A stretch of 64,000 bases of DNA from contig PMTM01000009.1 of the NCBI GenBank assembly GCA_003167365.1, forward strand, positions 1 through 64,000, in the 5' to 3' direction. The DNA comes from Spartobacteria bacterium. Lineage in GTDB: Bacteria > Verrucomicrobiota > Verrucomicrobiia > Chthoniobacterales > UBA10450. The position numbers and the translations under genes are program-made. Below are positions 1 through 64,000 of the stretch, piece after piece. The stretch's first letter is position 1; each line of letters starts with the position of its first letter. The notes below the pieces were generated by a model that ran no database searches, had not been told where the DNA came from, and saw only the letters and a list, made by a program, of their open reading frames with translations.

Positions 1-151
1 GGAAGAATCGTCAATCCTTTTTTTAAGCTTTATAAAGCGCTGTCTGCGAGACGTATAGACATGCTTGAAAAATGGAATAACTACAATTCGTTTTGAGGGT
101 TGATCAGAAGTAGAGCAACTGCGTTCGTAGAAACAAATTCAAAGTCCGGAC

Positions 152-994
152 ATGAACGAGGCCAGCCAACTTTCCGCCGTCGCAAAATTTCGGGCAATGC
201 ACGAGTCAGGATGTTTTGTCCTGCCAAACCCCTGGGATGTGGGAACGGCTGTGTATCTGCAACATCTCGGATTTCAAGCGCTCGCGACAACGTCGGCCGG
301 CGTCGCTTTTACTCGCGGGGTGCCGGATGCAACGCCCGCTCTTCCGCTCGAGGACATGCTCGCGCACATCCGACAAATTGTTGCAGCAACACCACTTCCC
401 GTGAATGCGGATTTCCAATCGGGACATGCGGACGATCCCGAAGGCGTGGCCGCAAACGTGACACGCTGCATCGCGACGGGCGTCGCCGGATTGTCGATCG
501 AAGACAACACCGGACGCAGTGCTGCACCACTTTACGAAAAAGGTGCGGCCGTCGAACGCATCCGCGCCGCACGCAGTGCGATCGATTCCTCGGGAGTTCC
601 AGTCGTGTTGACGGGACGCTGTGAAGCATGGCTCGTTGGGCAACCCGATCCACTCCGTTTCGCTCTCGATCGACTCGTCGCTTACGCTGAAGCGGGCGCC
701 GATTGTCTCTACGCGCCCGGCGTTACCAAACTCGACGAGATCGAACAAATCGTGAAAGCGGTCGCTCCGAGGCCGGTCAATGTTTTGGTGTCGAGCCCGA
801 GCAAAGAACTTACCGTTTCCCGTCTCGCCGATCTCGGTGTGCGCCGCATTTCTGTCGGCTCAACCCTGGCGCGTGTCGCGTGGGGCGCGTTCATCCATTC
901 TGCGCGCAGCATTGCCGAGACAGGTACCTTTGATTCCTTCGCCGACGCAGTTCCTTTCGCCGAAATCAATGGCGTCTTCGATAAGCGAAACTGA
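152..994 (+). CDS. Isocitrate lyase / PEP mutase family protein
   Basis: This 280-residue protein belongs to the isocitrate lyase/phosphoenolpyruvate mutase superfamily of TIM-barrel enzymes, which make or break C-C or C-P bonds next to a carboxylate. The family signatures are visible: FVLPNPWD near residues 22-29, the metal-site strand VNADFQSG at 84-91, the acidic SIEDNTG at 115-121, and LTGRCEAW further on. The catalytic KKCGH-type loop of true isocitrate lyase is not seen, so it is more likely a 2-methylisocitrate lyase-like or oxaloacetate hydrolase-like member; the substrate cannot be told from sequence. It stands alone, 54 bases before the acyltransferase gene on the same strand. The first 151 bases of the window hold no gene I can support. 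Confidence 0.85.
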   Translation: MNEASQLSAVAKFRAMHESGCFVLPNPWDVGTAVYLQHLGFQALATTSAGVAFTRGVPDATPALPLEDMLAHIRQIVAATPLPVNADFQSGHADDPEGVAANVTRCIATGVAGLSIEDNTGRSAAPLYEKGAAVERIRAARSAIDSSGVPVVLTGRCEAWLVGQPDPLRFALDRLVAYAEAGADCLYAPGVTKLDEIEQIVKAVAPRPVNVLVSSPSKELTVSRLADLGVRRISVGSTLARVAWGAFIHSARSIAETGTFDSFADAVPFAEINGVFDKRN

Positions 995-1048
995 TAGATC
1001 CTACTTCTTACTTCCTACTTCGCTCCGGCGCTGCTAAGTCGGACGGCG

Positions 1049-2140
1049 ATGAAGCGACTTGTCTGGCTCGATGTGGCAAAGGGATTATCGATCCTAACGG
1101 TTGTTTACTTTCATTTTTTCACGACCTACTTCGAGCACGGATCGCTTCGACCAGACGATTGGAGTAATCTCGCCAGCAGCGCGATCACCATTCTCGGAAA
1201 CGTCTGGCTATTTGTTTCCGGACTCGGTTTTCATGCGGTCGGCGCTTTTATCATCCTGAGCGGTTGGGTGCTCATGCAATCGACCGCGAGCCGCGCGGCA
1301 TCAGCGCCGGTGGCATGGGGAAAGTGGTATCGCGCGCGGCTCTTGCGTCTTTATCCGATGTACTGGGTCGCGCATTTGGTTTATTTGCTTTCGCCTTTCG
1401 TCGCGCGCTTTGAACAGGTCGACAGTCGCATCGTGCTCAGCCTGCTCGGCCTGCGGTTCGTGGATATCACCATGAACTTTATGTACCTGAATGCAGCCTG
1501 GTGGTATTTCTCCATGCTCATCCAGCTTTATTTGATCTTTCCCTTGCTCTTCTGGACGGCGAGAAAACTCGGACCATGGACATTTTTGTTGATCGCATGT
1601 GCCGTCGGATTTTTCGCGCGCTACCTGTTGCTCATCGTTTATCCGCAGGATGGATTGTGGTTACTGGGCGGCTTCGCCATCTGCCGACTGCCTGAATTCG
1701 CTTTCGGTATGGCGCTGGGAATGTGGTACAGCCAGTCGCCGGCCCGGGCGGAACGGTTCTTCCTCGGCGGCGCAGCATTGGTGACCGGATTGCTGCTCTA
1801 TCCCGCGGCGCTACAGCTTTACCACAACGGCTACACTTATATCTTTGTCGATCTCGGCACCGGCGGCTGCTTCTTTCTGGTAACGGTCGGCGTCGCCGGA
1901 ATCATTGCGCGGTTTGCGCGCGTGGCCAAAGTGATCGGCCTCGTCGGCGCATTCTCCTACGGTTTGTATCTCGTGCATCAACCGTATGTCATCTGGCTCG
2001 GACTGCGCATCCGGCAGCAACCGATCTGGATGTTCTTGCTCATCGCTGTGGCCACCATGGCCGTGCTCAGCGCGTGGGGAATCGTTTTGGAAAAAGGGAC
2101 CAACGCGCTTCTCAACAAGTTCACGAAGAAAACGGCGTGA
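1049..2140 (+). CDS. Acyltransferase 3 family membrane protein
   Basis: A 363-residue polytopic inner-membrane protein of the acyltransferase-3 family, whose members acetylate or succinylate surface sugars or lipids. The N-terminal segment WLDVAKGLSILTVVYFHFF carries the family's conserved helix ending in the catalytic-type His, followed by the FIILSGWVL element near residue 70 and about ten hydrophobic helices. Length is normal for a stand-alone member. It starts at the ATG with the family N-terminus. The gene lies 54 bases downstream of the lyase-like gene and may share its transcript. Acceptor substrate is unknown. Confidence 0.85.
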   Translation: MKRLVWLDVAKGLSILTVVYFHFFTTYFEHGSLRPDDWSNLASSAITILGNVWLFVSGLGFHAVGAFIILSGWVLMQSTASRAASAPVAWGKWYRARLLRLYPMYWVAHLVYLLSPFVARFEQVDSRIVLSLLGLRFVDITMNFMYLNAAWWYFSMLIQLYLIFPLLFWTARKLGPWTFLLIACAVGFFARYLLLIVYPQDGLWLLGGFAICRLPEFAFGMALGMWYSQSPARAERFFLGGAALVTGLLLYPAALQLYHNGYTYIFVDLGTGGCFFLVTVGVAGIIARFARVAKVIGLVGAFSYGLYLVHQPYVIWLGLRIRQQPIWMFLLIAVATMAVLSAWGIVLEKGTNALLNKFTKKTA

Positions 2141-2235
2141 CGGTGGATCGGCCGCTCCGCCTGCCTGCATGCTTCTGACTTCGACATTGGACGTTCGGCG
2201 TTAAGCGTTCGGCGTTTGCTTCAATCTTCGCTTGC

Positions 2236-2505
2236 TCAGTATTCCGCGAACGCTTCGTCCGGATAGCAATAGAGCCAGCGCTCGCCAGTTTCCGACGACG
2301 CAATCACCGGATGTCCGCTCGCGCGCGCATGTTTACTCGCGTGTTGGTTGGGCGAATTGTCACAACACAGCGTCGCGCCGCACTCCTGACAAGTCCGCAA
2401 GTGCACCCATTGCCCGCCGATCTTCACGCATTCCGCGCACTCGCGACGCTTAGCCTGTTTGACTGTCGCAATCGCGGAAATGTGGGCGCAGGTTTCGTTA
2501 GCCAT
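2236..2505 (-). CDS. UBP-type zinc finger protein
   Basis: An 89-residue protein that is essentially one ZnF-UBP domain. Putative zinc ligands are visible as C6, H8, C23, C26, C39, C42, C47, H55, H59 and H65, in the order expected for the domain. In eukaryotes this domain binds the free C-terminus of ubiquitin; in bacteria its ligand is not known. It starts 4 bases after the stop of the thioredoxin-reductase-like gene, so the two are almost certainly co-transcribed, which suggests a joint redox or signalling role (inference). Confidence 0.85.
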   Translation of the reverse strand: MANETCAHISAIATVKQAKRRECAECVKIGGQWVHLRTCQECGATLCCDNSPNQHASKHARASGHPVIASSETGERWLYCYPDEAFAEY

Positions 2506-2509
2506 AACG

Positions 2510-4159
2510 TCACATTGTTTTCAAATACTCATGGACGAACTGTACCGACATCGAGCCTTCGCCCACGGCTGAGGCGACGCGCTTGACTGAGCCTGAGCGC
2601 ACATCGCCCGCAGCGAACACGCCCGGGCGGCTCGTCTCTAATAGGAACGGTTGCCGTTTCAATTTCCAGTGCGGCGAATCTGCCAAAGTGATTCCGGTGC
2701 GCACAAAACTCTTGTCGTCTCTTTCGATTTCCGCCGGCAACCAATCGGTTCGCGGCGTCGCGCCGATGAAACTGAACACCGCTACGGTTTCGATCGTCCG
2801 CTTCTTCCCGGCCACCTTGTCCAGGATTTCGATCGAACTCAGATGATCGTCGCCACTCATGGCCGCGACCTCGGTGCAGCGGAGGATCTCGATGTTCGGT
2901 GTGTTCATGATCCGATGGGCGAGATAACTCGACATGCTTTTGCAAAGATCGTCGCCGCGGATTAGCAGGAACACCTTGCGCGCGTTCTGCGAAAGATAAA
3001 CGGCCGCCTGCCCCGCGGAGTTGCCGCCGCCCACGAGGACGACATCCGTCCCGCGGCACATTTCGACTTCGTTAGCCGTGGCTGCATAATAAACACCGGC
3101 GCCTTCAAACCGGCTGCAGTGCTCCACATTGAGGCGACGGTACTCCGCTCCCGTCGCGATAAGCAGGCACTTGGCCGTAACACTTTCGCCGCCATCCAAT
3201 TCAAGAACGGAGTAGGCCTTGTCAAAGCTCAACTTGCTTATCGGCGTTGGAATGGAAATACGCGCACCAAACTTCTCGGCTTGGAGAACAGCTCGATCGG
3301 TCAGTTCGCCGCCGGTGATTCCGGTTGGAAATCCCAAATAATTCTCGATCCGCATGCTGCTCCCGGCCTGACCTCCCGGCGCCGTGCTGTCCAGTACGAT
3401 CGTATTCAATCCTTCGGAGGCGCCATAAACTGCCGCCGCTAATCCCGCCGGTCCCGAGCCGACGATGGCTAGATCATAAACCGTGTGCTCCACTGACCGG
3501 CGAATGCCAATCGTTTCGGCCAATTCAAGGTTCGACGGATTGCGCAACAGTACTCGGCTCGCGCAGGCGACGATAGGCGTTTCGGCTTCGCTCACTCCGA
3601 ATTGCTCGAGCACCTGGCTCACCGCTGGGTCGCCTTCCAAATCCAGCCAGGTGAACAGCACTCGGTTCTTCGCCAGAAAATCGCGCACGCGAAACGTATC
3701 GCGCGAATAGCGGGAACCGATCACGCGCAGTCCGATAAAATCCCCCGACTCTCGCATCACTTGCCGGCGGGCAATGAACGCTTGCAGAATCAGATCGCTC
3801 AGCCGCGGATCTTGATTGAGAAGCCCGCGCAAGGTTTCGACCGATATTTGATACACTTCACAATCCGTCTTCGCGATGCCGCTCACCACCTTCGGATTGC
3901 CCGTCAAATGCCCGACGTCGCCGGTGAATTGTCCGGCGCCCACCGTCATCATCGTCTTTGGCTGGTCGCCGCTCTCATCGACAATCTCCACTTCACCGGA
4001 CTTGATGACGAAAAACTCGACGTCGCGATCCCCCACGTGAAACAAGGCTTGGCCGGCTTGGAATTTCTTGGGCGTTCCGCTCGCATACTTCTCGATCCGC
4101 GCCATCTGCGCCTCATCGAAGGTCGGAAACGCGATCGCGTTTAAATCCTGCTCCGCCAT
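2510..4159 (-). CDS. cNMP-binding domain / thioredoxin reductase-like FAD oxidoreductase
   Basis: A 549-residue two-part protein. Residues about 20-130 form a cyclic-nucleotide-binding (CAP-type) barrel, followed by a short thioredoxin-like linker and then a thioredoxin-reductase fold: FAD-binding GSGPAGLAAAVYG near 230, NAD(P)H-binding LVGGGNSAGQAAV near 375, and the C-terminal FAAGDVRSG element. The CxxC redox pair of true thioredoxin reductase is missing (the region reads YYAATANEVEMC), so it cannot run the usual dithiol chemistry; a single Cys remains. It presumably couples ligand sensing to NAD(P)H oxidation. It is the first gene of a two-gene unit with the UBP zinc finger protein. Confidence 0.88.
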   Translation of the reverse strand: MAEQDLNAIAFPTFDEAQMARIEKYASGTPKKFQAGQALFHVGDRDVEFFVIKSGEVEIVDESGDQPKTMMTVGAGQFTGDVGHLTGNPKVVSGIAKTDCEVYQISVETLRGLLNQDPRLSDLILQAFIARRQVMRESGDFIGLRVIGSRYSRDTFRVRDFLAKNRVLFTWLDLEGDPAVSQVLEQFGVSEAETPIVACASRVLLRNPSNLELAETIGIRRSVEHTVYDLAIVGSGPAGLAAAVYGASEGLNTIVLDSTAPGGQAGSSMRIENYLGFPTGITGGELTDRAVLQAEKFGARISIPTPISKLSFDKAYSVLELDGGESVTAKCLLIATGAEYRRLNVEHCSRFEGAGVYYAATANEVEMCRGTDVVLVGGGNSAGQAAVYLSQNARKVFLLIRGDDLCKSMSSYLAHRIMNTPNIEILRCTEVAAMSGDDHLSSIEILDKVAGKKRTIETVAVFSFIGATPRTDWLPAEIERDDKSFVRTGITLADSPHWKLKRQPFLLETSRPGVFAAGDVRSGSVKRVASAVGEGSMSVQFVHEYLKTM

Positions 4160-4212
4160 GATTTGAATCTACGCGCTCTGATAAGGGGAACAACTCAGCC
4201 TAAAACTCTTTG

Positions 4213-4409
4213 AGGTGGATCGGCCCCGAATGCTTTCGGGGGCGATGCTAATAATAACGGCGAAGCCGCCACGAAGATGTAGAGGCGCGTGTCCTCACGC
4301 GCAGAGCTAAGAACTGCGGGTGAGACACCCGCCACTACACTCGATGCTAAATAATGTCGGCGAAGCCGAGTAGATACTAACATCACCCGACGGAGCGGCC
4401 AATCCACCT
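4213..4409. repeat. Composite palindromic element (type C nested in type D)
   Basis: The gap between the oxidoreductase and the helicase genes is filled by a nested pair of inverted-repeat elements. The outer one begins AGGTGGATCGG at 4213 and ends AATCCACCT at 4409. The inner one (4278-4339) has ends TGTAGAGGCG and CGCCACTACA and contains two hairpins, GCGTG/CACGC and CGGGTG-AGA-CACCCG. Copies of both types recur across the window. A 70-residue reading frame crossing this region is judged spurious. Confidence 0.75.
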
Positions 4410-4451
4410 CATGCCGTCCTCTTAATTCTTAATTCCTACTTCTTAATTGTC

Positions 4452-5768
4452 TTATCGATGCCGTCGATAAGACCGTCGCGGCGGCCGCGTCGATGAAAAG
4501 CCACGCGGCGGTCGCCCATTGTGGCGTTGCACCGCCTCACCGCTGCCGCGCGCAGAATTTCCCGGCAACTTCGGTTCGATCTTTGGCTGGAAATGGCGGC
4601 GCTCTCCCCTGCCCTCGCCCGCCGGTGCGGCCGCTTCATAGTCGAAACCTTCCGCTTTCTTCCGCACGATCCCGCGACCGATGAAACGTTCGAGTGAATG
4701 CAACGGTCCCCGGTCTTCAGGCGTAATGAAACTAATCGCGTCGCCGATGGCGTGGGCGCGGCCGGTGCGTCCGATGCGATGAACGTAATCCTCCGAGTGC
4801 ATCGGGAAATCGTAATTCACCACGTGCGAAATCCCATCGACATCGATGCCGCGCGCGGCAATGTCGGTCGCCACTAGAACGCGGACGGCGCCCGACTTGA
4901 AATCCTTCAGCGCGCGCAGCCGTTGATTCTGCGATCGATTCGAATGGATTGTGCCCGTCGCGATCCCGCTGGTCTCGAGCCTGCGCGCGATCTTATCGGC
5001 GCCGCGCTTGGTCCGGGTAAAAACGAGCACGGTATCGAACTGCGGATCGGCCAGTAGATGAAGCAAGAGCGCGGGCTTCAAGTGCGGGCGAACTTCGTAA
5101 GCCAGCTGCGTCACCGTGTCCGCGGGATTCGCGCGCCGCCCGATCTCGACAATCTTGGGCGACCGTTGGAATTCGTGTGTCAGCTTTTCGATCTCGCGCG
5201 AGAGCGACGCCGAGAACATGAGCGTCTGCCGTTTCTGCGGCAACGCTTTCACAATTTGACGAATCGGCGGAAGAAAACCCATGTCCAGCATCCGATCGGC
5301 TTCGTCGAGCACGAGAAATTCGAGCTGAGAAAAATTTGCCGCGCGCTGTCCCATCAAATCGATCAACCGGCCCGGTGTCGCCACGACAAGATCGACCCCG
5401 GAACGCAACGCTTCGAGTTGCGGACGTTCGCTCACGCCGCCAAAAACAGTCGCCATGCGCAACGGAAGATGTTTCGCGTAAGCGCGCACATTCTCCTCGA
5501 TCTGCACCACCAACTCACGCGTCGGCGCCACTACCAGCGCATGCGTCCCGCGCTTTTGACCGTTCTGCATCGCCGCACCCAGCTTGGTCAGAATAGGAAG
5601 AACGAACGCCGCGGTTTTGCCCGTGCCGGTCTGCGCGATCCCGATGAGATCATGTCCCGCCAGAATGTGCGGGATGGCCGCGACCTGGATCGGGGTCGGC
5701 TCGGTGTATCCGGCATCTTGGACCGCGCGCAGGATTTGTGGTGAAAGATTGAGTTGGCGAAAGGACAT
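4452..5768 (-). CDS. rhlE: DEAD-box ATP-dependent RNA helicase, RhlE type
   Basis: A 438-residue DEAD-box helicase that unwinds structured RNA using ATP. All core motifs are present in order: the Q-motif (EPTPIQ), AQTGTGKT, PTRELVVQ, TPGRLID, VLDEADRMLDMGF, FSAS (the usual SAT), the second RecA domain with VLVATDIAARGID, and HRIGRTGR. The C-terminal tail after about residue 370 is basic and Arg/Gly/Pro-rich, as in RhlE proteins that act in ribosome assembly and RNA decay. It starts at the ATG of the standard N-terminus MSFRQLNLSP. It is transcribed alone. Confidence 0.93.
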   Translation of the reverse strand: MSFRQLNLSPQILRAVQDAGYTEPTPIQVAAIPHILAGHDLIGIAQTGTGKTAAFVLPILTKLGAAMQNGQKRGTHALVVAPTRELVVQIEENVRAYAKHLPLRMATVFGGVSERPQLEALRSGVDLVVATPGRLIDLMGQRAANFSQLEFLVLDEADRMLDMGFLPPIRQIVKALPQKRQTLMFSASLSREIEKLTHEFQRSPKIVEIGRRANPADTVTQLAYEVRPHLKPALLLHLLADPQFDTVLVFTRTKRGADKIARRLETSGIATGTIHSNRSQNQRLRALKDFKSGAVRVLVATDIAARGIDVDGISHVVNYDFPMHSEDYVHRIGRTGRAHAIGDAISFITPEDRGPLHSLERFIGRGIVRKKAEGFDYEAAAPAGEGRGERRHFQPKIEPKLPGNSARGSGEAVQRHNGRPPRGFSSTRPPRRSYRRHR

Positions 5769-5933
5769 AAGCTTCTGGAACTATCGTCTGGTAGGCGCAT
5801 AACGCATCTATTCTTCTCTGTATGTTCGACCGCCTACTCGCGAATCCTTTCGGAGTTAAGTGCCTCTCCGCACCTATTCTTCCTGGCAAGCTCTCAACCC
5901 TTTGGCACGCCGTGGCTTTATGTCCGCATATCA

Positions 5934-6725
5934 TCAATGCTTGATGATTCTAATGACCACATCGTCCCTGGTTGTGAATTCCGATGCGAAACGGTCGACG
6001 TCCCTAATTATACCGACGTCATAAATTATGAAGAGAGTATTCCCGAATTTCGTTTTGTACGCCATGATGTCGTCATTCAACTCGGCGATTATCTCTTTTT
6101 CACGGGAACGTTTCGCGCAGAGCTTAACGTCGACTACAAGATCAATTTTATCGAAACTGAAGTCGGGCACATAAGTCTTCGACGAATAGGCAATATGTGG
6201 ATGTTCTCGTCGATGCGGAATGTCGGCTCCTATTAGGAGACTCTCGAACGCGTCTTGTATTTCCTTTTCGTGCTGTGGAATGCTACGCACAACTTTCCGA
6301 AGTTTCCGATCAGCTAGCGAAATTATCTTGATAAGCTCGCTGGACTCTTTCGAGGTATCCTTAGCGCGATAGAGTTTAGAAATCGGATTTCTTTCGAGTT
6401 CATCAATACATGCTTGGAATATGCCGACACACTTGTTCAAGCCGTCAATGAATCCCTCCTGATGACGGCTATCTAGTGCAGCCTGGAGGTCCCAAGCTTG
6501 AATAATGAAATTTCCTGATGCATGAAATTGAACGGTTTTAAAAAAAAGATAGTACTTGGAGGCGGGTCCAAAAACCTCCTCTAAGAAAGTTGCCGCTCGA
6601 AGGTACCACCGCATAAACTCTGGGGATGATCTGCCCTGATCGGCAACATGCTGAGCGCCGTCAATGAGTTCTTCCAACTCTTTGATTGCCGATTTGGTTT
6701 TATATCCCACTGACTTGCCTTTCAA
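5934..6725 (-). CDS. DpnII/MboI-like PD-(D/E)XK nuclease domain protein
   Basis: A 263-residue protein with a helical N-terminal half and a C-terminal restriction-endonuclease fold. The PD-(D/E)XK signature is intact: PD at 187-188 in YVPDFSF, then VVDVKL with D199 and K201. This layout resembles the REase_DpnII-MboI domain found in many conflict-system proteins. No methyltransferase lies nearby, so a classical restriction-modification role is unlikely. It follows the HEPN/zinc-ribbon gene by 6 bases on the same strand and both are AT-richer than the flanks, suggesting one transferred unit. An antisense reading frame (5754-6236) is treated as a shadow. Confidence 0.7.
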   Translation of the reverse strand: MKGKSVGYKTKSAIKELEELIDGAQHVADQGRSSPEFMRWYLRAATFLEEVFGPASKYYLFFKTVQFHASGNFIIQAWDLQAALDSRHQEGFIDGLNKCVGIFQACIDELERNPISKLYRAKDTSKESSELIKIISLADRKLRKVVRSIPQHEKEIQDAFESLLIGADIPHRREHPHIAYSSKTYVPDFSFDKIDLVVDVKLCAKRSREKEIIAELNDDIMAYKTKFGNTLFIIYDVGIIRDVDRFASEFTTRDDVVIRIIKH

Positions 6726-6731
6726 CCGTTG

Positions 6732-7646
6732 CTATTCGTTGGAATACTCCCAATCGGGTTCATTGTGTTCACCGTAATACTCTACGGGATGGAAGTAGCT
6801 CGTATGCGTGTATTGGCCACCAATGCCGGCTACTTCCAATTCTGCATGCGTGCTAAGAGTTAAGCCGCAGGCGATGCATTCAATTTTGGTTGGAAGCATC
6901 GCCGCGCGAACAACTACCTGATGATCCTCGTATTTCGCACCTTGCGAAGCGATAACATCACCTGTTACCCACGTAGAGGCTCCACAGGCCGGGCATTTCA
7001 CGCCATGACCTCCGCGCATGGACATTCTATCTGCCTCTTCTTTGCTGGCAGAAAGCAGCCGCTCACGCGTTTTTTTATCTTTTTCTTCAAAAGTTATCTT
7101 GTGCGCTGAAATCGAACGCTTGACCTTTTCGATCACTGCCTCCTCTGCCGCAATCATCACCTTCTCCGCCACTGTCGTTTCTTCCTTTCCAAGGAAGTCC
7201 ACAAGGCTTCGTTCCTGAAAAATGACCAGCTTGTTACATGTATTATAAAACCGGGCGACCCAATCGCTTGCAGCAAACTGCTCGAATGGAAGGCCGCCGG
7301 AGTGAAGTTCTTCGTTGCGACGGTTCGCCAATGACTCACAAAGTGCTACTTCATCGACTCCGAAGTTTGGAACAAGTTGCTTGCATAGTTCGAAGACCAG
7401 ACTCGCCGGAATCGATTTAGCACCTTTTTTGGGAGCTGGTTTTCCAAGTGCATACAAAACATTCTGCATGCTGACATCTGGTGCGGCTAGGAGGGTCGGA
7501 TGGACTTTAGCAACCGCTGCTCTCGCAAGAAACTCCAGCGCCAGCGAAGACCAAAAAGGAAAGAATGCGTCATCGCGATCTTCTTCCAATGCTCGGCTCA
7601 TATAAAGCTTCGCTTTGGACCAGAGTGCGTCAGGTTGCCAAGACAT
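6732..7646 (-). CDS. HEPN-like protein with C-terminal zinc ribbon
   Basis: A 304-residue protein with two recognisable parts. The N-terminal helical domain (about 1-150) carries RNEELH at residues 110-115, which fits the Rx4H motif with Asn after Arg that marks catalytic HEPN ribonucleases. A charged helical linker (about 155-210) leads to a zinc ribbon with C218/C221 (CPAC) and C257/C260 (CIAC). HEPN domains cut RNA in toxin-antitoxin, CRISPR and other defence systems. The start overlaps the end of the TauD-like gene by 17 bases and the nuclease gene follows 6 bases on. The function is inferred from motif and context only. Confidence 0.65.
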   Translation of the reverse strand: MSWQPDALWSKAKLYMSRALEEDRDDAFFPFWSSLALEFLARAAVAKVHPTLLAAPDVSMQNVLYALGKPAPKKGAKSIPASLVFELCKQLVPNFGVDEVALCESLANRRNEELHSGGLPFEQFAASDWVARFYNTCNKLVIFQERSLVDFLGKEETTVAEKVMIAAEEAVIEKVKRSISAHKITFEEKDKKTRERLLSASKEEADRMSMRGGHGVKCPACGASTWVTGDVIASQGAKYEDHQVVVRAAMLPTKIECIACGLTLSTHAELEVAGIGGQYTHTSYFHPVEYYGEHNEPDWEYSNE

Positions 7647-8367
7647 CGGGGAAAAGGGGTAATTCGTTCTTATCGAAGACTAGCAATCGCTGCAAGAATC
7701 GTGTGTGGGAATCATCGATGTTGGCTGCTCCACGACCGTGGAGAGTTTTCCAATTATCGATCACAAGAGTCATCCCGGGCCGCCAATTCACACTGATCGA
7801 ATTCCAACTCATCTCATTCAAGACGTCTGAGACACGTTTCGCAGTTTCGTTAGCCGCGCACATACATAGCGGATCATACCGAACCATCGGATTCTTAGTG
7901 GACAAATTCACTGCGGAGCACAGAAAAGAACCGAACGGTCCGAAAGCTTTCCATACTGAATCCACGATATCCTCTATGTCGCACTGAGCCACAAAGGCCT
8001 TTAATGGGAGAAGCAAAGTTGGGCGATCATGCGTGGTGCCTGCGTCGTGGAGAATCACGAAACGTGCAGGTAATGGCCAGTGAGCGGTATCCGTATGAAG
8101 TGGGAAATGAGCGAGCCCAAAAAGTGAGCTAAAGGTTGGCGTTTGTTGCGAGACAGAGGATCTAGGTCACAAATCGGAAATGATCGAACTTCCCGGCTTC
8201 GGAGGAATCGGATGACCTAAATGATTTGCTAAACTGATCAAGTCATCGCCATCAAACTTTGACTCCAACAATACGAAGCCATCCTCGTGTAGTTGAGCTA
8301 ACTCTTTTTCTGAAAGCACCGCGTCGGCTATTTGTCGCCGCAGAAGGCCCTTCGTAATGTGTTTCAC
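7630..8367 (-). pseudogene. TauD/TfdA-like Fe(II)/2-oxoglutarate oxygenase, interrupted by an in-frame TGA
   Basis: Read through, this 738-base frame encodes a continuous 245-codon TauD-like oxygenase, but codon 67 is TGA (8167-8169). The halves are in the same frame: 8170-8367 gives the N-terminus and the rest gives the catalytic core, including the iron-binding HTD (in PLHTDTAHW), the distal His in TLHGRG and the 2-oxoglutarate Arg region RFLQRLL. The iron HxD lies after the stop and before the next possible start, so neither half alone is complete. The context (L-stop-P-R) suggests a CGA Arg codon mutated to TGA. The GTG start overlaps the stop of the upstream membrane-protein gene. Confidence 0.75.
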
Positions 8368-9104
8368 GAAAAATCAACGAACGGATCGGGGAGCAATTCT
8401 ATTTCGTCTAACGTCTGAACAGGTTCTTCGTTTACCTTTGTTGGCATTTTACCTCCCTCTAGACGCAGTAATTTAACCAGGCGGGCAATGGAATTAAATG
8501 CCCACGCTGCGCGAAATTTAATTAACCGATCAATATCAGCTTTCTCAATTTGAGCGGATTGAACGGTCGTAAGCGAGACTCCAGACGGCAACCTAGCCAA
8601 TTCCTCATCCCTTCGCAAAAATTCCTGTATATCGCTTAAGCGACGTGATGTTTCAGCTAAAGCTTGAATAGTCTCTGGCTGCATTACTGCTGGATTGCCA
8701 CTGCCAAGCTGAACCATCGGATGAGAAAAAAAATCAACCGTTCCTGCAGACACACCGTACGCGTGGAGCTTCATTAGTCGGGCAGAAAGATCGCGCAATT
8801 CTGCAAGCACTGCTGTGCAGAGGCTTCGGCGCAAACGATCCGTCGCATCTCTTTGACTTTGGCGCGTATGCTCGAGCGTCTGTCTAGTAAAGTAAGTATA
8901 CCATATGAGTCCGATTACCATCACAGCCGTCAGAGCAACCATGGGTGAGTATTTCGTTTCGTAGCCGACAACGGACGCCGTGAAACCATCCCACAGCGTA
9001 AATGCAAATGTAGCGACTGTGCCGAGCCAAACAGCGACCAATGGCCACTTAGACTTTGCGGATTTGCCTTCAACAAGGTGGGGCGGTGACGAAGTCGAAC
9101 GCAC
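8364..9104 (-). CDS. Two-TM membrane protein of unknown function
   Basis: A 246-residue protein I do not recognise. Two hydrophobic segments lie at about residues 22-42 and 53-70, followed by a basic, helical cytoplasmic region (QSQRDATDRLRRSL) with coiled-coil character, and an acidic tail ending DEIELLPDPFVDFS. It starts at a GTG. Its stop overlaps the GTG of the TauD-like gene, making it the first gene of the four-gene minus-strand island that runs down to 5934. A membrane-anchored partner or sensor is one possibility, without direct evidence. Confidence 0.6.
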   Translation of the reverse strand: MRSTSSPPHLVEGKSAKSKWPLVAVWLGTVATFAFTLWDGFTASVVGYETKYSPMVALTAVMVIGLIWYTYFTRQTLEHTRQSQRDATDRLRRSLCTAVLAELRDLSARLMKLHAYGVSAGTVDFFSHPMVQLGSGNPAVMQPETIQALAETSRRLSDIQEFLRRDEELARLPSGVSLTTVQSAQIEKADIDRLIKFRAAWAFNSIARLVKLLRLEGGKMPTKVNEEPVQTLDEIELLPDPFVDFS

Positions 9105-9153
9105 GTTTAATTGTTACTACGCGTTCACGTAAACTTTCGAGCTTTTTTGATAA

Positions 9154-9183
9154 TTTACAAAAACGCCACGTGACAAAGATAAT
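9154..9183 (+). promoter_or_regulatory. Candidate sigma70-type promoter of the DUF302 gene
   Basis: TTTACA at 9154-9159 and GATAAT at 9178-9183 are separated by 18 bases, 37 bases before the DUF302 start. Nearly the same stretch, including the central CACGTGACAAA, recurs at 10477-10508 upstream of another plus-strand start. Confidence 0.4.
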
Positions 9184-9219
9184 GGCCCAGCGCGAAGTTG
9201 GCCGGCAGTCTCTCTTCGA

Positions 9220-9630
9220 ATGAAAGAAAACCATATTGAAGGGTTAACAACCATTGCCAGCAGCTTCGGCGTAAAGGAGACAATGGATCGGCTGGAAGCT
9301 GAGATCCGCGCGGGTGGAATGAAGGTGTTCGCCCGGATCGATCACGCCGCGGGGGCGGCGGAAGCGGGGCTGGCGTTGGAACCAACCGAACTCATTATCT
9401 TCGGCAACGCCAAGGCCGGCACGCCGCTCATGCAGATCGACCAGACGTTCGGAATCGATCTGCCGTTAAAGGCGCTGGTGTGGCAGGATGCAGCCGGTAA
9501 GACCTGGCTTTCGTATAACGAACCGAGTTGGATCGTCCAGCGCCACGGTCTCGGCATCGGGACGGAGATCGTCGATAAGATGTCGGCCGGGCTGAGCGCG
9601 ATATCGAGAAAGGCAGCGGGCCCTCATTAA
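9220..9630 (+). CDS. DUF302 domain protein
   Basis: A 136-residue soluble protein covering one DUF302 domain: the N-terminal SFGVKETMDRLEAEIRAGGMKVFARIDHAAGA, then ELIIFGNAKAGTPLM and the C-terminal ALVWQDAAGKTWLSYNEP are all typical. The family is widespread, its biochemical role is not settled, and some members sit with thiol or heavy-metal genes. There is no signal peptide. It is preceded by a candidate promoter at 9154-9183 and followed 42 bases on by a small glycine/alanine-rich gene. Confidence 0.85.
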   Translation: MKENHIEGLTTIASSFGVKETMDRLEAEIRAGGMKVFARIDHAAGAAEAGLALEPTELIIFGNAKAGTPLMQIDQTFGIDLPLKALVWQDAAGKTWLSYNEPSWIVQRHGLGIGTEIVDKMSAGLSAISRKAAGPH

Positions 9631-9672
9631 TATATAGGTAATTGCTAAGATGAGATCTAAGGAGTCGGATTT

Positions 9673-9921
9673 ATGAAGGAGCTCGATAGTTCAAATCATC
9701 TAGGCTTAAGCGGCCTGGCAATCATAGGCACTGCGCTCGGCGCGGTCGCGGTTGGGGCATTGGCGATCGGTGCTGTCGCCATCGGTACACTGGCAATTGG
9801 CCGCGCCCGAATCCGACGACTGGAAATTGATGAGCTTGTCGTTCGAAGGCTTCACGCCGACGAGGTCACTGTGAGCGACTCACTCGAGTTGCCCAGAAGC
9901 AACGATCCTAAGATCTCCTGA
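9673..9921 (+). CDS. Small Ala/Gly/Ile-rich repeat protein
   Basis: An 82-residue protein. A hydrophobic central part consists of short repeats of the form AxGAxAIG (about residues 14-45), followed by a more polar repeat RIRRLEIDELVVRRL with a five- to six-residue period, resembling a small beta-helix-like protein. A clear ribosome-binding site AAGGAG (9659-9664) lies 8 bases before the ATG, which fixes the start. I know similar sequences only as uncharacterised proteins. It may be co-transcribed with the DUF302 gene. Confidence 0.65.
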   Translation: MKELDSSNHLGLSGLAIIGTALGAVAVGALAIGAVAIGTLAIGRARIRRLEIDELVVRRLHADEVTVSDSLELPRSNDPKIS

Positions 9922-9996
9922 TCAAAGATTTGCGGGTGAGACACCCGCCACTACACCTCGAGGCAACAAGCGCGGACGCTTTTGACAGCAAGGTCC

Positions 9997-10470
9997 AGGT
10001 GGATCGGTCGCTCCGTCGGGCGATGGTAAAGTTTACTCGGCTTCGCCGGCATTATTAATTGCCTACTTGCCGAAGCGGTCGGACAATCTGGATGAGTTCA
10101 TCAATGCCATATGAAAAAATCCGTTATTTCTTCGCTCATGTTCATTATCGCTGCCGGGCTCTTGGTTGCGGCCGGGCAGATCACCGTCGATCCGAAAAAT
10201 GGAACTGAAGCCGGCTTGAAGGCGATCGGTGGGCCGCCCCTCCAAAACGGGCTGGCAAAAATCGGTGGCGGAGGGCAGGAAGACAATCACTATTGGGTCT
10301 GCCAAAACGGGAATGTCGTAGGGCCCAAATACTCTGGAGCTTGTCGAACCAAGACCAGTGCCAGCGGCTGCCAGTGCTACCCGTGTGATTAGTTCCCGAC
10401 ATTAGAAATAATGTCGGCAAAGCCGAGTGGATTAGCATCGCCTCCGAAAGCGTTCGGGGCCGATCCACCT
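9997..10470. repeat. Type D palindromic arms bracketing a small gene
   Basis: The left arm starts AGGTGGATCGG at 9997 and runs through CTCGGCTTCGCCGGCATTA to about 10060. The right arm starts near 10404 with AATGTCGGCAAAGCCGAG and ends CCGATCCACCT at 10470. The arms are inverted relative to each other and match the outer arms of the 4213-4409 element, but enclose a gene (10111-10392) instead of another repeat. A half copy of the type C element (9931-9955) lies just upstream. Confidence 0.65.
10111..10392 (+). CDS. Small secreted cysteine-containing protein
   Basis: A 93-residue protein with a clear signal peptide (MKKSVISSLMFIIAAGLLVAAG) and a short mature part with four Cys in a VCQNG...ACRTKT...CQCYPCD arrangement that could form disulphides. 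I do not recognise a family. It lies inside the inverted arms of a palindromic element (9997-10470), so it may be a passenger gene. An overlapping minus-strand frame (10181-10501) is rejected because it lacks protein-like features. Confidence 0.55.
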   Translation: MKKSVISSLMFIIAAGLLVAAGQITVDPKNGTEAGLKAIGGPPLQNGLAKIGGGGQEDNHYWVCQNGNVVGPKYSGACRTKTSASGCQCYPCD

Positions 10471-10476
10471 GGGCGA

Positions 10477-10508
10477 AATTCACAAAAACGACACGTGACA
10501 AATGATAA
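10477..10508 (+). promoter_or_regulatory. Second copy of the CACGTGACAAA promoter-like motif
   Basis: This stretch repeats 9152-9182 with two substitutions and a one-base insertion: TTCACA, then ACACGTGACAAA and GATAAA. It stands 124 bases before the hydrolase remnant at 10632, and a TATA-rich run lies between (10546-10557). Confidence 0.35.
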
Positions 10509-10631
10509 AAGAGACCACTAAGTCATTCGCCCGGGGCACCGCTCATATATATATAAGCAGGACCCCTATTGCTTTCGGCTCGCACTCATGAGCCAGGACC
10601 CGGCATGATTCAACGCAGGAGGGAAATCACA

Positions 10632-10769
10632 ATGGCATACGTCAACGTTGGAAAAGAGAATTCGGGGAACCACTATTACAATGATTGGGGCCAGGGACTC
10701 CGAACTCCGAAAGTCTTCGCGAGCGATAAAATGCGAGGATTCGCCCGCCACGGCGGGCAGGCTGAGTAA
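10632..10769 (+). pseudogene. N-terminal remnant of an alpha/beta hydrolase (chloroperoxidase-like)
   Basis: The 45-codon frame opens with MAYVNVGKENSGNHYYNDWGQG, a close but shortened match to the N-terminus of non-haem chloroperoxidase-like alpha/beta hydrolases (usual form YVTVGxENSGxIxLYYEDHGxG). The rest of the enzyme is absent: after about 25 codons the frame passes into repeat-like DNA with CCCGCCACGGCGGG and stops. A textbook Shine-Dalgarno AGGAGGG (10617-10623) stands 8 bases before the ATG, so the remnant may still be translated. Confidence 0.55.
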
Positions 10770-10779
10770 GCAGCCGCCG

Positions 10780-11625
10780 CTACATTCTGCCGATCGCCAT
10801 CAAAATTCCGTGTAACAAGGCGTATGGGTTAGGCGGACACCCAGGAATGTAAACATCGACGGGCAGAATCCGGTCCACGCTGCCGAGACTGGCGTAATTG
10901 ACTCCGAAGATTCCGCCGCTGCATCCGCACGCGCCCACCGCGACGACGAGTCGCGGCGCAGGCATGGCGTCGTAGGTTTTCCGCAACGCAAGTTCCATGT
11001 TGCGCGTGACGGGGCCGGTGACGAGCAGCATGTCAGCGTGACGTGGTGACGCGACGAAGTGGATGCCGAACCGTTCGATGTCGTAGATCGGATTGTTCAA
11101 TCCCTGAATCTCCATTTCGCAGCCATTGCACGAGCCGGCATCGACTTCGCGAATGTGCAGCGAGCGGCCGAAGACATGGGCGACGCGCCGCTTCAGTTCG
11201 CGCCCGGTCGTTTCAAACGAGTCGCTCGATGGTTCTATTGGCATCGCGACCGCGCCGGACATTTCGATTAAACTTTGTTGGGTGCCGTCACTGGCGAGCT
11301 TGTAGCGCGCGACGTTCTTCAACTCATCACGGCTGCACGAACTCAGTTCGCACGCGGATGTCATGCGAATCGTTGCATCAGCTTCGGCGCACAAACCGCA
11401 GAAGATGCACTTGCCCAGATCGAGCGTGGCGGTGCGTTTGCCATCCCGATCTTCACAAGCAATGGCTGCTGTCGGGCAAACGCTTGCGCCGATGCGCGCA
11501 TCCTTCCAGTTGGCCCAATCAATCTCAGGCTTGCCGCGCGCGTGGCTGGAGATTTCTACCGGCGTCTTCGGATAACTCGATGTGACGATGCCTGTCTTCA
11601 GACTTTGACGAAGAGTTTCAAACAT
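10780..11625 (-). CDS. Ehr/Hyf-type complex: fused ferredoxin + NuoB/HycG-like small subunit
   Basis: A 281-residue electron-transfer subunit. The N-terminal part is a ferredoxin-like domain with Cys for only one [4Fe-4S] cluster (SVCP plus CIFCGLC); the polyferredoxins of formate hydrogenlyase have two or more. The C-terminal part is a NuoB/HycG-type small subunit with the complete N2-type cluster set SCNGCE, GACGCSG and IPGCPPNP. I start it at the ATG of MFETLRQ, two bases after the stop of the large-subunit gene; the open frame continues upstream to 11757 but overlaps that gene. It is the last gene of the six-gene unit and should sit at the electron-donating end of the cytoplasmic arm. Confidence 0.85.
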   Translation of the reverse strand: MFETLRQSLKTGIVTSSYPKTPVEISSHARGKPEIDWANWKDARIGASVCPTAAIACEDRDGKRTATLDLGKCIFCGLCAEADATIRMTSACELSSCSRDELKNVARYKLASDGTQQSLIEMSGAVAMPIEPSSDSFETTGRELKRRVAHVFGRSLHIREVDAGSCNGCEMEIQGLNNPIYDIERFGIHFVASPRHADMLLVTGPVTRNMELALRKTYDAMPAPRLVVAVGACGCSGGIFGVNYASLGSVDRILPVDVYIPGCPPNPYALLHGILMAIGRM

Positions 11626-11627
11626 AA

Positions 11628-13223
11628 TCAACGATCTGTTCCCGAATACGAGAAGTTGAAGCTTTTGTTCACGACCGGGAAATCCGGGATGATGTTGCCC
11701 AAAATAGCTTCGCTCAACGCGGGCCAGTTTTGAAGCGACGGGTCCTTGATTTTGCAACGCGCCAGCCGGTTGCCGGGCGCAGTGTGAATCCAGTGAAAGA
11801 TTTCACCGCGCCAGCCTTCGACATAGCCGAGCGCGACGCGGTCCGGCGGCACTTCATCCACCGCAGTCCGGATGGAGCCCGACGGCAGTTTGCCCAGGAC
11901 CTGCCGGATGATTGCGAATGATTGAAACAATTCTTCACGGCGCACGACCATGCGGCGTTGCACGTCGCCTTCGGTGAAGACCGGCACGGTGAACTGTACC
12001 TCGTTGTAGAAGTCGTGCGGAAAGTCGCGGCGCAGGTCGTGGTCGAAGCCGGATGCGCGGCCCGCAATACCCACGATGCCGAGGTTGCGCGCGACTTCCG
12101 GTTTAAGCACGCCCGTTGTCTCGAGCCGGTCGCGAGTCCCGGAATTAGAGCGGATCAGTTCGACGAGTTCAGTGAACTCTTTCTCGAACTCGTTCACGAG
12201 CTGGGCCAGCACGCGGAGTTGGTCGGCGTCAAAATCGAATCGGACGCCGCCCAGGCAGGCCATGCCGCGCAGCAGCCGATTGCCAGTGAGCTGTTCGTTC
12301 ACGCGCAGCACACGCTCCTTGAGCCGCATGGCGTGCATGTTCGCGGTGACAAACGCCACGTCCGTGCAGATCGCGCCGATGTCGGCGACGTGGTTATAGA
12401 GACGCTCCAGTTCGAGGCAGAGCGTGCGGAGCGCGCGGGCGCGCGGCGGCGCTTCCACACTAGCGGCGCGCTCGACCGCATGACAAAAGGCTGTCGCGTG
12501 CGCGAAACTGGAATCGCCGGAAATGCTTTCAGCCAATCGGAGACAATGAGGAATGGGCAGGCTCTCAAAAAGTTTCTCGGTGCCTTTGTGAACGTAAAAC
12601 AATCGCAGTTGCAGATAGAGCACGGGCTCGCCCGCGACGCTGAATAGAAAGTGCCCCGGTTCGATGATGCCGGCATGCACCGGACCGACCGGCACTTGAA
12701 ACACGCCTTCGCCTTCGACCTCGCGGAATTTGTGTCGCACGCCTGTGAACGGCGGAAGCTCGGTGCGCAGATCGAAATCTTTCCGCAACGGATAGATTTC
12801 CGGCCAATCGTCGTGCAGCACGACGCGGCGCGGGTTGGGATGGCCAACCAGCTTGATGCCGAACAAATCCTGGATCTCGCGCTCCTGCCAGTTGGCGGCA
12901 TGCACGGCGTTCGTTAGCGAAAGGAGTTCCGGCTGTTCCGCCGGGATTGGCACGCGCACCAACACGAAGGCGTGCTTCGAGTCGAGCGCGTAGAGATAAT
13001 AAACGAAGAAGACGTCGTGCTCGGCGCGGGCATCTTCGGCAAACACGCCGGCAAGCCGTCCGTCGTATTTCTTATAGAAGGTCGAGCAAAGCGCGCCTGC
13101 CAATTCGCGCTTTGCGTGCAGATAAAGCTCGTTTGGCTGTGGCGCGTGCGCGTGTTCGATTTGCGCACCGAAACGCTGTGTCAGCTCGTCGAAGATCGAC
13201 ACAAGGGAGGGGAGCAGATTCAT
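11628..13223 (-). CDS. Ehr/Hyf-type large subunit (NuoC-NuoD / HycE-like) without Ni-Fe ligands
   Basis: A 531-residue fusion of a NuoC-like domain (about 1-165, with REIQDLFGI) and a NuoD/hydrogenase-large-subunit domain, arranged as in HycE/HyfG. The hydrogenase RxCGxC box is SISGDSSFAH (233-242) and the C-terminal DPCxxC box is FNFSYSGTDR (522-531), so all four Ni-Fe cysteines are replaced by Ser or Gly while the surrounding residues (FAH, TDR) are kept. It therefore cannot bind the Ni-Fe centre. This matches the known Ehr (energy-converting hydrogenase-related) complexes. It overlaps the upstream HyfF-like gene by 4 bases. Confidence 0.9.
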   Translation of the reverse strand: MNLLPSLVSIFDELTQRFGAQIEHAHAPQPNELYLHAKRELAGALCSTFYKKYDGRLAGVFAEDARAEHDVFFVYYLYALDSKHAFVLVRVPIPAEQPELLSLTNAVHAANWQEREIQDLFGIKLVGHPNPRRVVLHDDWPEIYPLRKDFDLRTELPPFTGVRHKFREVEGEGVFQVPVGPVHAGIIEPGHFLFSVAGEPVLYLQLRLFYVHKGTEKLFESLPIPHCLRLAESISGDSSFAHATAFCHAVERAASVEAPPRARALRTLCLELERLYNHVADIGAICTDVAFVTANMHAMRLKERVLRVNEQLTGNRLLRGMACLGGVRFDFDADQLRVLAQLVNEFEKEFTELVELIRSNSGTRDRLETTGVLKPEVARNLGIVGIAGRASGFDHDLRRDFPHDFYNEVQFTVPVFTEGDVQRRMVVRREELFQSFAIIRQVLGKLPSGSIRTAVDEVPPDRVALGYVEGWRGEIFHWIHTAPGNRLARCKIKDPSLQNWPALSEAILGNIIPDFPVVNKSFNFSYSGTDR

Positions 13224-14698
13224 GGCAGCCCTCGAATGATGTTACCCGCCAGCTCCATCAACTGCCGGAGACAATCTGGCAGCCAGACGGTAAAGACGAG
13301 AAGCGTTCCCAGCGGCAAACTCATGGCCGCGATGTTGCTGAGAGAAATAGTCTCGCGCGCGTGTGCGCCGTTGCTTGGGCCGAGCAGCAGTCCGGCCATT
13401 TTGTTCAGCACGCCGCAGAAGACGACGATGAGCGAGATCAGAATCACTACGCTTGCCCAGGCGTAGTTCGAGGTGAAGCTGCCGGCAAGCACCGTGAGTT
13501 CGCTCACGAAGAGACCAAACGGCGGTAGTCCGCTCACGGCCACAGTAGCGAGGCCGAGCAACAATGCCGTCACCGGCATGGTGCGCACGAGTCCGGAGCC
13601 GATGCGTTGGAAATCGAGCGTGTGAAATCGTTGCTGGATGTTGCCAGCTGCGAAGAAAAGCACGGGCTTGGTCAGCGCGTGGTAGCCCATGTGCAACAAC
13701 GCGCCGAAGACTGTCAGTGGCGCATTCATGCCCACTGCCACAAAGATCAGGCCCACGTGTTCCAGACTGGAGTAGGCCAGCATTCGCTTGAGATTTTGCT
13801 GCACTAGAATGAACGGCCCGGCCAGTAACATTGAAAACAGCCCGAAGCCGATGAGCAGATTGGAGCTGAAGCTGGAATGCAGGCAGGCGGTAACGAGAAT
13901 GTGAAAGCGGACCAGCGCATAGATGGCAATTTTCAGCGACACGCCTGAGAGCATCGCGCTCGTAGGCGACGGCGCCTCGCTGTGCGCGTCGGGCAGCCAG
14001 GTGTGCATCGGCGCGAGGCCGGCTTTGGTACCGTAGCCGACGAGCACGAAGATGAAGGCGAGCGTGATTAAGTGATGGTCGAGTTGCGGCGCCATCGCCA
14101 GCAACCGCGACCAGTTGAAGCTCGGCATTTCGCCGCCCGTTTTGCCGATGGCCGCCGCGTAAGTGAAGATGGTGCCGAACAACGCCAGCACCAGTCCGAC
14201 GCCGCCGAGCATGACATATTTCCACGCGGCTTCGAGTGAGGTTTTGCGATTGTAGAGTGCTACAAGCAGAACGGAGGAGAGCGCCGTGGCTTCCACCGCA
14301 ATCCACATCACGCCGAGGTTATTGGCGAGCACAACGAGTAGCATGCCCGTGGCGAACAACGGCGTGAGCACGTAGTACTCGCGAAAGCCCCGCTCGGTCA
14401 CGGTGCCATTGGCAAGGTCGCGTCGGAAGTAACGCACCGCATAGAGCGACGTGGCGAGCGACACGATTGCGATTAGCAACACCATCCACGCGCTCAGGGC
14501 GTCGGCACGCAAGAACTCGTTCCACTGCGTAACGGCGTTGCCGTTATTCGTCAGCACAGTCTTGAACAACTTCACGCCGAGAATCAGCACACTCGCGAAA
14601 CCCGCGATGTTGAGCGCCTCCATCAACGCGTGCGGCCGGGCGAAGAGACACAACAGCCCGACGACAAACGGGACACAGAGGATGGAAATCAGCAGCAT
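13220..14698 (-). CDS. Proton-translocating antiporter-like subunit (HyfF/NuoN-like)
   Basis: A 492-residue membrane protein with about 14 hydrophobic helices, of the Mrp-antiporter/NuoL-M-N family. Conserved family features include GVMWIAVEATALSSVLLV (glutamate in TM5), GYGTKAGLAPMHTWLPDAHSEAPS in the middle, and LAYSSLEHVGLI. Its size and order fit the HyfF position of hydrogenase-4-like complexes. It should be one of two proton-pumping modules here, the other being the NuoL-like gene at 16315. It overlaps the large-subunit gene by 4 bases and follows the HyfE-like gene after a 4-base gap. Confidence 0.9.
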   Translation of the reverse strand: MLLISILCVPFVVGLLCLFARPHALMEALNIAGFASVLILGVKLFKTVLTNNGNAVTQWNEFLRADALSAWMVLLIAIVSLATSLYAVRYFRRDLANGTVTERGFREYYVLTPLFATGMLLVVLANNLGVMWIAVEATALSSVLLVALYNRKTSLEAAWKYVMLGGVGLVLALFGTIFTYAAAIGKTGGEMPSFNWSRLLAMAPQLDHHLITLAFIFVLVGYGTKAGLAPMHTWLPDAHSEAPSPTSAMLSGVSLKIAIYALVRFHILVTACLHSSFSSNLLIGFGLFSMLLAGPFILVQQNLKRMLAYSSLEHVGLIFVAVGMNAPLTVFGALLHMGYHALTKPVLFFAAGNIQQRFHTLDFQRIGSGLVRTMPVTALLLGLATVAVSGLPPFGLFVSELTVLAGSFTSNYAWASVVILISLIVVFCGVLNKMAGLLLGPSNGAHARETISLSNIAAMSLPLGTLLVFTVWLPDCLRQLMELAGNIIRGLP

Positions 14699-14702
14699 GA
14701 GT

Positions 14703-15371
14703 TCACCATTTGAGTTCGTTCAGCTTGCTCACGTCCATTGAGGCGAACGTTTCGCGGATGCGAAAGACGAGAATGCCGAGCACCATCACCGCGACGACCA
14801 CGTCGAAGAAAATTCCGATCTCGACTACGAGCGGCATTCCGTAGGTGGTCAGCGCAATCGCGGCGAGCATGACGCCGTTTTCCATCGTCAGGAGCGCGAG
14901 CACCTGCGTGATGGCTTTGCGACGGTTGATCATTAGGAAAAAGCCGATCAGCATGAGCGCAATGGCGACGGCGAGCGTGTTGTTGCCGAGCCGTTCGAGC
15001 GACGTAATTGGACGGGCGACGATGTAAGCGAGCACGGTCTGCGCTCCGCAGATGAGCATGGCTGCGGGCACGTTCACGAATGCGTCGATTTCCTGTTCGA
15101 TCTTGATTTGGCGCACCAGGCGCTCGAGCCACCATGGGAGAAAGATCACTTTGCCGGCGAGCGTGAGCACCGCGACCACATAGACATGCGGAGCGTGATA
15201 GGCATAGCCCACGACGGCGGCGATAGCGGCGAGCAGCAGCGATTGCGTGGCGAACACGCGGATGTTTGCGACGAGCATCCGCTGCACAACGAGCAGGAGT
15301 TGCAGCACCAACATGATTGAAGCGAGCAACGTGATGAGGTGCGCGGCGGATTCGGAGGTAGGCGGATTCAT
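14703..15371 (-). CDS. HyfE-like membrane subunit
   Basis: A 222-residue membrane protein with about seven helices, corresponding to HyfE, the subunit that contains a NuoK-like part. The segment NRRKAITQVLALLTMENGVMLAAIA shows the NuoK-like conserved glutamate. I start it at the ATG giving MNPPTSESAAHL, 5 bases after the stop of the NuoH-like gene; the same frame is open far upstream (to 16130) but that stretch overlaps a well-supported membrane gene. Position and order match hydrogenase-4 and Ehr clusters. Confidence 0.85.
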   Translation of the reverse strand: MNPPTSESAAHLITLLASIMLVLQLLLVVQRMLVANIRVFATQSLLLAAIAAVVGYAYHAPHVYVVAVLTLAGKVIFLPWWLERLVRQIKIEQEIDAFVNVPAAMLICGAQTVLAYIVARPITSLERLGNNTLAVAIALMLIGFFLMINRRKAITQVLALLTMENGVMLAAIALTTYGMPLVVEIGIFFDVVVAVMVLGILVFRIRETFASMDVSKLNELKW

Positions 15372-15376
15372 GGCTA

Positions 15377-16318
15377 TCAAAATAAGAACGTGGAGACGAG
15401 CGCGAGCGTGCCGAGCATAAATGCGACACTCAACAAATCGGGTACACGAAAGAGGCGCAACTTGGCGTTGGTTGTCTCGACCAGCACCACCGCACCGGCG
15501 AGCAAAACGAGTTTTGCGACCAAGAAAAGCAGACCCAGGCCAAATGCGGCCGGTGTCGCGTCCGCCGCCAAGCCAACCGGGAAGAAGATGTTCGCCAGCA
15601 GCGACATCAGGACAAGTTGTTTGATCGACGCGCCCCACTCGATGAGCGCCAGGTAACGACCTGAATACTCCAGCAGCATCGCCTCGTGAATCATGGTCAG
15701 TTCCAAGTGCGTGGCTGGGTTGTCCACCGGGATGCGTCCGGTCTCGGCCAGGAGCACGATAAACATCGCGGCAAAAGCAAGAGCGTGCGACGGGTCGAGA
15801 AATTTCCAGTGCGGTCCATGACTGGCGAGCACGATTTGGCTTAGGTTGGTAGAGCCGGCGGCGATGGCCACGGTGAAAATGGCGAGCATCATCGCGGGTT
15901 CGGCGATGGCGGAGAGAGTCATTTCGCGGCTGCTGCCCATACCGCCGAACGCGCTCGCCGGATCCAGACCGCCTAACGCAAGGAAGAACCGGCCCAGCGC
16001 CAACAAGCCGACGAGCGCCAAAGCGCCGCCGAACAAACTCATCGGCGCATGCGCCGTGATCATCGGCACCATCAGTCCGGCCGAGAGCGCCGTCACGAAC
16101 ACCACGTAAGGCGTGACCAAGAAAATCCACGACGCGTGCTCCGAGATGACCATGTCCTTGCGAAGAAATTTCACCACATCGAAGTAGGGCTGCCAGATGC
16201 GCGGGCCGCGACGGTTCTGGAGCTTGGCCTTCCAGTTCTTGATCAGGCCGCTAAGCAGCGGCGCCATCAACAGCAGCAACGCCGTTTGCGCGAGAAGGGC
16301 TGGCAGGTCGAGGTTCAT
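15377..16318 (-). CDS. NuoH/HyfC-like membrane subunit
   Basis: A 313-residue membrane protein of the complex I subunit 1 (NuoH) / HyfC family, which anchors the soluble arm and forms the quinone-side channel. Family landmarks: KAKLQNRRGPRIWQPYFDV near residue 30 (the conserved loop of group 4 complexes), ETGRIPVDNPATHLELTMIHEAM around 190 (counterpart of the NuoH loop with acidic residues), and eight hydrophobic helices. It overlaps the NuoL-like gene by 4 bases, so it is translationally coupled. Confidence 0.9.
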   Translation of the reverse strand: MNLDLPALLAQTALLLLMAPLLSGLIKNWKAKLQNRRGPRIWQPYFDVVKFLRKDMVISEHASWIFLVTPYVVFVTALSAGLMVPMITAHAPMSLFGGALALVGLLALGRFFLALGGLDPASAFGGMGSSREMTLSAIAEPAMMLAIFTVAIAAGSTNLSQIVLASHGPHWKFLDPSHALAFAAMFIVLLAETGRIPVDNPATHLELTMIHEAMLLEYSGRYLALIEWGASIKQLVLMSLLANIFFPVGLAADATPAAFGLGLLFLVAKLVLLAGAVVLVETTNAKLRLFRVPDLLSVAFMLGTLALVSTFLF

Positions 16319-18366
16319 CGGGCAAACAGCAGCAGCAGAGACAGCAGCGTAACGAAGATGTAGAGCAGGTAAGCGTGAATGCTGCCCGCCTGGAGAGCAC
16401 GAATTTGCCGGGACACGCGCAGAATTAAGATCTGGAGCGGCTGGTAAATGCGCCGTTCAAATACTTCTTCGACATGGCTCTCGAACCGGATCGTTGTCGC
16501 GAAGTAAGGGGAGAACTCATATTCACGTTGCACGTCGCGGCGGGGACGAAACAGCGCCTTGAAAATCATCCGGATCGGCTTCGAGAAACCAGTGGCGGTG
16601 TATTCCATCTGCGGCGTCAATCCGCGCTGGCCGCAGTCCCAGGTCGGGCCGCGGCGCGTCTTCGATTTGCGCGCGAAAACCAGCCACAACGCGAACGGAA
16701 TCGGCAGCAGGCAAACGAACATCAGCGAAATGCCAAGTGTGGAGACAGTGCCGCTTTTTTCCGTGAGCGACGCCAGCACCAGGCCATTGGCGAGACTGAG
16801 TTGCGCGCTGATTTGTTGTCCGGTGAGTTGCTGCGTCAGGGGATCGAGCAGTTGAACGAATTGCGTGGGAAACAATCCGAGCGCCACACACGCGGCGGCG
16901 AGCACTCCCATTCCAAATCGCATTGAACCGGAAACTTCATGCGCTTGCTCGGCCTGCTTGCTGCGCGGCTGCGCGAGAAATGTAATGCCGAACGCCTTCA
17001 CGAAACACGCTGCGGCCAGCGCGCCCGTCAGCGCCAGCATCGCGCCGCTCAACGGGAAAATCAGCCGCATCAGACTGTCCGTCGTGCCGAAACCCTGGAG
17101 AAGCGCCTGGTAAGTCAGCCACTCGCTGACGAAACCGTTCAACGGCGGCAGGGCGGAAATCGCGACGGCGCCGATGAGAAAAAAGAATGCAGTCTGCGGC
17201 ATGCGTTTAATCAAGCCGCCCATTTCTTCCATGTTGCGCGTATGCGTGGCGTGGAGCACGGCGCCCGCGCCAAGGAACAACAGTCCTTTAAACGACGCGT
17301 GATTAATCGTGTGGTAAAGCCCGGCGATTAGTGCGAGCGCGGCCAGCACCGTATGGCCCGTATGCAGAAACATCAGGGCCGCGCCCAAGCCCATTACGAT
17401 GATACCGATGTTTTCGATGCTGTGATAGGCAAGAAGGCGCTTGAGATCGTGTTCCATCAGCGCATAGAGCACACCCAGCACGGCGGAGATCGTGCCCACC
17501 GTCAACATCGTCACGCCCCACCAGAGCGGCGGCGTGCCGAGAAAATCGAACAGCACCCGGATCAACCCGTAGATGCCGGTCTTGATGATCACGCCGGACA
17601 TGAGCGCCGACACGTTGCTGGGCGCGACCGGATGCGCCACCGGTAGCCAAATGTGCAGCGGCACGATGCCCGCCTTGATACCGAAACCGATCAGGAACAA
17701 GAGGAATGCCGCGTCACGTTTGCCGGACGACATCTGCGCGCCAATGTCATGCAAACTGGCGAAGCTGTAATCGCCAGAAGCTTGGAATAGCAGCAAGAAG
17801 CCGAGGATGACGCACCCGGCGTCGATGTGCGCCATGATGAAGTAGAGCACTCCGGCCTTGCGCGTCTCTGCCTCTTCGTGGTCGAAGGTCACGAGACAAT
17901 AGGCCGTCAGCGCCATCAGTTCCCACGCGATAAGAAACAGCCAGATGTTGTCCGCCACGAACGTCAACACCGTGGCCAGCAGCAGCGCATTGAAGAACGC
18001 GCCCAGCACACCGACGTTCTTGCGCCCGAAGAATCCTTTCGCGTAACCCAGCGAATACGTCGAGAGCGCAAAACCGAGCAGCGACACGATGAGAAGGAAG
18101 AACGCGGATAGCGGATCCACGCGGATGGTAAAATGAATGTAAGGAATCAGCGACGGCAGTAGTTGAACTGATTGGTTCGCGGCAGCTGCGCCCGTGACCA
18201 GAACCATCACGGAGGAGACGACACCGCATAGACTTGCCATCGACGCGCAGCCGAACGTGAAAATGTTGGCGAGTTTCTCGGCGCGCAAGAACAACACCCC
18301 CGCCACCGCTCCAAGTACATAACCCGTTAGGCTGAGGTTCAGTAGAGTAGCCGGGAGATTTTCCAC
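16315..18366 (-). CDS. NuoL/HyfB-like proton-translocating subunit
   Basis: A 683-residue polytopic protein of the NuoL/Mrp-antiporter family in the HyfB position. Visible elements are LFLIAWELMALTAYCLV (the TM5 glutamate), GFGIKAGIVPLHIWLPVAHPVAPS, the LLAYHSIENIGII helix and a long C-terminal helical extension of about 100 residues. The start is a GTG. It is the first gene of the six-gene cluster (NuoL-, NuoH-, HyfE-, HyfF-, NuoC/D- and NuoB-like). The 146-base upstream gap should hold the promoter, but no clear boxes stand out. Confidence 0.9.
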   Translation of the reverse strand: MENLPATLLNLSLTGYVLGAVAGVLFLRAEKLANIFTFGCASMASLCGVVSSVMVLVTGAAAANQSVQLLPSLIPYIHFTIRVDPLSAFFLLIVSLLGFALSTYSLGYAKGFFGRKNVGVLGAFFNALLLATVLTFVADNIWLFLIAWELMALTAYCLVTFDHEEAETRKAGVLYFIMAHIDAGCVILGFLLLFQASGDYSFASLHDIGAQMSSGKRDAAFLLFLIGFGIKAGIVPLHIWLPVAHPVAPSNVSALMSGVIIKTGIYGLIRVLFDFLGTPPLWWGVTMLTVGTISAVLGVLYALMEHDLKRLLAYHSIENIGIIVMGLGAALMFLHTGHTVLAALALIAGLYHTINHASFKGLLFLGAGAVLHATHTRNMEEMGGLIKRMPQTAFFFLIGAVAISALPPLNGFVSEWLTYQALLQGFGTTDSLMRLIFPLSGAMLALTGALAAACFVKAFGITFLAQPRSKQAEQAHEVSGSMRFGMGVLAAACVALGLFPTQFVQLLDPLTQQLTGQQISAQLSLANGLVLASLTEKSGTVSTLGISLMFVCLLPIPFALWLVFARKSKTRRGPTWDCGQRGLTPQMEYTATGFSKPIRMIFKALFRPRRDVQREYEFSPYFATTIRFESHVEEVFERRIYQPLQILILRVSRQIRALQAGSIHAYLLYIFVTLLSLLLLFAR

Positions 18367-18512
18367 AGTCGTTGTTTGCTCCAGTCAGTGTCAGGTGCGT
18401 CAAATCAAAGTCAAAAAAGCAGCGTCAATGCGCAGGGAACGGTCTCGGACTCGATCGCTTCTGCGCCGACATCACCAGGCCCTCACCGCCGTGCGCGAAA
18501 TGAAGTAACCGT

Positions 18513-19235
18513 TTAATTCCAAGGCGCAGTTAACAACGCGCGCGTTTCTTCCACACCGACGCGCCAAATCTTCATCATCTCCTCATCGTCGCGCTGATAG
18601 CGGCCGCCGTAGTTCCCATCTCGCAAATATTCGCGCACCGATTTCGGATCGAGCTGCCGCAAACGCTCCAGATCGCTCATCGGCTTTTGTTCGCGCGGCA
18701 TGTCGATGTTAGCCAAACGCGTCCACGGAAAATTCTCCATCCATGACGCGTGCGACGCGACCGGATCGATGGCTTGCACTTGCGCCCAAACTTTGGGCGC
18801 GTTCCACCAATTATGAAACTTGATCCTGATGCCGGAATGATCCGCCATCCATTCGGCGGCGAGCGATTGCGTCGGCGTGTTGCCGCCGTGTCCGTTGACG
18901 ATCAGGATTCGCTTGAACCCCTGCTCCGCCATGGCGTCGAGAATGTCGCGCAAGATCGATAAGTAAGTTTCGACGCGCAGCGTGATCGTGCCGGGAAACG
19001 CGCGAAAGTACGGTGTGATGCCATAAGCCAGCACCGGAAAAACGGGCACGCCCAACGGCTCCGCCGCTTCCGCCGCGATCCGTTCCGACAAAATGCTGTC
19101 CACGCTAAGGCTCAGATAACAATGCTGCTCCGTGCTCCCAAGCGGCAACGCACAGCGGTCGTCGCGCTTGAGATACTCTTCCACCATCATCCAGTTCGTT
19201 TCGCTGATGCGCATCGGTCGAATCCAATCTCTCAA
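18513..19235 (-). CDS. Creatininase family amidohydrolase
   Basis: A 240-residue member of the creatininase/FAPy-deformylase family of metal-dependent amidohydrolases. Typical signatures are LPLGSTEQH near residue 30 (metal-binding Glu and His), the Asp a few residues on (SVDSIL), and ILIVNGHGGN near 110 (His ligand). In creatininase itself these bind Zn or Mn in a hexamer. Members also act in riboflavin/F420 and PQQ-type pathways, so the substrate is not assigned. It is followed by a CTCAACTG-type tandem repeat (about 19230-19258) and stands apart from its neighbours. Confidence 0.85.
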   Translation of the reverse strand: MRDWIRPMRISETNWMMVEEYLKRDDRCALPLGSTEQHCYLSLSVDSILSERIAAEAAEPLGVPVFPVLAYGITPYFRAFPGTITLRVETYLSILRDILDAMAEQGFKRILIVNGHGGNTPTQSLAAEWMADHSGIRIKFHNWWNAPKVWAQVQAIDPVASHASWMENFPWTRLANIDMPREQKPMSDLERLRQLDPKSVREYLRDGNYGGRYQRDDEEMMKIWRVGVEETRALLTAPWN

Positions 19236-19263
19236 CTGCTCAACTGCTCAACTATTCCTTCGG

Positions 19264-20241
19264 TCATTCTTGTTTGTAAGATGAAACTCGAAGCACGCGA
19301 ATGCTGGCCGGCTTGCCGTCGCGGCGAATGTCCCGCTTCTCAATCGAGAACTCAATGATGGACGCAGTCGTCAGGCTGCCACCACCGTTCTCCTGATACT
19401 CAACCTGGTAATGATTCCCTTTTGCTTCGAGCAGCCGGTAGCGCATGAATCCGTTTGCCTCGGGCACGGGACATCTGATCCATTCGCCGTCTTGTCTCAC
19501 GCCGTCCTGATTAAATTCATTCCCATTTTTCTCGACGGCATCCAGATTGATTTCCGTGACCACAGGACTTTCCGAATCGGAGATCCAGCAACCGATCATG
19601 TTGAACACTTTGGGGTGAATCTTGAGCGCCGGCGCGGAAGGGCGCGCCGCAACTTGCGCGGGGACTGGGCCTAAGCGTACCGGGTGAAGCGACTTTACGA
19701 TCTTGGCGAACTCGGCCACCGTAATCCCACTCGCGGAAAAGCCGTGGTACCTTCCCAGGATCGGGTGGCCGGCTGCGTCCTTGGCTTTTTCTACGTCCAT
19801 GTTCGTGTCGCTTTGCCAGTTCGACTTGATCTCGATCTTGCGACCGGTTTTCCCTTTCGGCCTGTAGATCAGATACATCGGGCCCAGGGGAGATTGGATT
19901 TCCGCATCCTCCGAGTCCTCTTCGACCATGACGTTGCGGTCGCAGATGCCTTCGCGCGCCGATTCGATCGAGAATGTCGCCTTCCGACCGTTTCCATATT
20001 CCACCGAGTAAAGTGGCAACGGATGATTCTCATCTTCCCCGCTATTGTGCTGATCGTAAGTGATCTCGACTTTCTTTAATCGAAAACCGTCTGGTAGATG
20101 CGAAGGAACAAAGCAGGTGATCTCCAATTTCTTTAAATCGTCCAATGTTTTAGCCGCTCCTTGCGCCCGCAATGCGCTCTTGCCGCACAGACCGGCACAA
20201 AGAATGATCGCCAACGGCGCGGCGCGTAATGATTTCTTCAT
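19264..20241 (-). CDS. Secreted protein of unknown function
   Basis: A 325-residue exported protein. I begin at the ATG giving MKKSLRAAPLAIILCAGLCG, a good signal peptide cleaved near ALRAQG; an in-frame start 39 bases upstream adds an unlikely polar leader. The mature part begins with KTLDDLKKLEITCFVPSHLP, a motif seen in lipoprotein-like DUF4367-type domains (LPDGF), and ends in a second beta-rich part (FNMIGCWISDSESPVV). I cannot name the family with confidence. It is divergent from the membrane-protein gene that starts 33 bases away. Confidence 0.6.
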   Translation of the reverse strand: MKKSLRAAPLAIILCAGLCGKSALRAQGAAKTLDDLKKLEITCFVPSHLPDGFRLKKVEITYDQHNSGEDENHPLPLYSVEYGNGRKATFSIESAREGICDRNVMVEEDSEDAEIQSPLGPMYLIYRPKGKTGRKIEIKSNWQSDTNMDVEKAKDAAGHPILGRYHGFSASGITVAEFAKIVKSLHPVRLGPVPAQVAARPSAPALKIHPKVFNMIGCWISDSESPVVTEINLDAVEKNGNEFNQDGVRQDGEWIRCPVPEANGFMRYRLLEAKGNHYQVEYQENGGGSLTTASIIEFSIEKRDIRRDGKPASIRVLRVSSYKQE

Positions 20242-20273
20242 ACCTGAAACGATTTCTGCTAGAACACTAGACC

Positions 20274-20822
20274 ATGGCAAGCTCGATCGCTCCGCCCTCG
20301 CCGACGCGGCACCTGGCCCGGCTGGTATTCACGGCGTTTCTGCTCACGTTCATCGCGTCGCGCGCACTCGTGATCTTAATTATGACGCGGCGCATGCCCG
20401 ACTTCTTCCTGCACATGGGCGGAACGCATGTTCATCATCTTAACTACGGAATCTTTTTGCTCTCCGCCGTCGCGGGAGTTTTGCTCTTCGCGAAGTTGAA
20501 CGACACGCAGCGCAGCGTCTGCGCGCTCGTTTACGGTTTCGGGTTAGCGCTAACCTTCGACGAATTCGGCATGTGGCTGCACCTGGGCGGCAGTTATTGG
20601 CAACGGGCCAGTTTTGACGCGGTCATCGTTGTGCTGGGCGTATTTGGACTGATCGCGTTCATGCCGCGCTGGCAACGAATACGCGCGCATCATTTCATCA
20701 CCGGTGGCGTGCTTCTTATTGCAGTCGCATCCTTTTACTGGATGCTTTTTAAGTCGCTCAAGCACGCCAACGACAAACTCCTGCCGCGCTTGATCGACAT
20801 CGAGCAACACGGGCCGCAATAA
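20274..20822 (+). CDS. Small integral membrane protein
   Basis: A 182-residue protein with five hydrophobic segments. The stretch MGGTHVHHLNYGIFLL near residues 48-63 is His-rich and, with DEFGMWLHLGGSYWQR further on, may place His and acidic residues in one membrane-edge site. I know similar proteins only as uncharacterised integral membrane proteins. It starts 33 bases from the divergent secreted-protein gene, so both share a very short promoter region. Confidence 0.65.
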   Translation: MASSIAPPSPTRHLARLVFTAFLLTFIASRALVILIMTRRMPDFFLHMGGTHVHHLNYGIFLLSAVAGVLLFAKLNDTQRSVCALVYGFGLALTFDEFGMWLHLGGSYWQRASFDAVIVVLGVFGLIAFMPRWQRIRAHHFITGGVLLIAVASFYWMLFKSLKHANDKLLPRLIDIEQHGPQ

Positions 20823-20840
20823 TAAGTGCCGCGAAGGAGC

Positions 20841-20990
20841 TGTAGAGGCGCTCGCCGCGGCGAGCGCAGAAGTTAATTATTTGCGGCTGAGACAGCCGCC
20901 ACTACACCTTAGTCCTCCAATCTCATCATGGCGGCGAAGCCTGGAACTTAATTAGCAACGCCCCCGAAAGTTTTCGGAGCCGTTCCACCT
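20841..20990. repeat. Type C element followed by a type D right arm
   Basis: 20841-20906 is a complete type C element: TGTAGAGGCG at the left, CGCCACTACA at the right, with internal palindromes CTCGCCGCGGCGAG and GCGGCTG-AGA-CAGCCGC. It is followed by a type D right arm (GGCGGCGAAGCC ... GTTCCACCT, ending at 20990). The order is the same as in the right half of 4213-4409; the left D arm is missing. Confidence 0.7.
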
Positions 20991-21032
20991 CTCAACTACT
21001 CAACAATTCCACAACTCAACTTTCCCCATGCG

Positions 21033-21878
21033 TTGAAACCGACACGAATTTTCATCCTAACATTAGCGGCGATGATCGCGTTCGCGAGCAACTCGCTGCT
21101 CTGCCGAGTGGCGTTGAAGCAAACCAGCATCGACGCCGCCAGCTTTACGTTCATTCGCATCTTCTCCGGCGCCGCCGCGCTTTGGCTCATTATGCAGATG
21201 CGCAACGCGGCATGGAAAGATGCTGGAAACTGGCCGTCCGCGCTGGCGCTCTTCGCCTATGCCGCTGCTTTTTCGTTTGCCTATCGCAATCTCACCGCCG
21301 CAACGGGAGCATTGCTTCTGTTTGGCGCTGTCCAGGCCACAATGATTCTCTGGGGTCTGCGCAAAGGCGAACGATTGCATGCAATCCAAATCGTCGGTCT
21401 CGTCTTGGCCGTGAGCGGGCTTATCGTGCTCCTGTTCCCTGGTCTTTCGGCTCCGCCGTTTAGTGGTTCGATCTTGATGCTCAGTGCCGGTGTGGCTTGG
21501 GGAATTTATTCGTTGCGCGGAAAGCAAAGTGGCAACGCAGTTGCCGCCACCGCTGGCAATTTTCTGCGCGCCGTTCCGTTCGCTGCAATTGTCAGCATCA
21601 TCCTGTTCCCGTGGGCGCACCTCGATCGCGTAGGAATCGGCTATGCCGTGCTCTCCGGAGCGATTGCTTCCGGAGCCGGTTACGTGATCTGGTATACTGC
21701 GTTGTCCAGTTTGAAAGCGACAAGCGCCGCAACCGTTCAACTTAGTGTGCCGATCTTCGCGGCCACCGGCGGGATTCTCTTGCTCGGCGAGCCGCTCACG
21801 CTGCGTTTTCTAATCGCGTCCATCGCGGTCTTAGGCGGAATCGCGCTTTTCGTAATCGAAAAACGTCACGCCGCCTGA
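21033..21878 (+). CDS. EamA-family (DMT) transporter
   Basis: A 281-residue inner-membrane protein with ten hydrophobic helices in two EamA repeats, as in drug/metabolite exporters. The first repeat opens with AMIAFASNSLLCRVALKQTSIDAASFTFIR, the second with SILMLSAGVAWGIYSLRGK, and the family end LLLGEPLTLRFLIASIAVLGGIAL is intact. The start offered is a TTG; an ATG 41 bases later is out of frame, so the TTG is kept. Substrate unknown. Tandem CTCAACTA-type repeats lie immediately upstream. Confidence 0.88.
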   Translation: MKPTRIFILTLAAMIAFASNSLLCRVALKQTSIDAASFTFIRIFSGAAALWLIMQMRNAAWKDAGNWPSALALFAYAAAFSFAYRNLTAATGALLLFGAVQATMILWGLRKGERLHAIQIVGLVLAVSGLIVLLFPGLSAPPFSGSILMLSAGVAWGIYSLRGKQSGNAVAATAGNFLRAVPFAAIVSIILFPWAHLDRVGIGYAVLSGAIASGAGYVIWYTALSSLKATSAATVQLSVPIFAATGGILLLGEPLTLRFLIASIAVLGGIALFVIEKRHAA

Positions 21879-22039
21879 TTCCACCAGCCAGGCTCGGACC
21901 GATGTTATGTATGGCGGCGGAACCACGACTTAATTAGCAACGCCCGAGGGACCGCGCTCGGCACGCAATGATCGCGTGCGGGGTAACACCCATTTTCACT
22001 TGCCCGTGCCGCATGGTATAGTCACGCAAAATCATCCCC

Positions 22040-23080
22040 ATGAAAGCACTCGTTTATCACGGTCCAGGAAAGAAGAAGTTGGAAGACGTGGCGAAGCCCT
22101 CGCTACGCGAAGCGACCGACGCCGTGGTGCGGGTAACCAAGACCACCATCTGCGGTACGGATCTGCACATCCTGAAAGGAGACGTGGCCACCGTCGCGGA
22201 AGGTCGCATCTTGGGCCATGAAGGGATCGGGGTCATCGATGAGGTCGGAACCGGTGTCAGCCGCTTTCACAAGGGCGATCGAGTCCTGATCTCGTGCATC
22301 ACGGCGTGCGGAAAGTGTGAGTTTTGCAGGCGCAGCATGCCCTCCCATTGCGAGCAGGGCGGCTGGATTCTGGGCAACACGATTGACGGAACGCAGGCCG
22401 AGTTCGTCCGGATTCCTTTTGCCGACACGAGTCTTTATCCCATTCCCGAGGCCGCAGACGAAGACGCGATGGTGATGCTCAGCGACATCCTGCCGACCGG
22501 CTATGAATGCGGCGTGCTCAACGGCTGCGTCAAACCGGGAGATATGGTGGCCATCATCGGTGCGGGCCCTGTCGGACTGTCGGCACTGCTGACGACACAA
22601 TTCTATGCTCCGGCGCACATCATCGTCATCGATCTCGATGACAACCGTCTCGAGGTGGCGAAGCAGTTCGGGGCGACCGCGGTGGTCAACAGCACCGATG
22701 GCAAGGCCGTCGAAAAAGTCATGGCCATGACTTCCGGCAAAGGAGTGGATGTCGCTATCGAAGCGGTCGGCGTAGCCGCTACGTTCGAAATCTGTCAGGA
22801 AATCGTCGGCGCCGGCGGCCACATCGCCAACATCGGCGTGCACGGGGCGAGCGTGTCCCTGCACCTCGAGAAACTCTGGTCGCAAAACATCACCATCACG
22901 ACGCGGCTCGTCGACGCAGTGACCACTTCGCTGCTGCTCAAGACGGTCATGTCCGGCAAGCTCAAGCCGAAACAGCTCGTCACGCATCACTTCACGCTCG
23001 ATGACGTCATGAAGGCCTATGACACTTTCGGCAATGCCGGGAAGGAACGCGCCTTGAAAGTCATCCTGACGAACAAATAG
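22040..23080 (+). CDS. Zinc-dependent alcohol dehydrogenase family protein
   Basis: A 346-residue medium-chain dehydrogenase. The catalytic zinc site is shown by CGTDLH (C38) and GHEGIG (H60, E61); a structural zinc lobe is shown by four Cys in CGKCEFCRRSMPSHC. The Rossmann motif is IGAGPVGLSALL, followed by IDLDDNRLEVAKQFGA, so NAD is the likely cofactor. It resembles the secondary-alcohol type (isopropanol/butanediol dehydrogenase). The gene stands alone with about 160 bases upstream containing a partial palindromic repeat. Confidence 0.9.
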   Translation: MKALVYHGPGKKKLEDVAKPSLREATDAVVRVTKTTICGTDLHILKGDVATVAEGRILGHEGIGVIDEVGTGVSRFHKGDRVLISCITACGKCEFCRRSMPSHCEQGGWILGNTIDGTQAEFVRIPFADTSLYPIPEAADEDAMVMLSDILPTGYECGVLNGCVKPGDMVAIIGAGPVGLSALLTTQFYAPAHIIVIDLDDNRLEVAKQFGATAVVNSTDGKAVEKVMAMTSGKGVDVAIEAVGVAATFEICQEIVGAGGHIANIGVHGASVSLHLEKLWSQNITITTRLVDAVTTSLLLKTVMSGKLKPKQLVTHHFTLDDVMKAYDTFGNAGKERALKVILTNK

Positions 23081-23231
23081 TCTGGCACGCGGGCGGTGCT
23101 CAGTTTTTTTAAGCGTTACTCACAGTCCAAGGAGTGACGTGGCTCGTTACCGTTTGTCCAAATTCAGATTCTGTGATGAATGCGTCCGCGCTATCTTTGG
23201 AGAATATATATAAGCGCTGTTACATTGCCTG

Positions 23232-23693
23232 ATGAATGCACCCTCGAGTCCCGCGCCGAATCTTACGCAACGTCCGCCACGCAGTCCCCGGGTGCGTCTC
23301 GGCGGCTATGTCATGCTCGCCCGCATTCTCGACAAGGGCCGCGCCGAACATGCGGGCACGGCGGGCGAATACAAATACAACAACCCGATGGACCATCATT
23401 GGTTCCGTTTTACCGGAATCACGGCGGAGGCATTGAAATCAGAACTCGCGACGGGAAAAGGTGACGGCGATATGCTGGCGTGGATCGAGCAAAACGCTCC
23501 AAACCAGCACACGCCGTGGGAAATTCAGCAGTGGAGCGCTTATCTAAATGAGCGCGGCCCGGACGGCGACGTGGAAACGCTGGAGTTTTTCACCAAGCGC
23601 GTCGGCGACATCAGTAAAACGCGTGAGGATGTGAAAACTTGGTTCGACTATCTCGACCTCGACGACCACGTCACCTTCGGCGGGAAAGCGTAA
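23232..23693 (+). CDS. DUF5069 domain protein
   Basis: A 153-residue protein of the DUF5069 family: RLGGYVMLARILDKGRA at the front, WFRFTGITAEAL in the middle and VKTWFDYLDLDD at the end. The role is unknown. A second member with lower similarity lies at 42281. The upstream sequence has a TATATATAAGC run (about 23203-23215) that resembles one upstream of 10632. Confidence 0.85.
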   Translation: MNAPSSPAPNLTQRPPRSPRVRLGGYVMLARILDKGRAEHAGTAGEYKYNNPMDHHWFRFTGITAEALKSELATGKGDGDMLAWIEQNAPNQHTPWEIQQWSAYLNERGPDGDVETLEFFTKRVGDISKTREDVKTWFDYLDLDDHVTFGGKA

Positions 23694-23728
23694 CCGGCGC
23701 TGTGAGTAAACGGGTGGATCGAGCAATC

Positions 23729-23842
23729 GTCGCCGCGGCGACCTCGATGTTAGATATGGCGGCGGAGCTGTAGAGGCGCTCGCCGCGGCGAGCGCAGTTG
23801 TTTTTGTTTGCGGCTGAGACCCCGCTTAGCGGGGCCACTACA
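23729..23842. repeat. GTCGCCGCGGCGAC palindrome and type C element
   Basis: A palindrome GTCGCCGCGGCGAC (23729-23742) is followed by a type C element (23769-23842) with TGTAGAGGCG at its left end and CCACTACA at its right. The right hairpin is a variant, CCCCGCTTAGCGGGG, in place of the usual GCGG-type arm. A left half copy of type C recurs at about 24337-24365. Confidence 0.7.
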
Positions 23843-23921
23843 CCACTCAAGACCTCAACTGTCCCCTCACTCTTCCCGCCGCACCGACTCAACCAGGTCG
23901 CTGCTCTGGTCCTGCGCTCGT

Positions 23922-24269
23922 TTAGAAATCCAGTTCGAGATCCTCTTCGCAGAAATCGAACTTCTTGGCTTCGGTTTCGCTATCGTCGGCGAACACCGCC
24001 TTGATGTACCACTTGCAGCCTTTTTTGTTGGTTGATTTGTCCCACTTCAACGTCACCGTCTGGTCCGGCTTGATGCCTTCCTTGCCGAGATCGAAATGGC
24101 CGTATTCCTTGCCGTCCTCCGACACGAGAAGACTCTTGATCGTGTCCTTCGTCGTATTGTGGACCTTAAATGTATATTCCTCATCCTCCGCGGTCGCATG
24201 ACGTACCGGAATGAAGACGAACGAGAGGGCTACAGCGACAAGGGCGCCGAGTTTTAAATAATTTTTCAT
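23922..24269 (-). CDS. Secreted beta-rich protein of unknown function
   Basis: A 115-residue exported protein. The start is placed at the ATG of MKNYLKLGALVAVALSF, giving a signal peptide cleaved near RHATAEDEE; an upstream in-frame Met adds an implausible leader. The mature part alternates hydrophobic and charged residues (YTFKVHNTTKDTIKSLLVSE) and has two Cys that could pair. No family recognised. Confidence 0.6.
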   Translation of the reverse strand: MKNYLKLGALVAVALSFVFIPVRHATAEDEEYTFKVHNTTKDTIKSLLVSEDGKEYGHFDLGKEGIKPDQTVTLKWDKSTNKKGCKWYIKAVFADDSETEAKKFDFCEEDLELDF

Positions 24270-24389
24270 GTTGGTATGGTAGCAGCAATCATGCGACACG
24301 CGTCGTTTTTGCTCGCAACCAATTTGCCGCCAGAACGTGTGGAGGCGCTCGCCGCGGCGAGCGTAAAACTGCCAGTCCGACTCGGACCC

Positions 24390-24728
24390 TCAAATGTTTC
24401 CGACCTCGCCGCCGCCGACACGATAAAAGTAGGAGCGATCCTCGATCAGTATGCAACCCGACCGTTTCGCAGATTCCACATTCTCCTTCGCTTCCGGATC
24501 TGCCACCAACTTCTTTCGGTATTCCTCATAAGCCGTGAGGCTTTCGAATCCGATAAGGGTCATGGCGATATTATCCGCTCCGCCATAACCCTTCTTCGGG
24601 AGAAAATAACCTAACGGCTCGCCCCCACAGCGTTTGATGATCCCGCCTTCCATCCAGCGTCGCGCGTAAGTTTCGAAATCAGCGAGTTTCTGCGGATCAA
24701 TCGTGTAGCGAATGCAGTGGAAAATCAT
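24390..24728 (-). CDS. NIPSNAP family protein
   Basis: A 112-residue ferredoxin-like alpha/beta barrel protein of the NIPSNAP family: IRYTIDPQKLADFETYARRW at the front, GGEPLGYFLP and the AYEEYRKKLVADPE motif are characteristic. The molecular function of bacterial members is unknown; they are presumed dimers. Another member lies at 32011. Confidence 0.82.
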   Translation of the reverse strand: MIFHCIRYTIDPQKLADFETYARRWMEGGIIKRCGGEPLGYFLPKKGYGGADNIAMTLIGFESLTAYEEYRKKLVADPEAKENVESAKRSGCILIEDRSYFYRVGGGEVGNI

Positions 24729-24820
24729 AAAGGCAACTTACCCGCGCCCCCGGATTATGCCGCTTCAATCACGGAAAGAATATTGCGACGGCGATACCAG
24801 GCGGATAGGTTCCGGGCCTG

Positions 24821-25693
24821 ATGCGGAAGATCATCCCATTTTTTCTCGCAGTGGTGATGCCGGCGATCTCTCTAATGGCGCAATCGACGACCGGGCAATC
24901 ACATTTCGCTAAGCTCGACGGCGATCTAAAAGTCCATTACTCGGTTTACGGCAAAGCGGATCCTACGCTCGTTTTTATTCATGGCTGGGCGTGCGACGAG
25001 ACGGTCTGGAATATGCAAGCGCCTGAGCTCGGGAAGGAGATGCGATGCATCACCATCGATCTTCCCGGTCATGGCGAGAGCGACAAGCCGCAGATGTCAT
25101 ACACAATGCATCTCTACGCGGCTGCCATTGATACCGTCTTACGCGATGCTCAGGTGCGCTCAGCCATTCTCGTCGGTCATAGCAACGGCGTGCCAGTAAT
25201 CCGGCAATTCTACCGTGAGTTCCAAACCAGCGTAAGCGGTCTTGTTATTGTGGAAGGAGGTCTGCGGCCGTTTGTCGATGCGGCTTCGATGCAACAATTC
25301 ATCGCGCCGCTCCGCGGGCCTAATTATCCAAGCGCGGCCGGCAAGTTCGTCGAATCGATGACGAAGCCAATCAAAGACGAAGCGCTGCGTCAGCGAATCA
25401 AAACATTGATGTTGCGCACACCGCAGTATGTGGCGGTAAGCGAGTTTGAAAACACGGTCGATCCCGAGCTTTGGAAGGAGGATAAGATTAACGTGCCCGT
25501 GCTAATGATCCTGGCTAAGCAACCGGTCTGGACCGAGGAATACGAGCGATTTGTCCGCAGTCTCGTGCCGCAGCTCGATTATCAAGTGTGGGAGAACGTC
25601 TCCCACTTTGTCATGATGGAAAAGCCGCGTGAATTCAACGATGCCGTGCGCGCTTTCCTCAAAAGTAACAGATTACTAGCGCAAGGTAGATAG
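24821..25693 (+). CDS. Alpha/beta hydrolase, exported
   Basis: A 290-residue alpha/beta-fold hydrolase with a signal peptide (IIPFFLAVVMPAISLMAQS). The oxyanion region FIHGWACDETVW, the nucleophile elbow GHSNG (Ser near 117) and the C-terminal His in VSHFVMMEKP make a complete triad, with an Asp or Glu expected near VLMILAKQPVW. It is probably a periplasmic esterase or lactonase; substrate unknown. Confidence 0.85.
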   Translation: MRKIIPFFLAVVMPAISLMAQSTTGQSHFAKLDGDLKVHYSVYGKADPTLVFIHGWACDETVWNMQAPELGKEMRCITIDLPGHGESDKPQMSYTMHLYAAAIDTVLRDAQVRSAILVGHSNGVPVIRQFYREFQTSVSGLVIVEGGLRPFVDAASMQQFIAPLRGPNYPSAAGKFVESMTKPIKDEALRQRIKTLMLRTPQYVAVSEFENTVDPELWKEDKINVPVLMILAKQPVWTEEYERFVRSLVPQLDYQVWENVSHFVMMEKPREFNDAVRAFLKSNRLLAQGR

Positions 25694-25792
25694 CATATCC
25701 TTTGCGCCTCAGGCGGGACTTCTGCCTTCTGAGTCCAAGAAACTTTGTAACCGTTCTTTGCTTCATCCTGTCATTCATCTTGAGAAGGGCTC

Positions 25793-26023
25793 ATGACAAT
25801 TCCGTATCGCTTCAAATCCGGTTTCATGAAGGTGCAGTTTGCCCTTCTTTGCCTCGGCTGCGCGTTTTTCAGCTCAGCCTGTGCCCACCATGACAACGAT
25901 GATTCATCGACTAACTCTGCGCAGCATAGCGGACATCACCGCGGCGGTAATGGACAAGGGCAAGGCGGATTCTTAGATCGTTCGAATGCTTCCGGTTCGC
26001 CATCGCCGGTGCCGGGCCAGTGA
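25793..26023 (+). CDS. Small exported His/Gly-rich protein, possible lipoprotein
   Basis: A 76-residue protein with a hydrophobic leader (VQFALLCLGCAFFSSACAHH) and a polar His-, Ser- and Gly-rich tail (HHDNDDSS...HSGHHRGGNGQGQGG). The FSSAC stretch could be a weak lipobox. An AGAAGGG a few bases before the first ATG favours this start over the internal ATG at 25826. The His-rich tail hints at metal binding but nothing proves it. Confidence 0.5.
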   Translation: MTIPYRFKSGFMKVQFALLCLGCAFFSSACAHHDNDDSSTNSAQHSGHHRGGNGQGQGGFLDRSNASGSPSPVPGQ

Positions 26024-26061
26024 CGTAAGAAGCCAGGTTGAGAGAGGATTGCGCAAAAGTT

Positions 26062-26081
26062 TTTCGACGGGCCCGTCGAAA
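26062..26081. repeat. Perfect 20-base palindrome
   Basis: TTTCGACGGGCCCGTCGAAA is a perfect palindrome in the gap before the TIR gene. Without a T-run of useful length on either side it is not a convincing terminator; it may be a short member of the palindromic repeats. Confidence 0.5.
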
Positions 26082-26258
26082 CGAGCACGTCTAGACGAGC
26101 GTTGATTCCCACCTCGCCCCGGATGATAACGAAAGCGGCGCGAGATAATCTTAATTCTTAATTCGGCCATCTTACTTTCTTTAGTCGCCCGCCTACGCGT
26201 TTGAAAAAGCTGGTCGCGCGCGTCATCTTTGTTAAACCTCAGCTCATGGACAGGACCG

Positions 26259-27566
26259 ATGAGTAAACACGTTTTCGTAAGCCACTCCCACGAAGATGAA
26301 CCCGCCGCGCAGCTGCTGGTGAAGGCGCTGGAGGAGCGCGAAGTGGTCTGCTGGCTGGCTCCGAGAGACGTGCCCGCGGGCGGTTCTTATGCGGAGTCCA
26401 TCCTAAACGCGATCGAGAGCGCCAGTTGTTTCGTGCTGATTTACAGCCAAAACTCGAATGTCTCTTCCCACGTGATGCGCGAAGTGGAGCGCGCGCTAAA
26501 GTTTGGCGTCAATATCGTTCCAGTTCGGTTCGATGATTCCACGCCCTCCAAGAGCCTTGATTATCTTCTCGCGACCGTGCACTGGCTGGCAATCGCGCCC
26601 GATGCCCGGGACCGATCCATCATCAGGGCGGCGGAACAAATCCTCGCGGCGGTAGAGAAATCTCAGAGCGCCCGCCCGGCTGCGGAGCCGGATCGAGCTT
26701 CGCCATCGCAAACCGTCGTAACTCCGGTGACGCCTCCGCCCAAGCGACCCTTACTTTGGATAGGAGTTGTGGTCGCGCTGGCCTTGGTCGCCGGGGTGAT
26801 CGGGTTTCTCGTTTTAAAGAATCCATCTCGCAGCCAAAGCGCCGGCGCTGGAAGTATGACTGCCGCGCCTTCGGCCGACCAAGCGGCAGCTACGACAAAG
26901 GCCGATCAGACGGAGCCGACGCTGGCGTTGTTGCACCATTATTTTGATCTGTTGGATAAACGAGATGCGACCGCGGCCTTCAATCTCTTGTCCGCGAATT
27001 TCCGCAGCCATCTCGCCTTCACAGTATATTCCCGGAACGTCGCCCTCACCCCGCGGGCCAAGCTGGTGGACGCCACGATTGTTTCGAAGAGCGAACGCAG
27101 CGTCAGCGTCGCGGCAGTTTTCCAAGACGCCAATCCTGCATCCCAGCAGCCGCAATGGCGAGGTCCGATCGAATTGGTGCTCGCGCCAGATGGTTGGCAA
27201 ATTGACAGCATGAAAGGCCTCTTGCCCGCCAATGGTCGCCCTCTCCGCTCATCGGTTAACGGATCAGATAAAGAGGCGACGCAAGATGCCGGTCAATCAA
27301 CGCCTCAATCCACTCCCGCGTCCTCGGCTATTCCGGGGTCGAGCCCGGTGCATCCAGCAATGTATGGCATCGTGCAAGATCCTGAGGGGACGACGGCTGT
27401 CCGCGAAGAGCCATTCGTTAAAGCGAAAATTGTCGCGATGGTGAAGAATGGCGACCGGCTCGAGATCGACCAAATGCAACGTGATTGGGCGCACGTTATC
27501 ATCGGCCCGGGCAAGAGCGGATTCATTCACAAGAGCTGGTTGAAAATTACTTCGGAGACACCATAG
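26259..27566 (+). CDS. Membrane-anchored TIR-domain protein with SH3-like C-terminus
   Basis: A 435-residue protein with an unusual order: a TIR domain (about 1-135; VFVSHSHEDEPAA, WLAPRDVPAGGSY, and a glutamate at E75 or E77 in MREVERAL that fits the NADase position), one transmembrane helix (about 160-183), an NTF2/DUF4019-like region (about 215-310) and a bacterial SH3 domain at the end (GTTAVREEPFVKAKIV to SGFIHKSWL). The start is the ATG before SKHVFVSH; a TTG 30 bases upstream is less likely. In other systems TIR domains cut NAD or build signalling nucleotides. No partner defence gene is adjacent, so signalling is equally possible. Confidence 0.8.
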   Translation: MSKHVFVSHSHEDEPAAQLLVKALEEREVVCWLAPRDVPAGGSYAESILNAIESASCFVLIYSQNSNVSSHVMREVERALKFGVNIVPVRFDDSTPSKSLDYLLATVHWLAIAPDARDRSIIRAAEQILAAVEKSQSARPAAEPDRASPSQTVVTPVTPPPKRPLLWIGVVVALALVAGVIGFLVLKNPSRSQSAGAGSMTAAPSADQAAATTKADQTEPTLALLHHYFDLLDKRDATAAFNLLSANFRSHLAFTVYSRNVALTPRAKLVDATIVSKSERSVSVAAVFQDANPASQQPQWRGPIELVLAPDGWQIDSMKGLLPANGRPLRSSVNGSDKEATQDAGQSTPQSTPASSAIPGSSPVHPAMYGIVQDPEGTTAVREEPFVKAKIVAMVKNGDRLEIDQMQRDWAHVIIGPGKSGFIHKSWLKITSETP

Positions 27567-27641
27567 CGGCGCGCACCAAAGGCGACTCGGTCGGTCTCCC
27601 GCTCAACCGCTCAACTTTTCAACCTCTCAACTCCTCCGTCG

Positions 27642-27794
27642 CTATTTGCCGATGAGAATAAAGACGCCGGCGGCCAGCGCCACAATGTAGAGCAGAAAAA
27701 CTGCTGGTCCGATGTTCAAACCGAAGCCTAACAGGCCATCAAGGATCAAGTAAACCGCGAGCAGAAACATGCCGATGTTTTTGGTGAATTTCAT
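27642..27794 (-). CDS. 50-residue two-TM membrane protein
   Basis: A short frame on the minus strand encodes a 50-residue protein, MKFTKNIGMFLLAVYLILDG followed by a second hydrophobic helix (VFLLYIVALAAGVFILIG) ending in Lys. Two helices joined by a Gly-rich turn suggest a small membrane protein of the kind often missed by annotation. No clear Shine-Dalgarno is seen. The rest of the 27567-28074 gap holds CTCAAC-type tandem repeats (27601-27633, 28019-28060) and a CCCGCCGTGGCGGGC palindrome (27884-27900). Confidence 0.55.
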   Translation of the reverse strand: MKFTKNIGMFLLAVYLILDGLLGFGLNIGPAVFLLYIVALAAGVFILIGK

Positions 27795-28074
27795 GAGGTC
27801 GATCTTTTAGATCGCCTTCCCGGCTGACAACCCAAATCTGGCGGAGCTGTCACCGTGAAATGTTAAGTGCCCTGCTCTGCCTGCCCGCCGTGGCGGGCGA
27901 AACCTTTCGGAGTTTAGATCTGACCTATTTTCTTTACCCCGCGAGATAACGTCGCAGGCGATTTTGATATAACGTTTTCCCCAGGCAGTTTTAAGGTACT
28001 TCTCCCTCTGCTTCGTTCGTCTCAACGTCTCAACGTCTCAATGCCTCAACTGCTCAACCTCTTTTTTCAGCGTT

Positions 28075-29184
28075 TCAGCTTTTTTTCTCAAACGCTTCCT
28101 TATTCACAACATATGGCATCTTCGTTGGGTCGCCGCCGTAGCTCCCTTCCAGCACGTCGATCACTGCCTGGGCAGTGCGCCCAGCCATGCCTTTGTCGGG
28201 ATCGACCGAGAGCCGCGTGATCTGCGCGCCACTGGCGAAGTGATGGAACAGCCGCGTGCGGTCGGCGATTTCGGGATCGAGCAGCGGCGAATCCGCCGGC
28301 AGGGGCTCTTTCTCAAAAACGTCCAGCGCCGCCCCGGCGATGACTTTGTCTTTCAACGCTTTGGCGAGTGCCTTCTCGTCCACGACCGGACCGCGCGAGG
28401 TATTCACCAGGTACGCCGTCGGCTTCATCAGCTTGAGCGTCTTCTCGTTGATAAAGTGGTAGGTCGGCTTGTCGGTGTCGATATCGAGCAACAGCGGGAC
28501 GTGGATGCTCACGTAATCGGCGCCGCTAAGTGCCTCCTCGATCTCCACGTACTTGATCCAGGTCCTTTCCTTCTGAATTCCCGTGGCGTAGCGCAGGTCC
28601 ATTAACTCCTGGATGGAAGCGATGTACTTGTCGTTGTGATACGCCGGGTCGTAGCACAGGATGTTCATATCGAAGCCCGAGCACTTTTTGATCATCGCCA
28701 GGCCGATGCGTCCGGTACCGATAATGGCGATGGTCTTGCCCGTGACCTCGTCGCCGAGGAACGGCAGGAATGGATGCCACGACGGCCACTTCTGCTCCCG
28801 CACCAGGCGCTCACTCGAATACATTTTGCGCGCCAGCACGCCGAGCATGAAAAAACCGAACTCGGCGGTCGCTTCAGTGAGCACGTCGGCGGTATGCGTG
28901 AATGGGACCTTGTATTTGTTGGCGTCGGCGCGGTTGATGTTGTCGAAGCCGACGGCTATCTGGGCCACGACCTTGAGCGAGCCCTTTCCTGCTTCGAAGA
29001 CTTCAGCATCGATGCGATCGCGGAGCGTGGTGATCAACGCGTCGATGCCGCTCTTCACTTTCTCGATGATAAGAGTCTTCGGCGGCGCCTCGGGGCCTTG
29101 GAAGACTTCGAGCTCGTAGCCGTGCTCGCGCAGACGGTTCTCGGCCGGATCGCCGATGCGGGATGTGGCAAAGATTCGTTTCAT
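28075..29184 (-). CDS. D-2-hydroxyacid dehydrogenase (glyoxylate/hydroxypyruvate reductase type)
   Basis: A 369-residue NAD(P)-dependent D-isomer-specific 2-hydroxyacid dehydrogenase. Visible are the GTGRIG dinucleotide motif in the central Rossmann domain, NTSRGPVVDE with the catalytic Arg region, and the catalytic-type His in LFHHFASGA in place of the usual LTPHxAS. It is slightly longer than most homologues owing to an insertion after the Rossmann Gly motif (MDLRYATGIQKERTWIKY). It lies 70 bases downstream of the aminotransferase gene on the same strand, so the two may work together on glyoxylate, hydroxypyruvate or serine metabolism (inference). Confidence 0.88.
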   Translation of the reverse strand: MKRIFATSRIGDPAENRLREHGYELEVFQGPEAPPKTLIIEKVKSGIDALITTLRDRIDAEVFEAGKGSLKVVAQIAVGFDNINRADANKYKVPFTHTADVLTEATAEFGFFMLGVLARKMYSSERLVREQKWPSWHPFLPFLGDEVTGKTIAIIGTGRIGLAMIKKCSGFDMNILCYDPAYHNDKYIASIQELMDLRYATGIQKERTWIKYVEIEEALSGADYVSIHVPLLLDIDTDKPTYHFINEKTLKLMKPTAYLVNTSRGPVVDEKALAKALKDKVIAGAALDVFEKEPLPADSPLLDPEIADRTRLFHHFASGAQITRLSVDPDKGMAGRTAQAVIDVLEGSYGGDPTKMPYVVNKEAFEKKS

Positions 29185-29254
29185 TCCTAGACAGGATTTC
29201 CCCGATTTGTACGAGACCCGTTATGAACAATCCACAAAATCCCGTGAATCCTGT

Positions 29255-30442
29255 CTATTGAAGATGCTTGTCCGCCCAGGCCCCGACGCGGTCGAGCGCT
29301 TTCTCGATGTTCTCGATCGAGTTGGCCACGCTGAAGCGCAAATAGCCCTCGCCGAAATCGCCGAAGGCGGTACCGGACAGACCGGCGACGCCGGCATCGT
29401 CGAGCAATGCGTCGGCCAATTTCTTCGATGGCCATCCGGTTTGCTTGATGTTGGGGAAAACGTAGAACGCGCCCTTGGGCAAGCGGCAGGAAAAACCTTT
29501 GATCTTGTTGAGCCCGGCGACCATCACGTCGCGACGTTTCTTAAACTCAGCGCACATCGTCTCGACCGACTCCTGCGGCCCACGCAACGCCTCGATGCCG
29601 GCGACTTGCGTGAAGCTGGCCGTGCAGGAGTTGGAGTTGGTCATCAGACGGGCAACGTGTGTCGCCAAGTCGGCGCGCATTACGCCGTAGCCCATGCGCC
29701 AGCCGGTCATGGCATAAGTCTTGGAGAAACCGTCGAGCAAAATGCAGCGCTCCTTCATGCCGTCCACCGACATGATGGAATGATGTTCGCCTTCGAAGAT
29801 GAGACGACTGTAAATCTCGTCGGTCAGCACCATAATATTGCGGTCGCCGATCGCGCGCGCGATGCCGTCGATATCGTTCTTCGTCAGCATGCCGCCGGTG
29901 GGGTTCTGCGGCGAATTCAGGATGATGAGCTTTGTCCGGTCGTTGATCAGCCCTTCGAGTTCGTCGACATTTAGTCGGAAATCCATCTCCTCGCGCAACT
30001 GAATCGGCACGGCTTTCGCGCCGAGGAATTGGATCATTGACTCGTAGATCGGAAATCCGGGATTGGGGTAGATGACCTCATCCCCTTCTTCAACCAGCGC
30101 AAGAATGGTGAAGAAGATGATCGGCTTACCGCCGGGGACAACGACCACTTCTTCGGGTGTTGCTTTTACCCGGCGCGTCTCGCTCACGTACTGAGCAATC
30201 GTTTCGCGCAGCGGTGGCAAGCCGGCCGAAGGCCCGTAGTGGGTGAAGCCCTTGTGCAAGGCATCGGTCGCCGCCCCGATGATGTTGCCCGGGGTATCGA
30301 AATCGGGCTCCCCGATTTCGAGATGGACAATGTCGCGGCCCGTCGCCTCCAGAGCGCGCGCTTTCACTAGTACTTCGAAGGCGGTCTCGGTGCCGAGACG
30401 CGCCATGCGTTTGGCGAGGCGGAGTTCGAGGGCCTTATTCAT
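29255..30442 (-). CDS. Class I/II pyridoxal-phosphate aminotransferase
   Basis: A 395-residue fold-type I aminotransferase, close in layout to bacterial aspartate/alanine aminotransferases. The PLP lysine lies in LDGFSKTYAMTGWRMGY; NSPQNPTGG and TDEIYSRL are the conserved active-site loops. I start it at the ATG of MNKALELRLAKRM; the frame is open 237 bases further upstream but that part overlaps the 5' region of the divergent cupin gene and is not protein-like. It is upstream of, and probably co-transcribed with, the hydroxyacid dehydrogenase. Confidence 0.9.
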   Translation of the reverse strand: MNKALELRLAKRMARLGTETAFEVLVKARALEATGRDIVHLEIGEPDFDTPGNIIGAATDALHKGFTHYGPSAGLPPLRETIAQYVSETRRVKATPEEVVVVPGGKPIIFFTILALVEEGDEVIYPNPGFPIYESMIQFLGAKAVPIQLREEMDFRLNVDELEGLINDRTKLIILNSPQNPTGGMLTKNDIDGIARAIGDRNIMVLTDEIYSRLIFEGEHHSIMSVDGMKERCILLDGFSKTYAMTGWRMGYGVMRADLATHVARLMTNSNSCTASFTQVAGIEALRGPQESVETMCAEFKKRRDVMVAGLNKIKGFSCRLPKGAFYVFPNIKQTGWPSKKLADALLDDAGVAGLSGTAFGDFGEGYLRFSVANSIENIEKALDRVGAWADKHLQ

Positions 30443-30565
30443 AATAACGAAATCAACATCAGTAAGTAACTCCCGCGCCTCTTTCTCACAACTCTTAACA
30501 ATGCCAGTCCGGCTCGGACCGAAGTTCACGCGGGAACTTCGCAGACTTTCTCGTAGATTTCCGAC

Positions 30566-30916
30566 ATGAGCTTCATCAGTCTCGAGCAGTTGCCGTTTGT
30601 TGGAATGTCGCATGAGTTCGTCGGCGAAACTCAAGGCGCGCCTTTCTCGGCCTACATCGTCAAGGCCAAGCCCGGGCAAGGCCCGCCTTTACATCAGCAT
30701 CCGTACGTCGAAGTCGCATTCACGCTCGAAGGCTGCGCCACCATCACGGTCGGAGATGAACAGCGCGAGGTGAAAGCCGGCGGCATCGTCGTCATTCCGG
30801 CGGACACACCGCATCGATTCGTTAACTCCGGCGACACGCTCTTGCGCCAAATTGACGTCCACGCGAGTCCAAAATTTATCCAGACGAACACGCCATGCGG
30901 GGACGCCGGTGGGTAG
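30566..30916 (+). CDS. Small cupin protein
   Basis: A 116-residue single-domain cupin. The first motif PPLHQHPYVEVAFTLEG and the second GGIVVIPADTPHRFVNSG supply the His/Glu metal ligands. Function unknown; such proteins range from sensors to dioxygenases. The last 12 codons lie inside a 107-base segment that is duplicated at 36047. Confidence 0.82.
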   Translation: MSFISLEQLPFVGMSHEFVGETQGAPFSAYIVKAKPGQGPPLHQHPYVEVAFTLEGCATITVGDEQREVKAGGIVVIPADTPHRFVNSGDTLLRQIDVHASPKFIQTNTPCGDAGG

Positions 30917-30980
30917 ACTGCATTGGTAGCATGGTGATGCGACCGAGTGATCTGGAGATCGCGAGTCAATCTCACCTGAA
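30874..30980 (+). repeat. 107-base duplication, copy 1 (cupin 3' end)
   Basis: This segment covers the end of the cupin gene and 64 bases beyond it. It matches 36047-36153 at 104 of 107 positions by direct reading, in the same orientation. The remainder of the gap to 31149 contains a TTCTTACTTCC-type pyrimidine-rich repeat and a GTCGCCTCAGTC repeat that recurs near 44413. Confidence 0.85.
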
Positions 30981-31149
30981 ATATCTGGCTCCCCGCGAAA
31001 CGGATTGACTTACCAGTGACGGCACACTATCCGCCGGCGGCCTTCTTGTCGGGCTATTCGGCCGTCGCCTCAGTCAGGCGCTCCAGCCGGTTCAGTGTTC
31101 GCCGGAATTTACTTCTTAATTCTTACTTCCTCCTTCTTACTTTAGTGCC

Positions 31150-31938
31150 GTGAGCATCGTCGGAAAAGTTGAGAGCCTTTGGCGGTATCCGGTCAAAAGC
31201 ATGCGCGGCGAAGAGATGGATGAATTGTTCGCCGGTTATGCCGGAGTTTATGCCGATCGCCTTTTTGCATTTGAAAGCTCGGCCCGTCCAAAAGGTTTTC
31301 CGTTTTTTACCGGACGCGATCAACGTCAAATGATTCGCTACCGCGCGCGCTTCCGAAATTCAGAGAAAGCAGCGCGGCCGGTCAACTTGAGTGAAGCTGA
31401 GAAATTGGGGTCGGGCGCGAATCCGATCTCAGCCGACGTATCCGAGTTAATGATCGATGTCGAAACGCCGGATGGGAAAACTTTCCCGATTGATGACCCG
31501 GCTTTGATCGACAATCTGCGAGTAAGCATCGACGGAAATCACGAGCTCACGTTGCTTCGCTCGGACAAGGCGATCACCGATTGTCGTCCGCTGTCGATCT
31601 TCGCCGTGCAAACGGCGAAAAAACTGGGCGAGGAAACCGGCGTCGCCGTCGATAAGCGTCGCTTCCGCGCAAATGTTTATGTCGATCTAATATCATCCGA
31701 AGGCTTCGCCGAAAATGAATTCGTCGGTCGCTCGTTGCGCATTGGCTCAAAAGTAACCGTCGCCGTTCTCCAGCGCGATGCGCGTTGCATGATGATCACG
31801 CTCGATCCCGACACGGCGGAAAAAACGCCGGCGATATTGAAAGCCGTCGCGCAAGCGCATGAAGGCATGGCCGGCGTCTATGGCGCCGTGCTCGCGGAAG
31901 GAATGATTCGCAAAGGCGATCCGGTCGAGTTGCTGTAG
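31150..31938 (+). CDS. MOSC domain protein
   Basis: A 262-residue protein with the MOSC N-terminal beta-barrel (VESLWRYPVKSMRGEEMDE) followed by a MOSC domain, including the conserved Cys in LQRDARCMMITLDPDT. MOSC proteins handle the molybdenum cofactor and sulphur; the YiiM/mARC-like members reduce N-hydroxylated compounds. The start is a GTG giving MSIVGKVESLWRYP. It appears to be a single-gene unit. Confidence 0.88.
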   Translation: MSIVGKVESLWRYPVKSMRGEEMDELFAGYAGVYADRLFAFESSARPKGFPFFTGRDQRQMIRYRARFRNSEKAARPVNLSEAEKLGSGANPISADVSELMIDVETPDGKTFPIDDPALIDNLRVSIDGNHELTLLRSDKAITDCRPLSIFAVQTAKKLGEETGVAVDKRRFRANVYVDLISSEGFAENEFVGRSLRIGSKVTVAVLQRDARCMMITLDPDTAEKTPAILKAVAQAHEGMAGVYGAVLAEGMIRKGDPVELL

Positions 31939-32010
31939 TGCGACGCCCGTGTTGCTGAAACTGGGATAGGCGGAATCAAGAAAACCAAGTCCCTTCGCTT
32001 CTAGACGCGA

Positions 32011-32454
32011 CTAGTTGAGGGCTGAAAAACTGGTCGGGTCCATGAAATACCGATCGATATGGTCCACCAGTGCTCCGTGCGCCTCCGACTCGGCCTTCAC
32101 CTTCTGCCATTCCGGATCGGCTTGGAAAGCGGCCCAATTCTTCTCCCCTTCTTGACGGCTGGAATGCTCCAGAATGTAGATAAACAAGTTCTGAGAACTC
32201 GGCGCATCTTCGGGCGACCAATAACCGATGCTCTTCATGTTGTGCCGCTTGAAGATCGAGTCGGTGTGATTACCAAAGCGAGCTTTTAGAGCATCCATTT
32301 TGCCCTCGTTGACGTGATACAGGCGCAATTCGTAAACGTGGTGCGGGGAGTTGGATTCGCTGAGCGTGCTGAAGCCGAGCATCACCGCGGCGCCGCAAAG
32401 AAAAGATAGAACATAGGATGCTTTCATATCGCCTAAGATACTACGGCGATTCAT
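32011..32454 (-). CDS. NIPSNAP family protein with N-terminal hydrophobic segment
   Basis: A 147-residue NIPSNAP-like protein. A hydrophobic leader (YVLSFLCGAAVMLGFSTLSES) is followed by VYELRLYHVNEGKMDALKARFGN and the WAAFQADPEWQKVKAESE motif, which define the family. The leader may act as a signal peptide or anchor. It is a distant paralogue of the protein at 24390. Confidence 0.82.
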   Translation of the reverse strand: MNRRSILGDMKASYVLSFLCGAAVMLGFSTLSESNSPHHVYELRLYHVNEGKMDALKARFGNHTDSIFKRHNMKSIGYWSPEDAPSSQNLFIYILEHSSRQEGEKNWAAFQADPEWQKVKAESEAHGALVDHIDRYFMDPTSFSALN

Positions 32455-32478
32455 CGGCGTCGAAGGCAGGCAACCGGC

Positions 32479-34539
<2,061 letters not shown>

Positions 34540-34567
34540 TTGACTGGCTAACGAGCAGGCTTATAAA
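34540..34567 (+). promoter_or_regulatory. Candidate sigma70 promoter of the DoxX-like gene
   Basis: TTGACT (34540-34545) and TATAAA (34562-34567) are separated by 16 bases and lie 40 bases before the ATG at 34607. The boxes are among the best-matched in the window. Confidence 0.45.
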
Positions 34568-34606
34568 CTCCATCCATTAGAGGGCTGGTTTAACGCTGGA
34601 AAAGTC

Positions 34607-35368
34607 ATGACCGCGGAAAAAACGACGATGGCCTTCGGCTGGCGCGTCTACGGCTTAGGCGTGATGGCGTTGGCCATGGTCTGCCTGGCGTGGGGGGGCT
34701 TCGACCCGGGGCAGCCGGTACCCAAGGACTTTCCCGACCGCACCGCCCTGGCATATGCCGCCGCTGCTTTCATGCTCGTCGCGGGCGCGGCCGTCGAGTG
34801 GCGTCGCACCGCGGCCTGGGGCGCCGCGGCGCTCACCGCCTACTACGCGCTCATTGTCGTCATCTTGATGAACGGCCGCGTGGTGCTCGCCCATTATGCC
34901 AAGTTCGGTACCTACAGCGGCGTCGCCGAGCAGCTCGCGATCGCGGCGGGCGGGCTGATCGTCTACGCCGCCAGCGCCAAGATCGATGTGGCCCTGGCCG
35001 CACGCCTCACGCGTCTGGGCCAACTGGCGTTCGGGGTTTGTGCGCTGCTATTCGGCGGAGCGCATTTTTTCTATATGAACCTCACCGCCCCGTTGGTCCC
35101 CAAATGGCTGCCGCCTACGCAAGAGTTCTGGGCTTATGCGACCGGGGTTGGCTTCATCGCAGCGGGCGTTGCGATGCTGACGGGCGTGAAGGCCCGCCTC
35201 GCCGCGATCCTGCTGACCGCCATGTTCGCGTCCTTCACCCTGCTAGTGCACGTGCCGATGCTCCTGGCCGATCCCAGCCATTGGAACTGGGCCGAGAACG
35301 CCTTGAATCTCGCCGTGATCGGTGCCGCCTGGGTCGTGGCGGACTCGCTGGCGCGGCCGAGGCACTAG
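34607..35368 (+). CDS. DoxX-like polytopic membrane protein
   Basis: A 253-residue membrane protein with seven or eight hydrophobic helices. The part LGQLAFGVCALLFGGAHFFYMNLTAPLVPKWLPP followed by FWAYATGVGFIAAGVAMLTGVKARLAAILL is typical of DoxX/DUF4267-like proteins. The coding sequence is clearly GC-richer than its neighbours with near-exclusive C/G third positions, which suggests recent transfer from a high-GC donor. The exact role is unknown. Confidence 0.75.
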   Translation: MTAEKTTMAFGWRVYGLGVMALAMVCLAWGGFDPGQPVPKDFPDRTALAYAAAAFMLVAGAAVEWRRTAAWGAAALTAYYALIVVILMNGRVVLAHYAKFGTYSGVAEQLAIAAGGLIVYAASAKIDVALAARLTRLGQLAFGVCALLFGGAHFFYMNLTAPLVPKWLPPTQEFWAYATGVGFIAAGVAMLTGVKARLAAILLTAMFASFTLLVHVPMLLADPSHWNWAENALNLAVIGAAWVVADSLARPRH

Positions 35369-35398
35369 TGGAGCGACTCTAAAGCGCCCCACCTCGTC

Positions 35399-36004
35399 TC
35401 ACGGGTGCCGTTCGACCTGAATTCGTTTGAGCAACTCGGTTTGTGTTCGCTCCAGATCGTGAGCGAAGTTCGCGGTTGCCTGGAGAGCTTCGGGATACAT
35501 CTCGAAACGTTTTCGCAGCTTCTTTGTGGCCGGATCATAAAAGAAGGAAATATCCTGATCGAGATTTGGGACGATCAACTCGTTGCTGAATTGTTTATAA
35601 TCGGCCATGCGGCTGAGGCCCCAGCGAATCACGGACTCGACCCCACGCAAGGCCATGAGCGTTTTCACGCCGAGCAATTCAATGCCGCCGGATTGGAGCA
35701 GTGTGGCGATGTCGCCCGGATTGTAATCAGTCGTGAACGTGAATGGATGTAGCGGCGGCATCTCGCCGGCGTCGAGCGCGCGCCGAAACTCCGCGGCTTG
35801 TCGATCTTCTTTCGCACCGGCAATTTTTCCGCTCTCGATACTTTCGCGCAATTGCTGCTCGAGCGACGCCAGGATCTGATCGCGCCGCTTCGCGTCCTGC
35901 TGATGCTGCTGATAACTGTTGAGCCAAAATGCGCCGTAAACGCCGACAAAGACCAGAAGCAATTCGGCAACCCATCGGCCGATTTTCGAATACGGTACCG
36001 TCAT
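35399..36004 (-). CDS. Single-TM protein of unknown function
   Basis: A 201-residue protein with one N-terminal helix (WVAELLLVFVGVYGAFWLNSY) and a charged, mostly helical periplasmic or cytoplasmic part that includes QQHQQDAKRRDQILASLEQQL. Similar proteins are known to me only as uncharacterised. It is transcribed alone and convergent with the DoxX-like gene. Confidence 0.6.
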   Translation of the reverse strand: MTVPYSKIGRWVAELLLVFVGVYGAFWLNSYQQHQQDAKRRDQILASLEQQLRESIESGKIAGAKEDRQAAEFRRALDAGEMPPLHPFTFTTDYNPGDIATLLQSGGIELLGVKTLMALRGVESVIRWGLSRMADYKQFSNELIVPNLDQDISFFYDPATKKLRKRFEMYPEALQATANFAHDLERTQTELLKRIQVERHP

Positions 36005-36046
36005 CAGGTGATCATCCTACACTGATTCTGACGGCGCTAGTCCGCG

Positions 36047-36153
36047 ATTTATCCAGACGAACACGCCATGCGGGAACGCCGGCGGGTAGACTGCATTGGT
36101 CGCATGGTGATGCGACCGAGTGATCTGGAGATCGCGAGTCAATCTCACCTGAA
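36047..36153 (+). pseudogene. Duplicated cupin 3' end (copy 2 of the 107-base repeat)
   Basis: This copy matches 30874-30980 at 104 of 107 positions. The plus strand still reads FIQTNTPCGNAGG followed by a stop, the same C-terminus as the cupin at 30566, but no cupin precedes it. It is either the tail of a deleted paralogue or a mobile fragment. The rest of the 36005-36369 gap contains CTCAACCCCTCAAC-type and TTTCAGTTTTCAAC-type repeats and no gene. Confidence 0.75.
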
Positions 36154-36369
36154 GATTTTCGAATCGTTTCCAATTGCTGGTACAATTTGCATTCTGGGGT
36201 CCTACTCTCAACTCCGTAAAGGAGCGTGGCTCCAACGGAGCTTTACGCTCTCAACCCCTCAACTTTTGAAACTCGTTCGCTGCCCGCGCTCACTCGCTCC
36301 TACCCTCGTCGTTTTACCTTCTATGTCGCTCATCCCATTCGCTCCATTCAGCGTTTCAGTTTTCAACTT

Positions 36370-36771
36370 TCAGCTTTTCCGTTGGTATTGTTCGTCGCTG
36401 ACTTTTTCCATCCAATCGACCGGTTTGCCGTTCAACGCTTCTTGAATCGCGATATGAGTCATCGCGGTCGTCGGCGTAGCGCCATGCCAATGCTTTTCAC
36501 CGGGCGCAAACCAGATCACATCACCGGGCCGGATTTCCTCGATCGGGCCGCTTCCGCGCTGCGCCCAACCAAGACCGGACGTAACGATCAACGTCTGACC
36601 GAGTGGATGCGTATGCCAGGCGGTGCGAGCACCCGGCTCGAACGTGACGTGTGCGCCACGCACGCGCGCCGGTTCAGGGGCTTCAAACAGCGGGTCAATG
36701 CGAACTGTGCCGGTAAAATATTCGGCCGGCCCTTTGCCGGAAGGCCGTGAACCAGATCTTTTTATCTCCAT
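36370..36771 (-). CDS. Cupin protein, (R)-mandelonitrile-lyase/CDM type
   Basis: A 133-residue cupin. The motifs [24 protein letters not shown] and [18 protein letters not shown] with ligand His residues are those of the family that includes (R)-selective hydroxynitrile lyases and carboxymuconolactone decarboxylase-linked cupins. The short C-terminal [19 protein letters not shown] is also a family feature. Substrate not assigned. Confidence 0.85.
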
Positions 36772-36967
36772 AACGCTCTCTTCCGGTTTCAGTGCTTCAG
36801 CTTTCCGCGTTTCAGTTTCCCCTCAACATCTCAACTCTCTTCGGATCTCCATCTTCTCAACGTCGTTGTTTCGGGTTCAACGGCAAACGCGACGTTCGCG
36901 CTATTTTCTTCAAGTTTTCGCTTTGCTCGCACGCGCCCTCGCGTCGGCGAAGCGTAAATGCGACGTA

Positions 36968-37117
36968 TCAGCGCAGCTTGCGAAAAACATCGCGGATCGT
37001 CGAGTCGAGCGCCTTCAGCGTGAAGGGCTTGATAATTACCGTCGCGTTCACCCGTTGAAAGAAAAACTCGATGGCCGGATTGTTCCGGTGGCCGGTAAAG
37101 AAAACGAACCGTTTCAT
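36968..37117 (-). pseudogene. C-terminal fragment of a response-regulator receiver domain
   Basis: A 49-codon frame, FVFFTGHRNNPA through TVIIKPFTLKALDSTIRDVF, matches the end of a receiver domain: the beta-4 strand with the conserved Thr (FFTGH), and the beta-5 Lys-Pro pair (IKPF) with the last helix. The phospho-acceptor Asp half is missing; an in-frame TGA lies 24 bases upstream of the ATG. The rest of 36772-37175 is repeats (TTTCAGTGCTTCAGC, CTCAACATCTCAAC). Confidence 0.6.
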
Positions 37118-37175
37118 GAGACTGGCTCAAGACTGCTCAGGGCATTGTTATTTATTGAGATAGCCAGTAAGAGAA

Positions 37176-39326
37176 ATGGTGATGCCGACCGTGCCGACCG
37201 AAGAGCGCAAGCTCGCCGCCATTATGTTTACCGATATGGTGGGCTATAGCGCAATAGCCCAACGCGACGACAAAGTCGCTCTCGAGCTACTGGAGGAACA
37301 CCGCCGGTTGTTGCGTGAAATCTTCCCGCGGTTTCACGGCACCGAAATCAAAACCATCGGTGACGCTTTCCTGGTGGAATTCGGGAGCGCGTTGGAAGCG
37401 GCGCAATGCGCCATCGAAATTCAGCGAACCCTGGCCAAGCGTAATCACGATGTCACGTCCGACCGGCGCATCGAACTCAAAATCGGCATTCACATCGGCG
37501 ACGTGATGCATCGCGACGGCGACGTTTACGGCGACGGCGTGAACATCGCTTCCCGCATCGAGGCGCTGGCCGGCGCGGGCGGCATTTGCGTCTCGATGGA
37601 TGTGGAACGGCAAATTCGCAACGCGCTCGAAGCCAGGTTTGAAAAATTCGGCACGGCGGATTTGAAGAACATCAAGCTGCCGATGGACCTGTTCCGAATC
37701 GTGTTGCCGTGGGAGAAAGGTGCTGAATCTCCGGCGAAGCAAGCTTCCAGGAAATCGCCCGTCCTGGTTCCGGCCGCTGTTCTCATAATAATCGCGTTGC
37801 TCGCGGGGTGGTGGTGGACGGAGCGCCCGACCAAGAACCAGCAGTCGGCGGCGCCTCACGCCGTGCCGGCCGCTCCAGCAAAGGCACCTGATCAGAATTC
37901 CGTTGCCGTCCTGCCGTTTGTTAACCTGAGCGACGACAAAGGCAGCGAATATTTTTCCGATGGCGTGAGCGAGGAACTGCTGACTGTTCTGCAAAAGATT
38001 CCGGGACTGCATGTGGCGGCGCGGACATCCGCGTTTTCGTTCAAAGGCAAGAATGCCACCGCCCAGGAGATCGGTCAGAAACTCGGCGTGGCTCATTTGG
38101 TGGTGGGCAGCGTGCGCAAATCCGGCGAAGCGGTCCGGATCGCCGCCCGGCTCACCCGCGCTGATACCGGCGAAGAACTCTGGTCGGAAAATTACACTCG
38201 TGACTTGAAGGACGTGTTCGCGGTGCAAACCGAGCTTGCACAGACGATCGTCGAACAATTGCGCGGTCGTTTCGCCGGAACGGATGCCGGTTCAACGGCG
38301 AAAGAGAAAATTCAGGCCGAGGTGCAGGCGGCGGAAAAAGGCGGAACGAAAAACGTCGAAGCGCATCAATTGTATCTGCAGGGCCGCTTTTATGAAAATC
38401 GCCATTCGGAAAAAAGTGCGCGCGAAGCTTTAGCTGCTTACCAACACGCCGTGGAGCTGGATCCCGGATTCGCGCTCGCGTGGGCCGGAGTCGCGGGGAC
38501 GAATGGCTGGCTTGCCGCGTTTGCGACCGAGGGCGGACAAAAAACTTTCGACGCGCATTTGTCGAGTGCGCGTGACGCAGTGACGCGGGCGCTCTCCATT
38601 GAGCCTAACTTGCCGGAGGCGTTACTCACCCGCGGGTCGATCGAGACGAATTTCGACTTTAACTGGAACGGGGCAGCTCAAACGTTGAGCAAGGCATTGG
38701 CGCTGGCGCCGGCAGATCCGAACATTGTTATCGCAGCGGGCAACCTCGAGATAGCACGCGGAAACATGGATCGAGCACTCGAACTCTATCGCAAAGCAGT
38801 CGACTTAGACCCGGTCAACCCTCAAGCGCGAGCATTTCTCGCGTTTAACCTGGCGGCGACGAAGCGGTTCGCCGAAGCGCGCGCCGAATTCCCGCGCGTG
38901 GTAGAGTTGAATCCAGCGGCACCTTGGGCGCATGCCGGTCTCGGTCTTTCCTATCTTCTCGAAGGCAAATTTGAAGAGGCTGTGGCAGCGACCGAAGGCG
39001 AAGCAGGCGAATGGGCGCGGCTCCTGATTGTGGCGTGCGCACGTTGGGGCCAGAAAAAAATCCCGGAGGCAGACGCCGCGCTTGCGCAGTTGACCAAGGA
39101 TTTTGCGGAAACGGCGGCATATCAGATCGCCGAAGTGCACGCGTATCGCGGAGACAAGGATAAGGCTTTCGAATGGTTGGAGCGTGCGCGCCGGCAACGC
39201 GACCCGGGCCTAGCCAGTTTGCGCAAAGATCCGCTCCTAACGAATATTCAAGATGACCCGCGTTGGAGCGCGTTCCTGCGCACGATGGGCCTGGCCGACG
39301 ACCAACTGAAGACAAGCGGACGCTAA
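37176..39326 (+). CDS. Class III adenylate/guanylate cyclase with TPR region
   Basis: A 716-residue receptor-like protein. The N-terminal class III nucleotide cyclase domain (about 8-175) shows metal-binding Asp in MFTDMVGYS, the substrate region IKTIGDAFLVEF and GIHIGDVMHRDGDVYGDGVN with the second Asp. A membrane helix (about 190-210) links it to a TolB-like fold (VAVLPFVNLSDDKGSEYFSDGVSEEL) and then TPR repeats (about 400-690). The order cyclase-TM-TolB_N-TPR is common in soil bacteria and suggests synthesis of a cyclic nucleotide in response to a periplasmic signal. The cNMP-binding oxidoreductase at 2510 could be one target, though that link is speculative. Confidence 0.88.
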   Translation: MVMPTVPTEERKLAAIMFTDMVGYSAIAQRDDKVALELLEEHRRLLREIFPRFHGTEIKTIGDAFLVEFGSALEAAQCAIEIQRTLAKRNHDVTSDRRIELKIGIHIGDVMHRDGDVYGDGVNIASRIEALAGAGGICVSMDVERQIRNALEARFEKFGTADLKNIKLPMDLFRIVLPWEKGAESPAKQASRKSPVLVPAAVLIIIALLAGWWWTERPTKNQQSAAPHAVPAAPAKAPDQNSVAVLPFVNLSDDKGSEYFSDGVSEELLTVLQKIPGLHVAARTSAFSFKGKNATAQEIGQKLGVAHLVVGSVRKSGEAVRIAARLTRADTGEELWSENYTRDLKDVFAVQTELAQTIVEQLRGRFAGTDAGSTAKEKIQAEVQAAEKGGTKNVEAHQLYLQGRFYENRHSEKSAREALAAYQHAVELDPGFALAWAGVAGTNGWLAAFATEGGQKTFDAHLSSARDAVTRALSIEPNLPEALLTRGSIETNFDFNWNGAAQTLSKALALAPADPNIVIAAGNLEIARGNMDRALELYRKAVDLDPVNPQARAFLAFNLAATKRFAEARAEFPRVVELNPAAPWAHAGLGLSYLLEGKFEEAVAATEGEAGEWARLLIVACARWGQKKIPEADAALAQLTKDFAETAAYQIAEVHAYRGDKDKAFEWLERARRQRDPGLASLRKDPLLTNIQDDPRWSAFLRTMGLADDQLKTSGR

Positions 39327-39448
39327 ACTTTCATCGCTACTCGTCACGCGTTACCCCGCGTAGAGCATAGAACTTCTGCTCGCACGTTGGATAATGCGTC
39401 GCTATTCGTAGTTGTTATGAACGACGCCTTCAACTACGTCGCCACGCT

Positions 39449-40810
39449 CTAATCCCAGGACAAACCTTTAGTCATCATTTTTATTTCGCTTCCGCCGTTG
39501 TCGGGTTTAACAAAAATGGTGAGCGACGCTGGGCCGCGTTTGCGCGTCAGGATGGATGAGTTCGCGGTAATCAGGTCGCTGCCATCTTTAGCCCATCCCT
39601 GTCCTTGCAAACTTGCGGTAAGCTCCGCGCAGGCGCTCGTCACAGGCAACTTGCTCTTGAAACTCATTTGTCCCACGAGCGCCTTGTACTCGATGTCGCT
39701 CGCATCTTTCGTTAGGGCGAGATCCTTGGCGTTCAAGTCGGGAGCAGTGGGCTGCGTCGCCGGCTTCTCGTCCGACTCAGCAGCTTCGGGTTTTTCGGAT
39801 TTTGTCGACGCCTGTTTCGTGTCTATCGACTCGGCAACCTGGAATTCTTTTGGAATTTCGCCTAACGGAGCGACGAACTTGAGCTTTACCTCCCACGTTT
39901 CGCCAAAAGTCTCGACCGGCCCATTGGTTGTGAGCTCGCCTTCCACTTTGCCGGCATCATAGGTGAAGCCGCTCGTCTCAATCGACCCGCTCGAGCTGAA
40001 GCCCTGCTTTTTGAGCGCGCTGTGCGCTACCTGACAGCTGTAGATGTCGCCGTCTTCGTGCAGCGAGATGATCAGCGCGCTGCCAAACTTTCCAAACATC
40101 GCGTCAATATCGGGCTTCGTGGCCTTGGAATGATCTTTCTCCGTGAACACCAGCACGATCCCGGTTTTTCCGCTAAAGGGTTCGCCCCAACGGGCGGACA
40201 CATAAGCGAGTTGGGCGTCTTTGCCGTTCCCCTTGAAATCGCCGGTCACGGAAGGCTTCACGTTAGCCGCCGGACCGTATTTTTTCGCAGTTGATACCGG
40301 CAGCTCTTCGCCGTTCTTCAACAGCGCAACATCAAATCGGACATCGAACCCTTTGCGAATCAATGCGTCCGGCTCAACCGCCGCGCTCGCCTTACCGGCA
40401 ACGCGCCCGTCCTGCAACTTGAGTTCTCCCGTTCCATCGCGACTCCCACCAATGGTCGTGCCGCCACCGATTGCGCTCCAGTTCTTCAACTCTCCGGTCT
40501 TCTTAAAAATCAGTTTTAGATATGGCGACGGAAACTCGGCGAAGCCGCCCTCCTTTTCTGTCGCGAGCGCCTTCTTCAACTTCTCATTTGAAACTGGCTG
40601 GGCACTGAGCACCACTGTTAGATCCTCTTTCCCATCCCTCGCTGACTCATACGCGACCGCATGTGCCAGCTGGAACGTCTTCTTGCTCAACGTCAGCGTC
40701 CCCTCCCCGGGCTTTGTCGCCCCCTGTTGCGCAAACAACGTCACCGCATCCAGCACGATCATCACGGTTAGCAGACGGATGAATTTGTTTATCATAAAGG
40801 CTCTGTTCAT
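39449..40810 (-). CDS. Exported protein of unknown function
   Basis: A 453-residue exported protein with a signal peptide (INKFIRLLTVMIVLDAVTLFAQQ). The body is beta-rich, with two similar segments that may be repeats, and a charged linker (SIDTKQASTKSEKPEAAESDEKPATQ) near residue 335. It begins at the first ATG; an ATG 15 bases later (40795) gives an equally good leader. Not recognised. Confidence 0.6.
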   Translation of the reverse strand: MNRAFMINKFIRLLTVMIVLDAVTLFAQQGATKPGEGTLTLSKKTFQLAHAVAYESARDGKEDLTVVLSAQPVSNEKLKKALATEKEGGFAEFPSPYLKLIFKKTGELKNWSAIGGGTTIGGSRDGTGELKLQDGRVAGKASAAVEPDALIRKGFDVRFDVALLKNGEELPVSTAKKYGPAANVKPSVTGDFKGNGKDAQLAYVSARWGEPFSGKTGIVLVFTEKDHSKATKPDIDAMFGKFGSALIISLHEDGDIYSCQVAHSALKKQGFSSSGSIETSGFTYDAGKVEGELTTNGPVETFGETWEVKLKFVAPLGEIPKEFQVAESIDTKQASTKSEKPEAAESDEKPATQPTAPDLNAKDLALTKDASDIEYKALVGQMSFKSKLPVTSACAELTASLQGQGWAKDGSDLITANSSILTRKRGPASLTIFVKPDNGGSEIKMMTKGLSWD

Positions 40811-40922
40811 TTATCTTCTTTCGGCCGCTAGCTAATCGATCTCGCAGCAGAGTGTCGATGGTAAGTTTTGACCCAATCTTAACGGGCGGCGCGGAACGAA
40901 TGTAGCTGGACTTTTCCTTGCC

Positions 40923-41315
40923 ATGCCCGTCACAGCTACCATCGACGCGAAGCGACGGCTCACCATTACCACCTGCGCGGACGTGGTTACGGATGAGGAA
41001 TTTCTCCGCGCCCGCGAACAACTGCTCGCGGACCCGGCCTTCGATCCCGCCTTCGATCGCATCTGGGATTTCTACGCCATCACTGAGGCGCGGGTGAGCG
41101 AAGCCGTCGTCGCGCGGCTGATCGCCGGCTCGCCGAATTCCGAGAGACCGATCTACCGCGCCGTCGTTGTCAGCGAACGGACCGCGCCTATGAAAGCTAT
41201 TTTGGACTTTATTAACCGCACCCGTCAGGCCAATCGTCGCATCGCCGCCTTCCCCGATCGGGACAGCGCAGAAAAATGGGTCACTACGGCCCGGGTCGAT
41301 CTCCCGCCCGAGTAG
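40923..41315 (+). CDS. Small soluble protein, possible STAS/SpoIIAA-like fold
   Basis: A 130-residue protein beginning MPVTATIDAKRRLTITTCADVVTDEEFL. The alternation of strands and helices and the RPIYRAVVVSERTAP...DRDSAEKWV end resemble the SpoIIAA/STAS-like proteins of unknown function found in many soil bacteria. No catalytic residues are evident. Confidence 0.55.
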   Translation: MPVTATIDAKRRLTITTCADVVTDEEFLRAREQLLADPAFDPAFDRIWDFYAITEARVSEAVVARLIAGSPNSERPIYRAVVVSERTAPMKAILDFINRTRQANRRIAAFPDRDSAEKWVTTARVDLPPE

Positions 41316-41353
41316 CCGAACCTGCCTCACTGCGGAAATCGCCGGTGCGCGTT

Positions 41354-42166
41354 TCAATGCGCGCAGCAGTCTTTGCCTCGCGGCTCGGTCCCGTACTCGT
41401 CGTGGCGTTTCCACCAAAGATCGCCATCCTCGTTGCGCCCTTTCGGCGCGCGGTCGAGCCATTGATACATACCCCAGAGTCCGTCCACTCCGCGCGAATA
41501 CGCGGAATAAGTGTGGTAAACATCTCCATCCTCTAGTGCGAATGCGCTGATACCCGGCCTCTCGCGCGTGTACGTGTCCACGTCGGTCCCGGAAGCCGCC
41601 GCGAAACTGGTCGGCCCGTCCGGTGCTGAGCGCGACAACTGGGGCGCTTCGCCGCATGGCTCCGACGGCGGCTCGCGCCGGTAGTTGTATTCGATACCCT
41701 TGCGCTGTTGCTCTTCGGTAAACGACGCGTCGAAATCGAAATTGAAATCGCTGTCGAACGACGACGCCCATGGAAACGTCCAACGCATTCGTCGTTTGTA
41801 TTCGTTCAATTGCGCGAGCGGCGCGCGCGACACCGCCCAGAACATCACATCATGATTGGCCAGGTGAATCGCGATACCGTTGAAGCCGTCCGCGATCGCC
41901 GAGCAGGACGGACACCCCGCTTTGTAGTCGGGGCCGAACATGAAATGATAAATGAGCAGCTGCGAACGTCCGCGAAAAAGATCAGCGAGCGACCCTTTGC
42001 CGTCGTCGGTCTCGAAGCGGTACTCCTTGTCGATCTTTACCCACGGCAACTCCTGCCGTTTTCGCGCCAGTTCATCGCTCCGCCGCGTAAGATCCTTCTC
42101 CGCCTTCAGGAGTTCCATCCGAGCTTTCAGCCATTCCTGCCGAGTTCCAGTCTTATGCTTGATCAT
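41354..42166 (-). CDS. DUF899 thioredoxin-like protein
   Basis: A 270-residue member of the DUF899 family. The signature YHFMFGPDYKAGCPSCSAIADGFNG has a CxxC active-site pair in a thioredoxin-like fold, and HDVMFWAVSRAPLAQLNEYKRRM and GDVYHTYSAYSRGVDGLWG are family blocks. Many members are found in soil bacteria; the substrate is unknown. It ends in two Cys (KDCCAH), which may be metal- or redox-active. Confidence 0.88.
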   Translation of the reverse strand: MIKHKTGTRQEWLKARMELLKAEKDLTRRSDELARKRQELPWVKIDKEYRFETDDGKGSLADLFRGRSQLLIYHFMFGPDYKAGCPSCSAIADGFNGIAIHLANHDVMFWAVSRAPLAQLNEYKRRMRWTFPWASSFDSDFNFDFDASFTEEQQRKGIEYNYRREPPSEPCGEAPQLSRSAPDGPTSFAAASGTDVDTYTRERPGISAFALEDGDVYHTYSAYSRGVDGLWGMYQWLDRAPKGRNEDGDLWWKRHDEYGTEPRGKDCCAH

Positions 42167-42280
42167 TTAGCAATCTGATCCCTTCTCACTTGCCTGCCAA
42201 CCCGTAGCCTTAGCGATAACTGGTCGCGCCGTAGTAAAACGAACTTGGATTTCTGATGTTACCTAACCGACGTTTTGCCC

Positions 42281-42742
42281 ATGCCGAACGTTCCTGGTTT
42301 GCGCAGTTGCTACGATAAAGTCGGGCGCCTCATTTATCTCGGGCGGATGCTGGACAAGATCCGCCTCCACGCGGCGGGTCAACTCCCGGCGGCTTACCAC
42401 GATTACCTCGGCGACGCGCAATTCTTCACTCTCGACGGACGCTGCTGCCGTTTCCTCGGCGTTCCGCACTCGGAGATCAAGAGCCGTGTGCTCGCCGGAG
42501 AAACCGACGAATCCGTTTTGAATTGGGCGCATGCCCACGGCACACCGCGCACCGACGAAGAATGCCATGTCTGGAACCGCTTCATGGCCAAGCTCGGCTG
42601 GCGCGACGAACGCAGCCACCTCCTTCCCCAGCGCATCCAGGAAAGCGGCCTCACCGGCAAACCGATCGAAACTCTCATCGACCACATCGAATTCGACGAA
42701 GGCCGCGATCCAGTGGCCGATCGGGCTTGGGAAAAAATCTAA
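42281..42742 (+). CDS. DUF5069 domain protein
   Basis: A 153-residue DUF5069 protein: PGLRSCYDKVGRLIYLGRMLDKIRLHAAGQLP at the front and FMAKLGWRDERSHLLPQRIQESG toward the end. The ATG at 42281 is preferred over an upstream TTG. It is the second member in the window and only distantly similar to the one at 23232. Confidence 0.82.
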   Translation: MPNVPGLRSCYDKVGRLIYLGRMLDKIRLHAAGQLPAAYHDYLGDAQFFTLDGRCCRFLGVPHSEIKSRVLAGETDESVLNWAHAHGTPRTDEECHVWNRFMAKLGWRDERSHLLPQRIQESGLTGKPIETLIDHIEFDEGRDPVADRAWEKI

Positions 42743-42822
42743 GCTTCAGCGTTTCAGCTTTCAGTTTTTCAGATTTTTGATACGCCTCGTTAGTTGTCAC
42801 AGAGCCTGCCCGCCGTGGCGGA

Positions 42823-43257
42823 TCACTCGTCACTCTTTTCCGTCTTCACGTTGATCCCGACCAGCTTCCATTCCTCTTCCTCCTGAATGTATTTGAGCTG
42901 GAAGACCAGGTGATTCGGTTTCGTCGGATAATATCCCTTGATAATCAAAACTCCATCGGAGTTGACCTCGGGCGCTGGCTCGAAGGTGGGCTTCAACTCC
43001 TTGACGATGCCAAGGATATCAAAATTCGGGCCGGCCATCGATTGAAACGCCGCCAGCAACTTCTCCGCCGTCGTTTGCTTCTTCCATACCTCGGCGATGT
43101 TCTCATAGAAATCGGCGAAATCTTTTTGCTTCAGCCCCTCGCCAAACAAAGTCATCGATTCCTCCGCCATCTTCTTGATCTCCGACTTCTCCGGGACCTC
43201 AGCCGCCCGGATCGGTAAAACAACGGCGAGCGCAACGAACAAAAGTAAAGTTTTCAT
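42823..43257 (-). CDS. Exported NTF2-like protein
   Basis: A 144-residue exported protein with a signal peptide (MKTLLLFVALAVVLPIRAAE). The mature part starts with a helix carrying GLKQKDFADFYENIAEVWKKQTTAEKLL, an NTF2/DUF4440-like arrangement, and ends with an Asp/Glu-rich tail. Function unknown. Confidence 0.6.
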   Translation of the reverse strand: MKTLLLFVALAVVLPIRAAEVPEKSEIKKMAEESMTLFGEGLKQKDFADFYENIAEVWKKQTTAEKLLAAFQSMAGPNFDILGIVKELKPTFEPAPEVNSDGVLIIKGYYPTKPNHLVFQLKYIQEEEEWKLVGINVKTEKSDE

Positions 43258-43566
43258 ATATTTTTGTCGAAATAGATCAGTCTCATCAAGCGTTGCAACG
43301 CCAATTCTGAAATAACTTCCCGTCCTTCACGCCCATCGAACTGGGCTGGAACGGGGATGCACGAAATGAAATGACGAAACTCGATCTCGCGAAGACAGAA
43401 GGCATTTGCGGGGAAGTGACGATGATGATCTCGCCCGCCGTCGAGAGCACATGCGCCACCGCCGCGGCTTCTTCTTAAAGCCGGTTGGCGTTACTCCGGT
43501 CGCGCTCAGAACTTCTTAAATCTTAATTCTTCCTTCTGCCTTTCGGAGCCGTGTATCGTCGCCAAC
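43258..43566. other. Gap without supported gene
   Basis: I see no convincing gene here. A 34-codon frame (MTKLDLAKTEGICGE...) near 43371 lacks a ribosome-binding site and a recognisable family. The end holds a TTCTTAAATCTTAATTCTTCC-like pyrimidine repeat of the family found upstream of several genes. Confidence 0.5.
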
Positions 43567-44031
43567 ATGACAGCTTCCACCGTGGCCCAATACCTCGCCG
43601 CACTCCCCGCGGATCGCCGCGCCGCGCTCAGCGCCGTGCGCAAGGCGATCAATGAGAACCTGCCGGACGGATATGAGGAGGGCATACAGTTCGGGATGAT
43701 CGGCTGGTACGTCCCGCTGTCCGTGTATCCGGCGGGCTATGGCGAGAATCCCAAAGTGCCGCTGCCATTTGTTGCGCTCGCATCGCAGAAGTCGGGCATG
43801 GTGCTGCATTTCCTGTGCTTCTACGGTCATCCCACTCTCTCAACCTGGTTCACCAGCGAATACAAGAAGAGCGGCAAGAAGCTCGACATGGGTAAAGGTT
43901 GCGTCCGCTTCAAAAAATTGGAGGACCTGGCTTTGAATGTAGTCGGCGAAACCGTTGCTCGCGTCTCCGTCGAGGAGCACATCGCAAACTATCGAGCAGC
44001 GCGGGCAAAGCTGAAAAAGAAGTCCGCGTGA
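43567..44031 (+). CDS. DUF1801 domain protein
   Basis: A 154-residue protein of the DUF1801 (YdhG-like) family: TVAQYLAALPADRRAALSAVRKAINENLPDGYEE and FGMIGWYVPLS, then KLDMGKGCVRFKKLEDLALNVV. The family is a helix-grip-like fold of unknown function, found with lactoylglutathione-lyase or stress genes. Confidence 0.85.
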   Translation: MTASTVAQYLAALPADRRAALSAVRKAINENLPDGYEEGIQFGMIGWYVPLSVYPAGYGENPKVPLPFVALASQKSGMVLHFLCFYGHPTLSTWFTSEYKKSGKKLDMGKGCVRFKKLEDLALNVVGETVARVSVEEHIANYRAARAKLKKKSA

Positions 44032-44596
44032 AGAGTATTGGTGAATGGAGCGTGTGGGACACGCGACATAGAACACGTCGCGATCGGGAATCGCGCGGGT
44101 AGACGGCAACGCAGCTAGGGTAGCTGGCGCGAGCATGAGGCAGTGCGAGTGATCAAGGTAAAGTGACGAGGGTAGGAGCGAGTGAGTGCGGGCAACGAAC
44201 GAGTTTCAAACCAAAGAAGTGACCCTGGCAGCCGCCCAGCAACTTCTTAATTCCTAATTCTTACTTCTGACTTCGCTGTGGCGTGCATCGTCAGCGCATA
44301 ATTATGCTGAGACCGCCACGGTCAGACAAGCGCATCCAGCTAAGTGGCAGCGATATTCCTAATTCTTAATTTTGACTTCTTCCCTTCTTGCCCGTCGTGC
44401 TCTTCGGTCGTCGCCTCAGTCGGGCGCTTCATCCGGTTCAGTGATCGCCGAAATTCCCCGCGAGCGATCAAGAAAACCAAGCTAGCCGGCCAGTAAACGC
44501 GTCGGTTGTATTCTCACGCCGACCATGGAATAAAATACGAGTGCTTCGCCGCTGCGGCGGGCGCCAACGCCGCGTAGCCCGACGCGCGAACGAATA
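44032..44596. other. Gap without gene; several repeat families
   Basis: The stretch contains a type E repeat (GGTAGACGGCAACGCAGCTAG and GGAGCGAGTGAGTGCGGGC, 44097-44200), two TTCTTAATTCC-type runs and a copy of the GTCGCCTCAGTC...CCGGTTCAGTG repeat (about 44413-44445) that also occurs at 31064. No gene is supported before the small frame at 44597. Confidence 0.5.
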
Positions 44597-44761
44597 ATGA
44601 AAAGGAAATCGCGACCAGTACAGCAGGTTTACGATTATTGCCCCTACGGTTGCGGCCATTTCGAAAAGGCAGATGCCGAAACGGGAAAGCCGTCCGGCGG
44701 CATCGCGGTTACCAACAAGATGCGTTTACACATGCTGAAGTGTCCGAACCGGCCACGCTGA
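44597..44761 (+). CDS. 54-residue putative zinc-finger protein
   Basis: The frame gives MKRKSRPVQQVYDYCPYGCG and continues to HMLKCPNRPR. Potential ligands are C15, C19, H46 and C50 in a C-x3-C...H-x3-C spacing suggestive of a treble-clef or C2HC finger. Its stop TGA shares one base with the ATG of the next gene (TGATG), so the two are probably translationally coupled. The pair looks like a small DNA- or protein-binding partner plus a larger protein. Confidence 0.5.
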   Translation: MKRKSRPVQQVYDYCPYGCGHFEKADAETGKPSGGIAVTNKMRLHMLKCPNRPR

Positions 44762-45438
44762 TGGCTACGCATTCAGAGGCAGTATTCGAGAAGATTTGCA
44801 TCAATGCTGGATACGGCGTTGTTCGTCCAGTTCTCCGAGACGCAGAAGGTGTTGCTACGGCGGATTTCATTGTCAGCACTTCCACGACGGAAGTGATTGT
44901 CGAAGTTGAAGAGTTGCGGCCAAACCGAGACGATTTGCGCCAGATCCGCGAAATGGAAAACGGCGGGTGTACTGGCGGAGGCAGCACGATCGGCCAGCGC
45001 GCTCGTATTCACCTTCGGCGGGCAGCAAGGCAGCTAAAGCCGTACTCTTCGCAGAAGATACCGCTTATCGTCGCGTTGTACGACAATGTGAGGGTTGGGA
45101 GAACACGTGTTGCGTATCCAATGTTTTACCTTCAACCGCACGAAATCGATGCTGCCATGTTCGGAGACCGAACCGTTTACGTATCGCTCGCAAGCGCCGG
45201 CGTAATTCAGACGCGCCCTGATATAAACGGTGGTCGTCAAACTTTGACGCCCACGCAGAAAACATACGTAAGCGCGGTAGCAGTGATATCAGACGCTGAC
45301 GATTCAACCGTCATCTTTTACCACAACCACTTTGCCTCGCGACCACTCACGCCAGACCTTTTTGTTGGCCAGAATTTTTTTCATTTACGAAAGCCAACCC
45401 CGTCGAACGCTGCGCCGTGGCAGTGGGTTGCCCGCTGA
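44761..45438 (+). CDS. Protein of unknown function with nuclease-like motif
   Basis: A 225-residue protein. I start at the ATG overlapping the stop of the zinc-finger frame, not at the upstream TTG of the open frame (44638). The N-terminal part, FEKICINAGYGVVRPVLRDAEGVATADFIVSTSTTEVIVEVEEL, has the DF...VEVEE pattern of PD-(D/E)XK nuclease folds, but the usual Lys is replaced, so activity is doubtful. Otherwise I cannot name it. It converges with the trypsin-like protease gene. Confidence 0.5.
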   Translation: MATHSEAVFEKICINAGYGVVRPVLRDAEGVATADFIVSTSTTEVIVEVEELRPNRDDLRQIREMENGGCTGGGSTIGQRARIHLRRAARQLKPYSSQKIPLIVALYDNVRVGRTRVAYPMFYLQPHEIDAAMFGDRTVYVSLASAGVIQTRPDINGGRQTLTPTQKTYVSAVAVISDADDSTVIFYHNHFASRPLTPDLFVGQNFFHLRKPTPSNAAPWQWVAR

Positions 45439-45459
45439 TCTCTGGCCTGAGCGCTCGTC

Positions 45460-46317
45460 TTACTTACTTCCCTTGCGATGATTCAAACCGCGCAGCGCGT
45501 CGCGCGCGCGCACGGCGACAGATTCTGGTCCGTGACAGATAATCTGACGTTCGCCGGAACTTAATTCGGTTTGGTAGAACGCGACACCCGCCAGGGTGGG
45601 CGGATCGTAACTCAGCGTTGAAGCACCTTTGTCGGGATCCATAGTGAGCGGCAAGACCCAAACTCCACCGCCAGATACTCCACGGTAGTCGGCGGGATAA
45701 CTATGTTCACCCGCGATCAATTGCAACGTGACGAAATCGAAGCCTTCGCGACTAACGCGACTTTTGAAGGTTGCCTCAGCGTGAAAGTGCACGGCCGTTA
45801 AAATGTGGCCTGGAGTTCCAAATTCTCCCTGATTACTCGAGCGTTCGGCGGGAGCACCCACAAGATACCAGGGCATGTGCGCGATTGGTAATTCCAACCA
45901 GAATCGATCCCGCCTAGGGTTATCCAGACGATAGAATGACTTTTTGCTTTTGATCGTGGCGATTGAGTCTGGACTAAGCAAGCGGATCAAGGAGAGATCA
46001 GGACCAAGTTCTTCACTTGCTCCTGCAGCACAGCTGCCGATGACGACATGTTGCAACTGCTCCACGGCAACAAAGAAACCGTGAGGATATGCGGCTATAT
46101 TTATGCCGAGGTGTGTAACATCAGGCTCGTCCAACAATTCGGCGACATGATGCGCTGACAGAATCGCATGAATATCGTCGACGCACACCAGCGTTCCCGA
46201 GCCGATCAGACGCTGATTTAAGATCAAACTCACCATGAAGTGCGACATTTCCAATGTCGCAGCGTTCTTAAGCGTAGCGGGAATCTCAATCTCGGGATGA
46301 AAACCAAACTCGTGCAC
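45460..46317 (-). CDS. Trypsin-like serine protease domain protein
   Basis: A 285-residue protein with a trypsin-fold triad: GSGTLVCVDDIHAILSAHHV (His57), GPDLSLIRL (Asp107) and YRGVSGGGVW (Ser215 in the GxSGG box). It has no signal peptide or membrane helix, so it probably works in the cytoplasm, unlike most secreted relatives. Cytoplasmic proteases of this kind are known in some phage-defence systems. The gene lies 18 bases downstream of the frameshifted zinc-ribbon gene on the same strand, so a functional link is plausible. Confidence 0.7.
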   Translation of the reverse strand: MHEFGFHPEIEIPATLKNAATLEMSHFMVSLILNQRLIGSGTLVCVDDIHAILSAHHVAELLDEPDVTHLGINIAAYPHGFFVAVEQLQHVVIGSCAAGASEELGPDLSLIRLLSPDSIATIKSKKSFYRLDNPRRDRFWLELPIAHMPWYLVGAPAERSSNQGEFGTPGHILTAVHFHAEATFKSRVSREGFDFVTLQLIAGEHSYPADYRGVSGGGVWVLPLTMDPDKGASTLSYDPPTLAGVAFYQTELSSGERQIICHGPESVAVRARDALRGLNHRKGSK

Positions 46318-46335
46318 AAGAAACTCAGAGACTGC

Positions 46336-47336
46336 TTAAGAGCCTCCTCTTCCAATTGTTTTTTCTATTCGTTCAAGTAGACCATCGCGACAATTTTCTA
46401 AATTGTCGTCGGTCCAGGTGAGAAAATTGTACTGCCGGGTATCGAAGTGGACATCAGCAAGTTGATCTTTTCTACACAGCCAGATAACGGGCAATCCAAT
46501 CGCGACAGCGAAACCGGCTTCAAAATACACGCTCCCGCGCTGACCGGTAAAATCCGCTACAACAAACCGACTGACACGGATCATTTTTATGATTTCATCA
46601 TCAATCCGGTTGTTGTGTGGATGTTGATCTATTCTTTTGCAACAAATCCAGCACTGGCAACCGCGGGCTCAATCGCAGAAGCGAAGAGTGACCTCGTTGA
46701 ATCGTCAAACCACATTGCGACAAATCCTATGTTGGAGAGTCGACTTCTCTCTTGCGGCTGCTCTATGAATTCCCAACCGGCGGGCGTAAGTTGATATTCT
46801 GGTTGATTGATCTTCCCTTCTGGATCAGCAAGCAGTCCTTTCTCCTTCTTCAGATGTTCATCGAGCAAGAACATCAATTCTCGAAAATTCTCAGCCCCAC
46901 TTACGCCAATCAACTCCGCATTGCGGGCGTAGTTAGGGTTTACTTGATGCAAATTGAGATCGTAATAGACCGCGTGCTCATCTTTGCCGACTCTGAATGC
47001 CTGGTCGAGATCGACGAGGTTTAATAAAACTCCCCTTCCGGGTTGGCTCTTATGGGCAAGATATCGAAGAATCCTGATTGCTTTTGCCGATAGCGGTAGC
47101 GGTTGAGAATGGCGAAACTCGGCAACTTCATCCCTAGTAATTAAGCACCCTGGGTTCTCTCTAATCCGCGACGCCGCAGCCGCAGCTTGCGCAGGTGGGA
47201 AGGGATCATTTCGGAGAATTCCATCAGCTTCCGCTGTTATCTTGAACGCTCCGCACCGAAGGCAATTTACATTTTTTGGTTCCGGACCGGATACGACGTG
47301 CGTACTCGGTGCCTTGCAGATTGGGCATTCGGTCAT
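46336..47336 (-). pseudogene. Zinc-ribbon protein with NDT/TIR-like domain, frameshifted
   Basis: Two frames form one protein. The first (46629-47336) begins with a zinc ribbon (C4, C7, C25, C28), a helical middle, and the start of an alpha/beta domain, SNIGFVAMWFDDS. The second (46336-46584 and upstream) continues it: RIDDEIIKMIRVSRFVVADFTGQ, VYFEAGFAVAIGLPVIWLC and HFDTRQYN. This domain is that of nucleoside-2-deoxyribosyltransferase-like proteins with Glu in FEAG as the catalytic candidate. The joint lies in GCAAAAGAATAG at 46629-46640: a -1 shift on AAAA restores the frame. It is 18 bases upstream of the protease gene. Confidence 0.72.
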
Positions 47337-47375
47337 GATCCTTCTTCCGCGAGCACTCCTGACTTTCTTTCAGTC

Positions 47376-48383
47376 CTATGGCGCGTGCACCTCTTGCTCA
47401 GCCGATTTCTCGGGATGCTGATCGTAGTCGCGCTCGATTGCTTTTCGAATCACTTCCCAATCGAAGTCATACTTAAACCGGTTGATCAAATCGGTCGCCC
47501 ATGCCTCCTGCTTGATAGTAGTGTTCGACCATCGAAGAAGCCGCTTTGTCCTGTAGTGGATGCTTAACTCCATCACTTGGCTTCGCACAGCGGGTTTCTT
47601 CAGCGTTTCACGAATGTGTTTCACGACTACTGTCTCGGGGCCTTCATTCTCGCCGAAAAGACTCGTGAATCGGATCGAGAATTCGATACGCGGATTTCCG
47701 ACGATGATGGTTCTAGTTGTTGGATTTCGTTCAAACCAGATCTTCGATGACGAAGGCAACACCAGCGCGCTCACTGTTTCATCTAAGTCAATTGTCTGTC
47801 GCTCGCGGGCATACGCTTGGTAGCATTTGTTTTGCGGTATGAGCGACGCGATCTTCGAAACGTTCAATCGCACGGGATTCTTTTCTGTATCGCGTCTATA
47901 TCGAATTTGGCCCATCCCTCCACCGTACAGTCCTACAAATCTTGCCCGGTCGACGTCCCAATGATCGCCGATATTATAGTGCATCCAAATCAACGTCCCC
48001 GCTTCAGCCAAGTCTAAGAAGAAAGCGGAGTCTGTTAAAGAATACTCAGCCACAGATTTGGAAGAGACTGCTTTCTGCCAAGAGTTTGCCGCTTCTACGA
48101 CCGATCGATCAACTGACGGGAACGTGAGTCTGGCAAGATCGACAATCCGACGATCCTCCAAGTATGGAATCACATACGTCAGATTTTCGTCTCGGGCGAG
48201 CGGCTGTGTGCCGAAAAATTCATAAAAGAGAAGCACACAGGCCAGAACCAAAGGCGCGACGACTGTTTTGGCGAACAGCCAAATGATGGAGTCATTGCCA
48301 CGGTTGACCCAAATCCAAAACCACAGACCCCCGACGATGATAATGCTCAGGACTAAGCCGCAAATGAGTACCGTGTTTTTCAA
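47376..48383 (-). CDS. Membrane protein of unknown function
   Basis: A 335-residue protein with two N-terminal membrane helices (VLICGLVLSIIIVGGLWFWIW and WLFAKTVVAPLVLACVLLFY) and a large soluble part that includes GPETVVVKHIRETLKKPA. The soluble part is mixed alpha/beta with no domain I recognise. It stands 39 bases upstream of the zinc-ribbon/NDT-like gene, which makes co-transcription likely, and 185 bases downstream of the SLOG gene. Confidence 0.6.
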   Translation of the reverse strand: MKNTVLICGLVLSIIIVGGLWFWIWVNRGNDSIIWLFAKTVVAPLVLACVLLFYEFFGTQPLARDENLTYVIPYLEDRRIVDLARLTFPSVDRSVVEAANSWQKAVSSKSVAEYSLTDSAFFLDLAEAGTLIWMHYNIGDHWDVDRARFVGLYGGGMGQIRYRRDTEKNPVRLNVSKIASLIPQNKCYQAYARERQTIDLDETVSALVLPSSSKIWFERNPTTRTIIVGNPRIEFSIRFTSLFGENEGPETVVVKHIRETLKKPAVRSQVMELSIHYRTKRLLRWSNTTIKQEAWATDLINRFKYDFDWEVIRKAIERDYDQHPEKSAEQEVHAP

Positions 48384-48568
48384 CTAAGTTGATGAGCAAG
48401 AATTTGGTACGTGCGCTTCAGGCTTTAGCGTAAACTTCAGCGCCTTTCTCAACGAATTGACTCAAGCGTTGCCCACGCTCTCGCCCTCTCGGGCTTGCCC
48501 ATCTATGTCGCCTCATCCCGGCTCGGCTCCATTCAGCTGACTTATCATTCAGTTCTTTTTCAAGCGCT

Positions 48569-49162
48569 TCACGCAGTCTTCAAGGCAACATATTTCCCAG
48601 GAACAGCGGAGCCACTTCCCTTATTTATCATATTAGAGGCAAGATGATCCAAAAGGTCTGGAACGCTTTCTCCGATTTTTAATAATTTTTCCCAAACCGG
48701 AAAAAGTGGCAATAGCAATTCAAGAGCCTGAACAGCGGGTCCTGAGCCGCGAAGCGCAGCAACGGGAATACCGTAATCTGCAAGCGCAATTACACCTTCT
48801 TCCAAAGTACCGTCGCCGCCGGTTACAATGAAAAGCGCGTCGGAAGCGCGAATCTGATAAATGTTTCTCATCGGATAATCCAGGTCAGTCTCAACAATGC
48901 GATCGGCACCGAAACCCACTTCTTCTCCGACCTTCTCCATCTCACGTCGATCTGGCAGAAAGAAAATCACTTCACCCCGCGAGTCGACCGAACGGTATCC
49001 CTGAATTACAAACTCGGAGATCCCTGTTCCTGGACCACACGCAAGGTCATATCCCCGCTCTGCTAGCTGCTGCCCAAGCGAGGTTGCGACATTCGCGAAA
49101 TCGCTAGCCTTTTTTTTTCTCCATGTCCCCGCCACGAATACTCGCATCTTCTTCGTATTCAT
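48569..49162 (-). CDS. SLOG-superfamily (LOG-like) nucleotide-binding protein
   Basis: A 197-residue protein of the SLOG superfamily, which includes LOG, DprA and the sensor domains of some conflict systems. The Rossmann-like fold is shown by MRVFVAGTWRKKKASDF, the GPGTGISE loop (43-50) and the phosphate-binding TGGDGTLEEG (114-123). In other systems SLOG domains bind nucleotide-derived signals; LOG enzymes release cytokinin riboside. Its ATG overlaps the stop of the upstream two-TM gene by one base (TAATG), which implies fixed stoichiometry. I infer a ligand-sensing role. Confidence 0.78.
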   Translation of the reverse strand: MNTKKMRVFVAGTWRKKKASDFANVATSLGQQLAERGYDLACGPGTGISEFVIQGYRSVDSRGEVIFFLPDRREMEKVGEEVGFGADRIVETDLDYPMRNIYQIRASDALFIVTGGDGTLEEGVIALADYGIPVAALRGSGPAVQALELLLPLFPVWEKLLKIGESVPDLLDHLASNMINKGSGSAVPGKYVALKTA

Positions 49163-49956
49163 TACTGGCCGAACAGCTTTAATCGCTGTTTACATACAAG
49201 CTTCATGACGTCTTTGATATTCTCAGATCTGTATATCTTCACGTCGATAAACGCTTGCACAGCTTGTTTAAGAAGAAATGGAAGATCATCCTCGGTTCGA
49301 ACAAAATACAGCGACGGCTTGCGAAGCGCCACTGCACAGCCCGCTTCAACAAGAGCACTCGTAACTACTTTCGAATGATAAATCATAACAAAATAGCGAC
49401 TCTCTTCAATCGCTTTAAGATCGTCTTTCACTGAAATACCCTCCGGGTCGAAGTCACTCACGGAGCCAATATCGCGGCCAGCATAGAATATTTTGTCAAA
49501 ACCACATTCCCTCCGAAAAGTATCTATTAATTCAAGGATCAATTTTCGATTAGCCTCATATTCCTTCGTGGAGGGCAGTGCCGCCATTGGCGAGGACAAA
49601 AAAATATCGTGCTTGAATGACAGCCCTTTTGGAACCACTTCTTCGAGTTTGGGCTGTTTGGACTCGGCGACAACTGGAAACGTTGCGGATAGATTCCGCC
49701 CAAACAAATATTCGGGTCGAGAATACGCCAAAAACGCGACAACAAGGATGGTCAGGAAAATCAGGATCAAGCATCCCCAAAAAAGACTGGTTCGATTCTG
49801 TTCGGGGACTATCGACGAAACTGCAAGTAAACCTCCTTCTAGGATCAACAATCCGAGTGTGAAGAATCCCAGCGGTGTCTGGACAGCGTTGATAATCGAG
49901 ACGCGACCGGCTTGAGAACCTCCGCTGGCGCTGCCTTTTTTTTCGGGGGAAACCAT
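49162..49956 (-). CDS. Two-TM protein with TIR/NDT-like cytoplasmic domain
   Basis: A 264-residue protein. Two membrane helices (about 28-50 and 58-78) precede an alpha/beta domain: HDIFLSSPMAAL (116-127), IFYAGRDIGSVSDFDPE, and SALVEAGCAV (200-209) with a Glu (E204) in the position of the catalytic Glu of nucleoside deoxyribosyltransferase and TIR enzymes. The start is the ATG of MVSPEKKG; the longer open frame up to 50139 overlaps the GIY-YIG gene and is rejected. A run of nine Ts on the plus strand near 49937-49943 encodes the Lys pair. It is the first gene of the SLOG unit. Confidence 0.7.
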   Translation of the reverse strand: MVSPEKKGSASGGSQAGRVSIINAVQTPLGFFTLGLLILEGGLLAVSSIVPEQNRTSLFWGCLILIFLTILVVAFLAYSRPEYLFGRNLSATFPVVAESKQPKLEEVVPKGLSFKHDIFLSSPMAALPSTKEYEANRKLILELIDTFRRECGFDKIFYAGRDIGSVSDFDPEGISVKDDLKAIEESRYFVMIYHSKVVTSALVEAGCAVALRKPSLYFVRTEDDLPFLLKQAVQAFIDVKIYRSENIKDVMKLVCKQRLKLFGQ

Positions 49957-50033
49957 CGACCCATCTGACCAGACGGAGACCACCTTTGCAAGAGTGATTG
50001 CAGCAAGATTGCTGACCTTACACCTCTGACGGG

Positions 50034-50336
50034 GTGTTCTATGTGTACGTGCTGCGGTCAGAGAGCGACGCCGGTTTCTACATTGGCTTCTCGACGGACT
50101 TGAAGAGGCGGTTGTCGGAGCACAAGCGGGGCGCTTCATTCGTCACGAAATCACGCGGTCCATGGAAGCTTATTTATTATGAAGCTTACACGGAGCGCGA
50201 AGACGCAGAGGGCCGAGAGAAATTTCTGAAGAGCGGCGCCGGACGGCGTTTCCTGCGCGCTCAACTGCGTCACTATCTCCGCGTAAAAGGCTCCGCCTCA
50301 CGCGGCTTAAATCAGGATGACCCGACGACTCAATAA
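50034..50336 (+). CDS. GIY-YIG endonuclease domain protein
   Basis: A 100-residue GIY-YIG nuclease of the YhbQ/UPF0213 type. The domain shows FYVYVLRSESDAGFYIGFSTDLKRRLSEH with the YVY and YIG motifs and the catalytic Arg. The start is GTG. The gene diverges from the two-TM/SLOG unit. Its last codons include an imperfect 40-base duplication (50299-50338 vs 50344-50383), so the C-terminus may be altered. Confidence 0.82.
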   Translation: MFYVYVLRSESDAGFYIGFSTDLKRRLSEHKRGASFVTKSRGPWKLIYYEAYTEREDAEGREKFLKSGAGRRFLRAQLRHYLRVKGSASRGLNQDDPTTQ

Positions 50337-50383
50337 TCCATCGCACGCGGCTCTAATCTCGATGTCCCGACGCCCCATTAATC

Positions 50384-50415
50384 AACCGCGTGGAGGCGAG
50401 CCTCTTTACGCGGTT
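50384..50415. repeat. Strong inverted repeat after the GIY-YIG gene
   Basis: AACCGCGT and ACGCGGTT flank GGAGGC-GA-GCCTCT, so the 32 bases can fold into one long hairpin. There is no T-run, so an intrinsic terminator role is uncertain. Confidence 0.55.
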
Positions 50416-50429
50416 CCACTAAACAGCCA

Positions 50430-50640
50430 CGTGAGCGAATGCTTTTACGTGGCGCTGGCGCGGTGCGACGCCGGCATTCGCGAAGTGGGCGAAGCGAATG
50501 GAAGCGCCGCGATTGCTCGAGCGTTGCGAAAAGGCTGCGGGCCGATGACGGTGCGTTACTAGTCCATTGGCCAAAGTCCCATAGGCAAGCCTGCGGCAAC
50601 CAAAGATATTGTTGCTCCTGAAATCGCATCTGCGACTGGG
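50430..50640 (+). pseudogene. Decayed second GIY-YIG nuclease copy
   Basis: The frame FYVALARCDAGIREVGEANG followed by KGCGPMTVRY resembles the front of a GIY-YIG domain of the family type FYVYxARCxDGxxYVGEAxD...GRGpkyTRY, but GIY is lost. A stop comes right after, and a second frame continues with LVHWPKSHRQACGNQ, also similar. This looks like a degraded copy, and I cannot exclude chance similarity. Confidence 0.35.
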
Positions 50641-50662
50641 TCATAGCTTTCCTGCACCCTCC

Positions 50663-51256
50663 CTATCTCCTTCTCTTGCTGAGGCGGTTAATCAATTCTT
50701 TCGCAGCCGGCGCGCGCGGGCTTTGCGGGAAACGGCTGATAAACTCGCGCGCGACAGATAGAGCGCGGTCGTCGTCGTGCAAAACTTCGGCATAGAGGCC
50801 CGCCTGATTAAAAAGACTGTTCTCGTGCTGCGGGTTTTCTCTTTGCGCGAGCTCGTATTGCTCGAGTGCTTTCTGCCCTTGCCCAAGAAAACGAAAACAA
50901 TTCCCGAGGTCAGTCCGTACATCAGCGTTGTCGGCGCCGCGCGCGATCGCTTCCTGGTAATGCTCGATGGCGTGAGTCCAGTTCTGGCGATCGTAATTCC
51001 AGTCGGCCAGGGTGCGCGCTGCCTCGGCGGGCGGGAGTTGTGAAACGTCTGGCACTTCGAGCGTTTCGGGCGCGGAGGGAGACGCCCGGGGAGGCGCGGG
51101 GGCAAAGCGTTGCACCACCTGCTTCTCCGGCGCGGATGTGTACATGATTACCCACATCCCGCCGGCGCCGAGGACAAAGGTAGCCAGCATCAAAAGCGGC
51201 GTCGAGAATTCCGACCAGAGCGGTGGCTGCTTTGCTTTTCTGGATTGATTCGCCAT
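50663..51256 (-). CDS. Membrane-anchored TPR protein
   Basis: A 197-residue protein: one N-terminal helix (LLMLATFVLGAGGMWVIMY), a proline-rich linker, and two to three TPR repeats (EAARTLADWNYDRQNWTHAIEHYQEAI, VRTDLGNCFRFLGQGQKALEQYELA). It starts at the ATG of MANQSRKAKQ; the frame is open up to 51466, but the upstream part is a separate gene remnant. TPRs suggest a scaffold in an envelope complex. Confidence 0.7.
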   Translation of the reverse strand: MANQSRKAKQPPLWSEFSTPLLMLATFVLGAGGMWVIMYTSAPEKQVVQRFAPAPPRASPSAPETLEVPDVSQLPPAEAARTLADWNYDRQNWTHAIEHYQEAIARGADNADVRTDLGNCFRFLGQGQKALEQYELAQRENPQHENSLFNQAGLYAEVLHDDDRALSVAREFISRFPQSPRAPAAKELINRLSKRRR

Positions 51257-51339
51257 TTCGCGGATGTTTGCCCGAACAGGCAGCACATAAGCTACACGTG
51301 GGTGCAAGCCAGCGACAATCGGCGAGGCGAGGCTTGGGT

Positions 51340-51466
51340 ATTCTTTAGGTCTCTCCGAGACATTAAAAAAGTTCCATTCCCAAGTCTTACCGTTGTCGGC
51401 CGAAAACGCCTGACCCCAGACCGGACGCTCCATTGACTCATTCGCTCCTGCTTCGTTGCGTAATTG
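51340..51466 (-). pseudogene. C-terminal fragment of a DUF1579-type protein
   Basis: The frame reads ERPVWGQAFSADNGKTWEWNF, close to the W-QAFS-DGGKTWE-NW end of a widespread family of uncharacterised proteins. It lies in frame with the TPR gene and is followed by non-family sequence, so it is a truncated tail joined by chance to the downstream reading frame. Confidence 0.45.
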
Positions 51467-52033
51467 TCAGGAGATCTTGCTTTTCGATCTGATAAGAGAA
51501 GCGCATGCCTCGCATAGGCCATGTGAAATCCGCGGCTGGCGCGCCGCGTCGAAAAGATGCAATTCGTTGACCGCGGTCTCGATCTCCACCCATCGCGGGG
51601 CCGGCATCGCGACTTTCTTGGCACCAGCCGCACATGATCAGTAATTCCTCTGTTCGCTCGACTTTGTCCTCCATCAACCGCACTGGCGCCCGCAGCTCCT
51701 GCCGGAGAATCCGGCTACGAAATTCAATCTCCTGATTGGGTAGCGCACAATCTCCAGCTCCATGAATCGTCGGCAGTCCGGGCTATCGCAACGATAAGGA
51801 AACGTCACCGGCCTTCCGGTCTCGCGGACTTTCTTGAGCAGGTCGTGAAAGAGTTGCTTGGTTTCTGGATGACAGATGAAATCCCAAAGCAAGAAACCGA
51901 TTACGGCGGCCGGCTTGATGGTCATAGCCGCATTTTCGCCCGCGAAGTTATACCATTCCGCATTCGCGAACACGATGCGATCGTGCGCGTCAACTCGGTA
52001 AATGAATTCGCGTTTATCTTCCACAGCGGCCAT
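51467..52033 (-). pseudogene. PAS-domain protein with two frameshifts
   Basis: The first frame (51674-52033) encodes a PAS domain, EFIYRVDAHDRIVFANAEWYNF, VIGFLLWDFICHPETKQLF and FPYRCDSPDCRRFMELEI. Frame changes near 51737-51740 (a missing base in a C run) and near 51620 (an extra C after GGTG) are needed to continue through EFRSRILRQELRAPVRLMED, ELLIMCGWC and a final WVEIETAVNELHLFD...HGLCEACASLIRSK, ending TGA at 51467. The end is a known pattern with two Cys pairs that may bind zinc. Two opposite shifts in one gene mean decay, or sequencing error. Confidence 0.65.
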
Positions 52034-52066
52034 TCGGAGCCACTAGGCAACCCGTCGACAAATCTT

Positions 52067-52588
52067 TCAGTCCGAGCGCGGCTGACGGAGGACTTCCTGA
52101 ACCGGCAGAGGCAATTTGTCGGCGTTGAGCAGGAGGAGGCTCACCTGCCAGATCTCCGCGTCGGTCAGTTTTCCCTCAAACGCGGGCATGGCGCTGAACC
52201 GGATGCCATTCTTCACCACCCAGTGAGTGGTGCCGACGGGATCGTCGGTCACGCCTTTGCTCGGCGGAAGTAACTGCGGCGCGTGCGGGTAAAACCGTTT
52301 ACTTATATCGGAAGCGGGTTGATCCAACCGGCCGTGACACATGAAGCAGTCGTTCTGCTGATAGACGCGAGCGCCGGCCAGGAGATTGGTTTCGTCGGTC
52401 GGAAACGGCGACTGATCCTGAGAGCTTTGCCCGATCGAGGCGGAAAGGGCCTTGTGCGCAAGGGATCGTTCCATCGGCAACGGGCCGCCTTTCGTCCCCA
52501 TAAATAAGCTGCCGCGAGTAGCGAACAGATAACCACCAAGCAGGAGCAGACCGATTCCAACAATAAGACCGAAGAGGAATTTGATCAT
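52067..52588 (-). CDS. Membrane-anchored c-type cytochrome
   Basis: A 173-residue protein with an N-terminal anchor (KFLFGLIVGIGLLLLGGYLF) and one cytochrome c domain with haem site CFMCH and a likely Met axial ligand in RFSAMPAFEGKL. The C-terminal part LTDAEIWQVSLLLLNAD is typical of class I cytochromes c. It probably carries electrons in the periplasm for a nearby oxidase or dehydrogenase not present in this window. Confidence 0.87.
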   Translation of the reverse strand: MIKFLFGLIVGIGLLLLGGYLFATRGSLFMGTKGGPLPMERSLAHKALSASIGQSSQDQSPFPTDETNLLAGARVYQQNDCFMCHGRLDQPASDISKRFYPHAPQLLPPSKGVTDDPVGTTHWVVKNGIRFSAMPAFEGKLTDAEIWQVSLLLLNADKLPLPVQEVLRQPRSD

Positions 52589-52591
52589 AGT

Positions 52592-52654
52592 CTAATGAGA
52601 TACGTGCGCCGAACAGTTATGTCTTCGAGTAGATTTCCGCTCTCGCCGCTTCAT
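52592..52654 (-). pseudogene. Decayed HicA-like partner of HicB
   Basis: Directly after HicB the ATG (overlapping its stop as ATGA) opens MKRRERKSTRRHNCSAHVSH, then stops. HicA proteins usually start MKRRDL or MKRKDL with a leucine-rich helix; another frame gives LLEDITVR. The overlap is the usual hicBA-like spacing, so this may be the ruin of a toxin gene. The short length makes this a tentative call. Confidence 0.35.
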
Positions 52655-52869
52655 CCGGTCGCGAGCGGTTCACGCAGAACATCGGCGCCGCGCAACGATT
52701 CTTCTGCCAATTCGCGATTCGCCTGCAAAACCATTTCGACCGCTTCCTTCAAATTTACGCGGGCTTCTTCCAACGTCGCGCCTTGTGTGTTCGCGCCGGG
52801 CAACTCTTCCACAAAGGCGGCGTAGCCTTCGGGAAACTTTCTGAAGACAGCGGTTAGTTTGATTTCCAT
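52651..52869 (-). CDS. HicB-family antitoxin-like protein
   Basis: A 72-residue HicB N-terminal-type domain: MEIKLTAVFRKFPEGYAAFVEELPGANTQGATLEEARVNLKEAV with the partial RNase H-like fold, ending before any DNA-binding domain. HicB proteins neutralise HicA mRNA interferases. The ATG of MEIKLT is preferred over upstream Mets (to 52929). The usual HicA gene is not intact here (see the following fragment), so this may be an orphan antitoxin. Confidence 0.75.
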   Translation of the reverse strand: MEIKLTAVFRKFPEGYAAFVEELPGANTQGATLEEARVNLKEAVEMVLQANRELAEESLRGADVLREPLATG

Positions 52870-52954
52870 GTCGATCTTGTAGCACGAAACGCGTCTACCG
52901 AAAACTACCGAATCATACCACGACACCAAAAGTTCGTTTCGGCGAGTCGTCGAA

Positions 52955-53024
52955 AGTCCGAGCTCGCCACGGGACGAGTCCGTCCGACGGCGGACCGGAC
53001 TGGCACCAGGTCGCCGCGGCGACC
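52955..53024. repeat. Type G palindromic repeat
   Basis: 52955-52983 reads AGTCCGAGCTCGCC followed by CGGGACGAGTCCGT. GGTCGCCGCGGCGACC (53009-53024) follows after CGGACCGGACTGGCACC. The same two parts occur at 55753-55794 in the same order. The start of this stretch may be the promoter region of dedA but no promoter boxes are seen. Confidence 0.6.
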
Positions 53025-53119
53025 GCTCCCAGAGAAATTGCAGACGGAAGATGTGAAACTTGCGCAGTAGCTCGACCGCGCTTTTAAAGGAGAATTGCGA
53101 GATTGAAAGAGCGGTGAAT

Positions 53120-53749
53120 ATGCTCCACTGGCTGCATTCTTTATTACCCCATATCCCTCACTACGGATATGCGCTCGTCTTCATCGTTGTGTTCTTGAAC
53201 AACATCGGTGTTCCCCTCCCGGGAGAAACGATTCTCTTGGGCGCCGGATTTGTCCTGGGGAAAGCTACGGGTTCGCTGTGGCAACCCATTGCGGCCGGAA
53301 CGGCGGCCTGTTTCCTGGGCGGCATTTGTTCCTTTTGGCTAGGACTGCGGTTAGGCCATGGCAGCTTTCACTGGCTCCATCTCACGCCCGAACGGCTAAA
53401 GTGGCCGGAGCGATTTTTCAAACGTCATGGCGCCAAGACTGTTTTTATCGCGCGGTTCATCTTCTTGTTTCCACCCGTCGCGGTCAATCTGCTGGCCGGC
53501 ATGGCGAAAATGCCGTGGCGCATTTTTCTTTTTTACAATCTCACGGGGTCGGCGGTTTATACCACCTGTTACATCCTGATCGGATATTTTTTCGGGAAGA
53601 AGTGGAAACTTCTCGAAGCCTGGTTGGGCCCCACGACATTTTATCTGATTCTCGCGGGGATAGCCCTCATTGTTCTAGGCGTGATTTTCAGACACTCCTT
53701 ATCCGAGTTTTTGACGCGCCTTTTTTCCAAAAAACGTAAGCGAAAATAA
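53120..53749 (+). CDS. DedA family membrane protein
   Basis: A 209-residue member of the DedA/VTT family, with five or six hydrophobic helices. The first conserved stretch, NNIGVPLPGETILLGAGFV, contains the family acidic residue, and the second, KTVFIARFIFLFPPVAVNLLAGMAKMPWRIF, carries the family Arg. DedA proteins are lipid scramblases that recycle carrier lipids and support envelope stability. The start is the ATG of MLHWLHSLLP, not the first Met of the open frame. Confidence 0.85.
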   Translation: MLHWLHSLLPHIPHYGYALVFIVVFLNNIGVPLPGETILLGAGFVLGKATGSLWQPIAAGTAACFLGGICSFWLGLRLGHGSFHWLHLTPERLKWPERFFKRHGAKTVFIARFIFLFPPVAVNLLAGMAKMPWRIFLFYNLTGSAVYTTCYILIGYFFGKKWKLLEAWLGPTTFYLILAGIALIVLGVIFRHSLSEFLTRLFSKKRKRK

Positions 53750-53850
53750 TGAATGGACATAAAATTAAGCATGTCCACTCCTACGGGAATGCAGAATGGG
53801 GTTCTACGCCTTGGCGTAAACTTCCGAACCTTTTTCAACTGACTTTTCTT

Positions 53851-55743
53851 TCATCGCATCGACTCGTGCCCGAGTCTTTTCAGCACACTGACATTATCCG
53901 AGGCATACACCGGGCTGTACTCTTTTCGCTCAGGCCACGTATCGGTGTTCATTGTGGCAACGACGTATGCTGGCAAGCTCGCCTCTGTTTGCAGGACCTT
54001 CGATTGCTCAGTGAGGCCGACATGGCGGAATCGCATATCCCCGCTTTTAGCAAACACCCAGAACGGATATTCCCAACCGTCGCCCCCGATATACAATCCC
54101 ACATCTTGCGCGCCGGCTTTCTCCAAAACATTCATCGCCCTCTTATAGGGCTCATATAGCTCAGGCCTGTTTGTGAAATAGAGTTGCATTCGCTCCTTCT
54201 GTTTCCAGTCGTTGGAGAGCAGAGAGCGAGTCTGGTTGTTCAAAGCAAAAGGGAAACTGTAGAGCACCATGAACGCAATCCCGGCCAAGGCACTGTATCG
54301 GCCGATCCCCTTGGCATTTTGGGTTAGAGCAATCACGATGACAGGCGCGGCCAAGGCGAATAATGGCGTATGCACCCTGCTCGCCCACGGATCCCACTTA
54401 TGACACAAGCAATAAAGGCAACCACCGAGGAGCAATGCGATTGCATACCAGTTTCTCTGAGAAAATTGTCTTCGCGCCCATACAAAAGCCAAAGCGAACG
54501 CTAACAACGTAAGCCACAGGTGAATGGGATTTCCCGCGTAATCTTCGTGGCGACGGTAGGGAACGATGCGGAACGGAATCCCGAGATAGTTGTTATCCCG
54601 GTTGTCCAATTGCTTTCCCAAGACCGATCGCAACGTCTCGTCTATCACCTCGTTGATATGTCGCGATCGCGTCCCAAGATGTAGAGATAGATTCTTTGGA
54701 ATGTTACTCAGTAGCGCGGATATCGATGAGTCCTGATTCAACCAGCCAGGTCCGCCGTAAACAGGTGAGCCATAGAGCCGGTAGCTTCGTGCGAAATGTC
54801 CGCTGTTGAGGGCAAGTGCGATCAAACACACCAGCGACAGACAGCCTGCGCGTCTGATCAGAAGTGAAAAGTTCGACCTCGCTTTGAAAAGTATTGGCAC
54901 TGCGAGAGCCACGCCAAGGGGAGCACAATAGATATACGCGGTTCCTTTGGTTAAGAGAGCCAGTCCCAGGCTCAGTGACGCAAAGAGGATGTTCTCGATG
55001 TTGAAGTCTTTCCCCAGGCGCAACATGAAGAGTGCAAATGCCAATATGAAACTCGACACAACCAGATCGTTCTGTGTGCTTGTGCTTTGTAGAATCGCCA
55101 TCGGGATCGTAGCGATAATCACCGCTGACATGAGTTGCTCTCTCCTGTTCAGCGAAAGTTCCGCGGCAATTAAAGCACCAAGGGCTATGGACACGACAAA
55201 GCAGGTCCATTGCACAAGGTTGGCAAACAGATCCGAACCGGACAGGAGTTGCAGATGCATGATGGCGAACTCGGCCAGAGGCGCTGAAAAGTTCTGCCTC
55301 TCAATCGCTGTTGGATAGAATGATACGCTGCGGTTGCTAATCCAGTTTGGCACTCGAGCCATGTGGTAGGTCATCGAGTCCCAATTGTTCGGTGGGTACA
55401 GAATCGCTGTCGCGAATGTGGCCGCCAGGATGAAGACAATGGTTCCCAGCAGAAGTATGGAAACCGGTGATATCCGGGGGAATTTTTCTATCGATGAGAA
55501 TCCCGGACGCTTCCTGAATGCGACGGCAAGAACACAACCAAGACAACCCCAGATTCCCAGCAGATGAGGAAAATCAATCCAATGAAATGCCGATAGAAAT
55601 TCTGTGGAGACGGCAATGAAGCCAAAAAAAACGATATGACTTTTGCCAAGTGCATTCAGCGGGCTTCCTCTTCTGGCAAACAGGAGCACCAACAGAACGT
55701 AGGTGATTAATGGCAGGAGTATGAAAGCCGGCGACGATTTCAT
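53851..55743 (-). CDS. Polytopic membrane protein, GT-C/GT39-like
   Basis: A 630-residue protein with about twelve helices and a soluble C-terminal domain. The early loop NNWDSMTYHMARVPNWISN between helices resembles the acidic catalytic loop of GT-C glycosyltransferases of the ArnT/PMT type, which use lipid-linked sugars. The C-terminal part (LYEPYKRAMNVLEKAGAQDVGLYIGGD) is periplasmic-like. The role is probably glycosyl transfer to an envelope component. Confidence in the family is moderate. Confidence 0.7.
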   Translation of the reverse strand: MKSSPAFILLPLITYVLLVLLFARRGSPLNALGKSHIVFFGFIAVSTEFLSAFHWIDFPHLLGIWGCLGCVLAVAFRKRPGFSSIEKFPRISPVSILLLGTIVFILAATFATAILYPPNNWDSMTYHMARVPNWISNRSVSFYPTAIERQNFSAPLAEFAIMHLQLLSGSDLFANLVQWTCFVVSIALGALIAAELSLNRREQLMSAVIIATIPMAILQSTSTQNDLVVSSFILAFALFMLRLGKDFNIENILFASLSLGLALLTKGTAYIYCAPLGVALAVPILFKARSNFSLLIRRAGCLSLVCLIALALNSGHFARSYRLYGSPVYGGPGWLNQDSSISALLSNIPKNLSLHLGTRSRHINEVIDETLRSVLGKQLDNRDNNYLGIPFRIVPYRRHEDYAGNPIHLWLTLLAFALAFVWARRQFSQRNWYAIALLLGGCLYCLCHKWDPWASRVHTPLFALAAPVIVIALTQNAKGIGRYSALAGIAFMVLYSFPFALNNQTRSLLSNDWKQKERMQLYFTNRPELYEPYKRAMNVLEKAGAQDVGLYIGGDGWEYPFWVFAKSGDMRFRHVGLTEQSKVLQTEASLPAYVVATMNTDTWPERKEYSPVYASDNVSVLKRLGHESMR

Positions 55744-55752
55744 GACTTCACG

Positions 55753-55810
55753 GTCCGAGCTCGCCGCGGGACGAGTCCGTGTCGCCGCGGCGACCAGACC
55801 GGACTGGCAT
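55753..55810. repeat. Type G palindromic repeat, second copy
   Basis: GTCCGAGCTCGCCGCGGGACGAGTCCGT at 55753-55780 is cut at 20 characters in other entries; GTCGCCGCGGCGAC follows at 55781-55794, then GACCGGACTGGCA. It lies between the GT-C-like gene and the thiC stop and resembles 52955-53024. Confidence 0.6.
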
Positions 55811-55830
55811 TTGTGCCGAACACTGCCGAC

Positions 55831-57945
<2,115 letters not shown>

Positions 57946-58061
57946 CTATTTATAAAGACATGAATGAATTAGGAAGCCATGAATCCATGAAGCAGCAGGA
58001 ATCAGAAATCTTTCCTGGTTTCTTGGTTTCCAGATTTGGTTGGGTTGTTGCAGTCACAAAC

Positions 58062-58088
58062 AAAAAACCATGCGCGGAAAACGCATGG
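58062..58088 (-). terminator. Intrinsic terminator downstream of the TPP riboswitch
   Basis: On the minus strand CCATGCG-TTTTCCG-CGCATGG is followed by TTTTTT, a perfect 7-bp stem with a 7-base loop and a T6 tail. It lies a few bases after the TPP aptamer and before thiC, as expected for riboswitch-controlled termination. Confidence 0.85.
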
Positions 58089-58100
58089 CTGAGATTCTGC

Positions 58101-58190
58101 CGGACCTTCCTTCGGCGGCATTACCCGCATCAGGTTCAAGGGGTCGGTCGCCGCGGCGACCCTCTCAGCTCATTAGCTCCCCCGCACTAC
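58101..58190 (-). promoter_or_regulatory. TPP riboswitch (THI element)
   Basis: On the minus strand the stretch contains GCGGGGGAGCT, GCTGAGAGGG, ACCCCTTGAACCTGATGCGG and GTAATGCCGCCGAAGGA, which are the conserved parts of the THI element in the right order, including CTGAGA and the ACCTGA...TAATGCC core. Thiamine pyrophosphate binding should favour the terminator at 58062-58088 and reduce thiC expression. The P3 arm holds GGTCGCCGCGGCGACC (58146-58161), a palindrome that occurs elsewhere in the window. Confidence 0.93.
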
Positions 58191-58272
58191 GATTGAGAAT
58201 AACTGCGGAAGTGACGAGTGACAAGTGACGAGTGGTAGGGACAGCGCGCTGCGCTGTCCGCAGACGCCGCGG

Positions 58273-58340
58273 TGTAGAGGCGTGTGTCCTCACGCGTAGA
58301 TCTAAATCAAATTGCGGTCGCCGCGGCGACCGCCACTACA
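58273..58340. repeat. Type C palindromic element
   Basis: TGTAGAGGCG at 58273-58282 and CGCCACTACA at 58331-58340 bound a 68-base element. Inside are GCGTG-TCCT-CACGC and GGTCGCCGCGGCGACC (58316-58331), the latter being the same palindrome as in the riboswitch about 170 bases away. It lies upstream of the thiC leader, between it and the NTF2-like gene. Confidence 0.75.
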
Positions 58341-58403
58341 TCTACCAAACGCCGCGGGAGCAGCGCGCGCTCGATTCGCGCGCGCTGGATCCCGTGTCAG
58401 TTA

Positions 58404-58850
58404 CTAACCGGCCGGCTTAGCTGCCGCCTCTTGTTTCACGTTGGTGTGAAAGATGGCCATCCACCCGCCCTTCTCCATTTTCCAGACGGAGCCGGCGTTA
58501 TAGGTACCGGAGGCGTCCTTCCCATCGTAGGTGCCCTCAATGGTGACCTTGTAAGTGCTCACCATCGTATCTGTTCCAGCAGCGACGACGCTGTAATCGC
58601 TAATCGCAAACGATTTCATGTCCCACTTCTGCATGTCATCCATCTCCTTTTTCATGCCGGAGATGCCCTCGGCATAAACGCCGATGAAGTCGGCGGCGAC
58701 GACCTTCTTAAAGTCGTCGACCTTTTTGTCTTTGAAGGCTTGCCAGGCCGCTTTTTCTTTCGCTTCCATCGCGGCCTTGTCCGGCGCGGCAATCGAAACA
58801 GCGATCATGGCGAAGAAGGCAATCACTGCATAGGTAATGTACTTTTTCAT
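58404..58850 (-). CDS. Exported NTF2/DUF4440-like protein
   Basis: A 148-residue exported protein with a signal peptide (YITYAVIAFFAMIAVSIAAPD) and an NTF2-like mature part: AWQAFKDKKVDDFKKVVAADFIGVYAEG, SYKV-like strands and GGWMAIFHTNVKQ at the end. I start at the ATG of MKKYITYAV; the frame continues upstream to 58991 but through a type E repeat. Function unknown. Confidence 0.72.
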   Translation of the reverse strand: MKKYITYAVIAFFAMIAVSIAAPDKAAMEAKEKAAWQAFKDKKVDDFKKVVAADFIGVYAEGISGMKKEMDDMQKWDMKSFAISDYSVVAAGTDTMVSTYKVTIEGTYDGKDASGTYNAGSVWKMEKGGWMAIFHTNVKQEAAAKPAG

Positions 58851-59082
58851 AAGTCCTTTCGGTTCTTGGTTGCGGCCAAGCGTAGGTATACGGCTAAAAG
58901 GAGTCAACACGCGCGACCGGGAGTCGCGCGGGTAGGCGGTAACGCAGCTAGGGAAGCTGGCACGAGCGCGGGAGCGAGAGTGACCAATCACGCAGAAAGA
59001 ATCTGCGCACTAAGGACACAACGGTCACAGCGGAGAATCGAGTAATACGTCGTGTCCTTTGTGATCTTTGTGCGAGGAAACC

Positions 59083-60279
59083 TTACGGATGAATCTCCAA
59101 CGGCGTGGGCAATGGCGTCGGCGATTGCAATGAGAGTGATGGCAGCACTTCCGCCGGTCTCGGAACTAACGACAGCGATTCAATGGTCGGATGTAACAAG
59201 GTCAGTTCCGTAGGCGGCGGAGAGAATTCGAGCTGTACGCCATTCTTTTGCCGCCGATAATCGGCCACCGTCAGCGGCTTTTGTTTTTTCTCGGCCAGGT
59301 TGCGGTAGCTTTCGATACCGATGCTGATCGCGCGCGCGAAATCGGTGCGCCATTCGTTCTTCGCGATCATTTTGCTCTCACCGCGCTCAGTCATGAATCC
59401 GCCCTCGATCAAGACGGATGGAATTTGGGTAAGCCGCAATACGGCGAAGCGCGCGCGTTTGATTCCGCGATCGGGTTCGTCGGTGTGACCGAGAATCGAA
59501 TGATAGATACAAGCGGCCACTCCGACGCTGTGCGTATCCACGCCGGTCCCGGGGTTCACGTTCATGAAACTGAGCGCGAGCGAATCGTCGGCGGTGGAAG
59601 GCGCACCGAGCGGAGTGAGGCAATAGATCTCAAATCCGCTGGCGGACGCGTCGCGATCAGTGGCGTTGAAATGGATGCTGATAAAAATCGCATCCTTGGC
59701 CGTGTTCGCGATCTTGGCCCGCACTTCAAGCGGAACAAAGTAATCGCCTTCGCGGGTGAGGACCACTTTCAATCCCTTGGCCCGAAGCAGGGGCCGAAGT
59801 TTTCTCGCTACATCAAGCGCGTAATCCTTTTCGTTACCGTAACGGCTGGTGGCGCCTTTGTCGTAACCGCCATGTCCGGGATCGAGTACGACCGTGGTCA
59901 ATTTGCGAACGCTCGTGATCATGTGCGGGCGCATTTGCGGTTCGATGGTCTTGGCCAGGTCCATCCGCGAAACCAAATACTTTCCGCCGTTTTCGATCAC
60001 GGGAAAACAGAGCCAGTTGCGCGCGCCATTGATATTGATCTCGCGGCTATCGAGATTGAACTCGAGCAAGCCTTTTTCGTTCTCGAGCCGGATCTTTCTC
60101 CCGGATGGCGCGACTCCCGACGGGAGACCGTAAAACTTTGCGATGTTATCGACGCTCAGATAATCGTGCGTGCCGACTTTGATAATTTGCCAGGGATCGG
60201 CCGGCTCCGCTCCGCTCGCAACGCAAGTGATCGCGGCGGTGGTCGCCAACCAAATAGCCAAGAACCTCTGGATCTTCAT
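59083..60279 (-). CDS. N-acetylmuramoyl-L-alanine amidase (amidase_3)
   Basis: A roughly 398-residue exported cell-wall amidase. The signal peptide (IQRFLAIWLATTAAITCVAS) is followed by an AMIN-like region and the zinc amidase domain: VVLDPGHGGYDKGA (first Zn His), ISIHFNA (second His) and VLIEGGFMT with the catalytic Glu. It cleaves the stem peptide from peptidoglycan for daughter-cell separation. A start 9 bases upstream (MTLMKIQ) is also possible. An extra proline-rich tail follows the domain. Confidence 0.9.
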   Translation of the reverse strand: MKIQRFLAIWLATTAAITCVASGAEPADPWQIIKVGTHDYLSVDNIAKFYGLPSGVAPSGRKIRLENEKGLLEFNLDSREININGARNWLCFPVIENGGKYLVSRMDLAKTIEPQMRPHMITSVRKLTTVVLDPGHGGYDKGATSRYGNEKDYALDVARKLRPLLRAKGLKVVLTREGDYFVPLEVRAKIANTAKDAIFISIHFNATDRDASASGFEIYCLTPLGAPSTADDSLALSFMNVNPGTGVDTHSVGVAACIYHSILGHTDEPDRGIKRARFAVLRLTQIPSVLIEGGFMTERGESKMIAKNEWRTDFARAISIGIESYRNLAEKKQKPLTVADYRRQKNGVQLEFSPPPTELTLLHPTIESLSLVPRPAEVLPSLSLQSPTPLPTPLEIHP

Positions 60280-60703
60280 CAAAGTCATTCGGGGAAAGTC
60301 ATCACTCGGGCGCGCAAGATCGATCACACTTCGACATTGGACAACCGTCGCTGTTCAAGGTTGCAGGTTGCTGCTGTCGCCACAACGAACGGACGAGAAG
60401 GCAATTGTTTGTGCCAAAATTGGGATGACGAAATCCCAAGACCGGGACAAGACACGGTTGCGGCATTTCTGCTCAGCGCTGTTAAGTCGCAGGACAACAA
60501 CGGCTTGTATGACAGATGGTTTTGTGGCATACGGGCTGCAATGCACATGATCCAATCGTCGTCTCGATCTGCACTGGGGACGCATCTGTTCGACGCAATT
60601 GATCATTTGAATCCAATCATTTCTGACTGACCATTAACTGCTGCCGCAGCTTTGCCGCATTCTTGGCAATGCTGTGGATCGCTCAACCAATAGAGACCTC
60701 ATC
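60280..60703. other. Gap without supported gene
   Basis: The 424 bases before the M13 peptidase gene hold no frame with protein-like features, no tRNA arm and no clear promoter. ACTTCGACATTGGAC (about 60329-60343) also occurs near 2178. The last 40 bases serve as leader of the peptidase gene. Confidence 0.45.
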
Positions 60704-62761
60704 ATGAAAATCATCATCTCCTCAATCGCGGCGCTGCTTTGCGCCGTGTCACTGCACGCGCAATCCGAGCCGCAAAAATCTTCGCCAAAAAGCAACGCTC
60801 CGACTCCGACGCTCGATTCCAAAAACATGGATACGTCGGTCAAACCGCAAGACGACTTCTTCCTGTACGCCAATGGCGGCTGGATCAAAAACACTGAGAT
60901 ACCGCCCGAGTACTCACGTTGGGGCAGCTTTAATCAGCTGATCGAACAGAACAACGACGCGCTTCATAAAATTACAGAGAAAGCCGCGAAGACGCCGGCG
61001 AATTCAAAGACCGCGCCTGAGCTTCAGAAAGTTGGCGATTACTATGGGAGCGGTATGGATGAGAAAGCGATCGATGCCGCTCGCACCAAGCCGCTGCAAG
61101 ACGAGTTCAATCGCATCGACGCGATAAAAGATCGTAACGATGTGCTGAAGGAGATCGCCCATATTCACAGCTTTGGCGGCAACGTGTTTTTCCGCTTCGG
61201 CTCCGGACAGGACGACAAGGACAGTACCCACGAGATCGCTCAGGCGGGTCAGGGCGGACTCGGCCTGCCGGACCGCGATTATTATACCAAGACGGACGAC
61301 GCTTCGAAAAAAATACGCGATCAATACGTCGCTCATGTAACGAAAATGCTGACGTTGTTGGGCGAGCCCGCGGCCAAGGCCGGTGACGACGCGAAGAAAA
61401 TTCTCGCGATGGAAACCAGTCTGGCTCAGGCGTCACGCACCCGTGTTGAGCTGCGCGATCCGCAGAAAAATTACAACAAGATGAAGCAGAGCGAACTGCA
61501 AGCGCTCACGCCGGATTGGAATTGGGTGGATTACTTCAAGGAAATCAATCTGAGCGAGCCGGGTGACATCAACGTGCGGCAACCGGATTTCTTCAAAGCG
61601 GGAAACACGACTTTCACCAGCACGCCAATCGACGATTGGAAGGCATACCTGCGCTGGCACCTCATCAATGCCATGGCGCCCGACCTGTCGAAAGATTTCG
61701 TCAACGAGGATTTCAGTTTCAAAGAGACTACTCTGCGCGGCACAAAGCAGATTAAGCCGCGTTGGAAACGCGTCGTAACTTCCACGGACGGGGCGATCGG
61801 TGAAGCGCTCGGCAAGTTGTATGTCGCGGATAATTTCCCGCCCGAAGCGAAAGCGCGTGCGCTCGAGCTGGTGAACAATCTCAAGGAAGCATTGGCCGAT
61901 CGCATCAAGACGCTCGAATGGATGGACGAACCGACCAAACAGGAAGCGCTCAAAAAGTTGGCGGCCTTTACGGTGAAAATCGGTTATCCCGACAAATGGC
62001 GGGATTACTCATTGCTCAAGATCGACCGCGGTCCGTTCGTCTTGAACGCAATTCGCGCGGAAAACTTCGAAAGCAATCGCGAGTTAAATAAAATCGGCAA
62101 ACCGGTCGATCGCACAGAATGGGGCATGACGCCGCCAACTGTGAATGCGTACTACAATCCGAATATGAACGAGATTGTTTTCCCGGCCGGTATTTTGCAG
62201 CCGCCATTTTTCTACGCCAAGGCTGACGACGCGATGAACTACGGCGGAATCGGCGCGGTCATCGGTCATGAAATGACGCACGGCTTCGACGACCAGGGAC
62301 GGCAGTTCGATGCGACCGGGAATTTACGCGACTGGTGGTCGCCGGAATCAGCCGCAAAATTCAAGGAACGTTCGCAAGCGATCGTCACCCAGTATTCCGA
62401 ATACGAACCGCTGCCGGGATTGCACGTCAACGGCGAGCTCACGCAAGGCGAAAACATCGCCGATCTCGGCGGAGTGAAGCTGGCTTACGCCGCGCTGCAA
62501 AAAGCCCAGGCCGGAAAACCGCAGCCAAAGATTGATGGCTACACTCCGGAGCAACGCTTCTTTCTCTCTTTCGCACAAATTTGGCGATCCAAACAACGCG
62601 ACGAAGATTTGAAGCTGCGCTTGAACACGGACCCGCATTCACCGGCGCACTACCGCACCAATGGCCCACTCTCGAATCTTCCCGAGTTCGCGAAGGCGTT
62701 CAATCTGCCGGACAACTCCCCGATGATTCGCCCGCCGGACAAGCGCGTAAATATCTGGTAA
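60704..62761 (+). CDS. M13-family zinc metallopeptidase (neprilysin-like)
   Basis: A 685-residue exported peptidase. After the signal peptide (IIISSIAALLCAVSLHAQ), the M13 N-terminal domain begins DTSVKPQDDFFLYANGGWIK. The zinc site is GHEMTHGFDDQG (HExxH) with the third ligand in GENIADLGG (Glu). NAYYNPNMNEIVFPAGILQPPFF, FAQIWRSKQRDE and the C-terminal VNIW are family blocks. It should cut peptides in the periplasm or outside. Start at the ATG of MKIIISSIAA; a Met 30 bases upstream is less suitable. Confidence 0.93.
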   Translation: MKIIISSIAALLCAVSLHAQSEPQKSSPKSNAPTPTLDSKNMDTSVKPQDDFFLYANGGWIKNTEIPPEYSRWGSFNQLIEQNNDALHKITEKAAKTPANSKTAPELQKVGDYYGSGMDEKAIDAARTKPLQDEFNRIDAIKDRNDVLKEIAHIHSFGGNVFFRFGSGQDDKDSTHEIAQAGQGGLGLPDRDYYTKTDDASKKIRDQYVAHVTKMLTLLGEPAAKAGDDAKKILAMETSLAQASRTRVELRDPQKNYNKMKQSELQALTPDWNWVDYFKEINLSEPGDINVRQPDFFKAGNTTFTSTPIDDWKAYLRWHLINAMAPDLSKDFVNEDFSFKETTLRGTKQIKPRWKRVVTSTDGAIGEALGKLYVADNFPPEAKARALELVNNLKEALADRIKTLEWMDEPTKQEALKKLAAFTVKIGYPDKWRDYSLLKIDRGPFVLNAIRAENFESNRELNKIGKPVDRTEWGMTPPTVNAYYNPNMNEIVFPAGILQPPFFYAKADDAMNYGGIGAVIGHEMTHGFDDQGRQFDATGNLRDWWSPESAAKFKERSQAIVTQYSEYEPLPGLHVNGELTQGENIADLGGVKLAYAALQKAQAGKPQPKIDGYTPEQRFFLSFAQIWRSKQRDEDLKLRLNTDPHSPAHYRTNGPLSNLPEFAKAFNLPDNSPMIRPPDKRVNIW

Positions 62762-62799
62762 GGCGATCCGCCTCAGGCGGACTAAATCGACATCTTCAA

Positions 62800-62838
62800 C
62801 CGCCGCTCGTGTGCAACTCGCGAGCGGCGGTTTGTTTT
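62800..62838 (+). terminator. Intrinsic terminator after the M13 peptidase gene
   Basis: CCGCCGCTCG (62800-62809) and CGAGCGGCGG (62821-62830) form a perfect 10-bp stem with an 11-base loop, followed by TTTGTTTT. It stops the peptidase transcript. A short palindrome TCCGCCTCAGGCGGA (62767-62781) lies just before. Confidence 0.85.
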
Positions 62839-62919
62839 ATTCTTTCGCGATTTTTCCGCCCCCAACCTCTGTCATGTCGAGCGAAAGCGAGACATCTCTC
62901 AATTCTCATGAGATCGAAA

Positions 62920-63252
62920 TTACTCCTTCGCGATCTTTCCACCCCATGAAAGGATCTTCGCTTTCGTTCCGGCGGCTTCGGCTTCTTTGATGTCGCCATT
63001 GCGATTGTAAAACAAGGACAAGCTCGTCCAACCGATCTGATCGTTCGGCTGAAGCTCGGTTGCTTTTTTGCCGGCTTCGATCGCTTCCGGAAAACGCCCG
63101 AGTTTCATCAACGCCATTCCCAGCGCATGCCAGCCGTCGAAGAATTGTGGATCGACATCGACACAGCGCCGATACTTTTCAACTGCGCTTGCCAGCTCTC
63201 CGATCGCCAGATCGCCGTTCGCGTCATCGAATATTTCGTCGCGCGTTTCCAT
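62920..63252 (-). CDS. Small TPR protein
   Basis: A 110-residue protein of three TPR units: ELASAVEKYRRCVDVDPQFFDGWHALGMALMKLGRFPEAIEAGKKATELQPNDQIG shows the canonical W/L/G/A/Y/A/P pattern in two, and a third ends in KAKILSWGG. It has no signal sequence and probably acts as a scaffold or chaperone. It lies 31 bases after the foldase gene ends on the same strand, so the two may be co-transcribed. Confidence 0.8.
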   Translation of the reverse strand: METRDEIFDDANGDLAIGELASAVEKYRRCVDVDPQFFDGWHALGMALMKLGRFPEAIEAGKKATELQPNDQIGWTSLSLFYNRNGDIKEAEAAGTKAKILSWGGKIAKE

Positions 63253-63283
63253 CTTGAGGGATCGACGGAGACGACACCGCTAC

Positions 63284-64000
63284 TTAAGTTTTCGAATTTA
63301 GGATGCCGGCCTCGCGCTGCCGTTCGCGCAACCACTCGTAGAAGACAAAACTTCGTTTGTTGCTGAGGAAGCGCTCATCGAAGCTTGCTTTGCTTTCGCG
63401 GAATTTTGCTTCATCCGGCGGCTCGCGTTTTTCGACAACCACAATCAGCCCGCCATCGGTCACCGGCCAGAATTCGCTCACTCCGCCGGTACTCAGGTCG
63501 CCGACCGCTCTCTTGATTGCGGGAAAATCGGGCGATTCCTTCGCGGGTTTGTTTGGCTCCGTTCCTGGCTCGAACTCATCGGCCAGCGAAAAAGGCGGGA
63601 CCTTCTCCGTTTTCAAATTTACCTTGGCCAAGGCAGATGCGAGAGACTCGCCCGCTTTAAGACTTTCTCGCAAATCGTGTGCTGCTTTCGCCCCTTTGTT
63701 TGAAACCGTCTCGCGTTCGCGGCTCTCTTTAATCGTATCGACGATCTTCGGCTTCGCCTCTTCCATCGTCAGCGGCCGCGCTTCAACCACGCCGGTTAGA
63801 TGCAGGATGTAAAAGCCGTCGGCCGTTTGAACCGGTTCGCTGTTCGGCTCCGGTGCGCTCAGTTGAAATACAGTGGCCACAAGTTGGGGATCGCCCTTGA
63901 TCTGCGGGTCGGGAGCTAACTGCGTGAACTCTCCGGTCTCACGAATGGGTAACTGAAATTTTGCGGCGACTTGCTTGAAGTCCGCTCCCTTTTCGAGCAG
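63284..64000 (-). CDS. SurA/PpiD-like peptidyl-prolyl isomerase, C-terminal part (cut by window edge)
   Basis: The frame is open from the window end, so the N-terminus lies outside. The visible 238 codons contain a parvulin-type fragment, VQTADGFYILHLTGVVEARPLTMEEAKPKIVDTIKES, and a long helical C-terminus with EFWPVTDGGLIVVVEKREPPDEAKFRESKASFDERF, as in PpiD/SurA-like periplasmic foldases. A GTG at 63880 is only an internal start. Gene name not assigned, since SurA and PpiD cannot be told apart from this end. Confidence 0.75.
   Translation of the reverse strand: MLEKGADFKQVAAKFQLPIRETGEFTQLAPDPQIKGDPQLVATVFQLSAPEPNSEPVQTADGFYILHLTGVVEARPLTMEEAKPKIVDTIKESRERETVSNKGAKAAHDLRESLKAGESLASALAKVNLKTEKVPPFSLADEFEPGTEPNKPAKESPDFPAIKRAVGDLSTGGVSEFWPVTDGGLIVVVEKREPPDEAKFRESKASFDERFLSNKRSFVFYEWLRERQREAGILNSKT

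Follow-up and report, generated by a model that had tools for sequence, protein, structure and literature searches.

Two genes that overlap by one base encode a membrane protein, whose C-terminal domain has the predicted fold of nucleotide N-glycosidases, and a stand-alone SLOG protein. We propose, with a probability of roughly 0.4, that they form a single horizontally acquired, nucleotide-centred conflict unit, consisting of a membrane-tethered nucleotide or NAD N-glycosidase and its SLOG partner. The genes and their main features in the window (the whole stretch of 64,000 nucleotides that was analysed) are:

49162..49956, minus strand: gene for the 264-aa membrane protein, an open ORF
49165..49644, minus strand: part of that gene for the modelled NDT/DrHyd-like domain, residues 105-264 (AlphaFold2); the domain itself is placed at residues ~115-262 by its phrog_23497 match, fold and Glu204
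49160..49164, minus strand: TAATG junction, with the stop TAA at 49164-49162 and the start ATG at 49162-49160
48569..49162, minus strand: gene for the 197-aa SLOG protein, an open ORF with its own start

Base 49162 is common to the TAA stop of the first gene and the ATG start of the second, and the sequence across the junction (...GGCCAGTAATGAATACG...) bears out the TAATG overlap described in the original prediction. This overlap suggests translational coupling of the two genes only, and the prediction's further statement that the products are made at a fixed ratio reads too much into it. The longest mechanical ORF of the membrane protein gene extends to 50139, but this extension runs into an opposite-strand gene for a GIY-YIG endonuclease domain at 50034-50336, and we therefore prefer the start at 49956, which gives 264 aa. 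Judged from the sequence matches described below (LDcluster4, E = 6e-15; phrog_23497, E = 1e-21; and a relative from another phylum with conserved residues), the observation of the pair is beyond chance.

Predicted folds of the two proteins

Hydropathy confirms the two predicted membrane helices, as two hydrophobic stretches within approximately residues 28-82 of the 264-aa protein. Basic residues flank the outer sides of both stretches which, by the positive-inside rule, puts the C-terminal domain most likely on the cytosolic side. In a Pfam profile search, no SLATT model matched the two-helix region even at E up to 1. Another genome of the host phylum encodes a homologue of this module as a stand-alone protein of 91 aa; its gene (locus L003, 1471-1746, plus strand) is inside a glycosyltransferase cluster rather than a defence locus. 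We judged matches of the second helix to PsbL/photosystem proteins to be chance hits of a short hydrophobic stretch, and left two Pseudomonadota matches to the two-helix region (L056 and L057) uncounted because stops interrupt them.

Over residues 115-262 the protein matches a functionally uncharacterised family, phrog_23497, with E = 1e-21. Pfam gave no match to Nuc_deoxyrib_tr on the membrane protein, and TIR_2 (PF13676) is sub-threshold (16 bits, cut-off 28); the placement of the domain in the NDT/DrHyd superfamily rests on its fold and not on the Nuc_deoxyrib_tr profile. The fold was modelled with AlphaFold2 from a two-row alignment of the window protein and its relative L049 (mean pLDDT 74.4, pTM 0.77). 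MilB is the closest fold to this two-sequence model (Z 14.1, 144 residues, 3.2 A), and DNPH1 has Z 13.2. Because TIR domains lie below both (Z 10.7-11.4), the nearest family is that of the NDT/DrHyd N-glycosidases. Foldseek gives E 2.9e-5 for an NDT-type Rossmannoid fold (two-sequence model, pLDDT 74), and sequence identity to the MilB/BcmB/DNPH1 group is only 13-21%. The alpha/beta fold claimed for the second protein is therefore supported by the model; of its description as 'TIR/NDT-like', the NDT part holds, with Glu204 at the catalytic position, whereas TIR is only a cousin.

The two-row profile also matches the CMP N-glycosidase BcmB (4jen), with Glu aligned on Glu and Asp on Asp, at an E-value (0.012) that is weak when taken alone. 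The aligned Glu is Glu204, within the motif SALVEAGCAV; it is conserved in L049, and Asp179 is kept alongside it. In the predicted structure, Glu204 is at the position of the catalytic Glu of N-glycosidases. Phe119 falls at the place of Tyr24 of DNPH1, a correspondence taken from the range ends of the alignment (model 12 = DNPH1 21) and not a residue-level superposition. At the position where deoxynucleotide enzymes carry Tyr, TIR domains that cleave NAD usually contain Phe or Ala (PMC11204291), and in the model this favours a ribonucleotide or NAD as the substrate.

The SLOG fold of the 197-aa protein is well founded: residues 6-138 match Pfam LDcluster4 (PF18306) at 55.5 bits, above the cut-off of 26.3 (E = 6e-15). 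The STALD profile is barely at its cut-off (24.3 bits, cut-off 24) and TIGR00725 is under its own (45.5 bits, cut-off 106.9). Both of the loops that had been pointed out, GPGTGIS and TGGDGTLEE, are found in the product, the latter being its form of the GGxGTxxE motif. Among solved structures, 1rcu and LOG enzymes are the best relatives. Arg99 and Glu122 are kept in the alignment to LOG 5zbj, where the Glu is that of GGxGTxxE; we take this Arg and Glu to be the catalytic residues of LOG enzymes. Chain 5zbk has Ala in place of this Glu when compared to 5zbj, and is evidently an active-site mutant. In an alignment with two TIGR00725-like proteins from the same phylum, R99, N100, G115, G118, T119 and E122 are kept. 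A single-sequence fold of the SLOG protein was discarded (pLDDT 40). Because the LOG Arg and Glu are kept, roles as an enzyme and as a sensor are both possible, so the original identification as SLOG stands but its casting as a sensor does not exclude an enzyme. SLOG proteins have been described in both capacities (PMC9503650).

Relatives and genomic surroundings

The domain family is very rare. A slightly relaxed DNA pattern had 11 matches in 84,980 species genomes, only one of which is a true relative: L049, from a Gemmataceae MAG of another phylum; its domain is 38% identical and retains the same conserved residues. The L049 domain matches phrog_23497 with identical borders, and scores 20.3 bits on Nuc_deoxyrib_tr (cut-off 28.8). 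Its gene (2808-4196, minus strand) encodes the phrog_23497/NDT-like domain and a Ser/Thr protein kinase in one protein, a possible kinase-coupled nucleotide effector. DRHyd and kinase domains are both among the effectors of conflict systems (PMC8195603).

Among 289 genomes of the host phylum, the domain was found in its own genome, apart from one weak partial match (L030) that we did not count; L033, also weak, was left out too. Its only occurrence among 246 genomes of L049's phylum is in L049's own genome, and there is none in 274 genomes of a Shewanella's class. In a set of 73 relatives including its own genome the domain is absent from the other 72, and at E 1e-5 the SLOG protein is absent from 77 of 78, its own being the exception. 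Among SLOG matches in the host phylum, those with E-values between 1e-4 and 1e-6 resemble ordinary LOG-type genes and were rejected; the 11 loci inspected have no evident membrane-NDT neighbour. No SLOG gene is present in the 20 kb neighbourhood of L049, or in the neighbourhood of the stand-alone two-helix gene.

Other searches gave no relatives: back-translated peptide scans of genome contigs and viral contigs with the single sequence, A1-, A2- and A4-based scans of viral sequences, a VEAG pattern scan, tblastn searches of plasmids and phages with the membrane protein or the L049 domain as query, and of plasmids with the two-helix region. Matches of a three-motif DNA pattern in viral contigs proved on translation to be phage structural proteins or to have no ORF, and the one match of a second DNA pattern in viral contigs was judged to be chance. 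A second SLOG and membrane-NDT pair was found neither in the domain search of nearly 900 sampled genomes nor anywhere in the sampled genomes, plasmids, phages and viral contigs, collections in which the family is very rare. Because, L049 apart, the domain and SLOG searches returned only the pair's own genome, and L049 and L003 lack a SLOG neighbour, the pair is a single instance so far; the idea of a recurring unit has no support in these collections.

Around the pair, between about 45.5 and 50 kb, the GC content is ~0.47-0.51, compared to 0.556 for the window. The pair itself has a GC content of ~0.475, and a GC3 of 0.45-0.48 in its two genes versus ~0.59-0.76 in those genes tested that flank it or lie farther away. 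It looks like a rare, horizontally acquired element. Its neighbours are:

50034-50336, plus strand: gene with a GIY-YIG endonuclease domain, immediately upstream of the pair and on the margin of the low-GC stretch
47376..48383, minus strand: protein of 335 aa that has hydrophobic helices at its N-terminus and matches no family significantly, 185 bases downstream of the SLOG gene
46336..47336, minus strand: zinc-ribbon protein with a second NDT-like domain at its C-terminus (phrog_16139, 2e-25)
45460-46317, minus strand: 285-aa protein with no Pfam match, downstream of the pair

Whether the 335-aa protein is part of the pair's unit is uncertain. The zinc-ribbon gene is a possible further member of the island; its product matches Nuc_deoxyrib_tr at E 1e-4, below the cut-off, and a shift near 46630 interrupts its reading frame, pointing to either a pseudogene or an assembly error. 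The segment GSGTLVCVDDIHAILSAHHV of the 285-aa protein resembles the start of a trypsin-type protease, judged by eye only. No recognised defence system lies beside the pair, and the membrane protein matches no PADLOC model.

Comparison with known systems and possible function

The domain resembles MilB/BcmB and DNPH1 along its whole length, in predicted fold, catalytic Glu position and conserved Asp, although DNPH1 has Tyr24 where it has Phe. These enzymes are not known to have a membrane hairpin or a SLOG partner. The SLOG protein shares its fold, the GGxGTxxE motif and the active-site Arg and Glu with LOG-like/LDcluster4 proteins (TIGR00725, the cytokinin phosphoribohydrolase LOG), but differs from them in its GPGTG loop, an insertion near residues 74-90, a score below the TIGR00725 cut-off, and its pairing with a gene for an N-glycosidase-like membrane protein. 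Thoeris (ThsA, SIR2-SLOG or TM-macro; ThsB, TIR) likewise combines SLOG with a TIR-related N-glycosidase, and one form has a membrane effector. The pair, however, has no SIR2, macro or true TIR domain, and only the SLOG part of ThsA matches; here SLOG stands alone, and it is the enzyme-like protein that carries the membrane part. In SLATT-coupled TIR units a two-TM protein also adjoins a gene of the TIR/SLOG clade, whereas ours has no SLATT match and carries its own NDT-like domain. On these features the pair falls outside Thoeris, SLATT and TIR systems. Swarozyc, a DUF4062 TIR-like NADase (PMC13174449), shares a TIR/NDT-like domain with conserved Glu; the words 'membrane' and 'transmembrane' are absent from the paper, no SLOG partner is apparent in its description, and our Pfam search gave no DUF4062 match.

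TIR, DrHyd and SLOG belong to a single clade, whose members act in conflict systems as N-glycosidic enzymes and as sensors of nucleotides (PMC9503650), and are widely used in those of prokaryotes (PMC9503650, PMC7159879, PMC8195603). A membrane-anchored DrHyd with a SLOG partner fits this theme. No described system of this composition was found in the literature searched; the likeliest place for one, a 2015 survey (10.1093/nar/gkv1267), lies outside that scope.

The sequence or the models show how the genes are arranged, the folds, the conserved Glu, the membrane hairpin, the rarity and the low GC; catalysis, substrate, interaction of the two proteins and a defence role are what we infer, as follows. 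Both genes would form one transcriptional unit. Using Glu204, the cytosolic DrHyd/NDT domain probably cleaves a ribonucleotide or NAD+ at its N-glycosidic bond, and the soluble SLOG protein would bind, and perhaps hydrolyse, a nucleotide or the membrane protein's product. On infection the membrane protein might cluster or lose an inhibition, and deplete or convert a nucleotide, while the SLOG protein, which would sense that nucleotide or remove it, would thereby set the threshold. The pair is possibly an anti-phage unit. The same-strand overlap, the SLOG match with the LOG Arg and Glu, the domain fold, the BcmB match, Phe119, the use of the TIR/DrHyd/SLOG clade in conflict systems, the low GC, the absence from relatives, the second NDT-like gene and the kinase fusion in L049 all speak for this proposal; the occurrence of the pair in one genome, the lack of SLOG near L049, the lack of a PADLOC match or of an adjacent recognised defence system, and the reliance on a two-sequence model count against it. 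More specifically, the two genes could be a so far unnamed immune system, with a membrane-tethered glycosidase of MilB/DNPH1 type that makes or destroys a nucleotide signal and a stand-alone LOG-like SLOG protein that reads or erases it, but this version is doubtful.

We considered three other explanations, each of them rather improbable. The pair could serve housekeeping or salvage and have no role in conflict: a LOG-like phosphoribohydrolase would work with a membrane-bound nucleotide N-hydrolase to clear damaged or modified nucleotides. The LOG catalytic residues and the proximity of the SLOG protein to TIGR00725/LOG structures agree with this, as do the nearest folds of its partner, MilB and DNPH1, which are enzymes of nucleotide hygiene or biosynthesis. 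However, a gene of low GC found in one genome among 73-78 relatives is unlike a housekeeping gene, salvage needs no membrane anchoring, and the pair is accompanied by another NDT-like gene as well as a membrane protein without a family. An equally small chance goes to a SLATT-type effector, where the hairpin would form a pore, the NDT-like domain would be an inactive nucleotide sensor and SLOG the regulator. Pore formation is the predicted effector function of two-TM SLATT proteins linked to nucleotide-signal genes (PMC9503650, PMC7159879), and the existence of the module as a separate 91-aa protein suits this idea; the failure of SLATT models, the retention of Glu204 and Asp179, and the glycosyltransferase surroundings of the stand-alone gene do not.

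Slightly less probable still is that these are unrelated accessory genes, brought together by chance at a site where mobile cargo accumulates, with an incidental overlap. The failure to find the pair a second time and the kinase-fused relative without SLOG favour this explanation; against it, the genes are on the same strand with a base common to stop and start, their GC3 is similar, and both products belong to the TIR-DrHyd-SLOG functional clade. If instead the proposed conflict unit is real, the TIR/DrHyd/SLOG immune repertoire would gain a membrane-anchored nucleotide N-glycosidase, with SLOG as a separate partner rather than fused to an effector. The predicted MilB/DNPH1-like fold with its conserved Glu would also give phrog_23497, an unnamed family, its first anchor.

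Elsewhere in the window, approximately 22 kb from the pair, a gene at 26229-27566 (plus strand) codes for a TIR_2 protein with a C-terminal bacterial SH3 domain.
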